Shown here one piece after another: positions 1 to 64,000 of a stretch of 64,000 nt of DNA (positions are counted from its first letter, which is position 1; the number at the start of each line of letters is the position of its first letter). A program made the translations under genes and the position numbers. This DNA is from Acidimicrobiaceae bacterium (lineage in GTDB: Bacteria > Actinomycetota > Acidimicrobiia > Acidimicrobiales > RAAP-2). The notes beneath the pieces are model-generated. The model ran no database searches, had not been told where the DNA came from, and was given only the letters and a program-made list of their open reading frames with translations. The stretch is from the NCBI GenBank assembly GCA_003161255.1, contig PMOQ01000075.1:1-64000 (forward strand). Direction: 5' to 3'.

Positions 1-558
1 TTCACCTACACGCTCACCGTCACCGGCACGATCACCCAGTCTGCGCCCACGACTGGCTCGTCGACGGTGACCCACTCCACTGCCTTTAGTCACCAGTTGA
101 CGGCGACCGGCAACAACGGAGCGGTGACCTATTCCAGGACCAGCGCGAGCGACCACCTGAAGATCTCAGCGAGTGGGATGGTCTCGACGATCGGCACCTT
201 GGCGGCGGGGAGCTACACGATTACCGGGACGACGGCCGACACCAGCGCCGACGCTGGGACGTTCACCTACAAGCTCACCGTCACCGCCGTCACGATCGCC
301 CAAACGGGATCCACCGCGGGCTCGTCGACGGTGACGAGGTCCGTTGCCTTTAGGCACCAGCTGACCGTCAGCAGCAACAACGGAGTGGTGACCTATTCCA
401 GGACCAGCGCCGGCGACCACCTGAAGATCTCAGCAAGCGGGATGATCACGACGACCGGCACCCTGGTGGCGGGGGGGACCTACACAATTGCGGGGACGAC
501 GAGGGACCCCAACGGCGACCATGGGACGTTCCGATTCACCCTCACCATCCGGAAGGGG
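1..558 (+). repeat. Coding tandem repeat, about 261-267 bp period
   Basis: Unit 1 covers 1-261 and unit 2 covers 262-528; a third, cut-off unit follows. The DNA is clearly similar between copies (for example gacctattccaggaccagcg in both), suggesting recent duplication or gene conversion. More copies are likely upstream of the window. Confidence 0.75.
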
Positions 559-561
559 TAG
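1..561 (+). CDS. Secreted Ig-like repeat protein, C-terminal part (5' truncated by window)
   Basis: The frame is open from base 1, so the gene starts upstream; the ORF-track start at 67 is only an internal GTG. The 186 visible codons hold two full copies of an 87-89 residue repeat, each opening with FTY(T/K)LTVT and sharing VTYSRTSA and DHLKISASGM, then a final FRFTLTIRKG. Thr, Ser and Gly are abundant and charge is low, as in Ig-like (putative Ig/cadherin-type) extracellular adhesin repeats. There is no sortase motif or membrane anchor at the C-terminus, so the protein is probably secreted or anchored by its missing N-terminal part. Function is inferred from repeat style only. Confidence 0.7.
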   Translation, partial: FTYTLTVTGTITQSAPTTGSSTVTHSTAFSHQLTATGNNGAVTYSRTSASDHLKISASGMVSTIGTLAAGSYTITGTTADTSADAGTFTYKLTVTAVTIAQTGSTAGSSTVTRSVAFRHQLTVSSNNGVVTYSRTSAGDHLKISASGMITTTGTLVAGGTYTIAGTTRDPNGDHGTFRFTLTIRKG

Positions 562-600
562 AGCGGCTCGAAGGCGCAGTCGTCACAGGACTCCTTCCCG

Positions 601-635
601 GCCGTGACCCCCCGACTTTCTCTGGGGGGCACGGC
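601..635 (+). terminator. Strong hairpin after the Ig-repeat gene
   Basis: GCCGTG-a-CCCCCC, a 10-nt loop, then GGGGGG-CACGGC. Twelve base pairs are interrupted by one bulged A. It lies 40 bp after the stop at 561. No T-tract follows, which is common for high-GC actinobacterial terminators. Confidence 0.7.
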
Positions 636-856
636 GGGCAGTTGCACAATGTCGGAGCTCGTTGCCCGGATGGTGCACGGAGCCGATCGGCTTCCGGTCC
701 CGATGGCCCCGTCCAGCCCCGAGACCTCGACGGTCAGCAGGCTGGAGCTGACTCTTCAACAGGTAATGAGTTGAGGGCGCGGACGGATCCCAGGTTGTGT
801 GCGCAACGCGGTGTGCGATGCGGGCGCTCGACAGGTGCCCGGGGAGAAGCCGCCGT

Positions 857-1195
857 CTACTCAGCTTGTCGAGCCTCCTCGATCGTTAGCTCCGCGGTGG
901 GATCCGCCTCAAGGCGATCGTCGGGGATGGGGACGCCACTTCGGATCGAGTAGCCAAACGTGCCGGCCTCAAGGCGCCTCTCGGCACGCTCGATGGCTGC
1001 CAGGTGACCTTGCAGCTCTGTCGCGACCGAGTTGTCAAGACCCTCATCAATGAGGGGCCCGGCCGAGTCGAACATGTCCCCAGGCTGGTCGGCAGCGGTG
1101 CGGTCTTCCTTGCCCCTCGCCGTCAACTCCAAAAGGAGCTGCTGGGTGCGCGCGCGATCCATTCGAAGTAGCTCGTGAGCCTTTGCGGTGTCCAT
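857..1195 (-). CDS. DksA/TraR-type protein lacking the zinc-finger cysteines
   Basis: 112 residues. The N-terminal two thirds form the charged helical hairpin typical of DksA/TraR proteins (LLRMDRARTQQLLLELTARG, later LQGHLAAIERAERRLEAGTFGYS). The family C-terminus normally reads YGxCxxCGxxI; here it is FGYSIRSGVPIPDDRLEADP, so the motif backbone is kept but both cysteines are gone, and the second pair is absent as well. Cys-less versions are known in actinobacteria. The likely role is binding in the RNA polymerase secondary channel, though this is an inference. A good Shine-Dalgarno (GAGGAG) sits 5 nt before the ATG. It is transcribed away from the neighbouring TetR remnant. Confidence 0.75.
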   Translation of the reverse strand: MDTAKAHELLRMDRARTQQLLLELTARGKEDRTAADQPGDMFDSAGPLIDEGLDNSVATELQGHLAAIERAERRLEAGTFGYSIRSGVPIPDDRLEADPTAELTIEEARQAE

Positions 1196-1279
1196 CGTTG
1201 CTCCTCAGCTTCATGTTCTCGAGCGGATGTTATTCAGCTTGGGTCGCCTCGACGTCGGGTAGTTGCGTGGCGTCGTTGT

Positions 1280-1430
1280 GAGCACGAGATCGTACCCGGC
1301 ACCGACGGTGACGTCGTGCTCGATCTGCTCTACGGGTCCGCATACCATCGCCTGCTCCAGTCATCTCACGCTGAGCGACAGGTTCGCCCAAGGTGTGGTC
1401 GACACGATCATGTGCGGCGTTGCTCGTGAT
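1280..1430 (+). pseudogene. Remnant of a TetR-family regulator, C-terminal domain
   Basis: The frame of 1175 reads HEIVPGTDGDVVLDLLYGSAYHRLLQ up to about 1360. The frame of 1263 then continues SSHLTLSDRFAQGVVDTIMCGV to about 1421. Joined, they match the C-terminal ligand domain of many actinobacterial TetR proteins (pattern: Gly-x-Leu-x-Pro-Gly-Thr-Asp, Leu-Leu-Tyr-Gly, Tyr-x-Arg-Leu-Leu). A +1 shift near 1356-1360 breaks it and the DNA-binding half is missing. It sits next to an MFS exporter, so it may once have regulated it. The call rests on pattern memory only. Confidence 0.5.
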
Positions 1431-1515
1431 GTCCCGCTGGAACCGCGCGCTGGTGATCTCCACTAGGTCGGTCGCACGAGCGCAGCACTAGTACGCACAG
1501 CCTCGGCGCGTCCAG

Positions 1516-2901
1516 TCAGCGGGCAACCTGTCCTCGACGTGGGGTGGCATCCGGCCTGACGTCGGCGTACCACGCAAGCGCGAGGGCGACCCCGGCTCCG
1601 AAGAGGAGCACGTCGGTGATGCCGATGGCCGCGACAACCGGACCGAGCAGCAGGTTTCCTAACGCCACCGTGCCGCCAAATCCCATGATCCAGAGCGCCA
1701 TCACGCGTCCCCGCACGGCGTCGTCCAGATTGGTCTGCAGCACGGTGTTCAAGGACGTGACGAATGCGAAGTAGAAGAAGCCCACGAGCATGACGATGAA
1801 GAACGCGGGCAACGCATCACGAAGGAGGCTGAACGTCGCCAGCGAGACGGCGTAACACACCAAGCAGACACGGATGATCAGCGGCTTCGAGCGTCGGGCC
1901 AGCCACGTCCCGATCGAGAGGGCACCGAAGAGGGCACCCGCTCCAAAGCAGGCATAGAGGAGTCCGTAGGTCGCTGAGCTGGGTGAGATCGCCAAGTTGC
2001 GCGCGGCGACCACCGGCATTTGGCCGATGAACGCCAACGCCATGAGTGAGAAGAGTGAGATGGTCACGAGGCATCGGCCCACGACGCGGTCCTCTCGGGC
2101 CACAGTGATGCCCGCCGTGAGCTCCCGCCAGCGACTCGGATACTGGGTCCTCTCAGAGACCTCCGGCAACGTGACGATCAAGAGGGAAGCCACGACGAAG
2201 AGGTAGGTGAGCGCATTCACACCGAACACCCAGGCGGGCCCGGCGAAGTGGTACGCGAGACCACCGATGATCGGGCCGATGACTCGTGAGCCATTCATCT
2301 GGGCCGAGTTCAGTGAGATCGCGCCGGGAAGATCCTGGCGACCGACCATGCTCGGGAGCATCGCGGAGTACGCCGGGGCGAAGAGCGCATTGCCAACGCC
2401 CACCATGACCACCATCAGTATGAGCAGTGCGTGTGAGGGCGACGAGCTCGTTGCGACCCACGCCAGCAGTGCGGAGAAGACGAGCTGCTCGATCGACACG
2501 ACGATGAGGAGCCGCTTGCGATTCACCCGGTCGGCCACGAGGCCACCAACCATCGACAGCAGGAGCGAAGGACCGAGCTGGGCAAAGATGATGATGCCGA
2601 CGAAGATGCTCGAGTGGGTGAGGGTGTAGGCGTAGGCCCCGAGCACCACGTTCTGCATCCAGGTTCCGATGTTGGACGCGAACGCACCAAGGAACACGAT
2701 GCGAAAGGGGCGGTGCCCGAGGGCCGCACGCGCCGTCCCACTGGTGATTGGGCGGTCGCCGTCGACGATGGCATCCTCGATGTCTTCGAATGACGGCGTC
2801 GGACTGGCTCTGTTCCCGTCGGTCCGACCGCCGGTTTGAAGCCGTGTGAGGAGATGCGGTGGCCACCGCAGCCTCACCGTTCTGCGCACGCTGGACCCCA
2901 T
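1516..2901 (-). CDS. MFS transporter, EntS/MFS_3-like exporter
   Basis: 461 residues with 10-12 hydrophobic segments starting near residue 68. Family marks are the first-helix segment FRIVFLGAFASNIGTWMQ, the loop-2 signature GGLVADRVNRKR, and the SAMLPSMVGRQDLPGAISLNS stretch typical of the enterobactin-exporter (MFS_3, PF05977) branch. It probably exports small molecules or siderophore-type compounds by proton antiport at the plasma membrane; the substrate is unknown. The first 45 residues are polar and unlike the family, so a downstream start (for example the GTG of VDGDRPITSG) is possible. It converges on the TetR remnant and no partner gene is adjacent. Confidence 0.8.
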   Translation of the reverse strand: MGSSVRRTVRLRWPPHLLTRLQTGGRTDGNRASPTPSFEDIEDAIVDGDRPITSGTARAALGHRPFRIVFLGAFASNIGTWMQNVVLGAYAYTLTHSSIFVGIIIFAQLGPSLLLSMVGGLVADRVNRKRLLIVVSIEQLVFSALLAWVATSSSPSHALLILMVVMVGVGNALFAPAYSAMLPSMVGRQDLPGAISLNSAQMNGSRVIGPIIGGLAYHFAGPAWVFGVNALTYLFVVASLLIVTLPEVSERTQYPSRWRELTAGITVAREDRVVGRCLVTISLFSLMALAFIGQMPVVAARNLAISPSSATYGLLYACFGAGALFGALSIGTWLARRSKPLIIRVCLVCYAVSLATFSLLRDALPAFFIVMLVGFFYFAFVTSLNTVLQTNLDDAVRGRVMALWIMGFGGTVALGNLLLGPVVAAIGITDVLLFGAGVALALAWYADVRPDATPRRGQVAR

Positions 2902-3149
2902 TGCTCAGGTGGCAACCCGACCCGCAGTCGCCAGCGCCGAGATGGTGACCCAGTCGGCTATGCACGCATCGTACCCACCTCGCGCAGAGCATCCATTTCA
3001 GCGGTCGGGCAACGTGTCGATTGCCTCGGTGCTCCACGCCGAGTCCGGACATCCAAGCGTGCTCCGATCAGGCGACGCCTCGCGGCGTGACCTGATCGGA
3101 ACGAGTCCGGCATCGCTGCCGACTCCCGATCAGTGGCACTGCTCCCGGC

Positions 3150-3490
3150 TCAGATCGGAGAAACCGGTGTCGACCCAGCGGTGGTCGCTGACGCGTTGAG
3201 GAGGTACCACGTGGCTCCGTAGGCAACAACGCCCTCGCCGTTGGTGGACGCAGCCGCGGAGTCACCGATGTACCGGCAGACCGGATACGAGTTGAACGTG
3301 ACCTGGTAGGTCGAGGTCCCGCGCGACACAAACCCAATGGTGCCGTCCACGTTCGGACCGGTGGAGATCGGCGTCGTGTTCGATGTCACCTCGAGCGTAT
3401 CTATGTGCTCGTGCATGCGCCAGAGCAGTTGATCGTTCCGCCACTTTCGGTGGCCAGCAGATGCAGTGATCGGCCTTTGCCATTTGCAAG
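3150..3490 (-). pseudogene. Frameshifted fragment of a secreted-repeat (COG4315-type) lipoprotein
   Basis: From 3490 down to 3404 one frame reads LANGKGRSLHLLATESGGTINCSGAC and stops at a TAG. The next frame (3150-3416) continues LEVTSNTTPISTGPNVDGTI and ends with the family-typical VVAYGATWYLLNA. Together they match one complete secreted repeat (PF03640 style: LYxFxxDxxG...CxGxCxxxWPP...NGxGVxxxGGTWYxL), with the WPP segment lost at the shift near 3400-3416. There is no signal peptide or lipobox in frame. It lies directly downstream of the intact paralogue at 3685-4236 on the same strand, so it looks like a decayed tandem duplicate. Confidence 0.65.
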
Positions 3491-3684
3491 GACCCCTAAT
3501 GGGTGTCGATGGACTGCAACGTGGGCTTGATCCGTGCCTACGGGGTGCCCGTGGTCGTCTTCGCAGACGCGTGGACCATGGTCCACATTCCCCCGTCGGC
3601 CGAGATCCCTGCCAGGTCGGGCCGAGACCTCAGTCGTCCGCAGACCGGCGCCGTCGCTGCAGCTCGGTCCGGCGGGCCGTCGCG

Positions 3685-4236
3685 TCAGTAGTTGTAGGTC
3701 GTGGTCGTGGTTCCCGCGGACGTCGCAGTGACCGGCGTCCCCGACCCATCGAGAACGTGCCACGTACCGCCGAAGCTCGAGAGGTCCTGGCCGTTCGCCT
3801 GGCCAGTGCTCGTGTCGCCGGTGAACTCGTACAGGATGAAACCGTTGTAGGTCGGGTAGGTCGTGCCGCCCAGTGAGGTCGTGGAGAGCAGCGACGAACT
3901 CGCACCGCCGCCCGCCGTTGCACCGGCGACCCCCGACGGAAGCGGGAGCGGGGTCCAGACCACCGTGCAGCCGTTCGACGAGGTGCACGAAAGGTTCTTG
4001 ACCGACCCCGACGAGAGCTCGTAGACAGTTCGGCCGTTGCCGTCCACGAGCACGGTGCCGACCCCGGTGACGTTGGCCGTCGAGAAGCTGGTCGACGGCG
4101 CCACGGGGGGCTGCGTCGTGGTGGTGCTCGCGCCAGATCCCCCACCGCATGCTGCCAGCACCAGCGCCGCGAGCGACGCCCCCGCAGCAAGGCCGCCTCG
4201 GCTCGAGAACACACGTCGACGGCGAGGTCGAGTCAT
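3685..4236 (-). CDS. Secreted-repeat lipoprotein (COG4315 / PF03640 type)
   Basis: 183 residues from the ATG at 4236 (MTRPRRRR); the ORF-track extension to 4428 is unlike a signal peptide. A twin-basic n-region precedes a hydrophobic stretch and the lipobox LVLAACGGG, so Cys is probably lipidated. The mature part is a Thr/Ser linker followed by one secreted repeat: VLVDGNGRTVYEL, CTSSNGCTVVWTPL, then ILYEFTGDTSTGQANGQ and FGGTWHVLDGSG. The function of this family is unknown; it is common in actinobacterial envelopes. A broken paralogue follows at 3150-3490. Confidence 0.8.
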   Translation of the reverse strand: MTRPRRRRVFSSRGGLAAGASLAALVLAACGGGSGASTTTTQPPVAPSTSFSTANVTGVGTVLVDGNGRTVYELSSGSVKNLSCTSSNGCTVVWTPLPLPSGVAGATAGGGASSSLLSTTSLGGTTYPTYNGFILYEFTGDTSTGQANGQDLSSFGGTWHVLDGSGTPVTATSAGTTTTTYNY

Positions 4237-4496
4237 CGGTTTCGGTCCGGTGCTCCGTGCTTCCGCATGCAAAAGACCATATCTGGGAGTACTCGAGGGA
4301 TGCCGGAACTGTTCACGATGGCAGGCAACGAGCTGCTTTCGCCTTCGTGGCGCAGATCCGGACCGCACCTGAGCTCGCGGTCTCGCGCGGCTCCCTGGCA
4401 GGCAGCGGCTGAGTGCGTCCCGGCCCATTGTGTCCGCGACAGTTGGGCACTGCCGAGGGCTGCGATCGGGACCGCGCGGCCGAGGCGCGGCTGGAC

Positions 4497-5597
4497 CTAC
4501 TGGGCCGCGGCGCGGTCCTTGGCCACCTCGTCGTACTCCTCGTAGTCGGTTCCCGTGTCATCGGCGAACTCGTAGTCGAGCAGACCCGCCTCGCCCCACT
4601 TCTCGCGCAGTCGGCCCCGCTTCTCGTCGAGCAGACCAAGCTTTCGGACATTCGGCACGAGCTTTGCGAAGAACACACGCTGGAACGACGTGAACGGATC
4701 GATCTTCGACTTCTGCGCCGATTCGAGCAAGAAGGGGAGTACCTCTTCGACGGATGTTCCCATCCGCACCCAGATCTCCGGCGTCGTTGAGCGGGCTCTG
4801 CTGTTGAGTGTTGCCTCGAGCAAGAACTCTTCGCGCTCCACCAGCTCGGGCTCACTCAGTTGCTCGTAGTACTCCTTGAGGCTCAACACCCCGAAGGCGA
4901 CATGGCGGGCCTCATCCGACATCACGTAGCGGAGCAGCTTTTTCAGAAGGGGCTCGCTTGTCGAGCGGAGCATGTTGCCGAATGCCGCGAGCGCGAGCGA
5001 CTCAATGACGATCTGCATGCCGAGATAGGCGATGTCCCATCGACTGTCGCCGATGAGTGCATCGATCTGCTCCTCGAGGAACGGGCTCATCGGATACGCC
5101 TCGCCCAGCTTGGTGTGAAGGTATTTCGCGAAGACCTCGGTGTGACGTGCCTCGTCCATCGTCTGGGTGGCGGCGTAGTACTTCGCGTCGATCCACGGCA
5201 CGGTCTCCACTATCTTCGCGGCCACCATCATGGCCCCCTGTTCGCCGTGCATGAATTGACTGAGCGAGGCCTTGAGTGACTCGATGCCGAGCTGCAGGAA
5301 CTCCTTCTCGCCCCAGGTCGCAAGGGGCGATCCCGGAAGTTCCGCAGCCCCGCGTGCGAGCTCGACGAGGAGGTTCTGCTGGGGCGACGTGGCCACGAGC
5401 GCTTCGGGATCGACGTCGATCGACCAGTCCAAGTCCGTCACCGAGCTCCACTGGGAGTGCATCGCCTTGTTGTACAGCGTGACGAGTTGGTCTCGACTGC
5501 GCTCGTAGTCCCACAGGAAGATGCGCTGGGCATTGTCCGTGATCAGCTTGATGCTGGCGTCGACCTCGACTGAGTCGGGAAGCGGCATGGTCGTCAT
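4497..5597 (-). CDS. Ferritin-like diiron protein (probable oxygenase)
   Basis: 366 residues from the ATG at 5597, which has GAGAGGA about 8 nt upstream; the longer ORF (5735) overlaps the SDR gene. Two diiron-type signatures are visible: HGEQGAMM followed by DEARHTEVF, and IESLALAAF followed by DEARHVAFGVL. This is the E...ExxH / E...DExRH layout of ferritin-like oxygenases (AurF-like or R2-like). The C-terminal 50 residues are charged and acidic. It likely does O2-dependent oxidation of an unknown substrate. The gene follows an SDR on the same strand (79-nt gap), so the two probably form an operon divergent from the acyl-CoA synthetase operon. Confidence 0.7.
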   Translation of the reverse strand: MTTMPLPDSVEVDASIKLITDNAQRIFLWDYERSRDQLVTLYNKAMHSQWSSVTDLDWSIDVDPEALVATSPQQNLLVELARGAAELPGSPLATWGEKEFLQLGIESLKASLSQFMHGEQGAMMVAAKIVETVPWIDAKYYAATQTMDEARHTEVFAKYLHTKLGEAYPMSPFLEEQIDALIGDSRWDIAYLGMQIVIESLALAAFGNMLRSTSEPLLKKLLRYVMSDEARHVAFGVLSLKEYYEQLSEPELVEREEFLLEATLNSRARSTTPEIWVRMGTSVEEVLPFLLESAQKSKIDPFTSFQRVFFAKLVPNVRKLGLLDEKRGRLREKWGEAGLLDYEFADDTGTDYEEYDEVAKDRAAAQ

Positions 5598-5676
5598 GAG
5601 CGGGATCCTCTCTTCTCGGGCTCGCGCCCAACGCTGCTCGCAGGTGACCGACTCGTGGTCGTGGATCTCATGGTTA

Positions 5677-6483
5677 TCACTCGTCGCTGCTGATTGCGAC
5701 GTTGAACTCGCCGAGCAATTCCTGTGACGACGCAATCCGACCGGTGAGCGCCTGCGGGTCTTGCGAGCAGAGCAGGAGAGCAGCCTCAGCCATCACCGCA
5801 ACCGGCTCATGGCGATCCTTTGGAATGCGCTTGTCCAGCTCGTGATGGACGACGCCCGGCGTCACGACGAGACCAGTCGGTGACAACGCGTTGACGGCGA
5901 TCCCGTCGGCGTACAGCTCGGAGGCCAAGCCAGTGGAGAAGCGCTCGAGGGCGGCCTTGCACATTCCGTAGACGGTGTGGCTCCCAGCTGCGTAGTGCGG
6001 TCCCGTCGGATGGGTGGCTGCAGGCGACGAGATGTTCAGGATCCATCCGGAGCGCGACGACTGCATTCCGGGTATGACGAGCTGGGCGAGATGGAACGGT
6101 GCGAGCACCTGCACGTCGAACATCAGCTGCCACCGTCGGAGATCGAACTCGCGGGACGCCGTGAAGTACGTGATGGCTGCGTTGTTCACGAGGACATCGA
6201 TCGGCCCGAACTCGCCGCTCACCGCGTCGACGACCCGCACTCGGTCCTCTGCTCGGCTGAGATCCGCCGGCACGGCGATCGCCGCGCCTCCCGCATCCTG
6301 GATCGCAGTCAGCGTGGTCGCGATGCTCCCGCTGAAGCGATGATCTCCCTCTTCCTGGGTTCGCGCCGTGACCCCGACGTGCGCCCCCTCGGCGGCGAAC
6401 CGCCGGGCGATCGCCTCTCCGATCCCGCGACTTGCCCCCGTCACGAGCGCCACGCGACCGGAGAGCACTTTTCCTGTGGCCAC
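5677..6483 (-). CDS. Short-chain dehydrogenase/reductase
   Basis: 268 residues, standard classical SDR length. The Rossmann nucleotide motif TGASRGIG is at residues 15-22, NNAA follows strand 4, the catalytic Ser lies in LNISSPAA, and Tyr/Lys lie in YGMCK. NAD(P)-dependent oxidation or reduction of a hydroxy/keto substrate is expected; the substrate cannot be told. It starts 198 bp from the divergent acyl-CoA synthetase start (6681) and is followed by the diiron protein, suggesting a role in modifying the same lipid or cyclic acid. Confidence 0.85.
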   Translation of the reverse strand: MATGKVLSGRVALVTGASRGIGEAIARRFAAEGAHVGVTARTQEEGDHRFSGSIATTLTAIQDAGGAAIAVPADLSRAEDRVRVVDAVSGEFGPIDVLVNNAAITYFTASREFDLRRWQLMFDVQVLAPFHLAQLVIPGMQSSRSGWILNISSPAATHPTGPHYAAGSHTVYGMCKAALERFSTGLASELYADGIAVNALSPTGLVVTPGVVHHELDKRIPKDRHEPVAVMAEAALLLCSQDPQALTGRIASSQELLGEFNVAISSDE

Positions 6484-6680
6484 GGTGGGACTCCGATCAC
6501 GCGAGAAGCTCGCAGGCTACCTACCTCTCCTGACTCGTACGATCTGTGGCGTGGCCGCGCCAAGGATCTCGAACTCGCCCTGTCGTCCAGGCGATGTCGA
6601 CGCGCCTTGGCCCGACCGGCTCGTCTGCCGCTGCCTGCTGGGAGGAACCTTCTCGTGCTCGAGCCGGCGGTGAGATAGCG

Positions 6681-8180
6681 GTGGCCGACCTCAGCGAGTG
6701 GGCCGCGACCCAGCCCGACACAGCGGCGATTATCAGCCCCCAAGGGCGTCGGACGTACCGCGAGCTCGATGCCAACGCGAACCGCCTCGCGCGGGCCCTG
6801 CGCCGCCGGGGCCTCGGACCGGGCGACGCGGTCGCGCTGCTGAGCGGCAATCGACCTGAGTTCGCCGAGGTGTTCTTCGCCTGCCAGCGCTCCGGGCTGC
6901 GTCTCACCCCTGTCAACTGGCACCTGACCGGCGACGAGGCCGGTTACATCGTGGCTGACTGCGAGGCAAAGGCCATGGTTGCCGACCACGAGGTGGGTGA
7001 GCTTGCGCGCGCCGCTCGCGCGGCGTCGCCGGCATGCGACGTCGCCCTCGCCTATGGCGGCGACGTCGAGTCGTTCGAGAGCTACGAGGACGCGCTCGCC
7101 GACGAGGACCCCGGCGAGCTGCAGGATCGCGCACGAGGCGGCACGATGCTCTACACCTCGGGCACGACCGGGCGGCCAAAGGGGGTCTTCCGGCCGACCG
7201 TGGCGGCCCCGGTGGTCGCCAACCTCGGTGGGTATGCCGACGGCGGTGGTGACGTGCACCTGTGCACCGGACCGCTCTACCACGCCGCACCGCTTTCCTT
7301 CTCATTGTCGATACCCCTCGTCTTCGGCGCGACGGTCGTGCTGATGGAGACGTGGGACGCCGAGCACGCGCTGGAGCTCATCGCGGAGCACCGCGTGACC
7401 CACACGCACATGGTGCCGACGATGTTCCACCGGCTCCTCTCGCTGCCTGAAGTGGTCCGAGGCGGCTACGACGTCTCGTCGGTGCGCCACGTGCTCCATG
7501 GCGCTGCGCCCTGTCCTGTCCCCGTGAAGCACCGGATCATCGAGTGGTTTGGACCCGTCGTCATGGAGTACTACGCCGCCACCGAGGGCGTCGGCAGCTT
7601 CGTCGACTCGGCCACCTGGCTCCAACGACCCGGGACGGTGGGACTGCCCCTTACGCCCGGCCAGGTCATTGTCGGCGACGAGAACGCCACCCCCCTGGCG
7701 CATGGCGAGGTCGGCCTCATCTACATCCTTGCGCCCGAGGGGCTGGCCTTTTCCTACTTCAAGGACGACGCCAAGACGCAATCCGCCTATCGGGGCAGCT
7801 ACTTCACGCTCGGCGACATCGGCTACTTCGATGAGGACGGTTATCTCTACTTGACCGATCGGAGTGCCAATCTGATCATCTCAGGAGGCGTGAACATCTA
7901 TCCCGCCGAGGTCGACGGACTCCTCTTGGAGCATCCGGCCGTCGCTGACGCGGCCACGATCGGCGTCCCGAGCGACGAGTGGGGTGAGGTCGTGCTGTCC
8001 ATTGTCGAGCTGCAACGAGACGTCGTGCCGTCCGACGCCCTGGCTGAGGAGCTCATCACCTTCTGCCGGGCTCGCCTTGCCCACTTCAAGTGCCCGAGGC
8101 AGATTGAGTTCATCGACGCGCTGCCCCGCCAGGACAACGGGAAGATCTACAAGCGACTCCTGCGAGAGCAACGGCGGTGA
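6681..8180 (+). CDS. Acyl-CoA synthetase, AMP-binding (FadD-type)
   Basis: 499 residues from the GTG at 6681 (MADLSEWAATQPDTAAI); the longer track ORF adds 45 residues that do not look like this family. It carries the ATP-binding P-loop TSGTTGRPKG, the A5 motif YYAATEG, the hinge/adenylation segment SGGVNIYPAEVD, and the C-terminal lysine motif DNGKIYKRLL. It activates a carboxylic acid to acyl-AMP and then acyl-CoA in the cytoplasm. It heads a + strand run with an SDR and an acyl-CoA dehydrogenase, a typical side-chain or fatty-acid beta-oxidation set. Confidence 0.85.
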   Translation: MADLSEWAATQPDTAAIISPQGRRTYRELDANANRLARALRRRGLGPGDAVALLSGNRPEFAEVFFACQRSGLRLTPVNWHLTGDEAGYIVADCEAKAMVADHEVGELARAARAASPACDVALAYGGDVESFESYEDALADEDPGELQDRARGGTMLYTSGTTGRPKGVFRPTVAAPVVANLGGYADGGGDVHLCTGPLYHAAPLSFSLSIPLVFGATVVLMETWDAEHALELIAEHRVTHTHMVPTMFHRLLSLPEVVRGGYDVSSVRHVLHGAAPCPVPVKHRIIEWFGPVVMEYYAATEGVGSFVDSATWLQRPGTVGLPLTPGQVIVGDENATPLAHGEVGLIYILAPEGLAFSYFKDDAKTQSAYRGSYFTLGDIGYFDEDGYLYLTDRSANLIISGGVNIYPAEVDGLLLEHPAVADAATIGVPSDEWGEVVLSIVELQRDVVPSDALAEELITFCRARLAHFKCPRQIEFIDALPRQDNGKIYKRLLREQRR

Positions 8181-8293
8181 CGACCGCGTCGAGGAGGATC
8201 GGTGCACGGTGAGGCCGCACGCACGCCAGAGGTAGATTCGCCTCAGCCTGGCGCCTGATCGCGTGGCCGACGGCAGCGACCAAGGGGGGAGCC

Positions 8294-9226
8294 GTGGACG
8301 GAATCTGCGAGGGCCGCGTGGTGATCGTGACCGGCGCAGGCAGGGGCATCGGCCGGGAGCACGCGCTCGAGTTCGCCCGACAGGGCGCCGACGTCGTTGT
8401 CAATGATCTCGGCGCCGAGGTCGACGGCACCGGGGCCTCGATGGGCCCCGCCCAGGACGTCGCTGCCGAGATCCGCGCGATGGGTCGCCGGGCCTTGGTC
8501 AACGGCGACGACGTCTCGGACGAGCAGGGAGCGAAAGGTCTTGTCACCGCTGCGATCGAGGAGTTCGGGCACCTTGACGTGCTGGTCAACAATGCCGGGA
8601 TCCTCCGGGACAGGATGCTCGTCAATATGACCTTCGAGGAGTGGGATGCCGTCATCCGGGTCCACCTCAGGGGCACGTTCGGACCGTCGCACTTTGCGGC
8701 CGAGTACTGGCGCGAGCTGTCCAAGCGTGGCGACGACGTGGACGCGCGCATCATCAACACCTCATCGCCATCGGGCATCTACGGCAACATCGGCCAGGCG
8801 AACTACGGCGCCGCTAAGGCTGGCATCGCCTCCTTCACCATCATCGCCGCGATGGAGCTGGCTCGCTACGGGGTGACCGTGAACGCGATCTCTCCGGCCG
8901 CCGCGACTCGGATGACGATCCCGCTTCGCGCGCGCCGCGGGGGACCCGAGCCTGTCGCAGATGAGTTCGACCCGAGTGCTCCTGACAACATCTCACCCCT
9001 CGTCGTCTGGCTCGGCAGCGTCGAGTCGAGGGCCGTGTCAGGACGCGTGTTCAACGTGCGCGGCGGCCGCATCAGCGTCGCCGAAGGCTGGCGGGCTGGG
9101 CCCGTAGCGTCGAGGGAGTCGAGGTGGGACCCCGCCGAGCTCGGCGAAGTCGTCCCCGCGCTCGTTGCTGCGGCGCAGGCCAACGCCAACATGGCTGGCG
9201 TCCCGAGCGCGCCGGACGAAGGCTGA
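8294..9226 (+). CDS. SDR oxidoreductase, hydroxyacyl-CoA dehydrogenase-like
   Basis: 310 residues from GTG with GGGGGGAG just upstream. It has the TGAGRGIGREHAL cofactor motif, the VVNDLGAEVDGTG segment, NNAGILRD, INTSSPSG (catalytic Ser) and ANYGAAKAG (Tyr/Lys). The 'NDLG' and 'AGILRD' features resemble the dehydrogenase part of multifunctional beta-oxidation proteins (17beta-HSD4-like). It probably oxidises a 3-hydroxyacyl-CoA or steroid-like hydroxyl. It lies between the acyl-CoA synthetase and the acyl-CoA dehydrogenase in one operon. Confidence 0.8.
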   Translation: MDGICEGRVVIVTGAGRGIGREHALEFARQGADVVVNDLGAEVDGTGASMGPAQDVAAEIRAMGRRALVNGDDVSDEQGAKGLVTAAIEEFGHLDVLVNNAGILRDRMLVNMTFEEWDAVIRVHLRGTFGPSHFAAEYWRELSKRGDDVDARIINTSSPSGIYGNIGQANYGAAKAGIASFTIIAAMELARYGVTVNAISPAAATRMTIPLRARRGGPEPVADEFDPSAPDNISPLVVWLGSVESRAVSGRVFNVRGGRISVAEGWRAGPVASRESRWDPAELGEVVPALVAAAQANANMAGVPSAPDEG

Positions 9227-9323
9227 CCGTGCGGGCCAAAGGAAAGGTGCGTCGTCGAATGATCGATGTCACGAGCGAGGTGCCCGTGTCCCACGAGGAC
9301 GCGCCGCGAGATGGGGTGCCCGC

Positions 9324-10655
9324 ATGAGCGTTGGTGAGGCCACGCCCACGGCGGTCGACGACCCCATCGAGGAGCTGGGAGCGTGGCTCGAGGTCAACTG
9401 GGACCCCGAGCTCACGGTGGCGCAGTGGTGGGAGCTGCTGGGCCTCGCTGGCTGGTCCGCACCGCTCCTGCCCGTTGACAGCTACGGACGCGGCCTGAGC
9501 CGCAGCGACGCGCTGCGAGCCCAGGCGCTCATCGCGTCGCGTGGCGCGCTAGGCCCGCCGCAGGGCCTCGGCCTCGCACTCGCCGCGCCCACCATCGTGA
9601 CGCACGGCTCGCGCACGCAGGTCGACGCCTACGTCCGCGACATCGTCACCGGCCAGCGAGGATGGTGCCAGCTCTTCAGCGAGCCCGGTGCGGGGTCCGA
9701 TCTCGCGAGCCTGTCGACCCGGGCGACGCGCGATGGCGACGTCTGGATCGTCAATGGTCAAAAGGTCTGGACTTCCGGCGGCCACCTCGCGGATCTCGGC
9801 ATGCTGCTCGCGCGCACCAATCCAAGTGCACCGAAGCACCAGGGGATCACGTGGTTCGTGCTCGACATGCACCAGCCAGGCGTCGTGGTCCGACCCTTGC
9901 GCGAGATGACCGGCAGCACGATGTTCAGCGAGGTCTTCTTCACCGACGCCGAGGTCCTTGACGGTGCACGGATCGGTGACGTCGACAGCGGCTGGCGGGT
10001 CGCCAACACGACGCTGCTCATCGAGCGGTCGGGCATGGGCGCCGGCGGCGACACACCGGCTCGTGGCACCTTGATGGCCCGAGCAGGGACGATCGCGGGG
10101 GATCTCGGCAAGCGTGCCGGCGACCTCGTCGTCCGCGCGAACCGGCCTTCGCGACGAGCAGCCTCGCCGACGGGGGCACGTTCCCCCGCGCAGCAGTACA
10201 TCGAGCTCGCACGCAGCTTCGGGAGGAACGAGGACCCGCTCATTCGCCAGGGACTGGTTCGCCTCCATACCCTCCGCGAGATCATCCGGCTGAACACCGA
10301 ACGGCACAAGGCGGCGCGCGCAGCGGGCGGCGACATCCCCGGCATCGCGAACTTCTCGAAGCTCGCGATGGGCACCATCGTGCGGCTCCAGCGCGATCTC
10401 GGCCTCGAGATCCTCGGTGCCCGAGGAATGCTGCACGCCTACGACGACGACGGTCGCGCGGTCGTCGCCGCGCAGCAAGGTGGCTCGGCCGCCGCACTCG
10501 TCACCGGACAGGCGTTGAGCGCGCAGGCCCTGCCCATCTTCGGCGGCACCGATCAGATTCAGCGGAACATCATCGGCGAGCGAACTCTGGGACTACCGAA
10601 GGAGCCCGGCGACCTGACGCAGGTGCCGTTCTCCGAGCTTCCGAGGAACGTGTGA
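9324..10655 (+). CDS. Acyl-CoA dehydrogenase (FadE-type)
   Basis: 443 residues from the ATG at 9324; the track ORF starting at 9165 overlaps the SDR gene. Signatures: CQLFSEPGAGSDLASL (FAD/substrate segment), WIVNGQKVWTSGG, and the C-terminal GGTDQIQRNIIGERTLGLP. It is expected to oxidise an acyl-CoA to the enoyl-CoA with FAD and pass electrons to ETF. A 22-codon reading frame (9259-9327) ends in an ATGA overlap with this start and could give translational coupling, but it is too short to call as a gene. Confidence 0.85.
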   Translation: MSVGEATPTAVDDPIEELGAWLEVNWDPELTVAQWWELLGLAGWSAPLLPVDSYGRGLSRSDALRAQALIASRGALGPPQGLGLALAAPTIVTHGSRTQVDAYVRDIVTGQRGWCQLFSEPGAGSDLASLSTRATRDGDVWIVNGQKVWTSGGHLADLGMLLARTNPSAPKHQGITWFVLDMHQPGVVVRPLREMTGSTMFSEVFFTDAEVLDGARIGDVDSGWRVANTTLLIERSGMGAGGDTPARGTLMARAGTIAGDLGKRAGDLVVRANRPSRRAASPTGARSPAQQYIELARSFGRNEDPLIRQGLVRLHTLREIIRLNTERHKAARAAGGDIPGIANFSKLAMGTIVRLQRDLGLEILGARGMLHAYDDDGRAVVAAQQGGSAAALVTGQALSAQALPIFGGTDQIQRNIIGERTLGLPKEPGDLTQVPFSELPRNV

Positions 10656-10679
10656 ACTGAGGGCGCAACGACGTCGGAA

Positions 10680-10703
10680 GCCCGCCCTCCGGGGTGGGCG
10701 GGC
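10680..10703 (+). terminator. Hairpin terminator after the acyl-CoA operon
   Basis: GCCCGCCC-(tccggggt)-GGGCGGGC, a perfect 8-bp GC stem 25 bp after the acyl-CoA dehydrogenase stop. No T-run follows. Confidence 0.7.
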
Positions 10704-10891
10704 CTCTCGATGCGCCATCTAGGTGAGGGCGTCCCTCACGTGTGGTTCGACGCACCAACCGCCCGGACCGGACGATCCAAACCGCAGATGGTCGCGGGAT
10801 TGATGGTGGCCGCGATCTTCAGAGGCTCGAAGGACGTTCGGATAGCGTTCCGTGGCAGGTACAGCAGGGCGTGTCCGACGAGGGGAGTCTC

Positions 10892-11587
10892 ATGGCCGGA
10901 GCGGACGACTGGCGCGCCCTCGCACGGAAGATCTACTCGTTTCGGGCGCGTGATCAGGCCGTGCACGCCACGGTTCGACTCGCGGTGTTTACGGACGCGA
11001 TCCTCGCCATCGCGGCCACCGTCCTCGTGCTCGATCTCCACGTGACGTCCGACCACCCAGGAAGCGGGCTGATCCACCAGATCAACGCGCAGCGCGCGAC
11101 GCTCGCGAGCGTGCTGCTCGGGTTCCTGTGGATAACCGGCACCTGGATCCTCTCGCACCGCTCGTTGCGTCAGCTCCGAGGCGTCGACCACTACATGACA
11201 GTGCTGGTGGTGGCCGGCGCCCTCACGATCACGCTGATCCCCTTCGCGACCCTGCTCCTCGCCTCCGGCTACGGCCATGGCGACTTCTGGGTCGGCGTCG
11301 AAGCCGTGAGCCTCGTGATCCTGCTCGGCGTGGTCCTCTCTGCGGTCGGCACCGACTACGCGCATCGACGGGGGCTGCTCGTGACAGCGTCCAGCCCCGC
11401 CGATCGGCGTGCCGCACTGTCCATCTGGTACGTCGTGATGGGACTTGTCGTGCTCGCGGTGGTCACTGCACCGTTCGTGCCATGGTTCGCACTCGCGTGC
11501 GTCATCGTGACGCGGATCAGCGCGCTCTTGCCACTGAGCTCTGACCGAGCTGGGCTTCCAGGAGATCTCGGGTCATCGTTGCAGTGA
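10892..11587 (+). CDS. TMEM175-family membrane protein (probable K+ channel)
   Basis: 231 residues from the ATG at 10892, with AGGGGAG 5-11 nt upstream; the track start at 10742 adds an unrelated polar leader. The first helix carries the TMEM175/DUF1211 hallmark: RLAVFTDAILAIAATVLVLDL matches RxxxFSDxVxAIxxTLLVLxL. Five or six hydrophobic segments follow. Bacterial members are potassium-selective leak channels of the plasma membrane, acting as tetramers with one repeat per chain. No operon partner is evident. Confidence 0.8.
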   Translation: MAGADDWRALARKIYSFRARDQAVHATVRLAVFTDAILAIAATVLVLDLHVTSDHPGSGLIHQINAQRATLASVLLGFLWITGTWILSHRSLRQLRGVDHYMTVLVVAGALTITLIPFATLLLASGYGHGDFWVGVEAVSLVILLGVVLSAVGTDYAHRRGLLVTASSPADRRAALSIWYVVMGLVVLAVVTAPFVPWFALACVIVTRISALLPLSSDRAGLPGDLGSSLQ

Positions 11588-11923
11588 CTCCGGTCAATGC
11601 GTCGAGCCCATCGTCGACCTCTTCCCTGCCATTGTGTCGATGCTCGGATCGTCAGGAGCACTCGCAAGCGAGGTCATGCCATCGAACTGCCGTCTGCGCC
11701 AGCCCAGCGAGTCCTCGGTGCACCACGCTGTTCGCGAGGAGAAGGCCTGGTGCCGTGGAATCGCGTCCCGTTTCCACCGGATGGCTGAAACGACGCCGAT
11801 CACGTGGGGTGGGTCGCTTGATGCTCGAACTTGCGCGACTGAGCGCAGGGTGAGGTCATGCGAGCGCGCATGGGCCCTACGATGTATTCCCCACCTTTAC
11901 CATGTGAGTAGAAGGAGAGTGAG
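11588..11923. other. Intergenic, no supported gene
   Basis: About 335 bp. ORFs on both strands exist (for example 11594-11803 minus) but neither resembles a family I know, and they overlap each other. The last 20 bases hold the RBS GAAGGAGAG for the beta-propeller gene. I saw no clear hairpin or repeat. Confidence 0.4.
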
Positions 11924-13903
11924 GTGCGCCGCTCTCTGCTTCCAACTCGCCTCGCGCTCGGTGCGGTGGCGCTCGCTCTCAACACCGCCGTTTCATCGAT
12001 TGCAACCGCTGCGCCGCGCGACGCATCGAGTGCGCGAGTCGCTCCGAGTGCCACCTCGTCGAGGCTTGCCGGGGTCAATCGCCTTGGGTGGGGCTTCGAC
12101 CACCCCGACGCGATCGTCTCGAAGGGTGCGGACACCTGGGTCGCGAACTACGTGGCGAACTCCGTCACTGAGGTCACGACAGCGGGCGCACTTGTCCGAG
12201 TCCTTCAGGGCACGAGCTACCGATTCAACGGCCCCTACGCGCTCACTGTGCAAGGTGCCAACATCTGGGTTGCCAACTACAACGGGAACTCGGTGTCGGA
12301 GTTCGCCGAGTCCACGGGCGTTGCGGTCAGAGTGCTCCGCACTGCACGCTTCAGATTCAATGCGCCCTGGTCCATCGCCGCGAGCGGCTCGATGATCTGG
12401 GTGGCCAACTACGCAGGGGACTCGCTCACTGAGATAAACGCCGCGACGGGCGGGCTGGTTCGGATCGTGACCGCAACCGCCGACAAGTTCAGTGGACCCG
12501 ACGCGCTGTCGGCCTCTAGCGGACGTCTCTTCGTGACGAACGCGAACGGCAACACCGTGACCGAGCTCGACGGTGCCACGGGCTACCTCGTGCGCGTGCT
12601 GCGTGGATCGTCGTACGGGTTCAATCAGCCCTACGCCATCACGACGGCAGGCGACGACGCCTTCGTCGCGAACTTCAACGGCAACTCGGTCTCCGAGTTC
12701 GCGATGAACTCGGGAGCCGCGGTCCGGGTCATTGCTGGCGCAGTCGACGGGTTCAACAGTCCTGACGCGATCGTGGCCGACGGTCCGGACGTCTGGGTCC
12801 TGAACTACAACGGGGACTCGGTCACGGAACTTGACGGATCCACGGGCGGCCGCGTGGCGCTCCTCGGGGGCTCGGTCTACGGCTTGCGTTCCCCCGTCGC
12901 GATCGGTGTCGTCGGGAGCGAGATCTGGGTGGCGAACAACGACGGGTCGTCGGTGACCCAGCTCGACGCGGCGAATGGCGATCTCGAGAAGGTGAACGTT
13001 GGCTCTGCCGACGACCTCGACGCACCGGACGCGATCGCCGTCGACGGCAACCACGTGTGGATCGCCAACTTCACGAGTGACACGGTCACCGAGCTCAACG
13101 AGGTGACGGGCGCGCTCGTCAGAGTCGTGTCGGGCCCCGCGTACGGTCTGAACGGGCCCTGGGCGATTGCCGCGGACGGGACTCACGTCTGGGTGACCAA
13201 CTACTTCGGTCGCTCGGTGACCGAGATCGACGCCTCCGACGGATCGCTCGTCCGGTTGCTGAAGGGCGCGGGCTACGCGTTCGACGAGCCAGCCGCCATC
13301 GCAGCCGACGGTGCACACGTGTGGGTCGCGAACGAGAACGGTCAGACCGTGACGGAGATCAACGAGTCCAGCGGGTCGCTCAACAAGATCTTGCGGGCGT
13401 CCACGTTCGAGTTCAACTTCCCCGACGCCATCGCGACGGATGGCACGCACATCTGGATCGCCAACTACCTCGGCTTCTCGGTGACCGAGCTCAGCGAGTC
13501 GACCGGCGCCCTCGTCCGTGTCGTGAAGGGGTCCCCGGACCCGTTTGACCGCCCTGACGCGATCACCTCCAACGGTCGGCACGTGTGGGTCGCGAGCTTC
13601 ATCACGAACTCGGTCACCGAGCTGAGCGCTTCGAGTGGGGCCGAGCTCAGGTTCCTGCCGGAGTCCACGTACAAGTTCAACGGGCCCGCCGCGATCACCG
13701 CGAACGGCTCGGACGTCTGGGTCGCAAACGAGAACAGCGGCTACAGCGTCACTGAGATACGTCAGTCCACCGGAGCGCTCGTCGCGATCCTGTCGCCCGG
13801 GCCCTACGAGTTCGACGCGCCGTGCGCAATCACCCATGACGCCACGCGGGTCTGGGTGACGAACATCAAGAGTCAGTCGGTGACGGAGTTCCCGACAAGC
13901 TGA
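11924..13903 (+). CDS. Secreted NHL/Vgb-like beta-propeller repeat protein
   Basis: 659 residues, GTG start with a good RBS (GAAGGAG). Residues 1-30 are a Sec signal peptide (RRSLLPTRLALGAVALALNT, then SIATAAP). The rest is about 14 copies of a 44-residue repeat of the form AIxxDGxHVWVANxxGxSVTELxxSTGxLVRVLxGxxYxFNxPD; the last is cut to half length. This is like streptogramin-lyase/NHL YVTN-type propellers; 14 blades would suit two seven-bladed propellers. Extracellular binding or scaffold is likely; no enzyme residues can be picked out. It is followed 222 bp later by catalase in the same direction. Confidence 0.8.
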   Translation: MRRSLLPTRLALGAVALALNTAVSSIATAAPRDASSARVAPSATSSRLAGVNRLGWGFDHPDAIVSKGADTWVANYVANSVTEVTTAGALVRVLQGTSYRFNGPYALTVQGANIWVANYNGNSVSEFAESTGVAVRVLRTARFRFNAPWSIAASGSMIWVANYAGDSLTEINAATGGLVRIVTATADKFSGPDALSASSGRLFVTNANGNTVTELDGATGYLVRVLRGSSYGFNQPYAITTAGDDAFVANFNGNSVSEFAMNSGAAVRVIAGAVDGFNSPDAIVADGPDVWVLNYNGDSVTELDGSTGGRVALLGGSVYGLRSPVAIGVVGSEIWVANNDGSSVTQLDAANGDLEKVNVGSADDLDAPDAIAVDGNHVWIANFTSDTVTELNEVTGALVRVVSGPAYGLNGPWAIAADGTHVWVTNYFGRSVTEIDASDGSLVRLLKGAGYAFDEPAAIAADGAHVWVANENGQTVTEINESSGSLNKILRASTFEFNFPDAIATDGTHIWIANYLGFSVTELSESTGALVRVVKGSPDPFDRPDAITSNGRHVWVASFITNSVTELSASSGAELRFLPESTYKFNGPAAITANGSDVWVANENSGYSVTEIRQSTGALVAILSPGPYEFDAPCAITHDATRVWVTNIKSQSVTEFPTS

Positions 13904-14125
13904 CGGTGGGGTCGCGAGTCGGTGTCGCACATCGCGCCTGTGGCGCTGTCGGGCATCCACGTTCGTTTCGGCGCTTGGACGCTCGCGTGACGACGCAACG
14001 CGAGAGCGCCCTTGGTGGATCGATTCGGGGACCTGGCCCACCGGTTGGATCCGCACCGCCTCGCGTCGCAGGCACGCCCGGAGGGTGGCGGGGCATCCCT
14101 TCTCACGTCCAACTAGACCTGCGGC

Positions 14126-15592
14126 ATGAGCGATGGCACGACAACTCCGATCACCACGACAGATACCGGCATCCCGGCACCAAGCGACGAGTTCTCCCTC
14201 TCCGCAGGTCTCGAGGGTCCGCTGCTCCTCCAGGATCACTATCTGGTCCAAAAGATGGCCCACTTCAACCGAGAGCGGGTTCCCGAGCATGTCGTGCACG
14301 CCAAGGGCCACGGCGCGTTCGGCTTCTTCGAGGTCACCGCGGACGTCAGCCAGTGGTGCAGGGCCGATTTCCTGAAGAAGGGTGCCCGCACGCCGATGGT
14401 CGTGCGGTTCTCCACGGTGGCTGGCGAGCAGGGCTTCCCTGACACCGTTCGCGATCCACGGGGCTTCGCGCTCAAGTTCTACACCCAGGAGGGCAACTAC
14501 GACCTCGTCGGCAACAACACGCCCGTCTTTTTCATCCGGGATCCCTCGAAGTTCTCCGACTTCATCCACTCCCAGAAGCGTCGGGCCGACACGGGCAGAA
14601 CAGACCACAACGGCCAGTGGGACTTCTGGACGCTCTCGCCCGAGTCCGCGCACCAGGTCATCATCCTCATGTCCGACCGGGGCACGCCACGCACGCTTCG
14701 CCATATGAATGGCTATGGCTCCCACACCTACATGTGGGTGAACGCAGGCGGCGAGCGCTTCTGGGTCAAGTACCACTTCAAGACCGAGCAGGGTGTAGAG
14801 AACTTCACCAACGACGAGGCCAAGGGCATGACTGCCGAGGATCCCGACTTCCACCGCGCCGACCTGTGGGAGGCGATCGCGCGTGGCGAGCACCCGGTCT
14901 GGCGTCTCGAGATGCAGGTCATGGAGTTCGACGACGCGGCTGACTACCGGTTCAACCCATTCGACGTGACAAAGGTCTGGCCGCACTCGGACTACCCCAT
15001 GATTCCGATCGGACGCATGGTCCTCGACCGCAACCCCGACAATTACTTTGCGCAGGTCGAGCAGGCCGCGTTCGAGCCGTCCAACATGGTGCCGGGCATC
15101 GCGCCGAGCCCGGACAAGATGTTGCAAGGTCGCCTCTTCAGTTACCCCGACACCCACCGCTATCGCATCGGCCCCAACTACCAACAGCTACCGGTCAATC
15201 AGCCTCTCGTCCCCGTGCACAGCTACAACCAGGACGGATCGATGAACTTCCGCCCGGGTGGCGACCCGGTGTACGCACCCAACTCCGACGGCGGCCCAGT
15301 GGCGGACCCGAGACTCAACACCGATCCGTCCTACGGGCTCACCGGTGAGATCGTCCGAGCCGCGTATCACGCGCACAGGGACGACACCGATTTCGTCCAG
15401 CCGGGCGCGATGTACCGCGAGGTCATGTCCGACACGGACCGGGAGCACTTGGTGTCCAACATCATCGGTCATGCCAGCAACGGCCCTGGACTGCAGCCCG
15501 ACGTCGCTGCGCGAGTCTCTGAGTACTGGCGACACGTCGATCCCGGCCTCGGCGCCCAGGTGGCCGCGGCGCTCGCCGATGAGAGAGGGTGA
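14126..15592 (+). CDS. katA: Monofunctional haem catalase (clade 3)
   Basis: 488 residues, the length of small-subunit catalases. It has the distal-side segment RVPEHVVHAKGHGAFGFFE (catalytic His), the DLVGNNTPVFFIRDP segment (catalytic Asn), and the proximal haem ligand region RLFSYPDTHRYRIGPNY (Tyr ligand, Arg partner). It breaks down hydrogen peroxide in the cytoplasm. The start ATG at 14126 (MSDGTTTP) has no strong RBS. It converges with the GH5 gene across a perfect hairpin terminator. Confidence 0.93.
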   Translation: MSDGTTTPITTTDTGIPAPSDEFSLSAGLEGPLLLQDHYLVQKMAHFNRERVPEHVVHAKGHGAFGFFEVTADVSQWCRADFLKKGARTPMVVRFSTVAGEQGFPDTVRDPRGFALKFYTQEGNYDLVGNNTPVFFIRDPSKFSDFIHSQKRRADTGRTDHNGQWDFWTLSPESAHQVIILMSDRGTPRTLRHMNGYGSHTYMWVNAGGERFWVKYHFKTEQGVENFTNDEAKGMTAEDPDFHRADLWEAIARGEHPVWRLEMQVMEFDDAADYRFNPFDVTKVWPHSDYPMIPIGRMVLDRNPDNYFAQVEQAAFEPSNMVPGIAPSPDKMLQGRLFSYPDTHRYRIGPNYQQLPVNQPLVPVHSYNQDGSMNFRPGGDPVYAPNSDGGPVADPRLNTDPSYGLTGEIVRAAYHAHRDDTDFVQPGAMYREVMSDTDREHLVSNIIGHASNGPGLQPDVAARVSEYWRHVDPGLGAQVAAALADERG

Positions 15593-15650
15593 CGACGAGC
15601 GACAGCGGCTGCCAGAGGGTGATGTGGAAACCCGGCTGGTGATGGCGACC

Positions 15651-15677
15651 GCGACAGGGATCTCGGATCCCTGTCGC
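15651..15677. terminator. Bidirectional terminator between katA and the GH5 gene
   Basis: GCGACAGGGATC-tcg-GATCCCTGTCGC, a perfect 12-bp stem with a 3-nt loop, placed between two convergent genes (stops at 15592 and 15745). Confidence 0.8.
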
Positions 15678-15744
15678 AATGACCACGCGATGCAACGGTC
15701 GACGAAAGTCGTCGGCATTGTCAGTGTCGTTGCGGTGGCTTCCG

Positions 15745-17238
15745 TCACACGGCACAGTTCGCGGGGAGCGGCCCGGCGGGAGCGGTCGTCCCGTGCAGTG
15801 TCGGGGTCACGGCCACCGAGACCATGCCGGAACTCCCCGTCGACCCCACCTCCAAGACGCCCGCCCCTGGCTTCGAAAGGACCTTCCCACCTTCGATGTT
15901 CACCTGATAGCCCGTCGGGTACTGAACCGAGGGAATCTCCACGCCCGTGCACGCACCGGCGCTGAAGTGGTGCCCATCGGGGGCGACGGTGCTGTAGGCA
16001 ACATGGAATGTCGACGTGGCCTGGTCGAAGGTGTACGAGAGCGGTGTTCCCGCGACAACCCTTGGATACGGCTCGGCGAGCACCCGGAGCTTCACGAGGT
16101 TGACGTTGGCGCCCGCACCCGGTGAACTCGGGCGATAGACGAGTGCCTCGACACGGGGCGGGATCGTGCCGGTTGGGTCATTGCACCCGCAGTAGCTCCA
16201 CTCGATCCACGACAGCTGGCTGGCGTCCGCGATCCCCACGACCCGAGCCAGGTCCTGGTAGTTGTCGCTTGCCCCGAACTCGGTCAGGAGTAGCGCCACA
16301 CCCGTCGACGAGGCGTGCGCCAGCGCGTTGGCGACGGTGCTCTGCTCGCTGGTGGCACACGACGCGGCGCCAACGTTCAGGCAGTAGTCGTGGAACGACA
16401 TGCCGAGGCGGCCGTCCGGGAAGGACGCGATCTGGGTCTGGACGCCGAAGTTGAACGTCACCCAGGGCTCGTACCAGATGAGGTGGCGTCGATCGACCGA
16501 CCGGATGCCGGCGATCGCCTTCGTGTAGAAGGACGTGAGCTGGCTGGTCGTGGCGTCGGCGGGCCAGGGCTCGTTGAAGAGGTCGTAGCCGAGCACGCCG
16601 GTCGTGTCGCGGAACTGTCGAGCGACCGCAACGAGGGCGGCTACGTACCACTGCTGGAGCCCCTTGGCACTCGGGCCTTTGTGATCGGACCAGAAGTTGT
16701 CGAAGGCGCGGCCCAGGGCCCTGCTCTCGAGGTACGCCGCGGGGAAGACGTACTTCTTCACCGCGAGCCCGTTGGTCTGCACCGACCACTTGGGGAATCC
16801 TTCGCCGCCGAACTCCTGGTTGAGCTCGTCCTGATGGAAGTCGAGGAGCGTGTACACGCCGCGTCGCGCGAGCTGGGCCACGGTTGCGGCGAGGGACGTG
16901 AGGTAGGCGTGGTCGATCACGCCGGGACGCGGCTCAACGCCCTGATAGAGGACGCCCAGACGAACGACGTCGAAGCCGTTGTCGGCGAGGGTGGCGGCCG
17001 CAGCTGACCCGAAGCCGGCGGCCCCGGGCGTGAAGGGCGACCGCTTGTTCACCATGTTCAGACCGTGGAGGATCACGACGCGTCCGCTCTGGTCCGTGAT
17101 CCACCTCCCGGAGTGCACGAGGGGACCGGCCAGCGTCCGAGACCCGGCTGCACCGCCGGGGGATGCTCCGAAGCCGGCGATGAGCGCAACGCCCGCCGCG
17201 CAGGCGAGCACGCCGGCTGCAAGGCGCTCACGCATCAT
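15745..17238 (-). CDS. Secreted GH5 hydrolase, endoglycosylceramidase-like
   Basis: 497 residues from the ATG at 17238 (MMRERLAAG); the upstream extension to 17430 overlaps the DUF2127 gene. Residues 1-32 form a signal peptide ending near GGAAG. GH5 landmarks: HGLNMVNK near 58, GFDVVRLGV near 88, acid/base Glu223 in DLFNEPW, and nucleophile Glu320 in LLLTEFGAS. The WSYCGCND segment and a C-terminal beta domain (about 390-497) match bacterial endoglycosylceramidase-like enzymes. It should cleave a beta-glycosidic bond of a glycolipid or glycan outside the cell; the substrate is not provable. Confidence 0.8.
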   Translation of the reverse strand: MMRERLAAGVLACAAGVALIAGFGASPGGAAGSRTLAGPLVHSGRWITDQSGRVVILHGLNMVNKRSPFTPGAAGFGSAAAATLADNGFDVVRLGVLYQGVEPRPGVIDHAYLTSLAATVAQLARRGVYTLLDFHQDELNQEFGGEGFPKWSVQTNGLAVKKYVFPAAYLESRALGRAFDNFWSDHKGPSAKGLQQWYVAALVAVARQFRDTTGVLGYDLFNEPWPADATTSQLTSFYTKAIAGIRSVDRRHLIWYEPWVTFNFGVQTQIASFPDGRLGMSFHDYCLNVGAASCATSEQSTVANALAHASSTGVALLLTEFGASDNYQDLARVVGIADASQLSWIEWSYCGCNDPTGTIPPRVEALVYRPSSPGAGANVNLVKLRVLAEPYPRVVAGTPLSYTFDQATSTFHVAYSTVAPDGHHFSAGACTGVEIPSVQYPTGYQVNIEGGKVLSKPGAGVLEVGSTGSSGMVSVAVTPTLHGTTAPAGPLPANCAV

Positions 17239-17426
17239 GGGTCGAGACGTGCATCGAACGCACGTGCCACCTCGCGCCGACAGCGCCAGCACCCGGTCAT
17301 CGCGTCCACAGTACGCGAGATCGATTGTGGCGCCCATGGGTCCAGCGCGCCGACGCCCTCGGCGACCCGGCCTGCGCAGCGAACCCCGCGATGTCGAGTT
17401 GGTCCGCCGCGCTGACTTGTCACACC

Positions 17427-18233
17427 TCAAGGTGACGGTCGCGCGGCGCGGTCGAACGCCGCCCAGCCTGACAGCTCCTGGCGACGCTGGGCCTCGGCCT
17501 GGTGGCCACCACGGAGCCCAAACAGGCGCTTGGCGTACAGCAGGTACGCGAGCACGAGGACGTTGATCACGAACGCGGCGATCTTGAACGCGCTCACGCC
17601 TCTTGAGAGCTCGTAGACCTCGAGGGGGATGAACGCGGCGATCGCGACGCTGGTGAGGTACTCAGCCCACCGTCGATTCCTCCACAGGCCCACCATCTCG
17701 ACCGCCTCGAGTGCGGCGTAGGCAGCGACGATCAGGCCCAGTCGGATGAGGTGCGCCGGCGTGTAGGAGAACACCCTGCTGAAGTACCCGAGGATGCCGC
17801 GAGCCTGGCTGGCGCCCTGGTCGCCCCCGGACAGGTCGTTCATGATGTTGACGTAGTCGCGATGCAGCGCGCTGCTGTGCGACGCGAACGTGAACAACGC
17901 GACGGCGAGGAGCCCGAAGGCAACGACGTGGACGCCTCGATCGAGCGCGATGAGGCGGAGGACGACTCGGTCGCGCAGGATCGGCCCCCTCGCTGGAAGC
18001 TCGATCTCGTCTCGCGTCTCGACGTGCGTGCGCTGCGGGTTCTCAGGGATCACCCTCACGACCCAGTCGTCGCATCGCAGGCACCGGTGCCACCGTGCGC
18101 CGTCGATCTCGCGGACCAAGGGCTGGTCTGCGATCGTCACCTCCGCGGCGTCCGTCCCCACGAGGGCGTGGCCCTCCACGCCGCACACCAGCAGCTCATA
18201 GCGAAGCGATCGCCGTCGGACCCGAGGCACCAT
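17427..18233 (-). CDS. DUF2127 membrane protein
   Basis: 268 residues. A soluble N-terminal part holds a Cys-x-x-Cys pair (RWHRCLRCDDW), then ERGVHVVAFGLLA-type sequence (here LDRGVHVVAFGLL) begins a four-helix membrane domain with ALEAVEMVGLW and RWAEYLTSVAIAAFIPLEVYEL. These strings are characteristic of PF09900 (DUF2127). The function is unknown. It is on the same strand as the GH5 gene, 188 bp from its start, so co-transcription is possible. Confidence 0.75.
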   Translation of the reverse strand: MVPRVRRRSLRYELLVCGVEGHALVGTDAAEVTIADQPLVREIDGARWHRCLRCDDWVVRVIPENPQRTHVETRDEIELPARGPILRDRVVLRLIALDRGVHVVAFGLLAVALFTFASHSSALHRDYVNIMNDLSGGDQGASQARGILGYFSRVFSYTPAHLIRLGLIVAAYAALEAVEMVGLWRNRRWAEYLTSVAIAAFIPLEVYELSRGVSAFKIAAFVINVLVLAYLLYAKRLFGLRGGHQAEAQRRQELSGWAAFDRAARPSP

Positions 18234-18264
18234 GAGACGCTACGAGCCAGCAGCGCCCACGAGC

Positions 18265-19671
18265 TCAATCGCCGCCAGCGACGTTGCTCGCCAGCGGGGC
18301 GAAGCGCGCGGTGAAGTGGCGCAACTGCGCGGGCTGTGAGGTGATCTCGAAACCTCGCAGCGAGGTGGCACGTGCGGCCACGCGGGTGACGACCTCGATG
18401 ACGTAGTCGATGTGGCTCTGGGTGTACGTCCGGCGCGGGATCGCGAGGCGAACGAGGTCCATCGGAGCGGGTCGCTCGCGGCCGTTGGCGTCACGGCCGA
18501 ACATCACGGTCCCGATCTCGCAGGATCGCACGCCGCCTTCCTCGTACAGCGCGCAGGACAGGACCTGCCCGGGGTACGCCAAGGGATCGATGTGCGCGAG
18601 GAGGCCGCGCGCGTCAAGGAACACGGCGTGGCCCCCGAACGGGACGACCACGGGCACGCCCGCGGCCTCGAGCGCCTCGCCGAGGTAGGCGATCGAGCGG
18701 ATCCGGTACCGCAGGTAGTCCTCGTCCACGCACTCGCTCAGTCCCTGGGCGATCGCCTCGAGGTCGCGGCCCGCGAGGCCCCCGTAGGTCGGGTAGCCCT
18801 CCGTCAGGATCTCGAGGTTCCGGCATCGCTCGGCGAGCGTGCCGTCGTTGAGCGCGAGCCAGCCGCCGATGTTGCCGAGCGGGTCCTTCTTCGCCGACAT
18901 GGTCATGCCGTGGGCAAGGGACGCCATCTCGCGGACGATGTCGGCGACCGGCATCTCCTCGTAGCCAGCCTCGCGCGTCTTGATGAGCCACGCATTCTCC
19001 GCGAACCGGCAGGCGTCGAGGAAGAGGGGCTTGTTGAATCGGTCGCACACGGCGCGGACCGCTCGGAGGTTCTCCATGCTGACGGGCTGTCCCCCGCCAG
19101 AGTTGTTCGTGATGGTGACCATCACGAGCGGCACGTCAGCGCCTCGCTCTTCGAGGAGGGACGCGAGCGCGGCGACGTCCATGTTCCCCTTGAACGGGTG
19201 CCGCAGGGATGGCTGGAGTCCCTCGGCGATGGGCAGGTCGAGCGCCTCGGCGCCGGTGTACTCGACGTTGGCCCGCGTGGTGTCGAAGTGCGTGTTGTTG
19301 GGGACGACGAGCCCCTTGCCGCCCACCGCCATGAAGAGCACCCGCTCTGCGGCACGGCCCTGGTGCACCGGGAGCACGTGCTCGAAGGGGAAGAGCTCCT
19401 GGACCGCGTCGAGGAACCGGAAGTACGAGGGCGACCCCGCGTACGCCTCGTTGCCCCGCTGGATGCCAGCCCACTGTTCGGCGGACATCGCGCCGGTGCC
19501 CGAGTCGGTCAAGAGATCGATGATGACGTCCTCGGCACGGAGCCCGAAGAGGTTGTAGCCGACCGCGCGCAGCGCCGCTCGGCGGTGTTCGCTCGTGGTC
19601 ACACGAATGGGCTCGACCGAGTGGATCTTGAACGGCTCGATGATGGTCTGAAATGGCTGCTCCACGATCAC
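18265..19671 (-). CDS. tnaA: Tryptophanase (tryptophan indole-lyase)
   Basis: 468 residues from the GTG at 19671 (a GTG at 19665 is equally possible); E. coli TnaA has 471. A PLP-dependent beta-eliminating lyase: DLLTDSGTGAMS, HQGRAAERVLF, TNNSGGGQPVS, PLP lysine in MSAKKDP, PTYGGLAGRDLEA, LRHFTARF at the end. Two positions that separate the family read as tryptophanase: FDTTR (Asp, where tyrosine phenol-lyase has Thr) and VRSCEIGT (Ile, where TPL has the phenol-binding Arg of SMERG). It should convert Trp to indole, pyruvate and ammonia. Overall sequence also resembles TPL (NIGG, AGRDLEA), so an assay is needed. No tnaC-like leader or Trp permease is adjacent. Confidence 0.75.
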   Translation of the reverse strand: MIVEQPFQTIIEPFKIHSVEPIRVTTSEHRRAALRAVGYNLFGLRAEDVIIDLLTDSGTGAMSAEQWAGIQRGNEAYAGSPSYFRFLDAVQELFPFEHVLPVHQGRAAERVLFMAVGGKGLVVPNNTHFDTTRANVEYTGAEALDLPIAEGLQPSLRHPFKGNMDVAALASLLEERGADVPLVMVTITNNSGGGQPVSMENLRAVRAVCDRFNKPLFLDACRFAENAWLIKTREAGYEEMPVADIVREMASLAHGMTMSAKKDPLGNIGGWLALNDGTLAERCRNLEILTEGYPTYGGLAGRDLEAIAQGLSECVDEDYLRYRIRSIAYLGEALEAAGVPVVVPFGGHAVFLDARGLLAHIDPLAYPGQVLSCALYEEGGVRSCEIGTVMFGRDANGRERPAPMDLVRLAIPRRTYTQSHIDYVIEVVTRVAARATSLRGFEITSQPAQLRHFTARFAPLASNVAGGD

Positions 19672-19756
19672 CCCACGTCTGCCGCGTAGAGGTTCTACCT
19701 CATGGCGAAGAGGAGCCGCGACGCCACTCGCCGTGCGAGGCTCGTGGTCGGGCCGC

Positions 19757-21112
19757 TTACGCGCCGGGCGACGACGTGGCGAGGTAGCCGGGGTTGGCGA
19801 CGCGCAGCTGGTCGACGGCAGACCGCCCGAGCGCGGCACCGACCTCGGTGAGGTGACCGTCGAGGTCACCGGCACGGATGGCCGCTGCAAGCTCGGCGTC
19901 GTCCGCGACGCCGAGTGCAACGAGTCGTCGTCGGTGGGCCGCTGCAATGTCGGGGCCCAAGGCGAGCTCTCTCGCAACCGTCGCAAGGACGTTTCGCGCC
20001 ACTCGAGCTTCGAATCTGGCCGTGCCCTCGGCGGTCGCCATCACCTTGTCCTCGAGGTACTCGGCGACCGCCTCGGTCAGCTCCCGAGCGCTCGGACGTC
20101 CAAAGGGCGCCGGCGCGGTCGACGTTGCCGCCGAGCCGTCTGGCACGTCGGGGCGCTCGACGCCGATGAGGCCGAGCAGATCCCACTCGCTCTCGCAGAC
20201 CCGACGGCCGATGGCGGCCAGCTCGACCGACCTCGCGATGCCATTCAGATGCGTGGACGCCTGCAGGGCGCAGATGACGGCCCACTTGAGCGACGCGTAG
20301 GCCTGCCACCAACGAACAGTCGGCGGCTCGATCAGCCGGCCGCTCGACGCCGCGTAGTGGGCCAGGAAGTCGTCCAGTCGACTGAAGCCCCCGACCTCGT
20401 CGGGTGCGCCGAACCGCCACGCCCTCGCCGTGAGCCACCCGATGTCCTCGGCCGGGTCGCCCGCGTGGGCGAGCTCCCAATCGAGGACGCCGCGCAGCCC
20501 CGTCGTGTCAACGAGGAAGTTGCCCATCCGAAAGTCGCCGTGGACGAGCGTCCGTCCCGCAGCTGGCGGCCGGTTGGCTGCCAGCCATCGGGATCCGAGC
20601 TCGAGGACCGGGCGGACCTCGCCGATGCCGTCGAGGAACTCGAGCGGTCGCTCGAAGGGGTCGGCACTCGGTAGCCCGGGCACGTCGTGGAGGGGGATGG
20701 CGTGGATCTGGGCAAGCGCCCGGGCGACGTCACGGCCGAGCTTGCGGCGCGCCCCGGCGTAGGCGGCGTCGCGCAGGAGGCGACGAGCGAGTGTCTCGCC
20801 CTCGAGCCGCTCGACGACGAGCCAGCCGGTGTCGAGCCCGTCGGCCTCGCCCGCACCCAGCACCTTCGGGACGGGGACGCCAGCGCGCAGGGCCGCCCGA
20901 AGCAGTGCGGCCTCCAGGCCGACCGTTGAGCGCTGGCTCTGTCCGGCCTCGCGCTGCTGCTGGAGGACCAGGGACCGGCTCACGCCTCCGGGGTACGACA
21001 CCTCCAGTGCGCTCGTCAGCCGAGACGCTCCTCCTGACAGCGCCCGGAGCGACGTCACCGTGCCCCCGAGTGCCCGCCCGAGCCGGTCGGCGAGGTCGTT
21101 CGCCTCGCTCAC
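19757..21112 (-). CDS. APH-type phosphotransferase with C-terminal extension
   Basis: 451 residues starting at the GTG at 21112, which overlaps the upstream stop by 4 nt (GTGA), showing translational coupling. The kinase fold (about 15-300) has the Brenner motif LVHGDFRMGNF and the metal-binding segment VLDWELAHAGDPAEDIGWL. The closest relatives in memory are the 'phosphotransferase family' proteins near acyl-CoA dehydrogenase genes (ACAD10/11 N-terminal type). A further 120-residue helical domain (DUF6285-like) follows. It phosphorylates an unknown hydroxyl substrate. It forms an operon with the DUF7065-like gene. Confidence 0.75.
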   Translation of the reverse strand: MSEANDLADRLGRALGGTVTSLRALSGGASRLTSALEVSYPGGVSRSLVLQQQREAGQSQRSTVGLEAALLRAALRAGVPVPKVLGAGEADGLDTGWLVVERLEGETLARRLLRDAAYAGARRKLGRDVARALAQIHAIPLHDVPGLPSADPFERPLEFLDGIGEVRPVLELGSRWLAANRPPAAGRTLVHGDFRMGNFLVDTTGLRGVLDWELAHAGDPAEDIGWLTARAWRFGAPDEVGGFSRLDDFLAHYAASSGRLIEPPTVRWWQAYASLKWAVICALQASTHLNGIARSVELAAIGRRVCESEWDLLGLIGVERPDVPDGSAATSTAPAPFGRPSARELTEAVAEYLEDKVMATAEGTARFEARVARNVLATVARELALGPDIAAAHRRRLVALGVADDAELAAAIRAGDLDGHLTEVGAALGRSAVDQLRVANPGYLATSSPGA

Positions 21113-22092
21113 GTCACGGGGACCCGAGGTCTCCCGAGTGCGTCCAGCTGATGAAGGTACTCCCCGATGCCGTAGCCGACGTCGGTCGTACCGTCGTCGT
21201 GCCGATAGGTCCACTCGGCGAGCCCCTCGTTGATCACGGTGCCGCCCGGACGACCGATGTCGGCCACCCTGAGGACCCGGCCCGTCAGGTCGTAGGTGCG
21301 CTCTGCCTTGTCCATGACCTTGAGGTGCATGACCTCGTGTGTTAGCTGGTCGTCGGCGAGCTCGGTCGAGAGGTCCCAGTGTCGGACGGAGGCCACGCGG
21401 CCGTTCACACTCACCCAGCCGCGGTGGAGGTCGCCGGCGTCAGTGCCGAGCTTGATCCCTCCGAAGTGCAGGTCGTCGGCAATGTTGATCGAGAACCATC
21501 GCCACATCGGCGGCTCACCCCAGCGACGTGGCCCCCAGGACCGGTCTCGATTGCCACGAGCACTCGACCACTCGTAGACGATCCCGTCGACCGTGAGCGT
21601 CCCCGTCCATCGGCCCGCCTGCTCGAAGTGACCTTTGCCCGTGGTCGTCGCTGCCGCGCCGGACTCCTTGGACCCCTGGCCGCTCCGCCCGTCGCTGCCG
21701 ACCGCGTCGCTCAGTCCCTCGAAGGTGACGTCGAGGCGAATCTCGACGGGCCATCGCTCGCTGCTCGACCGATTGCACGTCCGGGCCGAGGCCGTGACCG
21801 CGGCCACGACGCGCCAACGCTGCATCGCCTCGAGCAGCTCGTAGCGGGCACCACCGACCTCGAAGGGCGCATCGGGCATCTCGCGGCACTCGACTTGGTG
21901 GCGGTACTCGGCGAGGTCGCCACCTGGGAGCCAGATCGACAGCCCGACGTCCATGGTCCCCTCGTTGGGCCGGATCCCGATCCGCGTGAAGAGACCAGAC
22001 TCAGTGGCAGGGTCGTACGCGTTGAAGTAGTACGACTCGCTCCAGGCAGTGTCAGCCTCGACCTCGTGGGCGAAGTCGTGGTGGGGCTCCAT
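21109..22092 (-). CDS. DUF7064/DUF7065-type protein (lipocalin-like)
   Basis: 327 residues from the ATG at 22092. Typical strings: SYYFNAYDPATESGLFTRIGIRPNEGTMD, IWLPGGDLAEY, YELLEAMQRWRV, and in the second half RDRSWGPRRWGEPPMWRWFSINI, the 'RDxSWGxR' box of the AttH/hydratase-like lipocalin superfamily. Members sit near steroid or fatty-acid catabolism genes and often pair with an APH-type kinase, as here. The function is unknown. It is the first gene of the minus-strand operon and diverges from the sigma factor gene across 152 bp. Confidence 0.55.
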   Translation of the reverse strand: MEPHHDFAHEVEADTAWSESYYFNAYDPATESGLFTRIGIRPNEGTMDVGLSIWLPGGDLAEYRHQVECREMPDAPFEVGGARYELLEAMQRWRVVAAVTASARTCNRSSSERWPVEIRLDVTFEGLSDAVGSDGRSGQGSKESGAAATTTGKGHFEQAGRWTGTLTVDGIVYEWSSARGNRDRSWGPRRWGEPPMWRWFSINIADDLHFGGIKLGTDAGDLHRGWVSVNGRVASVRHWDLSTELADDQLTHEVMHLKVMDKAERTYDLTGRVLRVADIGRPGGTVINEGLAEWTYRHDDGTTDVGYGIGEYLHQLDALGRPRVPVT

Positions 22093-22244
22093 GATGGGCA
22101 CCAGGTCACTCTTATCTGGAGCGCAGGTGAACGCAATTGGCCCTTGGCCCCAATGGCCCCAGCTGAGGCGAGGTCTGCTGGTCGGCCAACGCACGAGCCG
22201 TTGCCTCGCAATAGTGCAGTAGGAGCCGAGCGGCAGGTGGCGAC

Positions 22245-22811
22245 GTGGAGCTGAGCGACAGCGAGGTCATGGCGAGAGCGGTCTGCGAGCCCGAGCTCTT
22301 CGTCCACGTGTTCGATCGGCATGGCCGTGCGGTGCACGCGTACCTCGCACGACGGGCTGGCTCACAAGCAGCCGACGACGTCATGGGGGAGGTCTGGCTG
22401 CAGGCTTTCCGCTCGAGGGACCGCTTCAACACGAACTGGAGCGACGCACGACCATGGCTCTACGGGATCGCTCGGAACGCGCTGCGAGCGCACTGGCGAT
22501 CGAGGTATCGCAGCGAGCGCCACGCCGACGCAGGCAGTGCGGATCCGTGGGAGGACGTCGACGTCCGCCTCGACGCGGCACGCCGGGCACCGACCCTGCG
22601 AGCGGCGCTCGCGGCGCTCCCCGACAAGGATCTCGAGGTCCTCCTGCTCGTGGCGTGGGAACAGCTCTCGCCCACCGAGGCTGCTGTCAGCCTCGGGATC
22701 CCTGCGGGGACCGTGCGCTGGCGACTGCACCGCGCGCGCGCCTCGCTTCGCCGCCAGCTCGGTGACGACCTCGGCGACGTGAATGGCTTCGAGACAGTGA
22801 TGGAGGTGTGA
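22245..22811 (+). CDS. ECF RNA polymerase sigma factor
   Basis: 188 residues, GTG start. Sigma region 2 (about 20-85) includes DDVMGEVWLQAFRSRDRF and WLYGIARNALRAHWR; region 4 (about 115-170) includes LAALPDKDLEVLLLVAWEQLSPTEAAVSLGIPAGTVRWRLHRAR. It directs core polymerase to a small regulon. The stop is 1 nt before the next start, so it is translated with its membrane partner, the usual sigma/anti-sigma order. Confidence 0.9.
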   Translation: MELSDSEVMARAVCEPELFVHVFDRHGRAVHAYLARRAGSQAADDVMGEVWLQAFRSRDRFNTNWSDARPWLYGIARNALRAHWRSRYRSERHADAGSADPWEDVDVRLDAARRAPTLRAALAALPDKDLEVLLLVAWEQLSPTEAAVSLGIPAGTVRWRLHRARASLRRQLGDDLGDVNGFETVMEV

Positions 22812-22812
22812 C

Positions 22813-23766
22813 GTGGACGTCATGAATCAGCTGAGCACGATTGGCATGGCACCGCCCGCAGCCCAGGACCGACTGGACGCGGTGCGTCGCCGACTCCTCG
22901 AGGAGGCCGAGGCGCCGGGTCCGTCACGGCCTCGACGCTTCAGGGTCCCGCAGCGCGCGCTCACCGCCGTTGCCGCGTGCGCGCTCGTTGGTGGCGGGTC
23001 CGTCGCGCTGTGGACAGCGGTGTCCCGCACGAGCAATCCGGTCACGAACACCACGATCGAGTGTGGCGCTGACAGCTACATCCCCGTCGAGTCGGGCAAC
23101 CCGGTCCTCGACTGCTACAACGCCCTCGCGCGGCAGGAGTCCGTGGTGCCCGCGCTCGTCGGGTGGGTCACCCCGAGCGGGCTGGTGGCGGTGCTCCCGA
23201 AGGGCGATCGACCGCCGACTGGCTCCACGCCGCTGCCCGCGTCGTTCCAGGTCGACCCCGGCATCCGGTACATCACCGACTCGCTCAACGACGCCGTCGG
23301 CCCGCTGGAGCTGGGGTGTCTCTCCACGTCGGCTGCCACCGCCTATGCAAGGTCCCAGCTCAGCATTGCCGCGCTCTCGAGCTGGCGCGTGACGGTCGGG
23401 AACTGGGACGGGCCAGGAAGCTCGGCGCCGTGCTGGTCGTACGTCGGGGCCATCGACGCCTCATCGGAGACGGTCGTGCTCGCACCGATGCCCGCGTCCT
23501 CCGCGCAGAGCGACAATCTCGGGGTACGGCTCGACCTGCTGCTGCAGTCGCAACTGGTGACAGGGCCGAGCGCACGGTGCCTCGATGCCGCGGCGGCCCA
23601 GACGACCGCGAGCGACGACGCGGAGCGGCTCGGTATCGCGAGCGATGCAATCACGATCAGTGACGCCGGCCCCATCGGTGCACCAGGGACGACGTGCGCG
23701 ACGCCGTTCGTCGTGCCAGCGGGGTACTACGACGTGGTGCTGTGGCTCGCGCCGCGCACCCCGTGA
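22813..23766 (+). CDS. Single-pass membrane protein, probable anti-sigma partner
   Basis: 317 residues; GTG at 22813 with GGAGG 6 nt upstream (ATG at 22822 is an alternative). Residues 1-45 are cytoplasmic and basic, one membrane segment follows (about 49-67, ALTAVAACALVGGGSVALW), then about 250 residues outside with five or six cysteines. There is no HxxxCxxC zinc anti-sigma motif. The gene order after an ECF sigma factor and the topology suggest regulation of that sigma factor, but the short N-terminal part is not a recognised anti-sigma domain. Confidence 0.6.
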   Translation: MDVMNQLSTIGMAPPAAQDRLDAVRRRLLEEAEAPGPSRPRRFRVPQRALTAVAACALVGGGSVALWTAVSRTSNPVTNTTIECGADSYIPVESGNPVLDCYNALARQESVVPALVGWVTPSGLVAVLPKGDRPPTGSTPLPASFQVDPGIRYITDSLNDAVGPLELGCLSTSAATAYARSQLSIAALSSWRVTVGNWDGPGSSAPCWSYVGAIDASSETVVLAPMPASSAQSDNLGVRLDLLLQSQLVTGPSARCLDAAAAQTTASDDAERLGIASDAITISDAGPIGAPGTTCATPFVVPAGYYDVVLWLAPRTP

Positions 23767-24035
23767 CCACGACGCGCAGTGAGGTCGGGGCCGTGACGAG
23801 GGGCTGCAACGCCACCGCGGTGCGTACCCAGAATCGGGTCCGGCAGTACGAGCCTGACCTGAAGATTCAGCGACACCCCTGATCAACGCGCCACAGCACA
23901 CCGCCTTGCAGCAGTCCGTAGGGCCCGAGTCTTCCCGCCGCGGCGAGGGAGCGAGGCGCGCGGGATCTGCAGAATTGCGCTCTCGAAGCTTGGGGCTTCG
24001 TGGTGGCAGACCGTCCTTGGCTATTCTGATTGAGG
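23767..24035. other. Intergenic, no gene supported
   Basis: About 270 bp between the sigma-factor operon and the PadR operator. Small ORFs on the minus strand are shadows. A possible -10-like TATTCT occurs near 24022, ahead of the PadR gene. Confidence 0.35.
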
Positions 24036-24051
24036 TACTCTAAGACGAGTA
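24036..24051. promoter_or_regulatory. Inverted repeat before padR-type gene, candidate operator
   Basis: TACTC-taagac-GAGTA lies 20 bp before the PadR start and 5 bp before its AGGAGG-like RBS (ggaggagg). The position fits autoregulation; no consensus was tested. Confidence 0.4.
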
Positions 24052-24070
24052 TCAATGGAGGAGGTGCCAG

Positions 24071-24661
24071 ATGTCGAGCCGTCATCGGAGCAACCCGCTT
24101 GCGCTGGCCGTGCTCATCTGTCTTTACGAGCGGCCGATGCACCCCTACGAGGTGGCGACCACGCTTCGCCAGCGGCACCACAACGAGAGCGTGCGCCTGA
24201 ACTACGGCTCGCTCTACGCGGTGGTCGCCGCCCTTGAGAAGCGTGCGCTGATCGCCCCGCAGGCGACGACGCGAGAGGGGCGCCTTCCCGAGCGCACCGT
24301 GTACTGCGTGACCGAGAGCGGCAAGGTCGAGACCCACGACTGGCTGACCGAGCTCGTCTCAACCCCGGTGAAGGACTACCCGGCGTTCGAGGCGGCTCTC
24401 TCCTTCCTCCCGGCGCTCCCGCCCGCCGACGTCGTCGCGCTGCTCGAGGAGCGAGCGAGGAACCTGGAAGTGGAGCTCGCGCAGGCGAGCGCCGCCCGAG
24501 AGCTCAACGAGAAGGCCCAGGTGCCTCGCCTGCACTGGATCGACGACGAGTTCCGCGTCGCGTTGCGCGATGCCGAGCTCGCCTACGTGCGTCGGCTCAT
24601 GACCGAGATCACCTCTGGGACCCTCGACGGCCTCGAGTGGTGGACCGCCATCCATGCGTGA
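24071..24661 (+). CDS. PadR-family transcriptional regulator
   Basis: 196 residues with a GGAGGAGG ribosome site. The winged helix (about 8-90) includes LAVLICLYERPMHPYEVATTLRQR, NYGSLYAVVAALEKRALI and YCVTESGKVETHDWL. The C-terminal part (about 100-185) is the helical dimerisation domain. PadR proteins usually repress a neighbouring gene in response to a phenolic, drug or stress signal. The next gene, a DUF1772 membrane protein 62 nt downstream, is the likely co-transcribed partner. Confidence 0.9.
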   Translation: MSSRHRSNPLALAVLICLYERPMHPYEVATTLRQRHHNESVRLNYGSLYAVVAALEKRALIAPQATTREGRLPERTVYCVTESGKVETHDWLTELVSTPVKDYPAFEAALSFLPALPPADVVALLEERARNLEVELAQASAARELNEKAQVPRLHWIDDEFRVALRDAELAYVRRLMTEITSGTLDGLEWWTAIHA

Positions 24662-24723
24662 CCGGACGCGCCAGGGGACGGCATCGCTGCGAGCCGAGAT
24701 CGAGTGGATCGACGCGCGCAGCC

Positions 24724-25194
24724 ATGACGGCGGGGGACGTGGTTGGCATGGTCAGCGTGCTCTTCGCGGGCATGCTCGCCGGCGAGGAGTTCTTGGTCCG
24801 CTACGGCGTCCGCGGTCCGCTCGCGAGCCTCGACGACCGGACGCACATCCAGTTCCGACAGGCCCTCATTCGTCCGATGCGAGTGCTCGTCCCCGCGCTC
24901 TACGTGGCGGCACTCCTGGCTGGCGCAGCTGCAACCGCTCTTGACGGGACCGACGCCGGACTGCCCGAGCGCTGCGCCGGCATCGCCGTCCTGGTCGTCT
25001 GGATCGCGGTGACCATGGGCGGCACGGTGCCGATCAACTCGGCGGCGATGGCGTGGGACCCGAGCGCGCCGCCGGCGAGCTGGCGAGCCCAGGTCGAGCG
25101 CTGGGAGCGCCTCAACACCGTGCGGATGTGGGCAGCGGTGGTCGCGTTCGCGCTCCTGCTGACCGGCATCATGATGAGCGCGGCCGCCAGCTAG
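24724..25194 (+). CDS. DUF1772 (anthrone oxygenase-like) membrane protein
   Basis: 156 residues from the ATG at 24724 (MTAGDVVGMVSVLFAG). Four hydrophobic segments are seen, with the DUF1772 features FAGMLAGEEF, ALIRPMRVLVPAL, TVPINSAAMAW and RWERLNTVRMW. Members are integral membrane proteins related to anthrone oxygenase; most have no known role. It lies in an operon with the PadR regulator. Confidence 0.75.
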   Translation: MTAGDVVGMVSVLFAGMLAGEEFLVRYGVRGPLASLDDRTHIQFRQALIRPMRVLVPALYVAALLAGAAATALDGTDAGLPERCAGIAVLVVWIAVTMGGTVPINSAAMAWDPSAPPASWRAQVERWERLNTVRMWAAVVAFALLLTGIMMSAAAS

Positions 25195-25230
25195 TTGTGC
25201 TGGCAGTTCGCCCCCGGCTTGCGAGATCCG

Positions 25231-26727
25231 TCACGCCAGCTCGGTCTCGGGGAGGATCGCGAGCAGCGGCTCGCCAGCCGGCGCCGGCGCGCGGCGGATC
25301 AGCGTGAAGGCGGCGACGCCGGCAAGCGCGAGGGCGACGGCGCTGAACGTGAACGCCGTCGTGTACCCGTGCACGTCGCCGGCGGCGACCGACGCCGCCG
25401 AGGTCCCATGGGCTGCCAGGTAGCCGACCGTCGCGGTCGAGGCGATCGTGTTGCTGAGCGCGGCGCCCATGGTGCCGCCGGTCTGCTGGGTGCTGTTGAG
25501 CAGCGCGCTCGCCACGCCCGCGTCCTCGGCGTTCACCCCGACGAGCGCGGTGCTGTTCATCGCGACGAACGTCATGCCCATGCCGATGCTCGTGATGATC
25601 TCTGCGGGCAGCGCGACGGACAGGTACGCCGAGTGCACGCCGATCCTGGTGAAGAGCCCGAGTCCGATGGTCCCGAGCGCGATGCCCGTCGTGAGGACCG
25701 TGCGCGGGCCGAGCTGCGGCAGGACGCGCCCCGCGATCGTCGCGCCGATGACGATGCCGATCGAGAACGGGATGAACGCAAGGCCCGTCTTCATCGCGGA
25801 GAACCCGAGCGTGCCCTGGAAGTAGTACGTGAGGGACAGGAACGTGCCGAGCAGCGCCACGCCGACGAGCAGCGACGAGAGGAACGAGCCGCCCCGGTTG
25901 CGCTCGAGCACCACGCGCATGGGCAGGAGCGGGTGGGCGGTCCGAAGCTCGATCGCCACGAAGGCGCCGAGCAGCAGGGCCGCGGCGCCAAAGAGGCCGA
26001 GCGTGAGGGAGGCGGCCCACCCGTGCGTGTCGGCGGTCGTGAAGCCGTAGACCAAGGCGAGGAGCCCCAGCGTGACCGTGACCGCCCCGGGCACGTCGTA
26101 GCCGTGTCGCGTCGAGCTCTTCGACTCGGTGACGACGCGCGCCGCACCGATCGCCGCGATGATCGCGATCGGGACGTTGATGAGGAGCGTCCAGCGCCAC
26201 GAGGCGTACTCGGTGAGCGCGCCGCCCAAGATGAGCCCGACGGCCGCGCCCGCGCCGGAGATCCCGCCGTAGACGGCGAACGCCCGTGCGCGCTCCTTCG
26301 ACTCGTGGAAGGCGACCGTGAGCAGCGAGAGGGCCGCCGGCGCCATCACGGCGGCGAACGCGCCCTGCAGGGCTCTCGCACTGAAGAGCGTCGCGGCGTT
26401 CTGTGCGAGGCCTCCGAGTGCAGAGGCGCCCGCGAAGCCGATGAGGCTGACCATGAACATGCGCTTGCGGCCCACGTAGTCCGCGATCCGCCCACCGAGG
26501 AGGAGCAGCCCGGCGAACGAGAGGGTGTAGGCGGTCAGCATCCACTGGCGGTTGGCAATCGAGATGTGCAGGGACCGCTGGGCAGACGGCAGCGCGATGA
26601 CCACGACCGACGCGTCAAGCACGACCATGAGCTGGGCGATCGCGATCACCGCGAGCGCCCGGAAGCGCCGAGGATCGAGGGGTTCGGACGGGGCCTGCGT
26701 CACGTCGCGCTCAAGGGTTGCGGTCAT
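25231..26727 (-). CDS. MFS drug exporter, DHA2 (14-helix) type
   Basis: 498 residues from the ATG at 26727, which has AGGAGG 7 nt upstream. Motif D1 LMVVLDASVVVIALPS in helix 1, motif A GGRIADYVGRKR in loop 2-3, motif C-like GGISGAGAAVGLILGGALTEYASWRW in helix 5, all typical of EmrB/QacA exporters. It pumps cationic or amphiphilic compounds out with proton antiport. It is divergent from a TetR gene across 108 bp that hold a palindromic operator. A paralogue with the same arrangement is at 40047-41606. Confidence 0.9.
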   Translation of the reverse strand: MTATLERDVTQAPSEPLDPRRFRALAVIAIAQLMVVLDASVVVIALPSAQRSLHISIANRQWMLTAYTLSFAGLLLLGGRIADYVGRKRMFMVSLIGFAGASALGGLAQNAATLFSARALQGAFAAVMAPAALSLLTVAFHESKERARAFAVYGGISGAGAAVGLILGGALTEYASWRWTLLINVPIAIIAAIGAARVVTESKSSTRHGYDVPGAVTVTLGLLALVYGFTTADTHGWAASLTLGLFGAAALLLGAFVAIELRTAHPLLPMRVVLERNRGGSFLSSLLVGVALLGTFLSLTYYFQGTLGFSAMKTGLAFIPFSIGIVIGATIAGRVLPQLGPRTVLTTGIALGTIGLGLFTRIGVHSAYLSVALPAEIITSIGMGMTFVAMNSTALVGVNAEDAGVASALLNSTQQTGGTMGAALSNTIASTATVGYLAAHGTSAASVAAGDVHGYTTAFTFSAVALALAGVAAFTLIRRAPAPAGEPLLAILPETELA

Positions 26728-26781
26728 GGGGTGCCTCCTGGGTGGTGCTCGGGTCCAGCGCCCGCTACAATCGGAGAGCTG

Positions 26782-26812
26782 GTTCCACTTACTATACGGA
26801 ACGATGGTTCCG
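26782..26812. promoter_or_regulatory. TetR-type operator between divergent MFS and TetR genes
   Basis: GTTCC-N11-GGAAC (26782-26802) overlaps a perfect CGGAAC-gatg-GTTCCG (26797-26812). The spacer holds TACTATAC, a plausible -10 region for one or both divergent promoters, so binding would block RNA polymerase. The layout TCC-N11-GGA-N8-TCC is repeated almost exactly at 41654-41680 before the paralogous pair. Confidence 0.7.
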
Positions 26813-26835
26813 CTTGTCAACCGAGGGGACGCGTC

Positions 26836-27444
26836 GTGCCAACCGAGCCAGATCTCGAGCGAGGCGGCCGCGGTGATCCCGAGCCCACCCGACCGCTCCG
26901 CGCCGACGCGCAACGCAACCGGGCTCGGATCCTGGCGGCCGCCGAGTCGGTCTTCGCGGCCGACGGCATCGAGGTGCCGATCGACGTGGTCGCCGAGAAG
27001 GCGGGTGTCGGCATCGGCACCGTCTACCGGCACTTCCCCACCAAAGAGCGCCTCTTCGAGGCCATCATGATCGAGCGCGTCTCGGCGCTCACGGTCGACG
27101 CGCGCGCCCGCCTCGAGACGGGCGATCCGCGCAGCGCGTTCTTCGAGTTCCTTGACTACCTCGTGTCCGAGGTCCTGATCAAGCGCGACTTGATCAGCGC
27201 GTTCGCGGTGGCCGGCGTCGAGTTCGAGGTCGTCGCCGCGGACGCGAAGCAAGAGCTCAATGCCGCGGTGGCCGACCTCTTGACCGCGGCCCAGGATGCC
27301 GGGACGGTGCGCACGGACGTGACGGGACAGATCGTGCTCTCACTCATCGGCGCGACGTGCATGGCCGCGAAGCAGCTGCACTCAGGGTCGACCGTCGACG
27401 AGATGCTCGCGGTGCTGCGCGACGGGCTGCGCGCGAACGCCTGA
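26836..27444 (+). CDS. TetR-family repressor
   Basis: 202 residues from the GTG at 26836; the 749-aa track ORF upstream is an antisense shadow of the MFS gene. The helix-turn-helix (about 20-70) has RADAQRNRARILAAAESVFAADG and the recognition part GIGTVYRHFPTKERLFEA. A C-terminal ligand domain follows. It most likely represses the divergent DHA2 exporter and itself, being released by an exported drug-like molecule. Confidence 0.88.
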   Translation: MPTEPDLERGGRGDPEPTRPLRADAQRNRARILAAAESVFAADGIEVPIDVVAEKAGVGIGTVYRHFPTKERLFEAIMIERVSALTVDARARLETGDPRSAFFEFLDYLVSEVLIKRDLISAFAVAGVEFEVVAADAKQELNAAVADLLTAAQDAGTVRTDVTGQIVLSLIGATCMAAKQLHSGSTVDEMLAVLRDGLRANA

Positions 27445-27508
27445 CGCTCCGCATCGGTGCAGTGCGCACCACCACGGATCCGCAGCGGCTCGGCGCCTTG
27501 GCCGCGCC

Positions 27509-29377
27509 CTAGGACGCGATCGCCAGTGTGGGGAGGAACACCGATCCGTTGACCGCGTGCTGGCTGAACAAGGCTGCGAGGGCGTCGGCCGACATTGGAC
27601 GGGCGAAGTAGAAGCCCTGGCAGACGTCGCAACCGAGCGACGCGAGGTCCGCGCACTGGATCACCGTCTCAACGCCTTCGGCGACAACCTGCAGGCCAAG
27701 CGTGTGCGCCAGGTCGATGATCGCCGACACGATCGCGAAGCTCGCGGGATCGTGCCCCATGTCGAAGACGAAGCCCTGGTCGATCTTCACGATGTCAAAC
27801 GGGAAGCGCTTGAGGTAGCTGAGCGACGAGTACCCCGTTCCGAAGTCATCGAGTGCAAGGAGCACGCCGAGACACTTCAGCTCGTTGAGGACCACGAGCG
27901 CCCGCTCGGCGTCATGGATGAAGACGCTCTCTGTCATCTCGAGTGTCACCAAGGTCGGGTCGGTGTTCGCACCAGCGACCACCGCAGCGACGTTGTCCGC
28001 GTAGCCCGCTGACATGAGCTGGTGCGCCGAGACGTTGATCGACACGGCGATCTGATCGACGTCGGACTCAGCGTGCTTCCAGCGGTGTCGATCGTCGCAC
28101 GCCTGTTCGAGCACCCACTGCCCGATCTCGGTGATCAGGCCACCTTTTTCCGCGACCGGTATCAGCACGGAGGGCGGGACGACGCCTTGTGCGGGGCTGT
28201 CCCACCGCAGCAGCGCCTCAACGCCGGTGACCCGCCCGTCGCCGATGTCGACCACGGGTTGATAGACGGTCCGCAACTCGCCGCGCGAGGCGGCGCCGTC
28301 GAGCTCGCGCTCGAGCTCGACGAGATGCTCCGAGCGCGCTTGTTCTTGGAGGTTGACGATCTGGTGTCGAGCCCCGCCGCGTCGCTTGGCCTGGTACATC
28401 GCCGTGTCGGCCTCCGCGATCAGGTGCTCGGAGAGCTGCTTGCCGGGTCCTGAGAACGCGATGCCGACGCTCGCAGAGATGCCGATCTCGTGCCCAGACA
28501 GGGTGAACGGCTCGGCAATCGCGGCGCCGACACGGGCGGCGATCTCACCTGCAAGCAGGTGCCCGTCGAGATCCTCGCACAGGATCACGAACTCGTCGCC
28601 CGACATGCGCGCGACCGTGTCGCCAGGACGCAGCGTCGAACTGAGCCGCTCCGCGACGGCGATGAGCAGCTCGTCGCCGACGCTGTGGCCGTACCGGTCG
28701 TTCACCAACTTGAATTGGTCGAGGTCAACGAAGAGCACCGCGGCAAGCCGATTCGTCCGGCGAGAACGGAGCATGGCGTGGTCGAGCCGTTCGAGCAGCA
28801 GTATCCGGTTCGGCAATCCAGTCAACGAGTCATGCAGGGCGATCTCACGAGAGCGAATGACCGAATCGTGAAGGTCCTCTCTGGCCTGGGCATTGTGGAG
28901 GTAGGCAGCCGCGACGTCAGCGAGCGTCTGGGCAGTCTTCATTGCCGTCGCGTTGAGCCGCCCTGTTCGGTCGCGGTAGAGATCAAGCGCTCCAAGCCGC
29001 TCGTCGCCATCGCGCAACGGGAAGGTGAAGACCGCCGCGAGACCCGCCTCGAGCGCGCGCGGCGTGAACCGTGGGAAGCGAGTCTCAGCCCGAAGATCCG
29101 CGATGGCGACGGCGCTGCCGGTTTCGAATGCCTCCAGGCACGGTCCCTCGCCGAGCTCGGTCTGCAGCCTCTCGAATTGGAGGGCCGACTCGTTCGAGGC
29201 CGCCAGATAGTGCGGGGCGACTCCTGGCGCGATGATCGTCACGCCGGCGGCCGTGATCGGCAGAACGTCAACGATTCGCACCACCAGGTGATCGAGGATC
29301 CCTTGGATGGGGAAGTCCGTCACCAACGTGTGTGCGAACTCGCTGAGGACCTCTGACAGCAGTGGCTCTTCCGACAT
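27509..29377 (-). CDS. GAF-GGDEF-EAL cyclic di-GMP signalling protein
   Basis: 622 residues from the ATG at 29377; the upstream extension is not family-like. GAF sensor domain at about 15-165 (LGEGPCLEAFETGSAVAI), GGDEF domain at about 190-345 with SGDEF in place of GGDEF (ARMSGDEFVILCEDLDG), EAL domain at about 365-605 with EALLRWDS, NVSAHQL, EMTESVF, DDFGTGYSS, KIDQGF and EGVET. All the usual EAL catalytic acids appear present, so phosphodiesterase activity is likely; SGDEF variants can be active cyclases. No transmembrane segment is visible: a cytoplasmic sensor. Confidence 0.88.
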   Translation of the reverse strand: MSEEPLLSEVLSEFAHTLVTDFPIQGILDHLVVRIVDVLPITAAGVTIIAPGVAPHYLAASNESALQFERLQTELGEGPCLEAFETGSAVAIADLRAETRFPRFTPRALEAGLAAVFTFPLRDGDERLGALDLYRDRTGRLNATAMKTAQTLADVAAAYLHNAQAREDLHDSVIRSREIALHDSLTGLPNRILLLERLDHAMLRSRRTNRLAAVLFVDLDQFKLVNDRYGHSVGDELLIAVAERLSSTLRPGDTVARMSGDEFVILCEDLDGHLLAGEIAARVGAAIAEPFTLSGHEIGISASVGIAFSGPGKQLSEHLIAEADTAMYQAKRRGGARHQIVNLQEQARSEHLVELERELDGAASRGELRTVYQPVVDIGDGRVTGVEALLRWDSPAQGVVPPSVLIPVAEKGGLITEIGQWVLEQACDDRHRWKHAESDVDQIAVSINVSAHQLMSAGYADNVAAVVAGANTDPTLVTLEMTESVFIHDAERALVVLNELKCLGVLLALDDFGTGYSSLSYLKRFPFDIVKIDQGFVFDMGHDPASFAIVSAIIDLAHTLGLQVVAEGVETVIQCADLASLGCDVCQGFYFARPMSADALAALFSQHAVNGSVFLPTLAIAS

Positions 29378-29936
29378 GGTGCCCCCAGATAACGGTGCGC
29401 TATGTGCCCGCGGGGTCTCGGCGGAGATCGATTTGTCAAGTTCAATATACCAGTTTCCTCGGCAAATGGGGGATGGATTGCGAGAGATCCGTTGGCCTTG
29501 ATACAAGAATGTTCTAGTTGTCTCACACGGTGTGCCTGCCGTTGACACACGGTGTGCCTGCCGTTGACTGTTGTCGTCACCACGTTGAGCCGGCCAAGAG
29601 GTTCAACGTCGATGACTTTTGCCTCATTGCGGGAAAGGGGCAGCAACCGTTTTCTAGTCGCCATCGCGCATGTGCGTGGTCGGGGGGAGATTGCAGTTGG
29701 GGTGGTGTTGTGTGAACTGAGCGACGATGACGCTTTGTCCCCCATACGGTCGAGAGCAGCCCGGATGGTGACATCTGCTGTAGCTGCCGCTCGATCTCCG
29801 TGCTCCAAAGGGAGCAGCCATGAGCCCGATCAAGCGGATTGATTGCGCACGCACGCCCATCGGTGTCCAGACCTCATCTCTGAGGCACGAGGAGCACCAC
29901 GTTGCCACCAAGGCATCAGCACGTCGAGCTCAAGAG
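29378..29936. other. 560-bp divergent regulatory region
   Basis: It separates the c-di-GMP gene from the WxL operon. It is visibly AT-richer than its surroundings around 29440-29520 (ttcaatatacc, tacaagaatgttctag) and contains a 22-bp tandem repeat. I see no gene of known type, although the WxL ORF can be extended to 29820. Confidence 0.5.
29524..29567. repeat. Two tandem 22-bp repeats, each with an 11-bp palindrome
   Basis: CACACGGTGTGCCTGCCGTTGA occurs twice head to tail without spacer (29524-29545, 29546-29567). Each copy contains CACAC-g-GTGTG. Two palindromes spaced by two helical turns suit cooperative binding of a dimeric regulator for the c-di-GMP gene, the WxL operon, or both. Confidence 0.7.
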
Positions 29937-30485
29937 ATGACGATGCACCCCAGCAACCATCGCGGATTGAAGTGCGTCGCGGCACTCGCGGCACTCGCCA
30001 CGGGCGCAGTTGGCGCAACCGCGCTCGCGACTGGACCAGCGTCGGCGGCAACACCCGCAAGCTTCGACATCACCGGCGGCGCGCTCTCCATCTCGACGCC
30101 GACCGTGGGCGTGTCGCTCGGGACCCAGGTGGCCAGCACGAGCCCGCTCGTCATCTCTGGACCACTTGGACTGGTCACGATCACTGACGGGCGAGGCGGC
30201 GTGACCAGTTGGATCGCGTCGGTCATCTCGACGGCCTTCACCCCAACGTCCGGGCCGGCCGATCCTGCGAGCAACGTCAGCTACGCCGCAGGTCCCTTCA
30301 CGATCTCGGGCGGGGCCACGCCGACCGGGACCGACGCCTCGGATCTCACCGGCGTCACCCCGGTCGTGTCGGTCACAAGCACGGGCATCAGCTCCGTGAG
30401 CTGGAATCCGACGATCTCGATCGCCGTACCTGGGAGCTTTGCCCCTGGGCACTACACCGCCACGATCACGCATTCCGTTGCGTGA
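29937..30485 (+). CDS. WxL-domain-like secreted cell-surface protein
   Basis: 182 residues from the ATG at 29937 (MTMHPSNHRGLK). A signal peptide (about 1-36) ends GPASAATPA. The mature part is Ser/Thr/Gly rich with SFDITGGALSI, VTITDGRG, VTSWIASVISTAFT, and a C-terminal SSVSWNPTISIAVPGSF followed by HYTATITHSVA, the layout of the WxL domain known for binding peptidoglycan in low-GC Gram-positives. The next gene encodes a WxL-interacting-type protein, which supports the call. Confidence 0.65.
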   Translation: MTMHPSNHRGLKCVAALAALATGAVGATALATGPASAATPASFDITGGALSISTPTVGVSLGTQVASTSPLVISGPLGLVTITDGRGGVTSWIASVISTAFTPTSGPADPASNVSYAAGPFTISGGATPTGTDASDLTGVTPVVSVTSTGISSVSWNPTISIAVPGSFAPGHYTATITHSVA

Positions 30486-30499
30486 CCGACTGGTGTTCG

Positions 30500-31549
30500 A
30501 TGAAGCTTCCAACCGGCGCTCCCTTGGCGATGGTGCTCGGCATCGTCGTGTTCTCGGCGGCAGTCTGCGTTGCCAGCGCAGTCCCTGCCAACGCGTCGTC
30601 GGCAACGACCGCGCGCGGTATCGGCGTCAAGCTGCTGGAACCTGCCGGGGCCATCTCGGCGCCTGGACTGGAGAGTGTCTACATCGTCGGTGATCTCCGC
30701 TCCGGGGCAACGATGACTCGCCACGTCGAGATCCTCAACTCGACAGCGTCGACGCAGCGAGTGTCCGTCTACCCGGCTGCCGCCCGCATGCACGCAGGTT
30801 CGTTCGCGATCGCAGTTGGACGCAGCGCGAATGAACTCTCGAGCTGGACCACGATGTCCAACTCATCGCTCGTGCTCGCGCCGAACACTGCCACCTCCGA
30901 CACGGTCACGATCGTGGTCCCGAGAGGCGCGCTCTCCGGCGAACGCTATGCCGTCGTCTGGGTACAGGTCTCGGCCACCAGCACGCCGACGAGCAGCGTC
31001 CAACTCGTGAGCCGGGTGGGCATCCGGATCTATCTCACCGTGGGCTCGGGCGATCCAGCCGTAGAGCCGTTCAGCATCAGCAAGCTCACGGCGGCGAGAA
31101 CAACCGCTGGCGCGCCCCTCGTCGAGGCGTCGGTGCTGAATGAGGGTGCGAGGACGGTACGCATCACTGGCCACATCGAGCTCAGCGACGGTCCGGGCGG
31201 CATCGGCATCGGTCCACTCCCCGTGAGCTCCCTCCTTGCACTTCCCCCCGGTGACGCGGGCCGGATCAGCGTGCACTTCGAGCGAGGACTCCCGCGAGGG
31301 CCGTGGCGCGCTGCGTTGTCGCTGTCAGACGGCTCCACGGGTCACGTGCGCGTGACCGAGCTCGTGTTTCCCGGGTCGGTGACCACGACATCGACACCGT
31401 GGTGGCGGCACTCTGTGCTCATCGCCGCGCCGGGGGTCGTGGTGGTCCTGGTCCTTCTCGTGTTCCTACGACGACCGTTCGCGAGGCACACGCTGCGGAA
31501 ACGACGCGCCCGGTCGTTGCGGGCGGCCGTGGAGTGGATGCGTACGTAG
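30500..31549 (+). CDS. WxL-interacting-type (DUF916-like) membrane protein
   Basis: 349 residues from the ATG at 30500, 14 nt after the WxL stop. Signal peptide (about 1-33, ending ANAS), then beta-rich domains: GLESVYIVGDLRSGATMTRHVEILNST resembles the N-terminal peptidoglycan-binding domain of WxLIP proteins, and a second Ig-like domain lies at about 190-290. One membrane segment (VLIAAPGVVVVLVLLVFL, about 310-328) and a basic tail end the protein. This topology and the pairing match WxL/WxLIP surface complexes, which hold the WxL protein on the wall. Confidence 0.65.
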   Translation: MKLPTGAPLAMVLGIVVFSAAVCVASAVPANASSATTARGIGVKLLEPAGAISAPGLESVYIVGDLRSGATMTRHVEILNSTASTQRVSVYPAAARMHAGSFAIAVGRSANELSSWTTMSNSSLVLAPNTATSDTVTIVVPRGALSGERYAVVWVQVSATSTPTSSVQLVSRVGIRIYLTVGSGDPAVEPFSISKLTAARTTAGAPLVEASVLNEGARTVRITGHIELSDGPGGIGIGPLPVSSLLALPPGDAGRISVHFERGLPRGPWRAALSLSDGSTGHVRVTELVFPGSVTTTSTPWWRHSVLIAAPGVVVVLVLLVFLRRPFARHTLRKRRARSLRAAVEWMRT

Positions 31550-31718
31550 TCGAGTCCGGTCGCGAAGGGGTCCGCTCGATGAGAACAGATCGATAGGTCG
31601 GCCCCGTCGTCCGACCGAGTTGGCCCAGATTCTCCGATTGACCAGCTCGACGAGGGGGCTGCGGGACGATCCACTGCCCGCGCGGACCCGGGCTCTCAGC
31701 TTCGTACCCGCGAGATGA

Positions 31719-32486
31719 TCATGGTTCGAGCACCGGCTCGGCATGGTCCGTGTACACGCCGCCTTCCCAGCGAACGTGCACTGCCACCTGCCCCTTCGCA
31801 TCCCCGACCGCGTCAGGGGTGTCGGGCCCCGGCATGCCGCGAACCTTGACGCTGAGTCCCGGAAGATCGAGAAAGGGCGTGAGAGAGCCGTCTTGTTCTC
31901 CTACGTAGACCGGATGTTGGCAGACGACGTCAAACACCTCGATGCCCGCGGCCGTGGAAGCAGGTACTTGACTCGGTGCCTTGAATCGGTTCGCCCCGAG
32001 GTCAATGAGCTGCCACCAGATTCGGTTCGCGTCAAAGCGAGGGGCTCCGCTGACCAAGGTGGTGTGCTTGGAGTCCGTCTTGAAATCACGGGTGATGGAC
32101 ACCTTGTCATCGCCGTACACCAGGCGAATGATCTCCAGCTTGGCATCAATGGTGCTCGTCAGCGTGCCGAGCGTCCAACACAAGGTGAGCGGTAGGAGGG
32201 GTTCGTCCTTTGAGAACGACGGGACGTCCTCCAGCAGCACCTTGAGCTGACGGTCTGACCAGTTGAGTCCGAACTTGTCGTTCCAACGTCGCAGGTTGGC
32301 GACCTGCTCGGGGGGAGCCGTGAATCGAGCCGCCGCCTCGTGCATCGGCTGGTCCGTGGACGAGTTGTCGATGATCTCTTGGAGCGCACGTCGAACGTCG
32401 TGCGGATAGAGCACGCCGCGACCAATGTCCCGGATTATCTTGTCGCACTGCGCCCTGACGGCCGCAATACCCTCGACCTCGTTCAC
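31719..32486 (-). CDS. Hypothetical protein
   Basis: 255 residues if the GTG at 32486 is used (TGAGGACGGGACC upstream); the track start at 32642 adds 52 residues. I do not recognise the family. It begins with a helical, charged segment (VNEVEGIAAVRAQCDKIIRDIG) and an alpha/beta part, with a calycin-like or beta-rich C-terminal half (WWQLIDLGANRF, VYVGEQDGSLTPFLDLPGL, HVRWEGGVYTDH). There is no signal peptide or membrane segment. It stands alone between the WxL operon (convergent) and the GAF-ANTAR genes. Confidence 0.6.
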   Translation of the reverse strand: MNEVEGIAAVRAQCDKIIRDIGRGVLYPHDVRRALQEIIDNSSTDQPMHEAAARFTAPPEQVANLRRWNDKFGLNWSDRQLKVLLEDVPSFSKDEPLLPLTLCWTLGTLTSTIDAKLEIIRLVYGDDKVSITRDFKTDSKHTTLVSGAPRFDANRIWWQLIDLGANRFKAPSQVPASTAAGIEVFDVVCQHPVYVGEQDGSLTPFLDLPGLSVKVRGMPGPDTPDAVGDAKGQVAVHVRWEGGVYTDHAEPVLEP

Positions 32487-32998
32487 GGCGGTCCCGTCCT
32501 CAGCGCGAGTGTTCGCTTGTCTCGGTCTAGTCGCACGATACCCACGAGCACGCGCAATCCAATCGAATGCTCGCCCCTCCGCGGTCCCCGTCGTCCCGAG
32601 TGGACCCGCCGAGCACGTCCCAACAGAATCCAGGAGGCACACGACGGCCCGATTGGATCACGCACACGGCGCCGAGAGGAACGATCCGTGTGTGACGCGC
32701 CTGATCGGTCGTGCTCGACGAGGCCATTAGGTTGTCGAGAGCCGAAGGCGCCCTGACCTTGCTCGCTTCTGCAGACTTGTTTCACTGCCGAGACGAAGTG
32801 GAGGACGCCAGATGCGAGTCGCCACGGCGAACCGTTGCTCGCGCCGCGTGTCGACCACGCGATGGTGGCGATCGCATCGGTCGCTGAGCGCGGGCCCGGC
32901 TGTCGGTCAGCGCCGAGTTCGCGATCGATGCGACGCTCCGCTCGTGCACCGTGTGACTCGTCGGCTCCATCGCGCTCACCGAACGCGGTGCACGTAAC
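32487..32998. other. Intergenic, no gene recognised
   Basis: About 510 bp between the divergent hypothetical gene and the first GAF-ANTAR gene. Short ORFs on both strands are Arg-rich shadows. The promoters of both flanking genes must lie here; I could not pick a convincing -35/-10 pair. Confidence 0.4.
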
Positions 32999-33736
32999 GT
33001 GCCAATCGAGCGCCTGATCGACATCTACGAGGAGTTGGCCCGACGCGGTCGCCTGGGTGCTGGCGGCCCCACGCTGTGCGTGGTCGCGGCTGAGTTCATC
33101 GGTGTCAGTGGCGCGGGTGTCGCGATCCTGCCGTCAGGCGGGCTCATGACCTCCCTGTGCACCAGCGATGGCGTGGCGCGGGCGCTCATGGATCTCGAGC
33201 TGACGGTTGGCGAGGGGCCGTGCGTCGACGCGTGCTCGTCTGACGTGGTCATCGCCGAGCCCGACCTCGACTCGCCGCAGGCGCCGGGCTGGGTCTCTTT
33301 TGCACCTCTCGCTCTCGCCGCAGGCGCACAGGCGGTCTTCGGCGTCCCGGTGCGAATCGGTGCTGTCCGCCTAGGCGCGCTGAGCCTCTACGAGCAGCAC
33401 ACCGGGTCGCTCACCGAGTCACAGTCGAGCGACGCGTACCTCATGGCGTCGGTCGTGGGTCGAGCAGTCCTTGCCCACCAAGCGGGTGCCCCTCTGGGCT
33501 CGATCGAGCACGAGCTCGCGCGCGAGAGCCCGTTTGACTATGCCGTCCACCAGGCCGCGGGCATGGTTGCCGTGCAAGGTGCCATCACCGTCGGAGAAGC
33601 ACTTTCTAGAATTCGTGCGCACGCGTTCGCAACTGAGGCCACCGCGTCGGCGCTCGCGGGTCGGATCGTCTTCCGTGAGATCGTCTTTGACGCTTTGTCT
33701 CGCGAGTGGCGAGAGACATGGACGACAACTCGATGA
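32999..33736 (+). CDS. GAF-ANTAR regulator (RNA-binding antiterminator)
   Basis: 245 residues, GTG start. GAF domain at about 25-155 with VGEGPCVDACSSDVV. ANTAR domain at about 180-232: VHQAAGMVAVQGAITVGEALSRIRAHAFATEATASALAGRIV. The typical ANTAR 'IEQAKG' is here 'VHQAAG', a divergent form. Such proteins bind paired RNA hairpins to stop termination, in answer to a signal sensed by the GAF domain. A second GAF-ANTAR gene follows 86 bp downstream on the same strand. Confidence 0.8.
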   Translation: MPIERLIDIYEELARRGRLGAGGPTLCVVAAEFIGVSGAGVAILPSGGLMTSLCTSDGVARALMDLELTVGEGPCVDACSSDVVIAEPDLDSPQAPGWVSFAPLALAAGAQAVFGVPVRIGAVRLGALSLYEQHTGSLTESQSSDAYLMASVVGRAVLAHQAGAPLGSIEHELARESPFDYAVHQAAGMVAVQGAITVGEALSRIRAHAFATEATASALAGRIVFREIVFDALSREWRETWTTTR

Positions 33737-33822
33737 CGGTCCGACTACCCTTTGACCGAGATCGACCTGCCAAAACTGCATCGTGGGGAACGATCGTGGC
33801 TGGTCGCTCATAAAGATGCCAC

Positions 33823-34569
33823 ATGCCCCGTGAATCGCTCCTGATATCGACGCTCGTCGAGCTCGCGGACAATCTTGTTGACCACTTCGACGTGATCGAC
33901 GTGCTCACGGTGCTGAGCGACCGATGCGTAGAGGCAATCGACGTCGATGCTGCCGGCGTCCTGCTGGCGTCCCCGCAGGGAGACCTCCAGTTCATCGCCT
34001 CGTCGAGCGAGTCGATCCGCACGCTCGAGCTCTTTCAGATTCAGTCTGACGAAGGACCCTGCGTCGACTGCTACCGGAGCGGGACCGCGATCGTCAACCG
34101 TGCCCTCGGCGATGCCGAGGTGCTGTGGCCCCGCTTCGCGCCGATGGCCCTTGCACACGGCTTTCGTTCCGTGCATTGCCTTCCCATGCGACTCCGGGGA
34201 AGGACCATCGGGACGCTCAACCTCTTCCGCACCGAGCAAGGTCCGCTGAGTGACGAGGACGCGGTCGTCGCACAAGGGCTTGCCGACGTCGCGACCATTG
34301 CGATCATCCAGCACCGGTCAGCCATGGACGCGCGGACGCTCAACGACCAGCTCAGCCACGCGCTCAACAGTCGGGTGACCATCGAGCAGGCGAAGGGGAA
34401 GGTGAGCCAGGCGACGGGCTGCGGCATGGACGCGGCATTCGACAGGCTTCGGGCGCACGCGCGCAGCCACAATGCTCGCCTCACCGACGTTGCCGAGGCG
34501 GTCGTGACAGGAGCGTTCGAGCCGAGCGCCCTCGATCTCGGCGCCGCCGAGAGGTCCTCGCGGGCTTGA
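33823..34569 (+). CDS. GAF-ANTAR regulator (RNA-binding antiterminator)
   Basis: 248 residues from ATG (MPRESLLISTLVELADNL). The GAF domain (about 10-155) carries SDEGPCVDCYRSGTAIV. The ANTAR domain (about 170-225) is canonical: LNSRVTIEQAKGKVSQATG, then DAAFDRLRAHARSHNARLTDVA. Cytoplasmic antitermination regulator; target RNAs are unknown. With the previous gene and the GAF-GGDEF-EAL protein it makes three GAF sensors sharing an (E)GPC motif within 7 kb. Confidence 0.85.
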   Translation: MPRESLLISTLVELADNLVDHFDVIDVLTVLSDRCVEAIDVDAAGVLLASPQGDLQFIASSSESIRTLELFQIQSDEGPCVDCYRSGTAIVNRALGDAEVLWPRFAPMALAHGFRSVHCLPMRLRGRTIGTLNLFRTEQGPLSDEDAVVAQGLADVATIAIIQHRSAMDARTLNDQLSHALNSRVTIEQAKGKVSQATGCGMDAAFDRLRAHARSHNARLTDVAEAVVTGAFEPSALDLGAAERSSRA

Positions 34570-34574
34570 GCCCC

Positions 34575-35258
34575 TCAGCCTGTTCGGCCGGACATCGGGA
34601 CTTTGAAGAGCGGGCTCAGACCTTCGGGCGGGCTACCCGGATTCGTGAAAGCCAGGGGGTCCGCGTCTCGTAGTTCGTGCTCCATCGCTGCCGCCAGGTG
34701 ATCGTGGACGTCGATTTCGTCGTGCAGCGCCTCATGGCGGGAGTCGACGCGCGGGATGCTCACGTAGGGGCCGGCGGCGAGGATGAAGTGCCGCATGCCC
34801 ATGAAGGGGATCTTGCTGAGGATGTCCGCGCGCATGCTGGCGTCCTTGTCGAGGGCGAGCGGACCCCAGTCGTCGACGTCGACAAAGTGGTGCCACGCGG
34901 TGAGCCAGTCCTCCGGTGCGTAGCAGCTTGGGATCTTGCGAGAGGTGGTCCGTGCCACGACGTCAAGCTCTGCCACGATGGGGAGCAGCGACCACGGGAG
35001 CAGCAGCACCACCTCAGATCGAACTCGCACCGGCGAGGCGACAAGCGATGGACGGCCGTCGTCGCTGTCACCGAGGTGTCCGAGATCAGTGAGGCACAGC
35101 AGCGCCCGTTGCTCCGCCGACTGAAGTCGCTCGAACGCAGACATCATTCGATACGGCGTCAACGTCACTGCCCCAGCCGACGCGGTCATGACCCAGGGAT
35201 CTGAAGTGCCGATGCTCGCCGCCAACATGAGCAGCGACGTCTGTTCGAACTCGCTCAC
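34575..35258 (-). CDS. Hypothetical protein
   Basis: 227 residues from the GTG at 35258, which has GGGGAGG 5 nt upstream; the track start at 35315 is less likely. The family is not recognised. There is a hydrophobic segment VVLLLPWSLLPIVAELDVV at about 85-103, then a soluble region with several His and Asp (WHHFVDVDDWG, RHEALHDEIDVHDHL). It converges with the GAF-ANTAR gene, the stops being only 5 bp apart. Confidence 0.6.
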   Translation of the reverse strand: MSEFEQTSLLMLAASIGTSDPWVMTASAGAVTLTPYRMMSAFERLQSAEQRALLCLTDLGHLGDSDDGRPSLVASPVRVRSEVVLLLPWSLLPIVAELDVVARTTSRKIPSCYAPEDWLTAWHHFVDVDDWGPLALDKDASMRADILSKIPFMGMRHFILAAGPYVSIPRVDSRHEALHDEIDVHDHLAAAMEHELRDADPLAFTNPGSPPEGLSPLFKVPMSGRTG

Positions 35259-35407
35259 CGCGCCTCCCCTGGTCCCTCTTGCGTCACCAGGGTCCAGAGC
35301 GACGACTCGCAGCACTCAAGAGCAGCAATCCCACTCCGTCAGGCTCAAACTGACAGTACACCCTGCAGAGAAGATCGTCCTGGCGGCACCCGCGCGATGT
35401 CACGCTC

Positions 35408-35445
35408 GCAAGAAGCGTGCGGTGCGTGAGACGCTCACTTCTTGC
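35408..35445. other. Hairpin, possible terminator or small-RNA element
   Basis: GCAAGAAG at 35408-35415 pairs with CTTCTTGC at 35438-35445, and the pairing continues inward with two mismatches towards GCG/CGC. On the plus strand CTGTTTCCC follows. No gene ends just upstream on the plus strand. Confidence 0.4.
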
Positions 35446-35900
35446 CTGTTTCCCTCCAAATGGTGATGCAGCTAGATGAGAGAGATACCAAAGGCAGCGC
35501 CAGCGAGGCGGTGTTTTTCACCGTCGCCAGCCCGAGCGTCCGGCACTCGGACGTGGCAGAGGATCGTCGTGGCCAGCTCATCACGACGTGTCGAAGTCCT
35601 GAGGAGCACTGGAGCTCCGTCGCGGTCGGGATAGCCCAGGGTGCGGTGAGTTCCCCGAGCGGCGGCCATCGGGTCTCCCGGGCAGGCGAGGGCCGGGCGC
35701 TGCAGCCCACGTGGGGACCAGCGGGCCCTTGAGGCCCTGACGGCGATGCCTGGCGTCCAACGCCGTCGGCCCACGGGTCCAATGTGTAGGAATCCGGGCG
35801 CAATAGTAGGTTTTTTGCTGGACCGTCAGTCCGGTTGAGCTCCAGTTCAGAGGGTGAAAACGATGGGATCGGAAGGCTCCGACGGGTGCTCGTGACGTCT

Positions 35901-35918
35901 GGTGACCCGCCGGTCACC
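35901..35918. promoter_or_regulatory. Palindrome upstream of the Rpf-like gene
   Basis: GGTGACC-cgcc-GGTCACC, perfect 7-bp arms, 172 bp before the GTG at 36090. A similar GTCACC/GGTGAC palindrome lies at 45194. Its role (operator or mRNA hairpin) is unknown. Confidence 0.4.
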
Positions 35919-36089
35919 TCTAGGGTCGCTTCGACTTAGCAGGTCGCCCACGCTGCAGCGTTCGCAGGCACATCGTCGCGACGCCCGGCACCTGGTCCGC
36001 TCAACGGCGCGACCGTTGGGCCCTCGTCACCTTGTCCTAGCTCAACCACCCCACGAAGCGCCGCGTCGGCGCAACGCAAGGAGTTCCTA

Positions 36090-36641
36090 GTGACCACCCA
36101 CCGCGATCAGCGCCCTGTGTCGTTCGCCACGTCCGTGTTCGCGATCGTGTGCCTCCTGAGCAGCTGCCTGTTCGGGTGGCCCCGGGTCGCTGAGGCCGTC
36201 GGTGCCGGCGCGACTCGTGCGGCCACCGAGCGGCCGAGTCACGTCGCCTCGAGCGGTCGACCGCACGTGTGCCAGCGGAGCGCGCGAAGCGTCTCGTCCC
36301 TGCCGGCGCCGCTCGTCACGTTCGAGGTGCCGTACGTGCCGGGCACGTGCGATCCGATGCACTTGCTGCCGAAGCAGGCGTGGCGCATGTTCGCGTGCGT
36401 CCGCTGGCGCGAGGGGGGCGACACGGCGAACCAGCCCAACGGCGCGGGCATGTACCAGTTCACGAACCGGGCAACGTGGGACGAGTTCAAGGGGCGGTTC
36501 GCACCAGTCCCGAGCGACGCGACGGCGCTGCAGCAGGACATCGTCGCGTACCGCGCGTGGAAGGCCGAGCAGTTCCTCCCGTGGAACGGCGACCCCTGTC
36601 TCGGGTCGGTCCGCCAGTACGGCAAGTGGGGCTGGTACTGA
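36090..36641 (+). CDS. Secreted Rpf/transglycosylase-like protein
   Basis: 183 residues, GTG start with AAGGAG 8 nt upstream. A signal peptide (about 1-37) ends near AEAVG. A linker follows, then a lysozyme-like domain at about 85-183: FACVRWREGGDTANQPNGAGMYQFTNRATWDEF mirrors the Rpf/transglycosylase pattern CxRxxESGG...GxGAYQFxxxTW, with Glu of REGG as the candidate catalytic acid. Five cysteines could form disulfides. It likely cuts or remodels peptidoglycan outside the cell; whether it acts in resuscitation is unproven. Confidence 0.6.
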   Translation: MTTHRDQRPVSFATSVFAIVCLLSSCLFGWPRVAEAVGAGATRAATERPSHVASSGRPHVCQRSARSVSSLPAPLVTFEVPYVPGTCDPMHLLPKQAWRMFACVRWREGGDTANQPNGAGMYQFTNRATWDEFKGRFAPVPSDATALQQDIVAYRAWKAEQFLPWNGDPCLGSVRQYGKWGWY

Positions 36642-36713
36642 GCCTCGTCGCACGTGCACGCTCGACGTCGAGTGCCGCGTGCTCCTCGTCGGCGCACGTG
36701 CCGTCGGCTGTGG

Positions 36714-38801
36714 TCAGTGCCGCCTCGGTCCCGAGAGGCCGAGCTCGGCGCCGAAGGTCGGCGCGAGGTAGCGCGCGTAGTCGATGGTCAAGTGGCTCGT
36801 GTCGTAGTACGGGATGACGCCGTTGATCACGCTCGGGCAGAGGTGCCGGTAGCAGAACCAGGATTCCGGATCGATGAAGCCGATGCGCGTGGCGATCGCG
36901 AGATGGCGGGCGATCCCGAGGTCGTCGATGCGCTGCGTGGACTCGCGAAACAAGCACGAGTCGAGCGTGATGTTGAGTCGTGACAGGCAGTACCCCGGGA
37001 CCACCGGGAGTCCCGGGACGTCGGCGATGAGGACGAGTCGCCCGGTCAGGGGCTTGAGCTGCGGGAGGATCGCCGCCATCCCCTTGGCCCACTCGCGGTA
37101 GCCGTAGGCGCCCACGATGACGACGTCGGGGTGCATGTGCTTGATGACGGTGAGCGCCCATCGGTACCAGACCACGCACAAGTTGTGCACGCCGATGTGG
37201 CGGAGTGCGTCGTAGTCGTCGTAGCCGCACGCCTCCTTCACGAGCGGGAAGAACTTCCACTTGGCCTGCTTGGCAAGGATGGAGATCGTCGGGATCCACA
37301 TGCTCGAGTGCGAGTTGCCGAAGACGACGACCGTCTTCGTGCCCGTGGGGTCGCCCATCTCGCAGATCTTGCTTGTGGCCCGCTGCCAGGCGCTGCACTT
37401 GCCGATGAACGTGAAGTCCGAGGTTGCCTCGAGCACGCTCGGCGACGTCGACCTCGGGATGGGGCGCTGTGCCCTCGCCGCTGCGACCGCGTCGATCACG
37501 GCCGCTGACGCGCTCAGCCCGGGGACCGAAGGTCCCGTCGCGGCGACGAAGGAGAACTCCGACTGGCCCACGATGGCGACGACCACGATCATGCTCACCG
37601 CGATGGGCCACAGCACCATCCCCGAGTAGCTCCGCCGAGTCAGTCGCTTGGCCCGCTGGAAGGGGATCTCGATGAACGCGTAGGACAGGACGGCGATCAG
37701 CGTCGCCGCGGCGAGGAGCGCGAGCCGTTCGCCCAGGTTGAGCGGGAAGGGGAAGTAGGCCTCCCCAAGGATGAGGATCGGCCAGTGCCAGAGATACAGC
37801 GAGTACGAGATCGCACCGACGAACCGCATGGGTCGAAGCGACAAGAGCCACGAGGCGCTCGCGCGCGGGGCACCGACCCCTCCGGCGAGCACGGCGGCGG
37901 ATCCCAGCACCGGAAGCAGCGTGGCCGAGCCCGGCACGGGCGTGTGGCCCGTGAACGTGGTCGCCGCGACGGCGATGCACGCGAGCCCGATCCAGGTCAG
38001 GGCCGCTCGGAGCGGGGGCGGGAGCTTTGCCACCTGCGGCAGCTGCACGGCGAGGAGCGCGCCCACGATCAGCTCCCAGGCGCGGTCGATCGTCGAGAAG
38101 TACGCCGCGTGAGGGCCGGTCGCGGTCTGGTGGATCGAGAAGTAGAGCGATAACCCGCCCAGCGCGAGGAGGGTCGCGGTGACCCAGGCGGTCGAGGGCG
38201 ACCCGTGGTCCACGTGCGAGGCCCGAGCCCGTCGACGCCGCACCGCCAGGAGCCCGAAGCCCGAGATCGCGAGCAGCGCTGGCCACACCACGTAGAACTG
38301 CTCTTCGACCGAGAGCGACCAGAAGTGCAGGAGCGGCGAGATGATCGTCGCGGTCTTCGTGAAGTAGTTGGTGCCCGACCTCGCGAATCGGACGTTGACG
38401 GCGAAGAAGCCTGCCCACATGCCGTCGACCAGCTCGGACTTCGCCTGGTAGGCGTTGAGGATGAACACCGACGCGATGGACGTCGCGACGATCACGACGG
38501 TCGCAGCCGGCAGGATCCTCCTCGCTCGTCTCGAGTAGAAGCGGGTGAAGCTGATTCGGTGGTGCTGCGTGCCGTCCTCCAGCAGCAGCCCGGTGATGAG
38601 GAAGCCCGAGATGACGAAGAAGACGTCGACGCCGATGAAGCCGCCCGTGAAACCGGGCACGTTGGCGTGGGACAGCATGACGAGGACGACGGCGATCGCC
38701 CGCATGCCCTGGATGTCCCAGCGGTAGCCCGCCTTGTGCGGAAGCTGCAATCGGTCGCCCGCTCGCCGGGGCCCGCGTTCGAGCGGCGCTCGGTCGTCCA
38801 T
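36714..38801 (-). CDS. OafA/YrhL-type acyltransferase with SGNH domain
   Basis: 695 residues. The membrane acyltransferase-3 domain (about 25-400) starts YRWDIQGMRAIAVVLVMLSHANVPGF and has GFIGVDVFFVISGFLI, FYSRRARRILPA, FWSLSVEEQFYVVWP and SYSLYLWHWPILIL. The C-terminal SGNH-like domain (about 465-690) has VVVFGNSHSSMW (Ser nucleophile block) and DTSHLTIDYARYL (Asp/His block). Such fusions move acyl groups across the membrane and put them on surface glycans or peptidoglycan. A palindrome lies 72 bp upstream. Confidence 0.88.
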   Translation of the reverse strand: MDDRAPLERGPRRAGDRLQLPHKAGYRWDIQGMRAIAVVLVMLSHANVPGFTGGFIGVDVFFVISGFLITGLLLEDGTQHHRISFTRFYSRRARRILPAATVVIVATSIASVFILNAYQAKSELVDGMWAGFFAVNVRFARSGTNYFTKTATIISPLLHFWSLSVEEQFYVVWPALLAISGFGLLAVRRRRARASHVDHGSPSTAWVTATLLALGGLSLYFSIHQTATGPHAAYFSTIDRAWELIVGALLAVQLPQVAKLPPPLRAALTWIGLACIAVAATTFTGHTPVPGSATLLPVLGSAAVLAGGVGAPRASASWLLSLRPMRFVGAISYSLYLWHWPILILGEAYFPFPLNLGERLALLAAATLIAVLSYAFIEIPFQRAKRLTRRSYSGMVLWPIAVSMIVVVAIVGQSEFSFVAATGPSVPGLSASAAVIDAVAAARAQRPIPRSTSPSVLEATSDFTFIGKCSAWQRATSKICEMGDPTGTKTVVVFGNSHSSMWIPTISILAKQAKWKFFPLVKEACGYDDYDALRHIGVHNLCVVWYRWALTVIKHMHPDVVIVGAYGYREWAKGMAAILPQLKPLTGRLVLIADVPGLPVVPGYCLSRLNITLDSCLFRESTQRIDDLGIARHLAIATRIGFIDPESWFCYRHLCPSVINGVIPYYDTSHLTIDYARYLAPTFGAELGLSGPRRH

Positions 38802-38872
38802 CAGCTAGCTGGCACCCGGGACGGCTCGATGCGTGCGCCCCGACGAGCGAGGCGGCAGTGCGGGCTCGGGTG

Positions 38873-38890
38873 CCAAGGTCATTTCCTTGG
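38873..38890. promoter_or_regulatory. Palindrome upstream of the acyltransferase gene
   Basis: CCAAGG-tcattt-CCTTGG, perfect 6-bp arms, 72-89 bp before the acyltransferase start at 38801. The position suits an operator; it was not matched to a known regulator. Confidence 0.35.
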
Positions 38891-39049
38891 TGCCGTCGCA
38901 GACTTGCTGGACAAACGCACCGTTAGAAGGTACCGGATCGGCCTTGGATGATGGCCAAAATGCGGCCGAATCCGAGGGGAATTGATGGTGACCAACCCGC
39001 TGGTCGTCATCGGTGCGCGTCGTTCGGACCGGGTGCCGGTGTCGAACCG

Positions 39050-39937
39050 CTACGCGGGCGGCAGGACCCCGTCCACGATCTCGCCGATGCCGCTCGTCCA
39101 CTGGTGCACGCCCCCGTAGAGGGTGCGCAGGACCGCGGTGACCTTGCCGCGGCACTTCGAGTACGTCGTGAGCCTCACCGACGAGGACGGGTTGACGGTC
39201 CTGGGCGTCATCGAGCAGTGGTCGAGCTGCGCCCAGCGGGCGACGGACTTGGGCGCGGAGAGCACGACGGTCCCGTGCCCGCCGATGGGACCCCCGTTGT
39301 AGTAGATCTCCGTGTCCGCGGTCCCGTGGATCTCGTAGACGCGGATCGGCCGTGACGGGTGGCACCCCGGCGAGCTGGCCGCGGCCATCTCGCCTTCGAC
39401 GGGGACGATCAGCGCGAGCTGTCCGGCGATCTTGCAGCCGAGGTCCTGGACCATGAGCGCGCCGTTGGAGAAGCCCACTGCCACGATGCGCTTGTGGTCG
39501 AAGGGGAGGAGGCCCTCGATCATCCTGATCACCGCGTTCGTGTAGGCGACGTCGTTCACCGCGGCGTTGTCGCTCTGACCGGCCTGCTCGTTCCAGTGGT
39601 CGTTGACGCCCTGGAGGTACGCGACGACCTCACCGGTGCGGTCCGCGACCTGGGTGAAGTCGGTCGTGTGCTCGGTTCCCTGCGCGGTGTCGGTGGCCCC
39701 GTGGTAGACGAGCAGCAGCGGGCGATGCACCGCGGTGTCGTTCGACGGGATGTGCAGGATCAAGGTCCTTGTCATGCCGTTGACCTTGAGCGAGAGGCTG
39801 TGATCGCCTGGCGCGAGCATGCGCGGCGTGGTCGTGCGCACCTGCGAGGCGTCCGCACTCGCTCCGAACTGCAATCCAGCGACGAGGAGCGCGCCGAGCA
39901 CCAGGGACGTGGCTGGTCGCGCGAGGTGAATCCGCAT
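39050..39937 (-). CDS. Secreted LpqC/PHB-depolymerase-type esterase
   Basis: 295 residues with a signal peptide (about 1-30, ending ASADAS). Alpha/beta hydrolase features: LLLVYHGATDTAQGTEHTTDF (oxyanion region), nucleophile Ser in VAVGFSNGALM, Asp in IHGTADTEIYYNGG, and His in YGGVHQW. This order and the 'poly(3-hydroxybutyrate) depolymerase/feruloyl esterase' style fit COG3509. It should hydrolyse an ester outside the cell; the substrate is uncertain. Confidence 0.8.
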   Translation of the reverse strand: MRIHLARPATSLVLGALLVAGLQFGASADASQVRTTTPRMLAPGDHSLSLKVNGMTRTLILHIPSNDTAVHRPLLLVYHGATDTAQGTEHTTDFTQVADRTGEVVAYLQGVNDHWNEQAGQSDNAAVNDVAYTNAVIRMIEGLLPFDHKRIVAVGFSNGALMVQDLGCKIAGQLALIVPVEGEMAAASSPGCHPSRPIRVYEIHGTADTEIYYNGGPIGGHGTVVLSAPKSVARWAQLDHCSMTPRTVNPSSSVRLTTYSKCRGKVTAVLRTLYGGVHQWTSGIGEIVDGVLPPA

Positions 39938-40046
39938 CCGAAAAACCTATAGGCCCAACGGCCCCAACGAGGCATCGCCACCTGCCCGAGGGTCACCGCC
40001 GGCCGAGCAGCCGGTGGCGACCCCGCGCGCGCAGCGGGTCCGCTCG

Positions 40047-41606
40047 TCAGGCGACGAGCTCGGGCTCAAGCCACTCGAAGCCCTCGGCGTCGACGAGCTC
40101 GCCACGCGCGTCGACCGTGTGCTCACCGTCGTCGGCCGTGCTCGGACGGGGCAGCCGGACGAACGCGGCGACGAGCACGAGAGCGAGGATCCCGAACAGC
40201 GCGCCGGCGCCAAAGGTGACGTCCAGGCTGTGCACGAGTGACGCGGGCGCGGCCGTCGACGAGCTGAGCTGGACGTGCCCCGACACCGAGCTGAGGACGG
40301 TGACGAGCAGCGCGAGGCCGAACGCGGCACCGACTTGCTGCAGCACGTTGACGAGTCCGGATGCCGCCCCCGCATCGGCGGGATCGACGCCCGCGAGCGA
40401 CGCCGACGTGAGTGACACGAGCGACGTGCCCGAGCCGAGCCCGAGTAGCACGAGGCTCACGAGCAGCTGGAGGTAGGACGTGCCGGCATGCACCTGAGTC
40501 ATCGTCAGCAGCCCCACGATCGCGAGCGCGATGCCGGACAGCATGAGCGCCTTCGGTCGGACACGGTTCACGAGGACCTTGCTCACGAGCTGGGACGACA
40601 CGAAGACCGACACGGGGATGGGCAGGAACGACAGACCCGTGCGCAGCGGCGAGTAGTGCTCGACGTCCTGGAGGAATTGGCCGAGGAAGAAGAACGTGCC
40701 GTACATGCCCGCATAGACGAGACCCCTCGAGACGTTCGCGGTCGATCGGGTGAGGTTCGCGAGCAGTCGCAAGGGCAGGATCGGCTCGCCAGCACGGGAC
40801 TCGATCCCCAGGAACGCACCGAGGAGGAGCACACCCGTCGCGAGCGAGCCGATCGTGGGCGGGCTCGACCAGCCCTGGCTCGCGGCCTCGACCAGCCCGA
40901 GGACGATGCCGGCCATGCCGAACGTGGAGGTGAGGGCGCCTGCCACGTCGAAGTGGCCATGTCGGCCCGGGGTCTCGCGCAACACGACCCGACCGACGAG
41001 CCAGACCACAACGCCGATGGGCACGTTCACGAACATCACCCAGCGCCACGACACGAGCTCGGTGAGCACCCCGCCCATGACGAGACCGATCGCCCCGCCG
41101 GCCGCGGACACCGTCGTGAACAGACCGATCGCACGCACCCGCTCGCGGCCCTCGGCGAAGACGGTCGTCAGCAGCGCGAGCGAGGAGGGCGCAGCGAGCG
41201 CAGCACCGACGCCCTGGAGCGCGCGCGCGGCCAGGAGCATCGAGCTCGTGGCGGCGAAGCCGCCGATGAGCGAGCTGAGCGAGAAGATCGCGATGCCCGC
41301 GAGGAACGTGCGTCGGCGCCCGAGCAGGTCGCCGGCTCGCGCGCCGAGCAACAGGAGGCCGCCGAAGGTGAGGAGGTAGGCGTTGAGCACCCAGGACAGC
41401 TCGCTGCCCGAGAAGCCGAGACCGTGCTGGATGTGGGGGAGCGCGACGTTGACGATGGTCGCGTCGAGCACGACCATGAGCTGGGCGGTGAGGATCACGA
41501 AGAGGAAGACCGACGGCGTGGAGAGCCGCCGGCGAAGCCCACCAAGAGGTCCCCTGCGGGAGTCGTTGGCTTGGTGGGGGAAGCTGGCGATCGAGGCTGT
41601 GGCCAT
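40047..41606 (-). CDS. MFS drug exporter, DHA2 (14-helix) type
   Basis: 519 residues from the ATG at 41606. It shows LMVVLDATIVNVALPHIQ (motif D1), LLLLGARAGDLLGRRRT (motif A), and TTVSAAGGAIGLVMGGVLTELVSWRWVMFVNVPIG (motif C and after). Fourteen helices are expected. A paralogue of the exporter at 25231-26727 with the same divergent TetR arrangement and operator layout. The C-terminal tail is acidic (DAEGFEWLEPELVA), differing from its paralogue. Confidence 0.9.
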   Translation of the reverse strand: MATASIASFPHQANDSRRGPLGGLRRRLSTPSVFLFVILTAQLMVVLDATIVNVALPHIQHGLGFSGSELSWVLNAYLLTFGGLLLLGARAGDLLGRRRTFLAGIAIFSLSSLIGGFAATSSMLLAARALQGVGAALAAPSSLALLTTVFAEGRERVRAIGLFTTVSAAGGAIGLVMGGVLTELVSWRWVMFVNVPIGVVVWLVGRVVLRETPGRHGHFDVAGALTSTFGMAGIVLGLVEAASQGWSSPPTIGSLATGVLLLGAFLGIESRAGEPILPLRLLANLTRSTANVSRGLVYAGMYGTFFFLGQFLQDVEHYSPLRTGLSFLPIPVSVFVSSQLVSKVLVNRVRPKALMLSGIALAIVGLLTMTQVHAGTSYLQLLVSLVLLGLGSGTSLVSLTSASLAGVDPADAGAASGLVNVLQQVGAAFGLALLVTVLSSVSGHVQLSSSTAAPASLVHSLDVTFGAGALFGILALVLVAAFVRLPRPSTADDGEHTVDARGELVDAEGFEWLEPELVA

Positions 41607-41653
41607 GGTGCTCGGACCCTTCTGGTGGTATCGTGATCGAAGCGGACGCTGTC

Positions 41654-41680
41654 TCCGGATAGTATACGGAGGCTGCCTCC
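41654..41680. promoter_or_regulatory. TetR-type operator between divergent MFS and TetR genes
   Basis: TCC-N11-GGA-N7-TCC, containing a perfect GGAGGC-t-GCCTCC palindrome (41668-41680) and TAGTATAC in the spacer, a likely -10 region. The design is the same as at 26782-26812. Confidence 0.7.
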
Positions 41681-41719
41681 ACTTAGCAACAGGGCTGCGA
41701 CCGTCCGGAGCACCGGTAG

Positions 41720-42340
41720 ATGACAGACCAACTGAGCGTGACGACATCGGCCGAGAAGGTCCCGTCGGATGTGGCCGGGTCATCGTCGGGTCGTCCCCTG
41801 CGCGCCGACGCGAAGCGCAACTACGAGCGCCTGCTCGCGGCCGCGCGCGTGGTCTTCGCCGAGCACGGCGGCGGTGCCTCGATGGAGGCCATCGCGAAAC
41901 AGGCTGGCGTCGGCGTCGGGACGCTGTACCGGCACTTCCCGAAGCGCATCGACGTCGTCGAGGCGGTCTACCACGAGGACGTCGACGAGCTCGTCGCCGC
42001 CGCGGAGCGGTTCGTCGCCGAGCTCGAGCCGTGGCCTGCGCTCGTGGCGTGGCTCGAGGCGTTCGTGCGCTACGCGAGGAGCAAGCGCACGTTCCTGAGC
42101 GAGCTGCACGAGGCGTTCGAGAAGAACCCTGAGCTCCGCATCACGGCGCGCGAACGGATCGAAGGAGCGCTCAGCGTCGTGTTCGATCGGGCCCGTGCCG
42201 CAGGCGAGGTCCGGTCGGACCTCGACGGCATCGACCTCATGCAGCTCCTGGGCTCGATGTGCATGAGCGCGACGCTCACCTCCGAGCAGAGCGCACGACT
42301 GCTCCTCGTCATCGAAGACGGGCTCCGCCCTCCCGAGTAG
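41720..42340 (+). CDS. TetR-family repressor
   Basis: 206 residues. HTH region at about 25-75: RADAKRNYERLLAAARVVFAEHG and QAGVGVGTLYRHFPKRIDVVEA. The C-terminal ligand domain has YARSKRTFLSELHEAFEKNP. It most likely represses the divergent exporter through the operator at 41654-41680. Close in design to the TetR at 26836-27444 (shared RPLRADA start of the DNA-binding domain). Confidence 0.88.
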   Translation: MTDQLSVTTSAEKVPSDVAGSSSGRPLRADAKRNYERLLAAARVVFAEHGGGASMEAIAKQAGVGVGTLYRHFPKRIDVVEAVYHEDVDELVAAAERFVAELEPWPALVAWLEAFVRYARSKRTFLSELHEAFEKNPELRITARERIEGALSVVFDRARAAGEVRSDLDGIDLMQLLGSMCMSATLTSEQSARLLLVIEDGLRPPE

Positions 42341-42397
42341 CGTTGGCGACGCGTTCGTCGCGGCCTCGGTAGGGTTGCGCGACCGCGAAGGAGATCC

Positions 42398-43429
42398 ATG
42401 CCCTACGACGTGCAGAACGACGACCGGCTCGACCCACGCCTGAAGGCAGTGCTCGCCCTCATCGCCTCGCCGGCGCCCGGCGACGTCGCGAGCCGCGAGG
42501 CGATGCTCACCGAGGCGAGCGCACCGGCGACGATCGAGCGCCTCGCGGCCATGGAAGCGGCGATGGCGCTCCTCGACAGCGAGGACGCCGCGCCGTCAGC
42601 GGGGCTCTCGTTCCGCGACGTCGAGGTCACCTCGGAGCCCGACGGCAACACCATCAAGCTGCGCGTGATCCGACCTGAGGGCGACGAGGACGTGGCGTGC
42701 GTCTACTACATCCACGGCGGCGGGATGGTCAGCGGCTCGATCGACGACCACCTCTACCGTGCCTGGGGACGGGTCATCGCCGCCAAGGGCGTCGCCGTGG
42801 TGATGGTCGAGTTCCGAAACGCTGTGTACGCGAACAGCCTCCCCGAGGTCGCCCCGTTCCCTGCGGGTCTCAACGACTGCGTCTCGGGGCTGCGGTGGCT
42901 GTCGGCGAACGCCGCGACGTTCCACGTCGATCCGCGGCGCATCGTCGTCGCCGGGGAGAGCGGCGGCGGCAACCTGACCCTCGCGACGGCGATGTCGCTC
43001 AAGCGCAGCGACGAGCTCGGCATCGTGAAGGGGCTGTACGCGATGTGCCCGTACCTCGTCGGCGCCTATCCCGACGAGCGGTACGAGTCGACGACGCAGA
43101 ACAACGGGATCCTTTTGCAGACGCACAACAACCGCGGCATCGTCGGCTACGGCATCGAGGCGCACGAGGAGAAGAACCCGATCGCGTGGCCGGACTTCGC
43201 GACCACCGGGGACGTCATCGGCTTCCCGCCGACGGTGATCAGCGTGAACGAGTGCGATCCCCTTCGTGACGAGGGCATCGCCTTTTACCGGCTGCTCTTG
43301 CAGTCCGGCGTCGCGGCACGGGGGCGCATGCTCCTCGGCACGTTCCACGGCGCCGATCTCGCCACGGCCGTGTGCCCCGAGATCAGCCACGAGACCGCGC
43401 GCGACCTCGCGACGTTCGCGAGGGACTAG
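42398..43429 (+). CDS. Alpha/beta hydrolase, HSL-type carboxylesterase
   Basis: 343 residues with AAGGAG upstream. HSL family marks: CVYYIHGGGMVSGS (HGGG oxyanion box), VVAGESGGGNLTLA (catalytic Ser), NECDPLRDEG (Asp), GTFHGAD (His). The N-terminal 75 residues form a helical cap. It hydrolyses short-chain esters in the cytoplasm. It lies 57 bp after the TetR gene in the same direction and may be co-transcribed with it. Confidence 0.85.
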   Translation: MPYDVQNDDRLDPRLKAVLALIASPAPGDVASREAMLTEASAPATIERLAAMEAAMALLDSEDAAPSAGLSFRDVEVTSEPDGNTIKLRVIRPEGDEDVACVYYIHGGGMVSGSIDDHLYRAWGRVIAAKGVAVVMVEFRNAVYANSLPEVAPFPAGLNDCVSGLRWLSANAATFHVDPRRIVVAGESGGGNLTLATAMSLKRSDELGIVKGLYAMCPYLVGAYPDERYESTTQNNGILLQTHNNRGIVGYGIEAHEEKNPIAWPDFATTGDVIGFPPTVISVNECDPLRDEGIAFYRLLLQSGVAARGRMLLGTFHGADLATAVCPEISHETARDLATFARD

Positions 43430-43448
43430 CCCGGAGGATTCGCGACAC

Positions 43449-44522
43449 CTACGGGCGCGTCGCCATCACCGTCACGAAATCCCGAGTCCAGCCCACCAGG
43501 TACTGGTTGCCTGGCCTGTTCTGATTGGGGATGCCGGCCACGAGGACGCCGCCGGGGTGGGGGGTCGAGTCGAGCTGCACCCACTCCGGATTGATGTCGA
43601 GCTGCATTGCGCGGACGGCTCCCGCGTGCACGAGGGACGTGGCCAGGTCCGCGGGGAGCGCCCGCATGCTCGCTGCGAACAGGAGATTCCCTCGGGCGTC
43701 CTCACCGAGTGCGCTGCGCGCGACAGCCGGCACGTTGCCGAGCGTCGAGCCCCACGCGGCGAGGTCGGTGATCTTCGGGCTCACGGCGCCCGCCGAGACG
43801 AGGAGCTGGAGATTCTGTCGGACGCTCTCGACGTGCTCGCCTTTGCGCGGGAGTCCCACCCCCCACGCGCCGACACGGGCGCTGCCGTTCTCGTCGATCA
43901 CGAGGCTCGCGTCGCCGGGGCGGATCGGGACAAACACGCGGCGGTCGAGCTCGAAGCCGCCGCTCTTCGAGGCCACCTTGAAGCCGCCGTTGAACGCCGC
44001 GACGACGTGCGAGGCCTCCGCGGGAGCGATTCGCTCGCCCTGCGCTGGGGCGACGACACTGGCGACGCCAGGTGGGTCCGAGGCTCCCGCGTGGAGCGCG
44101 AAGCGGACGTGTCCGGCGCGGAATCGGTAGATCGTGACCAGGTGGCCGTCGCCGAGCGCGAACGAGCGCCGGTCGACGACGATCGCCTTGTGGTCGCGCG
44201 TGACTGCCGTCCACCCAGGTTGCTCGGCCTCGAGCGGTCTCGTGGTCGATCTCGCGGCGGGCAGACTGGTCGTGGCCGAGGTGGGAGCTGTACCCGCCGC
44301 ACGATGCGAGCCGGCCGCGTACCACGCCAGGGCGCCGACTGCGGCGAGGACCACCAGCGCCTGACCCGCGCGCGTGGGTCGCCGCGATGGATCCGGAGAC
44401 GATCGGACGTGCGTCGCCGCCTGCCGCATCGGGTCGCTCGTTGCCTGCGGCCGACGTGCGTCGACGGACCTCGTCGCCCCGGAGGGCACCAGGCGAGCAA
44501 GCCACTCGGGCGCTGGTGTCAC
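43449..44522 (-). CDS. Phosphodiester glycosidase (NAGPA-domain) membrane-anchored protein
   Basis: 357 residues from the GTG at 44522, which overlaps the upstream stop by 4 nt (GTGA). One N-terminal membrane anchor (AGQALVVLAAVGALAWYAAG, about 52-71). The NAGPA-type domain (PF09992) covers about 150-350: AAFNGGFKVASKSGGFELDRR, VGAWG, and NLLFAASMRALPADLATSLVHAGAVRAMQLDINPEWVQLD, ending near GNQYLVGWTRDFVTVMA. It is presumed to hydrolyse a sugar phosphodiester at the cell surface. It is translationally coupled to the b561-like membrane gene. Confidence 0.75.
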   Translation of the reverse strand: MTPAPEWLARLVPSGATRSVDARRPQATSDPMRQAATHVRSSPDPSRRPTRAGQALVVLAAVGALAWYAAGSHRAAGTAPTSATTSLPAARSTTRPLEAEQPGWTAVTRDHKAIVVDRRSFALGDGHLVTIYRFRAGHVRFALHAGASDPPGVASVVAPAQGERIAPAEASHVVAAFNGGFKVASKSGGFELDRRVFVPIRPGDASLVIDENGSARVGAWGVGLPRKGEHVESVRQNLQLLVSAGAVSPKITDLAAWGSTLGNVPAVARSALGEDARGNLLFAASMRALPADLATSLVHAGAVRAMQLDINPEWVQLDSTPHPGGVLVAGIPNQNRPGNQYLVGWTRDFVTVMATRP

Positions 44523-45157
44523 CGGGACAGCGAGGCGTGGAGCCACGACCCTGTGTACGGGGTGAGCACCGCACCCAGCACGAGTCCCGCGGCGACGGCA
44601 CCGACGAGCGCCCACTGCCGGGACGGGGCTCCTCGGACGTGCCGACGCGTTCGCCGCAGGAAGTCCCGAGGCACGATCGAGGCCGTGTCCGCCACGTGGC
44701 CGAGCACGTGGAGCGCCATCGCGCCGAACCACAGCACGAAGCTCGCCTTGTGCACGGTGAGCACCAGATCACGAGCCGACTGCGACACGAACAGGAGGGC
44801 GACCCCCGAGGCGAGCACCGTCAGCGTCACCACGACGACGAATGGTCCAAGGAGCCGAAGCACCATCGGCGGCGGACCCTTGCGCCGGTACTGAGGGCTC
44901 CCGAGGTAGTACTGCACAGCCCGCCAGGTAGCGCTGGCGATTTTGAGGATGACGGACGGGACGAGCACAAGCCCGAGGAACACGTGGAGCACGAGGAGAC
45001 GCCGAACCTGCAGCACCGTCACGCCCTCTGCGGCCAATAGCGCGAGCAGCAGCGCACCAACGGCCGCGGTGAGCCTGGCGTTCGCCTCCGGGTTCGCAAC
45101 CGGCTCGTGGCGCACCGGCGCCGGACCTGTGAGCTGCTCATTGGGTCGTGCGTTCAT
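44519..45157 (-). CDS. Cytochrome b561-like membrane protein
   Basis: 212 residues with five likely membrane helices. Histidines lie where b-type haem ligands are expected: LLVLHVFLGLVL in helix 2 and VHKASFVLWFGAMALHVLGH in helix 4. This resembles DUF4405/b561-type electron carriers. It may pass electrons across the membrane or only serve as a membrane partner of the downstream glycosidase. A palindrome (45194-45208) lies 37 bp before the start. Confidence 0.6.
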   Translation of the reverse strand: MNARPNEQLTGPAPVRHEPVANPEANARLTAAVGALLLALLAAEGVTVLQVRRLLVLHVFLGLVLVPSVILKIASATWRAVQYYLGSPQYRRKGPPPMVLRLLGPFVVVVTLTVLASGVALLFVSQSARDLVLTVHKASFVLWFGAMALHVLGHVADTASIVPRDFLRRTRRHVRGAPSRQWALVGAVAAGLVLGAVLTPYTGSWLHASLSR

Positions 45158-45193
45158 GTGGCTGCCACGCAGCTGAAGCGTTGGACGCGCTTG

Positions 45194-45208
45194 GTCACCG
45201 CAGGTGAC
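45194..45208. promoter_or_regulatory. Palindrome upstream of the b561-like/glycosidase operon
   Basis: GTCACC-gca-GGTGAC, perfect 6-bp arms, 37 bp before the ATG at 45157. It overlaps the expected promoter and is a candidate operator. Confidence 0.4.
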
Positions 45209-45349
45209 GCTAGGGAGCCCTCTGTTAGGGGTTGGTGAGACGAAGGTAAAGATTTGGGTGGCTCGTGAGGACGTTCGGGACTCGCCCGGTCGTCCGGCCC
45301 CATTGCCTGGACGTGACTGGCTCCACGCCGACGGCGTGTTCCCCGTCGC

Positions 45350-46294
45350 TCAGTGAGGCAGCTCGGTCGGCACGACGTCGAGCTCAACCACGTCGTCGCC
45401 ACGCAGGACGCGGAGGTGCAGCGCCCGTCCAATGGCGCCCAAGTGCATCATGCGCTGCAGGTCGCCAGCATCCTCGGTCGGCGATCCGTCGACGGACAGG
45501 ATCGTGTCAGTCGGTTGCAACCCGGCGAGCTCCGCTGGGCTGCCAACTGCGACCTCGATCACGCCGACCCCGCCGGCCTGGCTCAGCGCCGTCGCACGGC
45601 GAGGCGCCAGTGGCCGTCCCCCGCCGATGACGCCTAGGTACGCGCGTCGCACCTTGCCGTCGCGAATCAGCGTGGCGACCAGATCCAACGTCGTCGCGTT
45701 GACGGGCACGGCCAGGCCCAGGCCGATCCCGGCGAGTGCGGTGTTCACACCGACCAGTGCCCCTCGTGCGTCGACGAGCGCGCCGCCTGAGTTGCCTGGG
45801 TTGAGCGCCGCGTCGGTCTGGATCACGTTCTCCACCAGCCGTCCGCCCGACGGCAGCGATCGGCCGAGGGCGCTCACGACACCGGCCGTGACAGTGCCCG
45901 CGAAGCCGTTCGGGTTGCCGACGGCCACCACGAGCTGACCGACTTGCAAGGAGTCCGCGTCACCGAGTTCGATCTGTGGCAGGCCGGATGCGCCGACACG
46001 CAGCACCGCGAGGTCTGACAGCGGGTCCCGACCGATGAGAGTGAACTTCGTCTCGTGGCCGTCCGCGAAGATGGCGCTTCCCTCGTCGGCGGCGGCCACG
46101 ACGTGCGACGACGTCAGCAAGATGCCGTCTGACGTCAGGACAATGGCGCTCCCCGCGCCCGGTCGCCCTCTCGCGGCGACCTGCAGTGCGACGACCGATG
46201 GCACCACGCGCTGGGCCACGCCGACGACGATCGCTGAGTAGGCGTCGAGCGCGAGCGCGTCCATCGATCTCGTGGCCTCTATGACCTCGGTCAT
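45350..46294 (-). CDS. HtrA-like trypsin/PDZ serine protease
   Basis: 314 residues from the ATG at 46294, overlapping the preceding stop (ATGA). Catalytic triad visible: His64 in LLTSSHVVAA, Asp94 in PLSDLAVLRV, Ser169 in LNPGNSGGAL. A PDZ domain follows at about 220-312 (GVGVIEVAVGSPAELAGLQPTDTILSVDG). There is no signal peptide or membrane anchor, which is unusual for HtrA; it may act in the cytoplasm. It is translationally coupled to the small unknown gene upstream. Confidence 0.85.
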   Translation of the reverse strand: MTEVIEATRSMDALALDAYSAIVVGVAQRVVPSVVALQVAARGRPGAGSAIVLTSDGILLTSSHVVAAADEGSAIFADGHETKFTLIGRDPLSDLAVLRVGASGLPQIELGDADSLQVGQLVVAVGNPNGFAGTVTAGVVSALGRSLPSGGRLVENVIQTDAALNPGNSGGALVDARGALVGVNTALAGIGLGLAVPVNATTLDLVATLIRDGKVRRAYLGVIGGGRPLAPRRATALSQAGGVGVIEVAVGSPAELAGLQPTDTILSVDGSPTEDAGDLQRMMHLGAIGRALHLRVLRGDDVVELDVVPTELPH

Positions 46295-46758
46295 ATCGGC
46301 GTCGGTCCCTCGGCTCGGACCCGCTCGACGCCGACGAGTGCCTCGCGCAACTCTGTCAACCACTCAGCTTGATGGCGAGCCACGAGCTTCACGCACCACG
46401 CCAGGGCATCGCTCGTGTTTCGCGCGACGCCTGCATCGATGAGCGTGTCGAGCACGGCACGCTCTCGAAGGCGCAGCCGCGTCATGGTCGGGATGCTGAG
46501 CGTGGTGAACATCGTGGTGACGCCGTCGACCGTGACCCCCCACGACACGCTGCGGCCGAACGTGGACTCCGCGACCTCGGCGATCGCCATTCGCTTCGCT
46601 CGGGTCGCCTCCCGAAACGCCTCGATCGAGGTGCCGGACGCCAGGTGGCCGACACAGTGGATCTCGGCGTCGTCCCACTTGACGGACGGTGCGCCGCCAA
46701 ACCACTCCTGTGGGATGGCCTCGGTGAGGAACTGGTCGATCTGTGGGGCCTGGGTCAT
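46291..46758 (-). CDS. Hypothetical protein coupled to the HtrA-like protease
   Basis: 155 residues from the ATG at 46758 (MTQAPQIDQF). TAATCT-like sequence lies 7 nt upstream of the ATG, so the mRNA may be leaderless; the GTG at 46776 is an alternative. The family is not recognised: an alpha/beta N-terminal half (WDDAEIHCVGHLASGTS, WGVTVDGVTTMFTTL) and a helical C-terminal half (LDTLIDAGVARNTSDALAWCVKLV) that resembles ribbon-helix-helix-like 'ARNRSDALA' segments. The ATGA overlap suggests that it works with the protease. Confidence 0.65.
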   Translation of the reverse strand: MTQAPQIDQFLTEAIPQEWFGGAPSVKWDDAEIHCVGHLASGTSIEAFREATRAKRMAIAEVAESTFGRSVSWGVTVDGVTTMFTTLSIPTMTRLRLRERAVLDTLIDAGVARNTSDALAWCVKLVARHQAEWLTELREALVGVERVRAEGPTPI

Positions 46759-46838
46759 AGTTACCAGATTACACACTTACAGATGCCGCCGTGCGAGCAC
46801 GACGTGCGTGTCACAGGCGAGCTCGATGCTCTTGGGTC

Positions 46839-47261
46839 ATGACGGCGCCAGGGCCTGCATCGATCGTCGAGCGGGACGTGCTCGAAGTGCTGTTCTTGCG
46901 GGCGCCTGACGAGGTGGAGAAGTTCGGCCCGCTCTGGAAGGTGCTCGAAGAGCTTGTCGGCCTCCGGGGCCGGAAGTTCTATGGCGCCTTCTACCTGGAT
47001 GCACACGAGTACAGGGTGTGCACGGAGATGAGGGCGGGCGACGAGGCAGAGGCACTTGGACTGGAGTCGGGCGTGCTGCCGGGCGGCCGCTTCCTCAGGT
47101 GTCGCTTGAGGGGCGACGCGCCGGCGATCTACGAGCACATCGCCCCGACCTTCACGATGCTGCGCACCCTCGCGGCGGTCGATGCCACCCGGCCGGGCAT
47201 CGAGTACTACCGGTCGCACGGCGAGATCGACTGTCTATTGCCGATCCGACCGTCGGGGTGA
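46839..47261 (+). CDS. GyrI-like small-molecule-binding protein
   Basis: 140 residues from the ATG at 46839. The order of elements (VLFLRAPDEVEKFGPLWKVLEELVGLRGRKFYGAFY, YRVCTEMRAGDEAEALGLESGVLPGGRFLRCRLRGDAPAIYEHIAPTF, EYYRSHGEIDCLLPI) resembles the GyrI/AraC effector-binding fold, which ends in a similar 'E(I)hlPI' strand. It has no DNA-binding part. The function is unknown; possible ligand sequestration. Confidence 0.5.
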   Translation: MTAPGPASIVERDVLEVLFLRAPDEVEKFGPLWKVLEELVGLRGRKFYGAFYLDAHEYRVCTEMRAGDEAEALGLESGVLPGGRFLRCRLRGDAPAIYEHIAPTFTMLRTLAAVDATRPGIEYYRSHGEIDCLLPIRPSG

Positions 47262-47509
47262 CGTGGTTCTTGTGAGAATGAGGCTTGGGTGAGGACGCAG
47301 CGCTGGCCACTGCGCGCAGGCGAGGAAGTGTGACGGTCGTTGCCTGTCCACCGCGCCTGCTCGTGGTGGCGCACGATCGTCAGCCGATGGAAGCACAGGT
47401 GTCGGACCAGGGGATCGGGCGTCCGACGTCGCCGGTGTGCCGCCATCGACGTTGACTGCGGGGGCGAAGGCGAGGATGGTCCTCCTGAGACGATGAGAGC
47501 GTCGCGGCG

Positions 47510-48553
47510 TTATGCGCGCGACAGGACCACCTTGAGCGCCTTGGTCTCGGCAGCTTGCGAGAAGACGTCGTAGGCCTCCTCGAACTGGTCGAGCGTGAAG
47601 TGATGCGTGATGAACTGCGCGGCGTCGAGCTGGCCGCTCGAGACCAACCGGAGCAGGGTTGGCGTCGAGTAGGTGTCGACGAGCCCTGTCGTGAAGGTGA
47701 GGTCGAGGGTCCAGAACCGCTCGAGGTGCAGCGTTGCGGCCGTGCCGTGCACGCCGATGTTCGCGACGTGCCCGCCTGGGCGCACGAGGTCTGCGGCGAG
47801 CTCGAACGTGGCGGGTGTGCCGACCGCCTCGATGGCGACGTCGGCGCCCAGGCCGCCCGTGAGCTTGCGAACGACATCGATTGCGTCCTCGCGCGCGTTG
47901 TTGACGATGACGTCGGCGCCGAACCCCTTGGCGGCTTCGAGCCTGGCGTCCGCGAGGTCGATCGACACGATGTGGCTCGGGCTGAAGAGCTTCGCGGTCA
48001 ACGTCGCGGCGAGGCCGATCGGACCGGCACCCACGATCGCGACCACGTCGCCTGGCCGGACGACCCCGTTCAGCACGCCGACCTCGTAAGAGGTCGGGAG
48101 GATGTCGGCCAGCATCAAGATCTCCTCGTCCGAGGAGTGCGAGGGCACGGGATAGGTCGACGTGTCAGCGAACGGGACGCGCACGTACTCGGCCTGGGTG
48201 CCGTCGATGGTGTGTCCGAGGATCCAGCCGCCGCCGCCGAGGCACTGGCCGAATCGTCCCTCCCGGCAGAACCGGCAGGCGCCGCACGCCGTGATGCATG
48301 ACACGAGGACGTGGTCGCCGACCGAGACATTCTTGACCGCACTGCCGACCTCTTCGACCGTGCCGACGGCCTCATGTCCGAGGATCCGTCCATCGGTCAC
48401 CTCTGGCACGTCGCCCTTCAAGATGTGCAGATCCGTTCCGCAGATGGTTGTGGCATCGACCCGGACAATGGCATCGCTGTCGTCTTGGATGACCGGATCG
48501 GGCACATCCTTCCAACTCTTCGATCCCGGCCCCTCGTATACGAGCGCCTTCAT
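47510..48553 (-). CDS. Zinc-dependent alcohol dehydrogenase (MDR family)
   Basis: 347 residues from MKALVYEG at 48553, with AGGAGG 6 nt upstream. Catalytic zinc site CGTDLHI and GHEAVGTVEEVG; structural zinc Cys cluster CGACRFCREGRFGQC; Rossmann motif VAIVGAGPIGLAA. Closest in memory to isopropanol/secondary alcohol or formaldehyde-type dehydrogenases (ILKGDVPEV segment as in NADP sec-ADH). It interconverts an alcohol with an aldehyde or ketone. A DosR-like box lies 65 bp upstream, so induction under oxygen limitation is inferred. Confidence 0.88.
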   Translation of the reverse strand: MKALVYEGPGSKSWKDVPDPVIQDDSDAIVRVDATTICGTDLHILKGDVPEVTDGRILGHEAVGTVEEVGSAVKNVSVGDHVLVSCITACGACRFCREGRFGQCLGGGGWILGHTIDGTQAEYVRVPFADTSTYPVPSHSSDEEILMLADILPTSYEVGVLNGVVRPGDVVAIVGAGPIGLAATLTAKLFSPSHIVSIDLADARLEAAKGFGADVIVNNAREDAIDVVRKLTGGLGADVAIEAVGTPATFELAADLVRPGGHVANIGVHGTAATLHLERFWTLDLTFTTGLVDTYSTPTLLRLVSSGQLDAAQFITHHFTLDQFEEAYDVFSQAAETKALKVVLSRA

Positions 48554-48617
48554 CATCGTCCTCCTCGTATCAGTAAATGTCTCCTTCCACCTTGGAGCAG
48601 TGGCGCTCGTGTTACTA

Positions 48618-48631
48618 GGGCCGAAGGTCAT
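48618..48631. promoter_or_regulatory. DosR-like box before Zn-alcohol dehydrogenase
   Basis: GGGCCGAAGGTCAT, 65 bp before the start at 48553. It matches the pattern GGGNCNNNNGGNCNY seen at seven places in 48.6-60 kb. The right half is the asymmetric form (GTCAT). Confidence 0.6.
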
Positions 48632-48861
48632 CAGGCATTCGGGTACCACCTGTCTTCGGGGCGGTCGGGCCAGAGGGTGGCTCAGCATGGAGGGCGCAGC
48701 TATTGACTGAAACGGGCTCCGAGCACCGGGTTCGAGGATCTGCTGACCGCCGACGTCACGTCGGGCCTGACCCGCGTGCGGAGGAGGAGGTTCCGCTCTT
48801 GTGTGCCCCTCAGGCAACTCGGGGCGTTCGATTGGCACCAGGGCGTTGCGATCCGTGGGCG

Positions 48862-48875
48862 TGACCTTCGACCCT
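48862..48875. promoter_or_regulatory. DosR-like box before the first HAD-GH65 gene
   Basis: GTGACCTTCGACCC, which reads GGGTCGAAGGTCAC on the minus strand. It is 232 bp before the HAD-GH65 start at 49107 and could also serve the divergent dehydrogenase. Asymmetric form. Confidence 0.55.
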
Positions 48876-49106
48876 AGGCGTCCGCCCGACGAGCAGCTTC
48901 AATGGCGGTGAAGGTCGCAAGAAGCCATGAGAGAAGTGCAACATGCACATCGCGAGCACCTACCGACCGGCAGCGCAAAGGTCCACCGCTCGCCCAGGCA
49001 GTCCTTGAGCCCCTACTTTGTCGAAGAGGTCGCGATGACCAGATCCGACGTTCTGCGTGCGCGTGACATCGAGGTCAGGGCCGGTCGAAAGAGGAAGTGA
49101 ACCGTT

Positions 49107-52100
49107 TTGGCGAGACATCTAGGAGGTCCTGTTGGGCGGGAAGCGGGGTTGAGCCCGACGACGATCTCGCTTGACGAGACCGACGCGTGGGTCTTTGACC
49201 TAGATGGTGTGCTCACCGACACGGCCAGCCTGCACGAGCTCTCCTGGACCGAGGTGTTCCAAGAGCTGTTCGCGACCATTGTTGCTCGAGGGGATGTGCC
49301 GGTCCCTGCGACGTTCAGCGGCCACGACTACCGGCTATTGGTCGACGGCGAGGACCGGATGGATGGGGTTCGCAATGTGCTGGCCGACCGCAAGATTGCC
49401 CTGCCCGAAGGTGCTCCCGACGAGCCAGCGGGATATCAGAGCGTTTGGGCGCTGGCCCAAGAGAAGGACGCTCGATACCTGGCTTTGCTCACAAAAGTCG
49501 GTCCACGCCCCTTCGCTTCCTCGGTCGAGCTGATCCGGCGCCTCCGCACCTCGGGAGTCGATGTGGCCGTCGTGTCGGCCAGCCGACATTGCGCTCAGGT
49601 GCTCGACGCCGCCGGTCTGAGTGACCTGGTGAGTGTTCGGGTCGACGGAGAGACGGTCGAGTTGATGGGACTGGCCGGAAAGCCCGATCCGGCCATGTTC
49701 TTGGAGGCGTCCCGGCGCCTCGGGGTCGAGCCTGCCCGGGCGGCAGTCGTGGAGGACGCCATCGCCGGGGTCCAGGCGGCCAAGCGGGGAGGCTTCCGGG
49801 TGGTGGTCGGCGTCGCCCGTGCCACCGAGGCTGAAGATCTTCGCCAGGCCGGGCCGGATCTCGTCGTGGGAGATCTGGGGGAGCTCTCGCTCACCGGGAA
49901 AGGTCCTCGAGACAGCCCATGGCGACTCACCTATGACGACCCTGGCCCCGGCGAAGAGGGGTTGGTCGAGTCACTGTGCACGCTGGCCAATGGTTACTTG
50001 GGTTCTCGGGGGGCGAGAGCGTGGGCCCGCGACGACGGAACCTCCTACCCGGGCACCTACCTCGCCGGCCTCTACAACCGCCTACAGAGCCAAGTCGACG
50101 GGCAGCTCGTGGAGGTGGAGAGCCTCGTCAACGTGCCCAACTGGCTCCCGGTATCCCTCCGGGCCGATGACGGGAGCTGGCTCGGTGAGGAGGGCTCCAT
50201 GGTGTCTTCTCATCGGATCCGCCTCGATCTGCGCTGCGGTTTGCTGATACGTCACTGCGAGGTCACCGACCGCGTCGGACGTCGGACCGCGGTGGTGGAA
50301 CGACGATTGGTCTCGATGGCCGATCCGCATTTGCTCGCTCTGGAATTGAGTTGTGTCCCGCTCAACTGGTCGGGTCGACTCGCATTGCGTATCGGGCTGG
50401 ACGGCCGCGTGGTGGACGACGAGACCGTCGAGGACCGCCTTTTGGCCAACCGCCATCTCGAGCTGGTCGACCAGGGTGGGGACGACGGTGGGGGACTCTG
50501 GCTGCGCGTTCGGACCGTTCAGTCACAGGTCACCGTGGCCATGGCGGCCCGCTGTCAGATCTCTGGCACGGCTCAGGATCCGGACTGGATGCACGGAGGA
50601 GTGCCCGGATCGCCGGAGGCTCAGGTGACCGTTACCGTGGAGCAAGGGTCCCGGACCACCATCGAGAAAGTGGTGTCGGTGTTCACCTCGAGAGACCGAG
50701 CCATCTCCGAGCCAGCGCTGGCAGCACGTCGGGCCGCGGCCGACGCTCCCGGGTTCGATGACCTGCTTGTCGCCCAGCGGGCAGCCTGGGAGCCGCTCTG
50801 GCATCGGGGGGCGGTGACCGTTCGCGACGAGGGTGGCTCGAGCACGGTGCTGGACCTGCATCTGTTCCATCTGTTGCAGGTCGCCTCTCCTCACATCGTC
50901 GAGCTCGACGCGGGGCTCGGGGCCCGGGGACTGCACGGCGAGGGCTACCGGGGGCACGTGTTCTGGGACGCGTCCTTCGCCTACCCGGTGCTGAACCTCC
51001 GCTTTCCGGCAGTGTCGAGAGCCTTAGTGGCCTACCGCACCCGTCGTCTGCCCGAGGCCCGGCGAGCTGCTGCTGAAGCTGGCCATCAGGGGGCGATGTT
51101 CCCGTGGCAGAGCGGCAGCGATGGACGAGACGAAACACCGGCCTTGCTCTTCAATCCTCGCTCGGGTCGTTGGATGCCCGACCGGTCTCGGTTTGAGCGG
51201 CACGTGGGCTTGGCGGTCGCCTACGACGCCTGGCAACACTGGCAGGTCACCGGGGACCTGGAGTTCGTGGCCGGACCGGGCGCTGAACTGATCTTCGAGG
51301 TGGCTCGTTTCTTCGCCAGCGTGGCCTCTTGGGGCGACGGACTGGGCCGTTTCAGCATCGCCGGTGTGGTCGGGCCCGATGAGTTTCATGACGGGTACCC
51401 ATGGTCGGACGACCCGGGCGTCGTCGACAATGCGTACACCAACGTCATGGCGTCATGGCTCCTGTGGCGTGCTGGTGAACTGTTCGAGCGCTTGGCGGCC
51501 CAGCATCGGTCGGAGACAGCCGAGCGCCTGGGGGTGGACGGTGCGGAGGTGGCTCGATGGGACTCAATCTCCCGCGGGTTGAATGTGCCGTTCCACGATG
51601 GGGTCATCTCCCAATTCGCTGGCTACGAACGGCTCGAACCTTTCGATCTGGACACGTATCGAGACCGGTACGGCACCATCGGTCGCCTCGACCTCATCCT
51701 CGATGCCGAAGGCGACACCGTGCGGCGTTACCAGGTTGGCAAGCAAGCCGACGTGCTGATGCTGCTCTATCTGCTGTCGGCGGAGGAGCTGCGCACCCTG
51801 TTCGGGCGCATGGGCTACGCGCTCGAGCCTGAGACGATCCGAAGGACAGTTGACTACTACGCCCGACGGGTGACCCATGGCTCGACGCTGTCCAGCGTCG
51901 TGCACTCGTGGGTACTTTCCCGAGCGGATCGTCGTGGCTCGTGGCGGTACTTACAAGAGGCCTTCACCTCGGACGTGGCCGACACCCAAGGCGGCACCAC
52001 CAGAGAGGGTGTGCATCTGGGCGCGATGGCCGGCACCGTGGACATCCTCGAGCGCTGTTACACCGGAATGGAGGTTCGAGATGAGACCTTGTGGTTTGAT

Positions 52101-52304
52101 CCGCTCTTGCCCGACGAACTGGCGGGTCTGCAGTTCAATGTGCTGTTTCGGGGCTGCGAGATCGCCGTCGACGTCGAGGGTCGTCGGCTCCGACTCGAAG
52201 CGGCTGACGGGCGCGCCAACTCCGTCACCGTGATGGTGTCGGGGACACCCGTCGTGTTGCACCCGGGCCGAGTGACCGAAATCGACCTGGAGAACACGGA
52301 ATGA
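49107..52304 (+). CDS. Fusion: beta-phosphoglucomutase-like HAD + GH65 phosphorylase
   Basis: 1065 residues; TTG start with GAGGAAG 9 nt upstream (an in-frame TTG at 49152 is possible). HAD domain, about 25-250: FDLDGVLTDTASLHE (nucleophile Asp), VVSASRH, KPDPAMFLEASRRLG, VVEDAIAGVQAAKRGG, all as in beta-phosphoglucomutase. GH65 domain, about 265-1060: GYLGSRGARAW, HVFWDASFAY, catalytic Glu in GVVGPDEFHDG, VDNAYTNVMA, KQADVLMLLYL, THGSTLSSVVHSW. GH65 phosphorylases split trehalose, maltose or kojibiose with phosphate to beta-glucose-1-P, which the HAD half would turn into glucose-6-P. Mycobacteria carry the two as separate neighbours (Rv3400/Rv3401). Confidence 0.85.
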   Translation: MARHLGGPVGREAGLSPTTISLDETDAWVFDLDGVLTDTASLHELSWTEVFQELFATIVARGDVPVPATFSGHDYRLLVDGEDRMDGVRNVLADRKIALPEGAPDEPAGYQSVWALAQEKDARYLALLTKVGPRPFASSVELIRRLRTSGVDVAVVSASRHCAQVLDAAGLSDLVSVRVDGETVELMGLAGKPDPAMFLEASRRLGVEPARAAVVEDAIAGVQAAKRGGFRVVVGVARATEAEDLRQAGPDLVVGDLGELSLTGKGPRDSPWRLTYDDPGPGEEGLVESLCTLANGYLGSRGARAWARDDGTSYPGTYLAGLYNRLQSQVDGQLVEVESLVNVPNWLPVSLRADDGSWLGEEGSMVSSHRIRLDLRCGLLIRHCEVTDRVGRRTAVVERRLVSMADPHLLALELSCVPLNWSGRLALRIGLDGRVVDDETVEDRLLANRHLELVDQGGDDGGGLWLRVRTVQSQVTVAMAARCQISGTAQDPDWMHGGVPGSPEAQVTVTVEQGSRTTIEKVVSVFTSRDRAISEPALAARRAAADAPGFDDLLVAQRAAWEPLWHRGAVTVRDEGGSSTVLDLHLFHLLQVASPHIVELDAGLGARGLHGEGYRGHVFWDASFAYPVLNLRFPAVSRALVAYRTRRLPEARRAAAEAGHQGAMFPWQSGSDGRDETPALLFNPRSGRWMPDRSRFERHVGLAVAYDAWQHWQVTGDLEFVAGPGAELIFEVARFFASVASWGDGLGRFSIAGVVGPDEFHDGYPWSDDPGVVDNAYTNVMASWLLWRAGELFERLAAQHRSETAERLGVDGAEVARWDSISRGLNVPFHDGVISQFAGYERLEPFDLDTYRDRYGTIGRLDLILDAEGDTVRRYQVGKQADVLMLLYLLSAEELRTLFGRMGYALEPETIRRTVDYYARRVTHGSTLSSVVHSWVLSRADRRGSWRYLQEAFTSDVADTQGGTTREGVHLGAMAGTVDILERCYTGMEVRDETLWFDPLLPDELAGLQFNVLFRGCEIAVDVEGRRLRLEAADGRANSVTVMVSGTPVVLHPGRVTEIDLENTE

Positions 52305-52478
52305 GTCAAGAGCGATCTGGTGGAACGCCGGCAATCCCTGACAAACCAAGGTCATCCGGACGCAACCTCCCACAGCGACATCAACATTTGAACAGGGGCG
52401 CCTCCTGGTCCGCCTAGCCGACCGGTGACCTTCGCTTTGCTGTGGACACTGGTCCATCTGATGCCGGATCGGTCTGGG
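52305..52478. other. Intergenic between convergent genes
   Basis: 170 bp holding half-site-like GGTCAT and GGTGACCTTCGC words, but no full box. The 3' ends of the GH65 and CBS genes meet here. Confidence 0.35.
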
Positions 52479-52925
52479 TTATTCCGTTGCCGGGAGCGCG
52501 CTGTCGTGGTGGCCGAAGATGGCCTCGGCCATAACGGGCCGGCTCAGGTCCGCGAGGTCGGCGGCCAGGTTGATCAAAAGATCGTCGACCGTGATCATCC
52601 CTACGAACCGCCCCTCCTGCACCACCGCTAGTCGCCGATTGCCATGGGTGCGGAACAGCGCGAACGCATCGTGAAGATCGGCTTGAGCATCGATGGTGAC
52701 AACCGGAGTGCTCATCAGGCTGTCGATCCGGGCATCGTAGGGGACGTTGCGCGCCATTCCTCGGCGTACCAGGTCACGATCGGTGATCAGTCCGACCAGA
52801 TGCTCACCATCGACGACTGCCAACGCCCCCACGCCCGACTGCTCCATGATCGTGGCCGCTTCTCGGATTGTCTGTTCGGGGCGAACTCCTACTCCAGACC
52901 GACGGATCCCTTCGATGACCTGCAT
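52479..52925 (-). CDS. CBS-pair protein, Hrp1-like
   Basis: 148 residues, almost all two CBS motifs: first at about 8-60 (VRPEQTIREAATIMEQSGVGALAVVDGEHLVGLITDRDLVRRG), second at about 72-125 (MSTPVVTIDAQADLHDAFALFRTHGNRRLAVV, GMITVDDLL). It is like mycobacterial Hrp1 (Rv2626c), a DosR regulon protein. CBS pairs usually bind adenosine nucleotides; the exact role is unknown. It follows the DUF1918 gene by 48 bp on the same strand and probably shares its promoter and box at 53228. Confidence 0.88.
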   Translation of the reverse strand: MQVIEGIRRSGVGVRPEQTIREAATIMEQSGVGALAVVDGEHLVGLITDRDLVRRGMARNVPYDARIDSLMSTPVVTIDAQADLHDAFALFRTHGNRRLAVVQEGRFVGMITVDDLLINLAADLADLSRPVMAEAIFGHHDSALPATE

Positions 52926-52973
52926 GATCGCTCCTCTCGTCTATTGGCACCTGAGTTGAGGGAGTGCAAACTC

Positions 52974-53174
52974 TCAGCCGAGCGTTGGCTCGAAGTGCTG
53001 AACGCTGGCGTCGGGGCCAGGAAAGAACAAGCTTTCGTGACCACTGTCTCCCCAACGGACCAAGTAGGGCGGCCCACCGTCCGGGCCCCGTACCTCGAGG
53101 ACTTCGCAGTCGCGATCCGGCTCACCGATTCGGTGTCCGTGGATCACGATCCGATCTCCGATGCTCGCGTGCAT
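52974..53174 (-). CDS. DUF1918 protein
   Basis: 66 residues: MHASIGDRIVIHGHRIGEPDRDCEVLEVRG then DGGPPYLVRWGDSGHESLFFPGPDA, the whole PF08940 consensus. A small SH3-like beta protein found in actinobacteria; a mycobacterial member (Rv0569) belongs to the DosR regulon. AGGAGG-type RBS (AAAGGAGGACC) precedes the start. It is the first gene of an operon with the CBS protein, with a symmetric box 54 bp upstream. Confidence 0.9.
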   Translation of the reverse strand: MHASIGDRIVIHGHRIGEPDRDCEVLEVRGPDGGPPYLVRWGDSGHESLFFPGPDASVQHFEPTLG

Positions 53175-53227
53175 GGGGTCCTCCTTTCCCGGCTCCCATA
53201 CTCAATCCGATCGAATACGCCGGGTTA

Positions 53228-53241
53228 GGGCCAAAGGTCCC
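53228..53241. promoter_or_regulatory. DosR-like box before DUF1918-CBS operon
   Basis: GGGCCAAAGGTCCC, 54 bp before the DUF1918 start. Full symmetric form; flanked by TTA and AA like the mycobacterial box. Confidence 0.7.
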
Positions 53242-53252
53242 AACACCGAGGG

Positions 53253-53702
53253 TCAGGAGTCTGTCCAACCGTCGAGGTAAGAGAACCGCCGGCCGCTTAG
53301 CCGGGCGATCTCGATTCTCACCAGGTTCGCCCCTCCGTCGTCGGTTGGCCACGACGGCATTGACACGAGGCTCATCCTTCTGAGCTCATCGGGGTTGCTC
53401 ACCCGGGAGGCGACTCCCTGGGCCATCACGCTCCAGCCACTGGAGGTCGCCGGTACGTAGGCATCTGCCTGGAAGGCGACGACGGCCTTTCTGGTCGCCG
53501 CGTCGAGCTCGGTGCCAGCAACGGTTCGCAAGAGGATGGACTGGTCATCCAGCGCGTAGAACACCGGGAGAATGACGGGCAGCGCACCGATACTTATACC
53601 CACTCGACCAAGTGAAGCCTGCCCGAGGAGCGCCAGGCACTCCGCATAGGTCAGAACTTCTGACGCGGCAGGATCTTCCATAGATGGGTCGATCATGATC
53701 AT
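53253..53702 (-). CDS. Pyridoxamine 5'-phosphate oxidase-like flavin-binding protein
   Basis: 149 residues (start may be 53702, 53696 or 53681; no RBS decides it). Split-barrel features: LTYAECLALLGQASLGRVGISIGALPVILPVFYALD, ILLRTVAGTELDAATRKAVVAFQADAY, SGWSVMAQGVASRV. This matches the PNPOx-like/F420-FMN 'nitroreductase fold-independent' split barrel group; a similar protein (Rv3129) is in the DosR regulon. It likely binds FMN or F420. A box at 53721-53734 overlaps its promoter. Confidence 0.8.
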   Translation of the reverse strand: MIMIDPSMEDPAASEVLTYAECLALLGQASLGRVGISIGALPVILPVFYALDDQSILLRTVAGTELDAATRKAVVAFQADAYVPATSSGWSVMAQGVASRVSNPDELRRMSLVSMPSWPTDDGGANLVRIEIARLSGRRFSYLDGWTDS

Positions 53703-53720
53703 TACATCTGTGGTCCGGCA

Positions 53721-53734
53721 GGGCCGAAGGTCCC
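53721..53734. promoter_or_regulatory. DosR-like box before PNPOx-like gene
   Basis: GGGCCGAAGGTCCC followed by AA, 19 bp before the longest ORF start of the flavoprotein gene. This closeness favours a downstream start codon (53681) or an activator site overlapping the core promoter. Confidence 0.7.
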
Positions 53735-53879
53735 AATCTTCAGGCGGACCGCGCAGGGCGACTATCCCGTGCTTCTTCTACGCGGAGGTCGACTTCATAA
53801 TCAACGGAGGCGGGCGGCTCGTATCGTCGGGAGTTGGGTCTCGGCACCCCAGGGCTGGTGGTGGGAACGTCCGGCTCTC

Positions 53880-53893
53880 GGGACTTTGGTCCC
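53880..53893. promoter_or_regulatory. DosR-like box before universal stress protein gene
   Basis: GGGACTTTGGTCCC. The mycobacterial DosR core is GGGACTWWAGTCCC, so only one position differs. It is the best match in the window, 124 bp before the USP start. Confidence 0.75.
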
Positions 53894-54016
53894 TACCCGG
53901 CGTTCAGTTCGTCATTCATAGTTGAGTGAGCGCGAGGCATCTGCGGCCGCTGCCCGCCGCACCGGCTCGGGACGGCAGTCGCTTGCGGGACGACCAGACC
54001 CTCGAAGGAGACAGAC

Positions 54017-54463
54017 GTGACGAGTACGCAGCGCCAGTCGAACAACCGAATCGTCGTAGGAGTGGACGGCTCTAACGCTTCTTCGGCTGCTCTCGAGTGG
54101 GCGGGGCGCCAGGCGGAGGTGACCGGATCCGTACTCGAGCTCGTGACGGCGTGGGAGTGGCCGACCACCTATGGAGCGCCGTTCACCTTCACTCCCGAAT
54201 GGAATCCGGCCGCGGACGCCGATCTGGTCATCCAATCTGCCGTGAAGGAGGTGCGCGAGGCGCATCCGGACATCGAGATCCGCACGACCGTCGAGGAGGG
54301 GCATCCGGCACCGGTCCTGGTCAAGGCGTCTCAGGGCGCTGACCTGCTCGTCGTGGGCTGCCGCGGTCATGGCGAGTTCGTGGGCATGTTGCTCGGCTCG
54401 GTGAGCGAGCACTGCGTCACCAACGCCCGCTGCCCCGTGCTGGTCCTACGGGGTGGGCGATAG
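54017..54463 (+). CDS. Universal stress protein (UspA family)
   Basis: 148 residues, GTG start, RBS GAAGGAG. N-terminal RIVVGVDGSNASSAALEWA and the ATP-binding GCRGHGEFVGMLLGSVSEHC followed by CPVLVLRG, fitting G-2x-G-9x-G(S/T), so an ATP-binding member. Mycobacterial relatives (Rv2623 and others) are DosR-controlled and help growth arrest. The ABC exporter genes follow 88 bp downstream in the same direction and may share its transcript. Confidence 0.92.
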   Translation: MTSTQRQSNNRIVVGVDGSNASSAALEWAGRQAEVTGSVLELVTAWEWPTTYGAPFTFTPEWNPAADADLVIQSAVKEVREAHPDIEIRTTVEEGHPAPVLVKASQGADLLVVGCRGHGEFVGMLLGSVSEHCVTNARCPVLVLRGGR

Positions 54464-54551
54464 CCTGCCTCCTTCAGTCTCACGCCACAGTGAGACGACC
54501 ACGGTGAGATACGCAAGAAACATCGCGTCAACCGACAAAGGAGCTGTACCT

Positions 54552-55469
54552 GTGGGCGCGATTGCGATTCGAACCGAGGGCCTGTCCAAGCGTTACCGCA
54601 CCTCCGAGGCGTTGCGAGACCTGAACCTTGAGGTGGCCGAAGGCGAGGCGGTCGGCTACCTCGGACCCAATGGCGCCGGCAAGACAACCACCATCCGTCT
54701 GCTGCTGGGCCTGATTCGTCCGACAAAGGGGCGAGCCGAGATCTTCGGGCTCGACTGTCAGCGTCAAGCGGTCGAGGCCCATCGGCGGGTCAGCTACGTG
54801 GCCGGCGAGGCGAATCTCTGGCCTTCGCTGACCGGCGCCGAGACACTGCATCTGCTGGGCCGGGTGCAGGGCCGAGTTGACCAGGCCTATCGCGACGAGC
54901 TGATCACACGGTTCGACTTCGATCCCTCGAAGAAGGTTCGGGCGTACTCCAAGGGCAACCGCCAGAAATTGATCCTGATTGCTGCGCTCATGACCCGCCC
55001 CGACCTTCTTGTTCTCGACGAGCCGACCAGCGGGCTCGATCCCCTGATGGAACAGGCGTTCCGTCACTCCATGCACGAGGCGAGGGAGCGAGGTCAGACC
55101 GTCTTTCTGTCCTCTCACATCCTGAGCGAGGTGGAGGCCCTGTGTGACCGGGTGGGCATCCTTCGCGAAGGGGTGCTGGTCGACATGGGAACGCTGTCGG
55201 AGATGCGCCATCTCTCCGCCCTCAGTGTGGAAGCGACCTTTGACGGGTCCGTCCCCGACCTCTCGCATGTGCCCGGTGTGGAGTCGGTGCAGACCGAGGG
55301 GCGGGTGGTCCGCTGTCAAGTGCGCGGGACGGTCGAGCCTCTCTTGAAGGTGCTGGCGGCTTCGGGGGTCCACGAACTGTTGAGTCGCGAGCCGTCGCTA
55401 GAGGAGCTGTTCCTGGCCCATTACGGGGCCCGTCCCGAGCCCGAGGACGAGCCGCCACGTGCAAGCTGA
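54552..55469 (+). CDS. ABC transporter ATP-binding protein (DrrA/CcmA type)
   Basis: 305 residues from the GTG at 54552, with AAAGGAG 8 nt upstream; the track start at 54453 overlaps the USP gene. Walker A GPNGAGKTT, signature AYSKGNRQKL in place of LSGGQ (usual in this exporter branch), Walker B LLVLDEPTSGLD, switch His in LSSHILSEVEAL. A C-terminal regulatory region (about 225-300) follows. It powers the permease encoded next, whose start overlaps by 11 nt. Confidence 0.9.
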   Translation: MGAIAIRTEGLSKRYRTSEALRDLNLEVAEGEAVGYLGPNGAGKTTTIRLLLGLIRPTKGRAEIFGLDCQRQAVEAHRRVSYVAGEANLWPSLTGAETLHLLGRVQGRVDQAYRDELITRFDFDPSKKVRAYSKGNRQKLILIAALMTRPDLLVLDEPTSGLDPLMEQAFRHSMHEARERGQTVFLSSHILSEVEALCDRVGILREGVLVDMGTLSEMRHLSALSVEATFDGSVPDLSHVPGVESVQTEGRVVRCQVRGTVEPLLKVLAASGVHELLSREPSLEELFLAHYGARPEPEDEPPRAS

Positions 55470-57108
55470 CGTGGTGACCGGCCCGCCGATGCCGGCGGGC
55501 CGCTGGCCCGGCTCGGTGATCGCCCGATTGACCGCGCGGAAGGCAGCCCGTTCGGGGGTGCTGTGGGGCTATGTCTTCGGGGTCTACGTGGCCTCTACGG
55601 CGTTGGGGTATGCGGCGACATACAAGACCCAGACCGAGCGTGACCACTTGGCGACCACGTTCGGGACGAACGCGGCGATAGACGCGCTCATCGGCCCGGC
55701 CCGGCAGATTCAGACGGTGGCCGGCTTCACTGCGTGGCGGAGCTTGGGCGTCCTAAGCATCGTTGGGGCCGTCTGGGGGCTTTTGGCGGCGACCAGGCTT
55801 CTACGCGGGGAAGAGGATGCCGGTCGGTGGGAGGCACTGCTGGCAGGCCAGACAACCCCGAGACGCGGCGCCGCTCAAGCGCTCATCGGACTAGGAGTCG
55901 GAGCTGCCACGCTGTGGATGCTCACCGCAGTTGTCACTATCGCCGTGGGGCGCTCATCGAAGGTCGACATCGATGTGGGCGCGGCCATGTTCTTCGCGCT
56001 GGTACTGGTGGCGAGCGCCGTTATGTTCCTTGCCGTTGGGGCATTGGCCAGCCAGCTTGCGGCCACCCGCCGCCAGGCGGCCGCCTACGGCGGTGCGGCA
56101 CTCGGGCTGAGTTATGCCCTGCGATTGGTGTCCGACTCCAGCACCCGATTCGGCTGGCTGCGGTGGGTGTCGCCTCTGGGTTGGGTCGAGCAGCTGCGTC
56201 CGGTTACGGCCTCAAGGCCACTCGTACTTCTGCCGATCGCCGGATTCACGGCGGTCTTGGTCGTCTCTGCCATCTCGTTGGCCGGCCGACGCGACTTGGG
56301 TGCGAGTGTGCTGCCGGATCGCAACACCGCCGAGGCACGCACGCGGTTGCTCTCGGGGCCCCTCGGCTTGGCCATCCGCCTGGCCCGACCCACCGTCGCC
56401 GGGTGGGCGGTTGCGATCGGGGTGTTTGCGCTCCTTCTTGGCTTCATCGCCAAGGCTGCCGGCGAAGCGATCTCCAGTTCTTCAAGTGCCGAGCACGCGA
56501 TCTCGCACCTCGGTGCCCCCGGGAGCGGGCCCGGGGCCTTCCTCGGGGTGACCTTCTTGATGGTCGCGCTGGTGGTGGCGCTCATGGGTGTCGCACAAGT
56601 TGTCGCGGCACGGACCGAGGAGTCCGGGGGAGAACTGGACAACCTCCTCGTCCGGCCGGTCCGCCGTTGGTCCTGGCTCGTCGGGAGGCTGGTCGTGGCG
56701 ATCGCGGCCTGTGTCATCAGCGGCCTGATCGCGGGCGTTTGCTCCTGGGTTGGCGAAACTAGCCAGCACTCTGGCGTTCGCTTCACGACCTTGCTTGGCG
56801 CCGGCTTCAACATCGTCCCTCCGGCGGTGTTGCTTCTGGGTGTCGGCCTGCTCACGCTGGGTATCTGGCCACGCGCGGTTTCGATCACCGTTTACGGGGT
56901 GCTCGCCTGGTCGTTCCTAGTCGATCTCATCGGCGGAATCATCGGATTGAACCACTGGGTGCTCGATAGCTCGGTCTTCCATCAGATCGCGGTGGCTCCG
57001 GCCGTGGCTCCGAACTGGACGACGAACGGGATCTTGGTGGCGGTCGGTCTGGCCATGGCCACTATCGGCGGTATTGCTTTCATGCACCGGGACCTGCAGG
57101 GAGCTTGA
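55459..57108 (+). CDS. ABC-2 type exporter permease (polyketide-antibiotic exporter-like)
   Basis: 549 residues, GTG start overlapping the ATPase gene by 11 nt. About 12 hydrophobic segments in two similar halves, as in COG3559 'exporter of polyketide antibiotics' (tetronasin-type; Rv1217c-like). Features: LARLTARKAARSGVLWG-like start, LLAATRLLRGEEDAGRWEALLAGQTTPRR, and in the second half RTEESGGELDNLLVRPVRRWSWLVGR. The repeated 'E(E)xxGxxExLLxxxxxR' box is the mark of this family. The substrate is unknown; the place in the stress block suggests a role in dormancy or self-protection. Confidence 0.85.
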   Translation: MQADVVTGPPMPAGRWPGSVIARLTARKAARSGVLWGYVFGVYVASTALGYAATYKTQTERDHLATTFGTNAAIDALIGPARQIQTVAGFTAWRSLGVLSIVGAVWGLLAATRLLRGEEDAGRWEALLAGQTTPRRGAAQALIGLGVGAATLWMLTAVVTIAVGRSSKVDIDVGAAMFFALVLVASAVMFLAVGALASQLAATRRQAAAYGGAALGLSYALRLVSDSSTRFGWLRWVSPLGWVEQLRPVTASRPLVLLPIAGFTAVLVVSAISLAGRRDLGASVLPDRNTAEARTRLLSGPLGLAIRLARPTVAGWAVAIGVFALLLGFIAKAAGEAISSSSSAEHAISHLGAPGSGPGAFLGVTFLMVALVVALMGVAQVVAARTEESGGELDNLLVRPVRRWSWLVGRLVVAIAACVISGLIAGVCSWVGETSQHSGVRFTTLLGAGFNIVPPAVLLLGVGLLTLGIWPRAVSITVYGVLAWSFLVDLIGGIIGLNHWVLDSSVFHQIAVAPAVAPNWTTNGILVAVGLAMATIGGIAFMHRDLQGA

Positions 57109-57233
57109 CCGCGGGGACTCGATATCACGATTCGGGGTTACTCGAAGGACTGTGGACCTGAAACCGATGTCGGCGTCCCCAGTTCGTGGCTGGCATCACA
57201 TCGGCCAAGCGATCGCAAGATCGTTGGAGGACC

Positions 57234-57722
57234 TCACTCCGATTTGCGTAAGGATTCCTCGGAGGCGCCGTGTTGTCCCACCCGTATCAGGACTGCGGCA
57301 ACGTTCGCATGTAGCGCCATCGACTCCTGGTCTTGCACGAGCACTGTGAACAGCTGTGCCATCGAGATGATCCCAAGGGGAAAGTCAGCGACATCAAGGA
57401 CGACGAGATGCCGAATGCCGAGGCTAATCATCATCGCCCCCGCAACGGCCGGGGTCGTCGACGCCGGCACCCAGTACGGATGACTTGTCGCGACGGTAGC
57501 GACCTCGTCATCTGCGCTGCACCTCGATACCCATGCGCAGGCAAGGTCGCGTTCGGTGACGATACGCAGCGGCGTTTCCCTCAGCAGTGCAGACGACACA
57601 TGGCGCTCGGCCAAAAGCAGTGCGACCTCGGCCAACGTGTCCGCCTCCGAGACCACGGTTGGAGGATCGAGTGGCAAGTTCTCCAGGGTCTCCCTGAAAC
57701 CAGCGGTCAACCACTCAGCCAT
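57234..57722 (-). CDS. CBS-pair protein
   Basis: 162 residues; CBS 1 at about 18-70 (VVSEADTLAEVALLLAERHVSSALLRETPLRIVTERDLACAW), CBS 2 at about 80-135 (PYWVPASTTPAVAGAMMISLGIRHLVVL, GIISMAQLFTVL). It differs from the other two CBS proteins here by a shorter linker in the first motif and a longer C-terminal tail. It probably senses an adenine nucleotide. A perfectly palindromic box (57758-57771) lies 36 bp upstream. Confidence 0.82.
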   Translation of the reverse strand: MAEWLTAGFRETLENLPLDPPTVVSEADTLAEVALLLAERHVSSALLRETPLRIVTERDLACAWVSRCSADDEVATVATSHPYWVPASTTPAVAGAMMISLGIRHLVVLDVADFPLGIISMAQLFTVLVQDQESMALHANVAAVLIRVGQHGASEESLRKSE

Positions 57723-57757
57723 ACCACCAGGTTGGTGCCAGCGCTACCTCACTGTTA

Positions 57758-57771
57758 GGGCCATTTGGCCC
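57758..57771. promoter_or_regulatory. DosR-like box before CBS gene
   Basis: GGGCCATTTGGCCC; apart from the centre it is a perfect palindrome, flanked by TTA and AA. 36 bp before the start at 57722. Confidence 0.65.
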
Positions 57772-57801
57772 AAGATTTCCTGGATGTCTAATTCCAAGGG
57801 G

Positions 57802-58268
57802 TCACCCGTGGTCGTAGGCGACGAGGGAGCGCAGCTTTTTCTGGCCGGCCGTTGTGGTTGTGCCAGATGGCAGCGGTCAACGCGAGGAGACGCTGCAGGA
57901 CCCTGGTCATGACCCCACCAGGGGTCCGTCCTCCGTGGCGCGGGTCTTCAAGGTGGCGTTGACCGATTCGAGAGCTGGCACAGGGGCTTCAGCAATGGCG
58001 TCGTCGTCCGATGGTGCCCGGGGGCGGTCGCGGGACGAACCAGGGTGACGCCGCGCTCGTTGAGTTGGGTCTCGAACTCCTTGGACGCGTAGCCCTTGTC
58101 GGCCAGGATCGTCTGGCCGGGGCGCAACAGGCCCGGCTGGGACTCGAAGAGCTTCCGGGCCACCTCGCGCTCTGGAGCTTGGGGTGGGCCAGGCAAAGGT
58201 GACCGGCAGCCCCGTTGGGGTGCATACGAGATGACAGTCGCTGTCGCCTTGATCAGCCCGAGAGCCAC
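57802..58268 (-). pseudogene. Decayed DDE transposase (IS remnant)
   Basis: Reading on the minus strand, one frame gives FESQPGLLRPGQTILADKGYASKEFETQLNERG (DDE region with ADKGY), a second gives RHGGRTPGGVMTRVLQRLLALTAAIWHN (the end of IS4/IS5/IS982-like transposases), and a third ends LRSLVAYDHG with a stop at 57802. At least two frameshifts and a missing N-terminal half show that it is dead. Its 5' end abuts the CBS gene at 58302. I found no clear terminal inverted repeats. Confidence 0.75.
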
Positions 58269-58301
58269 CTGCTCGCTTCGCGGCCTCTTCGACTGTGCTC
58301 T

Positions 58302-58724
58302 TTACGACTGGGGTGATGCCAGCTCTTTGGCAATCGGCGACACGACAGCACCCAGCTCGAGGACCAAAGAGACGAGAAGGTCATCAACGGTGATGATCCC
58401 CGCCAAATCGGTGTCCTCGACGACCGGAAGCCGTCGCACGCCTGCCTCCCTGATCGTCCGGAAGGCCTGGAAGACATCCGCCGACCCTTGAATGGTGACG
58501 GGTGCTTCTGTCATGACTTCGCTGATCTCGGCATCCGACGACCGGCCATCGCCGACTCCACGAATCGTGATGTCACGGTCGGTCACTATCCCGAGGAACT
58601 TGTCACCGCTCACCACGAGCAGTGACCCAACTCCATGATGACCCATGAGCCGAGCCGCCTCCTCGAGCGTGCATTCGGGAGGCACGGTAACCGGAGCGCT
58701 CCGTAAGCATTCTCTTATCAACAT
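58302..58724 (-). CDS. CBS-pair protein
   Basis: 140 residues from the ATG at 58724 (MLIRECL; AAGGAA upstream). CBS 1 at about 10-65 (TVPPECTLEEAARLMGHHGVGSLLVVSGDKFLGIVTDRDITIRG), CBS 2 at about 75-130 (MTEAPVTIQGSADVFQAFRTIREAGVRRLPVV, GIITVDDLLVSLV). It is close in pattern to the Hrp1-like protein at 52479. No clear DosR-like box was seen before it; the insertion remnant lies just downstream. Confidence 0.85.
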   Translation of the reverse strand: MLIRECLRSAPVTVPPECTLEEAARLMGHHGVGSLLVVSGDKFLGIVTDRDITIRGVGDGRSSDAEISEVMTEAPVTIQGSADVFQAFRTIREAGVRRLPVVEDTDLAGIITVDDLLVSLVLELGAVVSPIAKELASPQS

Positions 58725-58881
58725 AAGACGCTGTTCCTTTCCTGCGTGACCTGTTCCATGCGTTGGCTGAGTCTGAGCGAGATTCGTTGCCGGGGTCACA
58801 TTCGGCAGCGGTCACGACGCCTTGACCGCCTCGGCCGTCGAAGCGAACTTGGAACATACGGCACCTCGCGTGGACGGGGGA

Positions 58882-59889
58882 CTAGTCCGCCGTGCCGACC
58901 AGAACCGCGAGATCGGCGAGCCGACTTGAGTACCCCGACTCGTTGTCGTACCAACCGAGCACCTTGACCAAGTGACCGTGGGCCATCGTGAGTGCGGAGT
59001 CGAAGACGCACGAGGCAGGTGAGTTCACGATGTCGCTCGACACGAGGGGCTCTTCGGAATATTCGAGAAGCCCCGCGAGGCGACCAGATCGCGCCGCGGC
59101 GCGGTATGCCTCATTGATATCTCCGACGCTCGGTGTGGAGCGCAGCTGCGCGACAAGATCAGTGATCGATACGTCGGGCACCGGGACACGAAGTGCCAGG
59201 CCGTCGAGGTTGCCAGCCACATTCGGGAGGACGAGTCCGGTTGCCTTGGCCGCGCCGGTTGTGGTTGGCACAATGTTCATCGCCGCCCCTCGGGACCGTC
59301 GGGGGTCCTTGTTCAGCGCGTCGACGAGGCTCTGGTCGTCCGTGTAGGCGTGCACAGTGGTCATAAAGCCGTTTTCCAAGCCAAAGGCGTCATCGAGCAC
59401 CTTTACGAGAGGGGCCAGGCAGTTTGTTGTGCATGAGGCATTCGAGATGACGAAGTGCCGGGCCCGATCGAACGTATCCTCGTTCACTCCGATGACGAAC
59501 GTCGCGTCAGGGTTGGTGGCGGGCGCGGAGATCACAACACGGGTCGCGCCAGCTTCAAGGTGTTCGGCTGCCCTCTCCCTTTTGGTGTATTTGCCGGTCG
59601 ACTCGACGACGACATCGATCCCAAGCTCTTGCCACGGAAGATGCTTAGCCTCGGGTTCCGAAAGCATCTTGATGCGGTGTTTTCCGACGATCATCGCATC
59701 GCCGTCAACGTGTACAGGCTCGGGGTATCGACCATGCACGGAGTCTCGGGCGAACAGTCGGGCGAGTGCCTCGGCGGCACCAAGGTCGTTGATCGCCACG
59801 ACCTCGAGCCCAGGGTGAAAGGCCAGCGCCGAGCGCAGCAGAGACCGTCCGGTACGTCCGAATCCGTTGATCGCCAGTCGCACTGTCAT
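58882..59889 (-). CDS. gap: Glyceraldehyde-3-phosphate dehydrogenase
   Basis: 335 residues. NAD-binding INGFGRTGRSLLRS at 7-20, active-site SNASCTTNCLAPL (Cys near 154), HAYTDDQSLVD, RSRGAAMNIVPTTTGAAKA, and WYDNESGYSSRLADL at the end. It oxidises glyceraldehyde-3-P to 1,3-bisphosphoglycerate in glycolysis. It is not accompanied by pgk and tpi as a housekeeping gap usually is, so a second, condition-specific gap is likely. A DosR-like box lies 75 bp upstream. Confidence 0.93.
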   Translation of the reverse strand: MTVRLAINGFGRTGRSLLRSALAFHPGLEVVAINDLGAAEALARLFARDSVHGRYPEPVHVDGDAMIVGKHRIKMLSEPEAKHLPWQELGIDVVVESTGKYTKRERAAEHLEAGATRVVISAPATNPDATFVIGVNEDTFDRARHFVISNASCTTNCLAPLVKVLDDAFGLENGFMTTVHAYTDDQSLVDALNKDPRRSRGAAMNIVPTTTGAAKATGLVLPNVAGNLDGLALRVPVPDVSITDLVAQLRSTPSVGDINEAYRAAARSGRLAGLLEYSEEPLVSSDIVNSPASCVFDSALTMAHGHLVKVLGWYDNESGYSSRLADLAVLVGTAD

Positions 59890-59963
59890 GGCTCGCTCTT
59901 TCGTCCGACAAGATCGACTGATCTCACCCCCCTCATGGTGCCTCTCTCACCGTGCTCGGGATA

Positions 59964-59977
59964 GGGCCGAAGGTCAC
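59964..59977. promoter_or_regulatory. DosR-like box before gap
   Basis: GGGCCGAAGGTCAC preceded by ATA, 75 bp before the gap start at 59889. Asymmetric form, the same right half as before the HAD-GH65 gene. Confidence 0.6.
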
Positions 59978-60160
59978 TCGGCGTCACATTCCGCTGGTTG
60001 CCAGGACGGACCTGCAAGAGAGCAAGGCGGAGTTGAGAGGTGACGCCCGACCTTGAGGATCTTGCACCCCGACCGGTGGCGAAGACAGGGAGCTAGGTGC
60101 ACTCGGCGGAGGCCTCGGTGTCCGTCTGATTGCTTGAGTGGGTTCCCCTTCGGCGTCGGT

Positions 60161-61186
60161 TCACCAGCCGGTTCGGTTTTCCAGGACGGCGGCCCCGTTC
60201 ACTCTGTCGCTCGCAAGGTCCTCGAGGGCCTGGTCGGCCTGGTCCATCGGGTAGGAGATGGCCGAGACCCGAATCGGGATCCGGGCTGCGATCTCCAGAA
60301 AGTCGTTGCCGTCACGACGGGTGTTGGCGGTGACGCTGCAGAGGGTGCGCTCCTCGAAGAGGTGCCGCTCGTAGTTCAAGGCTGGGATGTCGCTCAGGTG
60401 GATGCCGGCGATGGCCAGGACGCCACCGCGGTCAAGGGCGGCCAAGGCCGGCGGGACCAGCGTCCCGACCGGGGCGAAGAGGATGGCGGCGTCGAGGGGT
60501 TCGGGTGGTGGGTCTGCCTCGTGGCCGGCGCTTGTCGCCCCCAGTTCCAAGGCCAGCCGCTGGGCATCGACCGACCGGGTGAGCACATGGACCCGCGCCC
60601 CTTCGGCCAAGGCGACCTGGGCGGTGAGGTGAGCCGAACCGCCGAACCCGTAGATCCCGAGTCGCCCGCCCGGTGGAAGCTGAGAGCGGCGGAGGGCCCG
60701 GTAACCGATGATGCCTGCGCACAGCAGCGGTGCTGCCTCTTGGTCGGTGAAAGTGCCCGGGATGGCATAGGCAAAGCGCTCATCGACGACCACGTACTCG
60801 GCGTAACCACCGTCGAGGTCCCAGCCCGTGAACAGGGGCGCGATGCACAGGTTCTCTCGGCTGGCGGTGCAGAATCGGCACGTCCCACAGGTGCGGGCGA
60901 GCCACGGGACGGCTATCCGATCTCCCTCTTCGAAGCGGGAGCATGCCGGACCGATCTCATCGACGACGCCGACCACCTCATGGCCCGGTATGACGAGGTG
61001 CTCTTTGGGGGAGAGATCGCCCTCGGCGAGGTGCAGGTCGGTACGACAGACACCACACACACGGACGTGGACGCGCAGCTGTCCTCTACCTGGACGCGGA
61101 ATGGGCCGCTCGATGCGCCTCAATGGCTTGCCGCCGATTGGTCCGGGAGCGTCCACCGCCCATGCGTGCATCATTCCTGGTGTCAT
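60161..61186 (-). CDS. Zinc-binding alcohol dehydrogenase (AdhA/AdhP type)
   Basis: 341 residues from the ATG at 61186 (in-frame ATGs at 61174 and 61171 are alternatives). CGVCRTDLHLAEGDL (catalytic zinc Cys), IPGHEVVGVVDEIG, Cys cluster CGTCRFCTASRENLC, GWDLDGGYAEYVVV, and IYGFGGSAHLTAQVA (Rossmann; usual GxGGxGH). It resembles mycobacterial AdhA-like dehydrogenases. Alcohol/aldehyde interconversion. It is divergent from the second HAD-GH65 gene; no convincing box was seen between them. Confidence 0.87.
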   Translation of the reverse strand: MTPGMMHAWAVDAPGPIGGKPLRRIERPIPRPGRGQLRVHVRVCGVCRTDLHLAEGDLSPKEHLVIPGHEVVGVVDEIGPACSRFEEGDRIAVPWLARTCGTCRFCTASRENLCIAPLFTGWDLDGGYAEYVVVDERFAYAIPGTFTDQEAAPLLCAGIIGYRALRRSQLPPGGRLGIYGFGGSAHLTAQVALAEGARVHVLTRSVDAQRLALELGATSAGHEADPPPEPLDAAILFAPVGTLVPPALAALDRGGVLAIAGIHLSDIPALNYERHLFEERTLCSVTANTRRDGNDFLEIAARIPIRVSAISYPMDQADQALEDLASDRVNGAAVLENRTGW

Positions 61187-61451
61187 CCGCGAAACCCCGA
61201 TCGATTCTCAGTCCTCGACTATGACGCGAACGGCCGGCACGCCGAGATCGGCCTCTAGGCACACGCCCTGTCCTCGGTTCGCGACCGTCAGTGGGTCGGG
61301 GTTGCTGAGCCCTGTTGGCTCGTCATCTCGACCACCTCCAGGTGACGGTACGCCGATCACCCGTCGTCGGGCAGGGTCGAATGCCCCGATCTTGAGCTCC
61401 GAATGACCATTGCCCCTAGCGGTCCGGCCCGACGGTTGGGACGATGGGGGA

Positions 61452-64000
61452 GTGAGCCCGCGTCGATACCGTGCCCCGGAGGTTCCCGACTCGACCTTCG
61501 AGGCGGTCATCTTCGACTGGGACGGCACCGCGGTCCCAGACCGGCAAGCCGACGCAACGGCGGTACGCGGTCGGGTCGAGGGGCTCTGTAGGGCGGGGGT
61601 ACACGTGTTCGTCGTGAGCGGCACGCATGTCGAGAACATCGACGGCCAGCTCGAGGCCAGGCCACGGGGTCCGGGACAACTGTACCTGTGCTGCAACCGG
61701 GGCTCCGAGGTCTTCGAGGTCACCGGAAAGGGTCCAGTTCTCGTGTCCCGGCGCGTCGCCAGTACCGACGAAGACCGAGCGCTCGACCGGGCGGCCGAGG
61801 GGACCGTTGAGCGGCTCCGGACGCGAGGTTTGGAAGCCAAAGTGGTGACCCAGCGGCTCAATCGCCGCAAGATCGATCTCATCCCCCTTCCGGAATTGGC
61901 CGATCCCAAGAAGGCGGACATCGACTTGCTCGCCGATGCGGTCAGCGCTCGGCTGGCCACGGCCGGGATCGCGGACCTGGCCGAGGTGGTCGCCCTCGCC
62001 GGCGACGCCGCGCGCGCGGGCGGGTTGGTCGACCCGCGGATCACGAGCGACGTGAAGCACGTGGAGATCGGGCTGACCGACAAATCGGACTCAGCCCGGT
62101 TCGCGGCCAGCTGGCTGGCCGCGCGAGGCGTCACCGGTGCGCTGGTACTGATCGGGGGTGACGAGCTCGGACCCATCGGTGGGGTGGCCGGAAGCGATTC
62201 GATGATGTTGGTGGACGCTTTCGCTCGTGCCACGGTGGTGTCGGTGGGGATCGAGCCTGGTGGCGTCCCCACTCCGGTGGTGCACCTGGGCGGCGGCCCA
62301 GCCCGTTTCGCGGAGCTGCTCGACGGCCAGCTCGGACGCCGAGCCGGCCACCGGGTACCCCAGATCGACCCGGACCCAGCCTGGGTCGTCGCGCTGCCCA
62401 ACGTCCAGGCCAAGGAACGAGTCGCCGAGGCGCTCGGCACTCTCGGCAACGGCTTCGCCGCGACGCGAGGCTCCCGGGAAGAGGACGGACCCGGGACCTC
62501 GCCGCTCTTCCTGGTGAGTGGGGTCTACACCGAGGACAACCGCTTGGTCCCCGGGCCGACCTGGACCGGCCTCGAACTGGAAAGCGGTCACGACCGATCC
62601 ACCGAGCGCCGGTTGCTCGACCTGCGTACCGGTGTCCTGGTCCGTTCCGGGAACGACGGAAAGGGGCTGCGGTCCATGCGCTTTGTCTCCGCCGCCTCGC
62701 CTCACGCCATGGCTTTGCGAGCCGAGGCGGTCGAGCCCTGCCTTGAGCCCGGCGACCCGCTGCGGCCGCCCGGAGACACCGTGGACTTCGAACGAGAAGA
62801 CCGAGGTGAGGTGCGCATGGCCCGGACGGGTCAGAGCGGTCACGAGATCGCAGTGGCCACCCGCGAACGCGTTGGGACTGTGGCCGGCCGGCGGGTGGTC
62901 GAACGGATGGCCGCTTGGGCCGCTGGCTCTGGCCAGAAGAGCTTCGACGACGCTGAACGGCAGCTCCTGGAGGTCGAAGCGATGGGCTTCGACCAACTGC
63001 TGGCCGGGCACAGAGAAGCGTGGACGGGCCGGTGGACAGACGCACAGGTAGTGATCGATGGGGACCCCGAGGCCGAACTGGCGGCGCGGTTCAGTCTGTT
63101 CCACCTCCTGTCGGCGGCCTCCGACACCGGGGAGAGTGCGGTTGGGGCCCGCGGATTGACCGGCGACGCCTACGCGGGACATGTCTTTTGGGACGCCGAC
63201 GTCTTCGTGTTGCCGGCGCTGGCGGCCATCCGGCCAGCGGCGGCGCGGGCAATGCTCGAATACCGCATCCGCCGCCTCCCTGCAGCCCGGGCCACCGCCA
63301 TCGGCCTGGGATTGCAAGGGGCCCGCTTCCCCTGGGAGTCGGCCGGTGACGGGAGCGACGTCACGCCCCGTCAAGTGATCGGACTTCACGGCGAGATCAT
63401 CCCGATCACCACCGGCCCCCACGAAGAACACATCGTGGCTGACATTGCCTGGTCGGCGGCGCGCTACGCGGCGTGGACGGGGGACGAGCACTTCCTGGCC
63501 GGAGCTGGACGCGACCTGCTCGTCGACACCGCCCGCTACTGGTCCAGCCGAATTCGGACCGATGCGGAGGGCCGTGGCCACCTCTTCGGGGTCGAGGGCC
63601 CCGACGAGTACCACGAGGTGGTCGACGACAACGCGTACACCAACGTTATGGCCCGTTGGAATTTGTCCCAAGGCGCGAAGTTCCTCGCGAAGACCGACCC
63701 CGCCTCCCCGGAGGCCCGCCGGTGGCTCATCCAGGCCGAGGGGTTGGTCGACGGGTGGAACTCCGAGCGGGGTCTCTACGAGCAGTTCGCGGGGTACTTC
63801 GACTTGGAGCCGCTGCTCATGTCCGATGTTGCCGCGCCGCCGGTCGCAGTCGACGTGCTGCTCGGTCCGGGGCGGGTGGCCGGCTCTCAGCTCATCAAAC
63901 AGGCCGACGTGATGATGCTCCATCACCTGGTGCCAGAAGAGGTGGTGGCCGGGTCGCTCGGCCCGTGCCTCGCCTTCTATGAGCCTCGGACCGCGCACGG
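61452..64000 (+). CDS. Fusion: HAD-IIB-like phosphatase + GH65 phosphorylase (3' cut by window)
   Basis: 849 codons are open from the GTG at 61452 to the window edge; the ORF track lacks it because no stop is present. HAD domain, about 15-280: VIFDWDGTAVPDRQAD (nucleophile Asp), FVVSGTH, DKSDSARFAASWLA, VLIGGDELGPIGG then GSDSMML, a cap-type nearer trehalose-6-P phosphatase/phosphomannomutase (HAD-IIB) than beta-PGM. GH65 domain from about 310: GNGFAATRGSREE, HVFWDADVFVLPAL, catalytic Glu in GVEGPDEYHEVV, DDNAYTNVMARWN, KQADVMMLHHL. So it has the same overall plan as the gene at 49107 but a different HAD half. Confidence 0.85.
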   Translation, partial: MSPRRYRAPEVPDSTFEAVIFDWDGTAVPDRQADATAVRGRVEGLCRAGVHVFVVSGTHVENIDGQLEARPRGPGQLYLCCNRGSEVFEVTGKGPVLVSRRVASTDEDRALDRAAEGTVERLRTRGLEAKVVTQRLNRRKIDLIPLPELADPKKADIDLLADAVSARLATAGIADLAEVVALAGDAARAGGLVDPRITSDVKHVEIGLTDKSDSARFAASWLAARGVTGALVLIGGDELGPIGGVAGSDSMMLVDAFARATVVSVGIEPGGVPTPVVHLGGGPARFAELLDGQLGRRAGHRVPQIDPDPAWVVALPNVQAKERVAEALGTLGNGFAATRGSREEDGPGTSPLFLVSGVYTEDNRLVPGPTWTGLELESGHDRSTERRLLDLRTGVLVRSGNDGKGLRSMRFVSAASPHAMALRAEAVEPCLEPGDPLRPPGDTVDFEREDRGEVRMARTGQSGHEIAVATRERVGTVAGRRVVERMAAWAAGSGQKSFDDAERQLLEVEAMGFDQLLAGHREAWTGRWTDAQVVIDGDPEAELAARFSLFHLLSAASDTGESAVGARGLTGDAYAGHVFWDADVFVLPALAAIRPAAARAMLEYRIRRLPAARATAIGLGLQGARFPWESAGDGSDVTPRQVIGLHGEIIPITTGPHEEHIVADIAWSAARYAAWTGDEHFLAGAGRDLLVDTARYWSSRIRTDAEGRGHLFGVEGPDEYHEVVDDNAYTNVMARWNLSQGAKFLAKTDPASPEARRWLIQAEGLVDGWNSERGLYEQFAGYFDLEPLLMSDVAAPPVAVDVLLGPGRVAGSQLIKQADVMMLHHLVPEEVVAGSLGPCLAFYEPRTAH

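Follow-up and report, generated by a model that had tools for sequence, protein, structure and literature searches.

We found that the divergent intergenic region between a c-di-GMP gene and a surface-protein cassette of an Acidimicrobiaceae bacterium carries two perfect, adjacent copies of a 22-bp unit, and we consider that this pair is probably a recent tandem duplication within a long noncoding spacer (Table 1). The unit is duplicated, the pair is unique, and it is absent from comparable promoters; as it stands, the repeat is a small duplication in the spacer. In an earlier note on the same DNA, the pair was read as a site of cooperative protein binding that may link c-di-GMP turnover to surface structure, an interpretation that is partly supported by the present analysis. 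The window referred to below is the whole analysed stretch of 64,000 nucleotides.

Table 1. Features of the repeat-containing region, in window coordinates
Feature	Coordinates	Strand	Description
GAF-GGDEF-EAL gene, 622 aa	27509-29377	-	Pfam GAF_2, GGDEF and EAL; SGDEF and EALLRW in the translation
Divergent noncoding intergenic region, 559 bp	29378-29936	.	Holds the repeat
22-bp unit, copy 1, CACACGGTGTGCCTGCCGTTGA	29524-29545	.	Palindrome CACAC-G-GTGTG at 29524-29534
22-bp unit, copy 2, identical to copy 1	29546-29567	.	Palindrome at 29546-29556
WxL-like secreted protein	29937-30485	+	Signal peptide-like N-terminus; weak Pfam WxL in family; all-beta model
Partner protein	30500-31549	+	Beta domains and C-terminal membrane helix; adjoins the WxL-like gene in most strong homologous loci

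Structure of the tandem repeat

The two CACACGGTGTGCCTGCCGTTGA units are adjacent, head-to-tail and 100% identical. Both the perfect copies at 29524-29567 and the CACAC-G-GTGTG palindrome in each of them, as described in the earlier note, were confirmed, the former by sequence identity and by Tandem Repeats Finder (29524-29568, period 22, 100% matches), which gave this repeat the highest score of any in the window. Identity between the units extends over 22-23 bp (one extra base), after which the left and right flanks are unrelated. The pair thus consists of exact head-to-tail copies that have no common sequence past the unit, as in a slippage-type duplication. The palindrome has two matches in the window versus 0.10 expected, both of them in the repeat, and because the 22-bp unit is duplicated, the second match is a mere copy of the first. 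The chance that a random 22-mer of the same composition contains a palindrome with 5-bp arms ranges from 0.05 (spacer ≤1) to 0.11 (spacer ≤8); since 5–11% of such units carry one by chance, the palindrome alone is weak evidence. Random matching would hardly ever yield a perfect 22-bp tandem pair, but one duplication event is expected to. Outside N runs, no second perfect tandem duplication of more than 15 bp was seen in about 450 kb of the same genome, so a 22-bp tandem duplication is rare in this genome, but one event suffices.

The spacer and its flanking genes

The earlier note describes the gene context correctly: the GAF-GGDEF-EAL gene is divergent from the WxL-like cassette. The gap between them, given as about 560 bp in the earlier note, is 559 bp long if 29937 is the start of the surface gene and 29377 that of the GGDEF-EAL gene. 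Both starts (29377 and about 29937) are favoured by codon-position composition, over in-frame starts further upstream, and by homologue alignment. A surface-gene start at 29820 was rejected, as 29820-29936 lacks coding-like codon-position bias, which suggests that the stretch from this ATG to the surface gene is not coding. A hairpin, TGCTCC-AAAG-GGAGCA (29801-29816), covers a Shine-Dalgarno-like sequence right before the in-frame ATG at 29820. The repeat is located 146 bp from the GGDEF-EAL gene and about 370 bp from the surface cassette. Within 29378-29936, scanning revealed no sigma-70-like promoter or terminator, there was no Rfam match, and RNA folding of either strand was no better than that of shuffled sequences. 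Given the lack of an Rfam match and of excess folding, an RNA element was rejected.

Pfam WxL matches three of the four members of the WxL-like family, albeit weakly (best E 3.4e-4) and not the window copy itself, and a search with the WxL-like model found no solved structure of significantly similar fold. Just 3' of the cassette, two adjacent genes (32999-34569) code for one GAF-like and one GAF-ANTAR protein, which are both relatives of the GAF region in the GGDEF-EAL protein.

Occurrence of the repeat and its palindrome

A genome scan for further repeat pairs, proposed in the earlier note, came back empty: the 3.0-Mb genome contains no further copy of the 22-mer at up to 3 mismatches. Among 397 genomes of the order, searched with up to 2 mismatches, there is one other match, a single copy with 2 mismatches at the edge of an open reading frame (L077). 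About 0.3 matches are expected in that DNA, as estimated under uniform base composition, and this single match is expected by chance. The tandem pair is found in none of the 6 genus or 397 order genomes, and no relative among them has the same spacer, in which a single-copy ancestral state might be visible. Since a counterpart of the spacer was not found in the genus relatives, phylogenetic footprinting could not be applied. Elsewhere in the genome, the CACACNGTGTG palindrome recurs exactly in a single place, within the coding sequence of an ammonium transporter, as identified by reading its translation and from a glnK-like neighbour rather than by family search.

The regions preceding 11 other GGDEF/EAL genes give best palindrome matches at background level, and only background-level matches were found upstream of the BldD-like regulator gene. 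The same holds, at best, for the paralogous cassette and the cassette of another species, and also for thirteen order-level cassettes, upstream of which there is no 22-bp tandem repeat either (14 other-cassette upstream regions were compared, besides that of the paralogous cassette). The repeat does not recur upstream of related genes in the way that characterizes the operator of a regulon. Collections of plasmids and phages gave no match to the spacer region, and viral contigs do not contain the exact 22-mer, so that a mobile or phage/plasmid origin was rejected. Judging by titles and abstracts, the top 15 of 31 literature matches to the palindrome string concern yeast, animals, viruses or human disease, and no bacterial operator with this string is evident among them.

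Origin of the repeat

If the pair arose by local duplication, one 22-bp unit would have been doubled, presumably recently and most simply through slippage during replication or another minor duplication. Such a doubling would explain why the copies are perfectly identical, why they are spaced 22 bp apart and why there are two palindromes, and selection for cooperative binding is not needed. Moreover, identity spans the whole unit and not the palindrome alone, as plain duplication predicts. This reading is further favoured by the unrelated flanks, by the uniqueness of the unit in the genome and its near absence from the order, by the lack of the palindrome at comparable promoters, and by the negative RNA-folding, plasmid, phage and viral results. 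Against plain duplication stand the divergent noncoding location, the 10/10 palindrome and the lack of any other perfect tandem duplication of at least 20 bp in about 450 kb, which indicates that such events are infrequent. Palindromes of this form are recognized by many dimeric repressors, and a site for one local regulator alone would likewise occur once. Ranked second, behind recent local duplication, is a duplicated functional operator, which we regard as possible but rather unlikely. Here, a protein would bind CACAC-G-GTGTG cooperatively in both copies, separated by 22 bp or about two turns, and would control the GGDEF-EAL gene and possibly the surface cassette. A perfect palindrome inside an intergenic divergent region is consistent with this reading, and the cooperative binding proposed in the earlier note is compatible with the spacing, which is near two helical turns and would permit binding on the same face; duplication, however, explains the spacing without such selection. 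Furthermore, EAL-containing or two-component regulator genes neighbour the cassettes of the order above expectation, making c-di-GMP-linked control plausible. On the other hand, the repeat has no second site in the genome, the palindrome is compatible with chance, neither is common to paralogous or homologous cassettes, and no candidate regulator was found nearby. The more specific proposal, namely, that the doubled palindrome serves a possibly c-di-GMP-responsive regulator as a lineage-specific operator, coupling the GGDEF-EAL enzyme to the WxL-type cassette in this actinobacterium-like lineage, appears improbable. If true, an operator would offer a handle on how this uncultured lineage ties c-di-GMP turnover to surface proteins. 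Recent local duplication is compatible with an ancestral single unit that was an operator as well as with one that was not.

Streptomyces BldD, when complexed with c-di-GMP, binds its box and regulates GGDEF genes, cdgA and cdgB among them. To our knowledge, BldD is the sole actinobacterial c-di-GMP-dependent repressor with a site resembling the palindrome, and it was tested because the neighbour of the repeat is a c-di-GMP enzyme. A homologue with a conserved DNA-binding domain is present in the genome and in each of the 6 genus relatives; the BldD query sequence is borne out by the match of the homologue to PDB 2ewt/4ob4 and NCBIfam BldD. Each repeat copy can be read as a BldD box, the consensus of which is TNAC(N)5GTNA (PMC4151990), but only at 5 of 6 positions at best, and such 5-of-6 matches arise about once per 560 bp of the window. 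Nor does the genome show enrichment of the full core TNACNCNGNGTNA (7 versus 12 reversed controls), and such a palindrome is absent upstream of both the BldD-like gene and other GGDEF genes. The homologue scores 93 bits against an equivalog cut-off of 250 bits, and its RXD-X8-RXXD c-di-GMP signature is incomplete, with RKE as motif 1 and 7 residues between the motifs; the acidic residue of motif 1 is also missing from the relatives alignable at this position. Incomplete signature, chance-level 5/6 match and unenriched core together disfavour a BldD site, and it is very unlikely that the repeat binds a BldD-like regulator giving feedback on c-di-GMP turnover. The regulator itself (L054:834-1331, G000:C22) is conserved in the genus and has a shortened C-terminus, and its RKE corresponds to RRS, RRN or RRQ in relatives, in place of RXD. 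We consider it just as improbable that a single unit was doubled by the assembler: the genome is indeed a draft of 107 contigs, 87% complete and with N runs elsewhere, but a repeat of 45 bp is shorter than the usual read length and normally resolved, and there is no N near it.

WxL-type cassettes and c-di-GMP genes

The WxL-like gene and its partner form a conserved two-gene cassette. The genome has two paralogous versions of it (window 29937-31549 and L044:4742-6424), and homologues exist elsewhere. The WxL-like gene is missing in the other 6 genus members and in nearly all of the 100 family genomes searched, whereas about 10% of order genomes have the partner gene, and the cassette is also found in MAGs labelled Gaiellaceae and Acidobacteria. 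Such a patchy distribution suggests horizontal transfer of the cassette.

An EAL-containing gene lies within about 2 kb of the cassette at 4 of the 13 strong order-level loci in other genomes (L108, L109, L112 and L116), where 0.49 would be predicted by the GGDEF counts of the respective genomes; the corresponding P of about 0.001 is optimistic, because the test was chosen post hoc and EAL-only genes are missing from the expected count. OmpR-type response regulators occur at two of these four loci. In L108, the cassette is followed by a separate response regulator gene and a giant EAL-hybrid kinase, whereas in L116 an OmpR-type response regulator-PAS-EAL fusion overlaps the cassette end. Gene orientations at the four loci differ from the divergent layout of the window, and the repeat plays no part in them. 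The link between c-di-GMP and surface proteins suggested in the earlier note thus draws modest support from gene neighbourhoods and none from the repeat. This putative association, which is independent of the repeat, is a more useful outcome than the repeat itself.

Comparison with known systems

Like the BldD box, each repeat copy has an AC-N5-GT core, a GGDEF-EAL gene nearby and a BldD homologue in the genome; unlike it, the repeat has incomplete outer T/A positions (5/6), its core is not enriched genome-wide, and the c-di-GMP signature of the homologue is incomplete. The repeat resembles the tandem operator pairs that dimeric repressors have in divergent promoters of bacteria in that a noncoding spacer contains two instances of a short palindrome at a distance of about two helical turns. 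However, the site described here is not recurrent and is putative only, and identity spans the whole unit beyond the palindrome. Two-copy minisatellite-type slippage duplications are likewise exact and head-to-tail, with unrelated flanks, and the present repeat may, like them, be lineage specific; it differs from them in lying in a promoter-sized spacer and in containing a palindrome.

Follow-up and report, generated by a model that had tools for sequence, protein, structure and literature searches.

A beta-phosphoglucomutase fused to a GH65 phosphorylase in a soil actinobacterium: catalytic residues, relatives and a possible route for trehalose breakdown

Introduction

GH65 phosphorylases that release beta-glucose 1-phosphate and beta-phosphoglucomutases (bPGMs) that act on it are textbook enzymes, as is the pathway link between them. 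Phosphate is bound in GH65 phosphorylases by a pair of Ser residues together with a His and a Lys; in FjGH65A, a hydrolase, these positions are occupied by Pro-Ala, Phe and Met (PMC8626586). Six specificity positions of the family were defined by De Beul et al., who left about a dozen GH65 subgroups uncharacterised (PMC8537180).

Several described proteins resemble parts of the enzyme considered here. Trehalose 6-phosphate (T6P) phosphorylase (T6PP; EC 2.4.1.216), represented by L. lactis TrePP and Caldithrix CaGP, carries the specificity motif DQGQDE, and in L. plantarum a GH65 gene with this motif adjoins pgmB. It shares with our protein a region of the GH65 tree, the best-matching fold and four of the six specificity positions, but differs in the other two (Ser at 64 and Pro at 402 in the fusion), in a His/Arg pair that is Leu/Leu in the fusion, and in that the fusion has a bPGM attached. 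Kojibiose phosphorylase CsKP (3wiq/3wir) has a similar fold and phosphate site; its loop 3 and most of its specificity positions differ, with only P402 and E585 in common. The bPGM Rv3400 of Mycobacterium tuberculosis (8h5s) is like the HAD half of our protein, including the long-cap variant, but is free-standing. Finally, OtsB1 (Rv2006) is a 1327-residue member of the DosR regulon with no assigned function (PMC11046441, PMC12090744).

Here we describe a bPGM-type HAD domain joined to a complete GH65 phosphorylase in one chain. A first-pass annotation of this DNA had reported the fusion, and that observation is confirmed by a single open frame, both domains and full-length homologues; its interpretation stands only in part, the proposed substrates and the placing of a DosR-like box at the gene being among the points that fail. 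Such fusions are already annotated publicly, yet as far as the open literature shows they have been neither described nor assayed: a search of openly accessible papers found no described bPGM-GH65 fusion.

Results

The window analysed is a stretch of 64,000 nucleotides from a soil actinobacterium. Its forward strand holds an open frame without internal stops that encodes both enzymes, laid out as follows.

49090..49097, forward strand: putative ribosome-binding site, purine-rich AGAGGAAG, about 10 nt 5' of the TTG (sequence; inference)
49107..52304, forward strand: fused bPGM-type HAD / GH65 phosphorylase, TTG start, 1065 aa (ORF, Pfam, homologues)
49182..49886, forward strand: bPGM-type HAD domain, residues 26-260, with D31/D33, H43, S159, K192 and E216/D217 (Pfam, alignment, conservation; closest solved structure 8h5s, Rv3400)
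49896..49913, forward strand: short low-confidence linker between both enzymes, residues 264-269 (AlphaFold pLDDT below 50)
49944..50693, forward strand: GH65 N-terminal beta-sandwich, residues 280-529 (Pfam)
50856..52040, forward strand: GH65 catalytic (alpha/alpha)6 barrel, residues 584-978 (Pfam)
52068..52259, forward strand: GH65 C-terminal domain, residues 988-1051 (Pfam)

Pfam detected HAD at residues 26-229 (E 1.6e-22), followed in the GH65 domain order by GH65N (280-529, 2e-57), GH65m (584-978, 7.5e-117) and GH65C (988-1051, 1.4e-14), so that the GH65 part (272-1051) is complete. A trehalose-phosphatase domain (PF02358) between the two enzymes was absent from the Pfam results, and only the short linker joins them. 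An AlphaFold model built with an alignment of 40 homologues reached a pLDDT of 85.9; a single-sequence model (pLDDT 39) was set aside. The top Foldseek match was 9lb6 (TM 0.94 on the target); kojibiose phosphorylase (3wir/3wiq), glucosylglycerol phosphorylase and maltose phosphorylase followed in that order, and the HAD half matched Rv3400. 9lb6 is a GH65 protein of Weissella ceti that was deposited as a T6P hydrolase or phosphatase; both its fold and its motif, DQGQDE, match T6P phosphorylase.

Dozens of Actinobacteria have full-length homologues. Scanning genome contigs gave 80 loci. Among them are very close full-length fusions from three further MAGs, at 96, 77 and 77% identity, and about 70 homologues at 41-52% identity in Micrococcales, Mycobacteriales, Acidimicrobiia and others; because full-length fusions recur in this way, chance is excluded. 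Of 397 genomes sampled evenly across the phylum, 64 contained a strong homologue, and the match extended through the HAD half in about ten. An assembly or annotation artefact might be suspected, given that the sequence comes from a MAG and that in two loci (L108, L113) the two enzymes are encoded by neighbouring frames, but it is refuted by fused genes found independently in the genomes of isolates and on plasmids, and we give it practically no weight. RefSeq labels several of the fusions 'beta-phosphoglucomutase family hydrolase'. Annotated bPGM-family or HAD-family fusions of Rhodococcus, Corynebacterium, Pseudarthrobacter, Mycolicibacterium and Nitrobacter have the same two-domain architecture at about 41-52% identity. 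The mycobacterial enzymes had been thought to be separate neighbours, which is only partly right: fused genes also occur in mycobacteria, Mycolicibacterium included (loci L025, L029, L032, L039 and L104).

The HAD half carries all motifs of a subclass I HAD mutase (DxDGV-T-T..H, Ser, Lys, Glu-Asp), as had been claimed. Across 40 full-length homologues of the fusion protein, D31, D33, T37, H43, S159, K192 and D217 are invariant and E216 is conserved in more than 90%. These residues align with those of L. lactis bPGM (1lvh) and of 8h5s, the best-aligned structure at 43% identity, whose name Rv3400 comes from the structure search. The NCBIfam bPGM-family model TIGR02009 matched with E 1e-39 and 136.7 bits, below its cut-off of 153, and TIGR01990 scored 97 bits against a cut-off of 189, so the score for the bPGM equivalog lies under its threshold.

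The GH65 half retains the residues expected of an active phosphorylase. Three positions are of particular relevance.

51381..51383, forward strand: catalytic general acid Glu759 in GPDE (invariant; homologous to Glu472 of FjGH65A)
51693..51695, forward strand: Leu863, Arg in the T6PP-type grade and Leu throughout the fusion's clade (alignment)
51882..51887, forward strand: Ser926-Thr927, phosphate-binding pair (conservation, comparison with GH65 enzymes)

In the same 40 homologues, E759, W620, D621, K879-Q880-D882, G925-S926 and H970 are invariant and T927 is conserved in more than 90%. The catalytic Glu and the KQAD and THGS regions had been named as retained; this holds for Glu759, K879-Q880-D882 and G925-S926, but not for the Thr and His of THGS, since relatives carry SHGS, ANGS or AEGS at this segment. 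The phosphate site consists of R615, S926-T927 and H970, as it does in 9lb6. Because these residues are kept, the GH65 half is assigned as a phosphorylase rather than a hydrolase; with a Ser-Thr pair in place of the Pro-Ala of FjGH65A, the latter reading is rejected. The column of the hydrolase general base falls on Q961 or E967, its placing being ambiguous. The phosphate site thus supports the proposed joining of a bPGM to a phosphorylase that forms beta-glucose 1-phosphate, and, judged from sequence, this pairing is very probably the correct reading of the fusion.

We then consider the six specificity positions (64/392/394/402/416/585 in CsKP numbering), for which the alignment reproduced the EEAP of kojibiose phosphorylase 3wiq as a control. 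Four of them lie in one segment.

51105..51212, forward strand: loop 3 / +1 subsite rim, residues 667-702, with Q668, G670, P678, L681 and D692 (alignment; 668, 670, 678 and 692 are specificity positions of PMC8537180)

The fusion protein reads SQGPDE, and nearly all members of its clade read [H/S]QGPDE. This differs from the motifs of trehalose (TRIGPP), kojibiose (EEAPxx), maltose (KV[MF]NES) and alpha-1,3-oligoglucan (FAITQA) phosphorylases. The closest published motif is DQGQDE of T6PP, of which Q, G, D and E are shared; 9lb6 and the L. plantarum GH65 beside pgmB carry DQGQDE exactly, and OtsB-linked proteins have it or a near form. The motif of the fusion's clade equals that of no characterised GH65 group. 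Trehalose, kojibiose, maltose and nigerose had been put forward as substrates, a list that the motif does not fit: those of its groups that have a published motif are all more distant than T6PP, which was missing from it.

In the GH65 tree, 27 representatives with P-L/F-L at positions 678, 681 and 863 form one clade (98% SH-aLRT) nested in a T6PP-type grade that has Q-H-R at these positions and includes 9lb6. The HAD tree shows broadly similar grouping but is poorly resolved. Taken together, the specificity positions, the fold and the tree place the GH65 half closest to T6PP. Five positions are conserved in the clade yet unlike the grade: 583, 613, 678 (Pro for Gln), 681 (Leu or Phe for His) and 863 (Leu for Arg). 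Alignment places 681 and 863 near the +1 subsite, the former in loop 3 and the latter five residues before specificity position 585. We infer that the equivalents of His681 and Arg863 in the grade hold the 6-phosphate of T6P; their loss beside the specificity positions would be expected of an enzyme that no longer binds this phosphate, and unphosphorylated trehalose is therefore favoured. Alpha,alpha-trehalose, bound at a modified T6PP-type site rather than that of a classical trehalose phosphorylase, is accordingly a candidate main substrate in which we have middling confidence. Trehalose thus survives from the proposed list, although not in its classical form, TRIGPP being absent.

Other changes at the Q-H-R positions occur in Nitrobacter (QNL, an independent replacement of His/Arg by Asn/Leu) and in a Methylomirabilota MAG (DFF). 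On the tree, Arg863 is counted as lost independently just twice, which is not enough for statistics, and when residue loss was compared with gene context by independent pairs, there were one or two pairs and hence no power. Since one direct bPGM-GH65 fusion (L114) keeps both residues, fusion and His/Arg loss are not strictly tied.

Two other substrates merit consideration. Because SQGPDE equals no characterised group motif, the aglycone could be something else, making the enzyme a phosphorylase of an undescribed GH65 specificity for an alpha-glucoside other than trehalose, T6P, kojibiose, maltose or nigerose. The dozen or so uncharacterised subgroups leave room for this, and the change from polar residues in the grade to P678, L681 and L863 would fit another aglycone; on the other hand, the fusion shares the loop-3 segments W-Q-S-G and W.PD.S..QRHV with the T6PP group, which suggests that the alpha-1,1 geometry is the same, and we consider such a specificity unlikely. 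Alternatively, the GH65 half could still be a T6PP, which with bPGM would convert T6P and phosphate to two glucose 6-phosphates without a kinase. The four shared motif residues, the nesting of the clade and the standing of 9lb6 as closest solved structure by sequence and fold are in keeping with this, and otsA in the fusion's own genome could make T6P. The replacement of the grade's His and Arg by Leu/Phe and Leu across the clade argues against it, as do the differences at specificity positions 64 and 402 and the fact that no clade member adjoins OtsB, and we regard a retained T6PP activity as improbable, to a similar degree.

Gene context differs between the two classes of enzyme. In related samples, the first drawn by similarity to the fusion protein and some class loci having only 1.5 kb of flank, bPGM was fused to or directly upstream of the Leu863 enzyme in 84 of 85 cases, with OtsB within 3.5 kb in none of the 85, whereas Arg863 enzymes had OtsB in 21 of 34, preceded by bPGM in 13 of those 21 (order bPGM-OtsB-GH65). 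One class relative (L123) has bPGM, OtsB and GH65 in one frame; in two others (L090, from Indioceanicola, and L091) a fused bPGM-OtsB gene overlaps the GH65 gene.

The neighbours of the clade are catabolic. Among 84 loci, 27 have phosphoketolase (in 18 it lies immediately upstream in the same orientation) and 23 have type II GAPDH (in 13 immediately downstream). In Micrococcales the fusion often lies between phosphoketolase and type II GAPDH in one operon; a Pseudarthrobacter locus contains phosphoketolase, fusion and GAPDH, and Corynebacterium marinum and Rhodococcus provide further annotated examples of catabolic neighbours. The Nitrobacter locus comprises acetate kinase, glucokinase, the fusion, an HAD-IIB gene, a mannoside-phosphorylase-like gene and phosphoketolase, and is the only locus with a glucokinase link. 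A 77% relative (L006) has phosphoketolase and acetate kinase nearby; no phosphoketolase was found in the fusion's own genome, which is 87% complete. Given that this genome encodes otsA, otsB and treS, trehalose is likely present.

These neighbours also bear on reaction direction. GH65 reactions are reversible, and the fusion might act mainly in synthesis, from glucose 6-phosphate via beta-glucose 1-phosphate to an alpha-glucoside, a direction that relatives bearing OtsB could pull by dephosphorylating T6P. The clade itself lacks OtsB and so has no obvious pull, and its setting is catabolic; a synthetic role is quite improbable.

The annotated fusions lie mostly in phosphoketolase/GAPDH/copper islands, whereas the gene at 49107-52304 sits in an island of Usp, CBS and PNPOx genes. 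A DosR-like box had been assigned to it. The best match to the DosR consensus is the following.

53877..53896, no strand assigned: DosR-like palindrome CTCGGGACTTTGGTCCCTAC, 16/20, located 5' of the Usp gene 54017-54463, 1.6 kb beyond the stop codon of the fusion (consensus scan)

L005, the 96% relative, conserves this site, whose expected number in 64 kb is 0.1. Because it lies 1.6 kb downstream, before the Usp gene, it cannot serve as the fusion's promoter element; no match of at least 14/20 to the DosR consensus was found close upstream of 49107. Near the homologues, only three sites of at least 16/20 were found in 1.28 Mb, none at a fusion gene. A generic scan for GGGAC-N4-GNCCC with two mismatches (495 matches, 552 expected) was uninformative. 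Direct DosR control of the fusion gene is thus not supported.

Just upstream of the locus, L005 has a response regulator for which DevR/DosR is the best match among solved structures (E 3e-70), together with a kinase whose GAF domain is closest to that of DevS. Synteny with L005 ends at 47562, and an 88% orthologue of the regulator is present in the fusion's own genome on another contig. GH65 genes of the Q-H-R type also lie beside Usp, CBS and PNPOx genes in Kitasatospora and beside Usp in Streptomyces. A dormancy-type setting is plausible from the adjoining genes and this DevR/DevS-like pair; the suggested use during arrest is therefore possible, although any such regulation would be indirect.

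Discussion

We propose that the fusion is a cytoplasmic, bifunctional catabolic enzyme. Its GH65 half, a derived T6PP-type enzyme in which the putative 6-phosphate clamp of His and Arg has become Leu/Leu, would carry out inverting phosphorolysis of an alpha-glucoside, with Glu759 as general acid and R615, S926, T927 and H970 holding phosphate. The beta-glucose 1-phosphate produced would be converted to glucose 6-phosphate by the bPGM half of the same chain. With alpha,alpha-trehalose as substrate, the net reaction would be trehalose + Pi to glucose + glucose 6-phosphate. ATP-free conversion of a disaccharide to glucose 6-phosphate had been suggested; this would apply to one glucose of trehalose, while the leaving glucose would still need a kinase. 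The fusion, its catalytic residues, the clade and the residue changes are established from the sequences, whereas the substrate, the reaction direction and any gain from coupling the two steps are proposals. As a whole, coupled trehalose phosphorolysis to glucose 6-phosphate is a proposal that we judge to have an even chance of being right.

The three-module relatives place the fusion in a wider family. Proteins and operons of the bPGM-OtsB-GH65 type (L123, L090, L091) have the same bPGM and GH65 modules, a related GH65 clade and a DosR-type context, as OtsB1 appears to, and fall in the size class of mycobacterial OtsB1/Rv2006. Judging by its length, Rv2006 probably contains all three modules; together with the architecture of L123, this makes OtsB1 appear to be a cousin of the fusion with the phosphatase in the middle. 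The OtsB1 type has a trehalose-phosphatase domain between bPGM and GH65 that the fusion at 49107-52304 lacks, and L123, L090 and L091 keep the Q-H-R residues, unlike the fusion's clade.

A more speculative idea, which we put forward as rather unlikely, is that one modular family serves two opposite uses of trehalose. OtsB1-type proteins with a Q-H-R GH65 module would synthesise it from two glucose 6-phosphates with no nucleotide sugar: one would be isomerised to beta-glucose 1-phosphate, which would react with the other to give T6P and phosphate, and T6P would then be dephosphorylated to trehalose. The fusion's clade would have dropped the phosphatase and the 6-phosphate clamp, degrading trehalose via bPGM into the phosphoketolase pathway.

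The fusion offers a concrete and cheap test of a GH65 clade that matches no characterised specificity motif and is present in many Actinobacteria. A possible function is suggested as well for OtsB1-type proteins, which have none assigned and whose modules appear to be those of the fusion with a trehalose phosphatase added. A phosphorylase and mutase in one chain would be of use in studying substrate hand-over and in enzymatic synthesis. If the idea of two opposite uses is true, the fusion's clade would possess an ATP-sparing route for trehalose in arrested cells.

Gene neighbourhood of the bPGM-GH65 fusion

A dormancy-type island and a second GH65 gene were recognized alongside the fusion:

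52479-57722 of the window and L085:8157-13493 (L085, the locus that also holds the second GH65 gene): dormancy-type island
61410-64000, extending past the window's end as far as position 64442 of the contig (L085:5410-8442): another GH65 gene, coding for 1010 aa

The island comprises genes for CBS, PNPOx, Usp, an ABC transporter pair, CBS, GAPDH-I, ADH, GH65, Usp, a glycosyltransferase and GNAT/acyl-CoA synthetase. On plasmids of Kitasatospora and Streptomyces, GH65 genes are surrounded in part by this same set. The second GH65 gene carries a HAD-like DWDGT motif inside an N-terminus of about 330 aa, a region that gave no match in Pfam and NCBIfam searches. Its specificity positions read REAPT-, nearest to kojibiose phosphorylase, and it is possibly another HAD-GH65 fusion of a different kind within the fusion's island. 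In L005, which encodes a 96% identical relative, a gene pair for a DevR-like regulator and a DevS-like GAF kinase (L005:1782-3719) adjoins the fusion locus; this pair is not at the corresponding place in the window.

Related operons and modules

In Micrococcales and Mycobacteriales, phosphoketolase, bPGM-GH65 and type II GAPDH form a tight operon (L010, L024, L028, L045, L046, L075, L092, L096, L100 and others). The operon is often close to a copper/heavy-metal P-type ATPase, which occurs nearby in 41 of the 84 loci, and often has a multicopper oxidase in its vicinity.

Because PDB 9lb6 from Weissella ceti is a GH65 protein carrying the T6P phosphorylase motif DQGQDE, its deposited name (T6P hydrolase or phosphatase) is probably wrong.

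Finally, bPGM, the trehalose-phosphatase OtsB and GH65 occur together as a single protein or as neighbouring genes (L123, L090, L091, L115, L117, L119-L122, L128). Such modules could convert two glucose 6-phosphates to trehalose without a nucleotide sugar.
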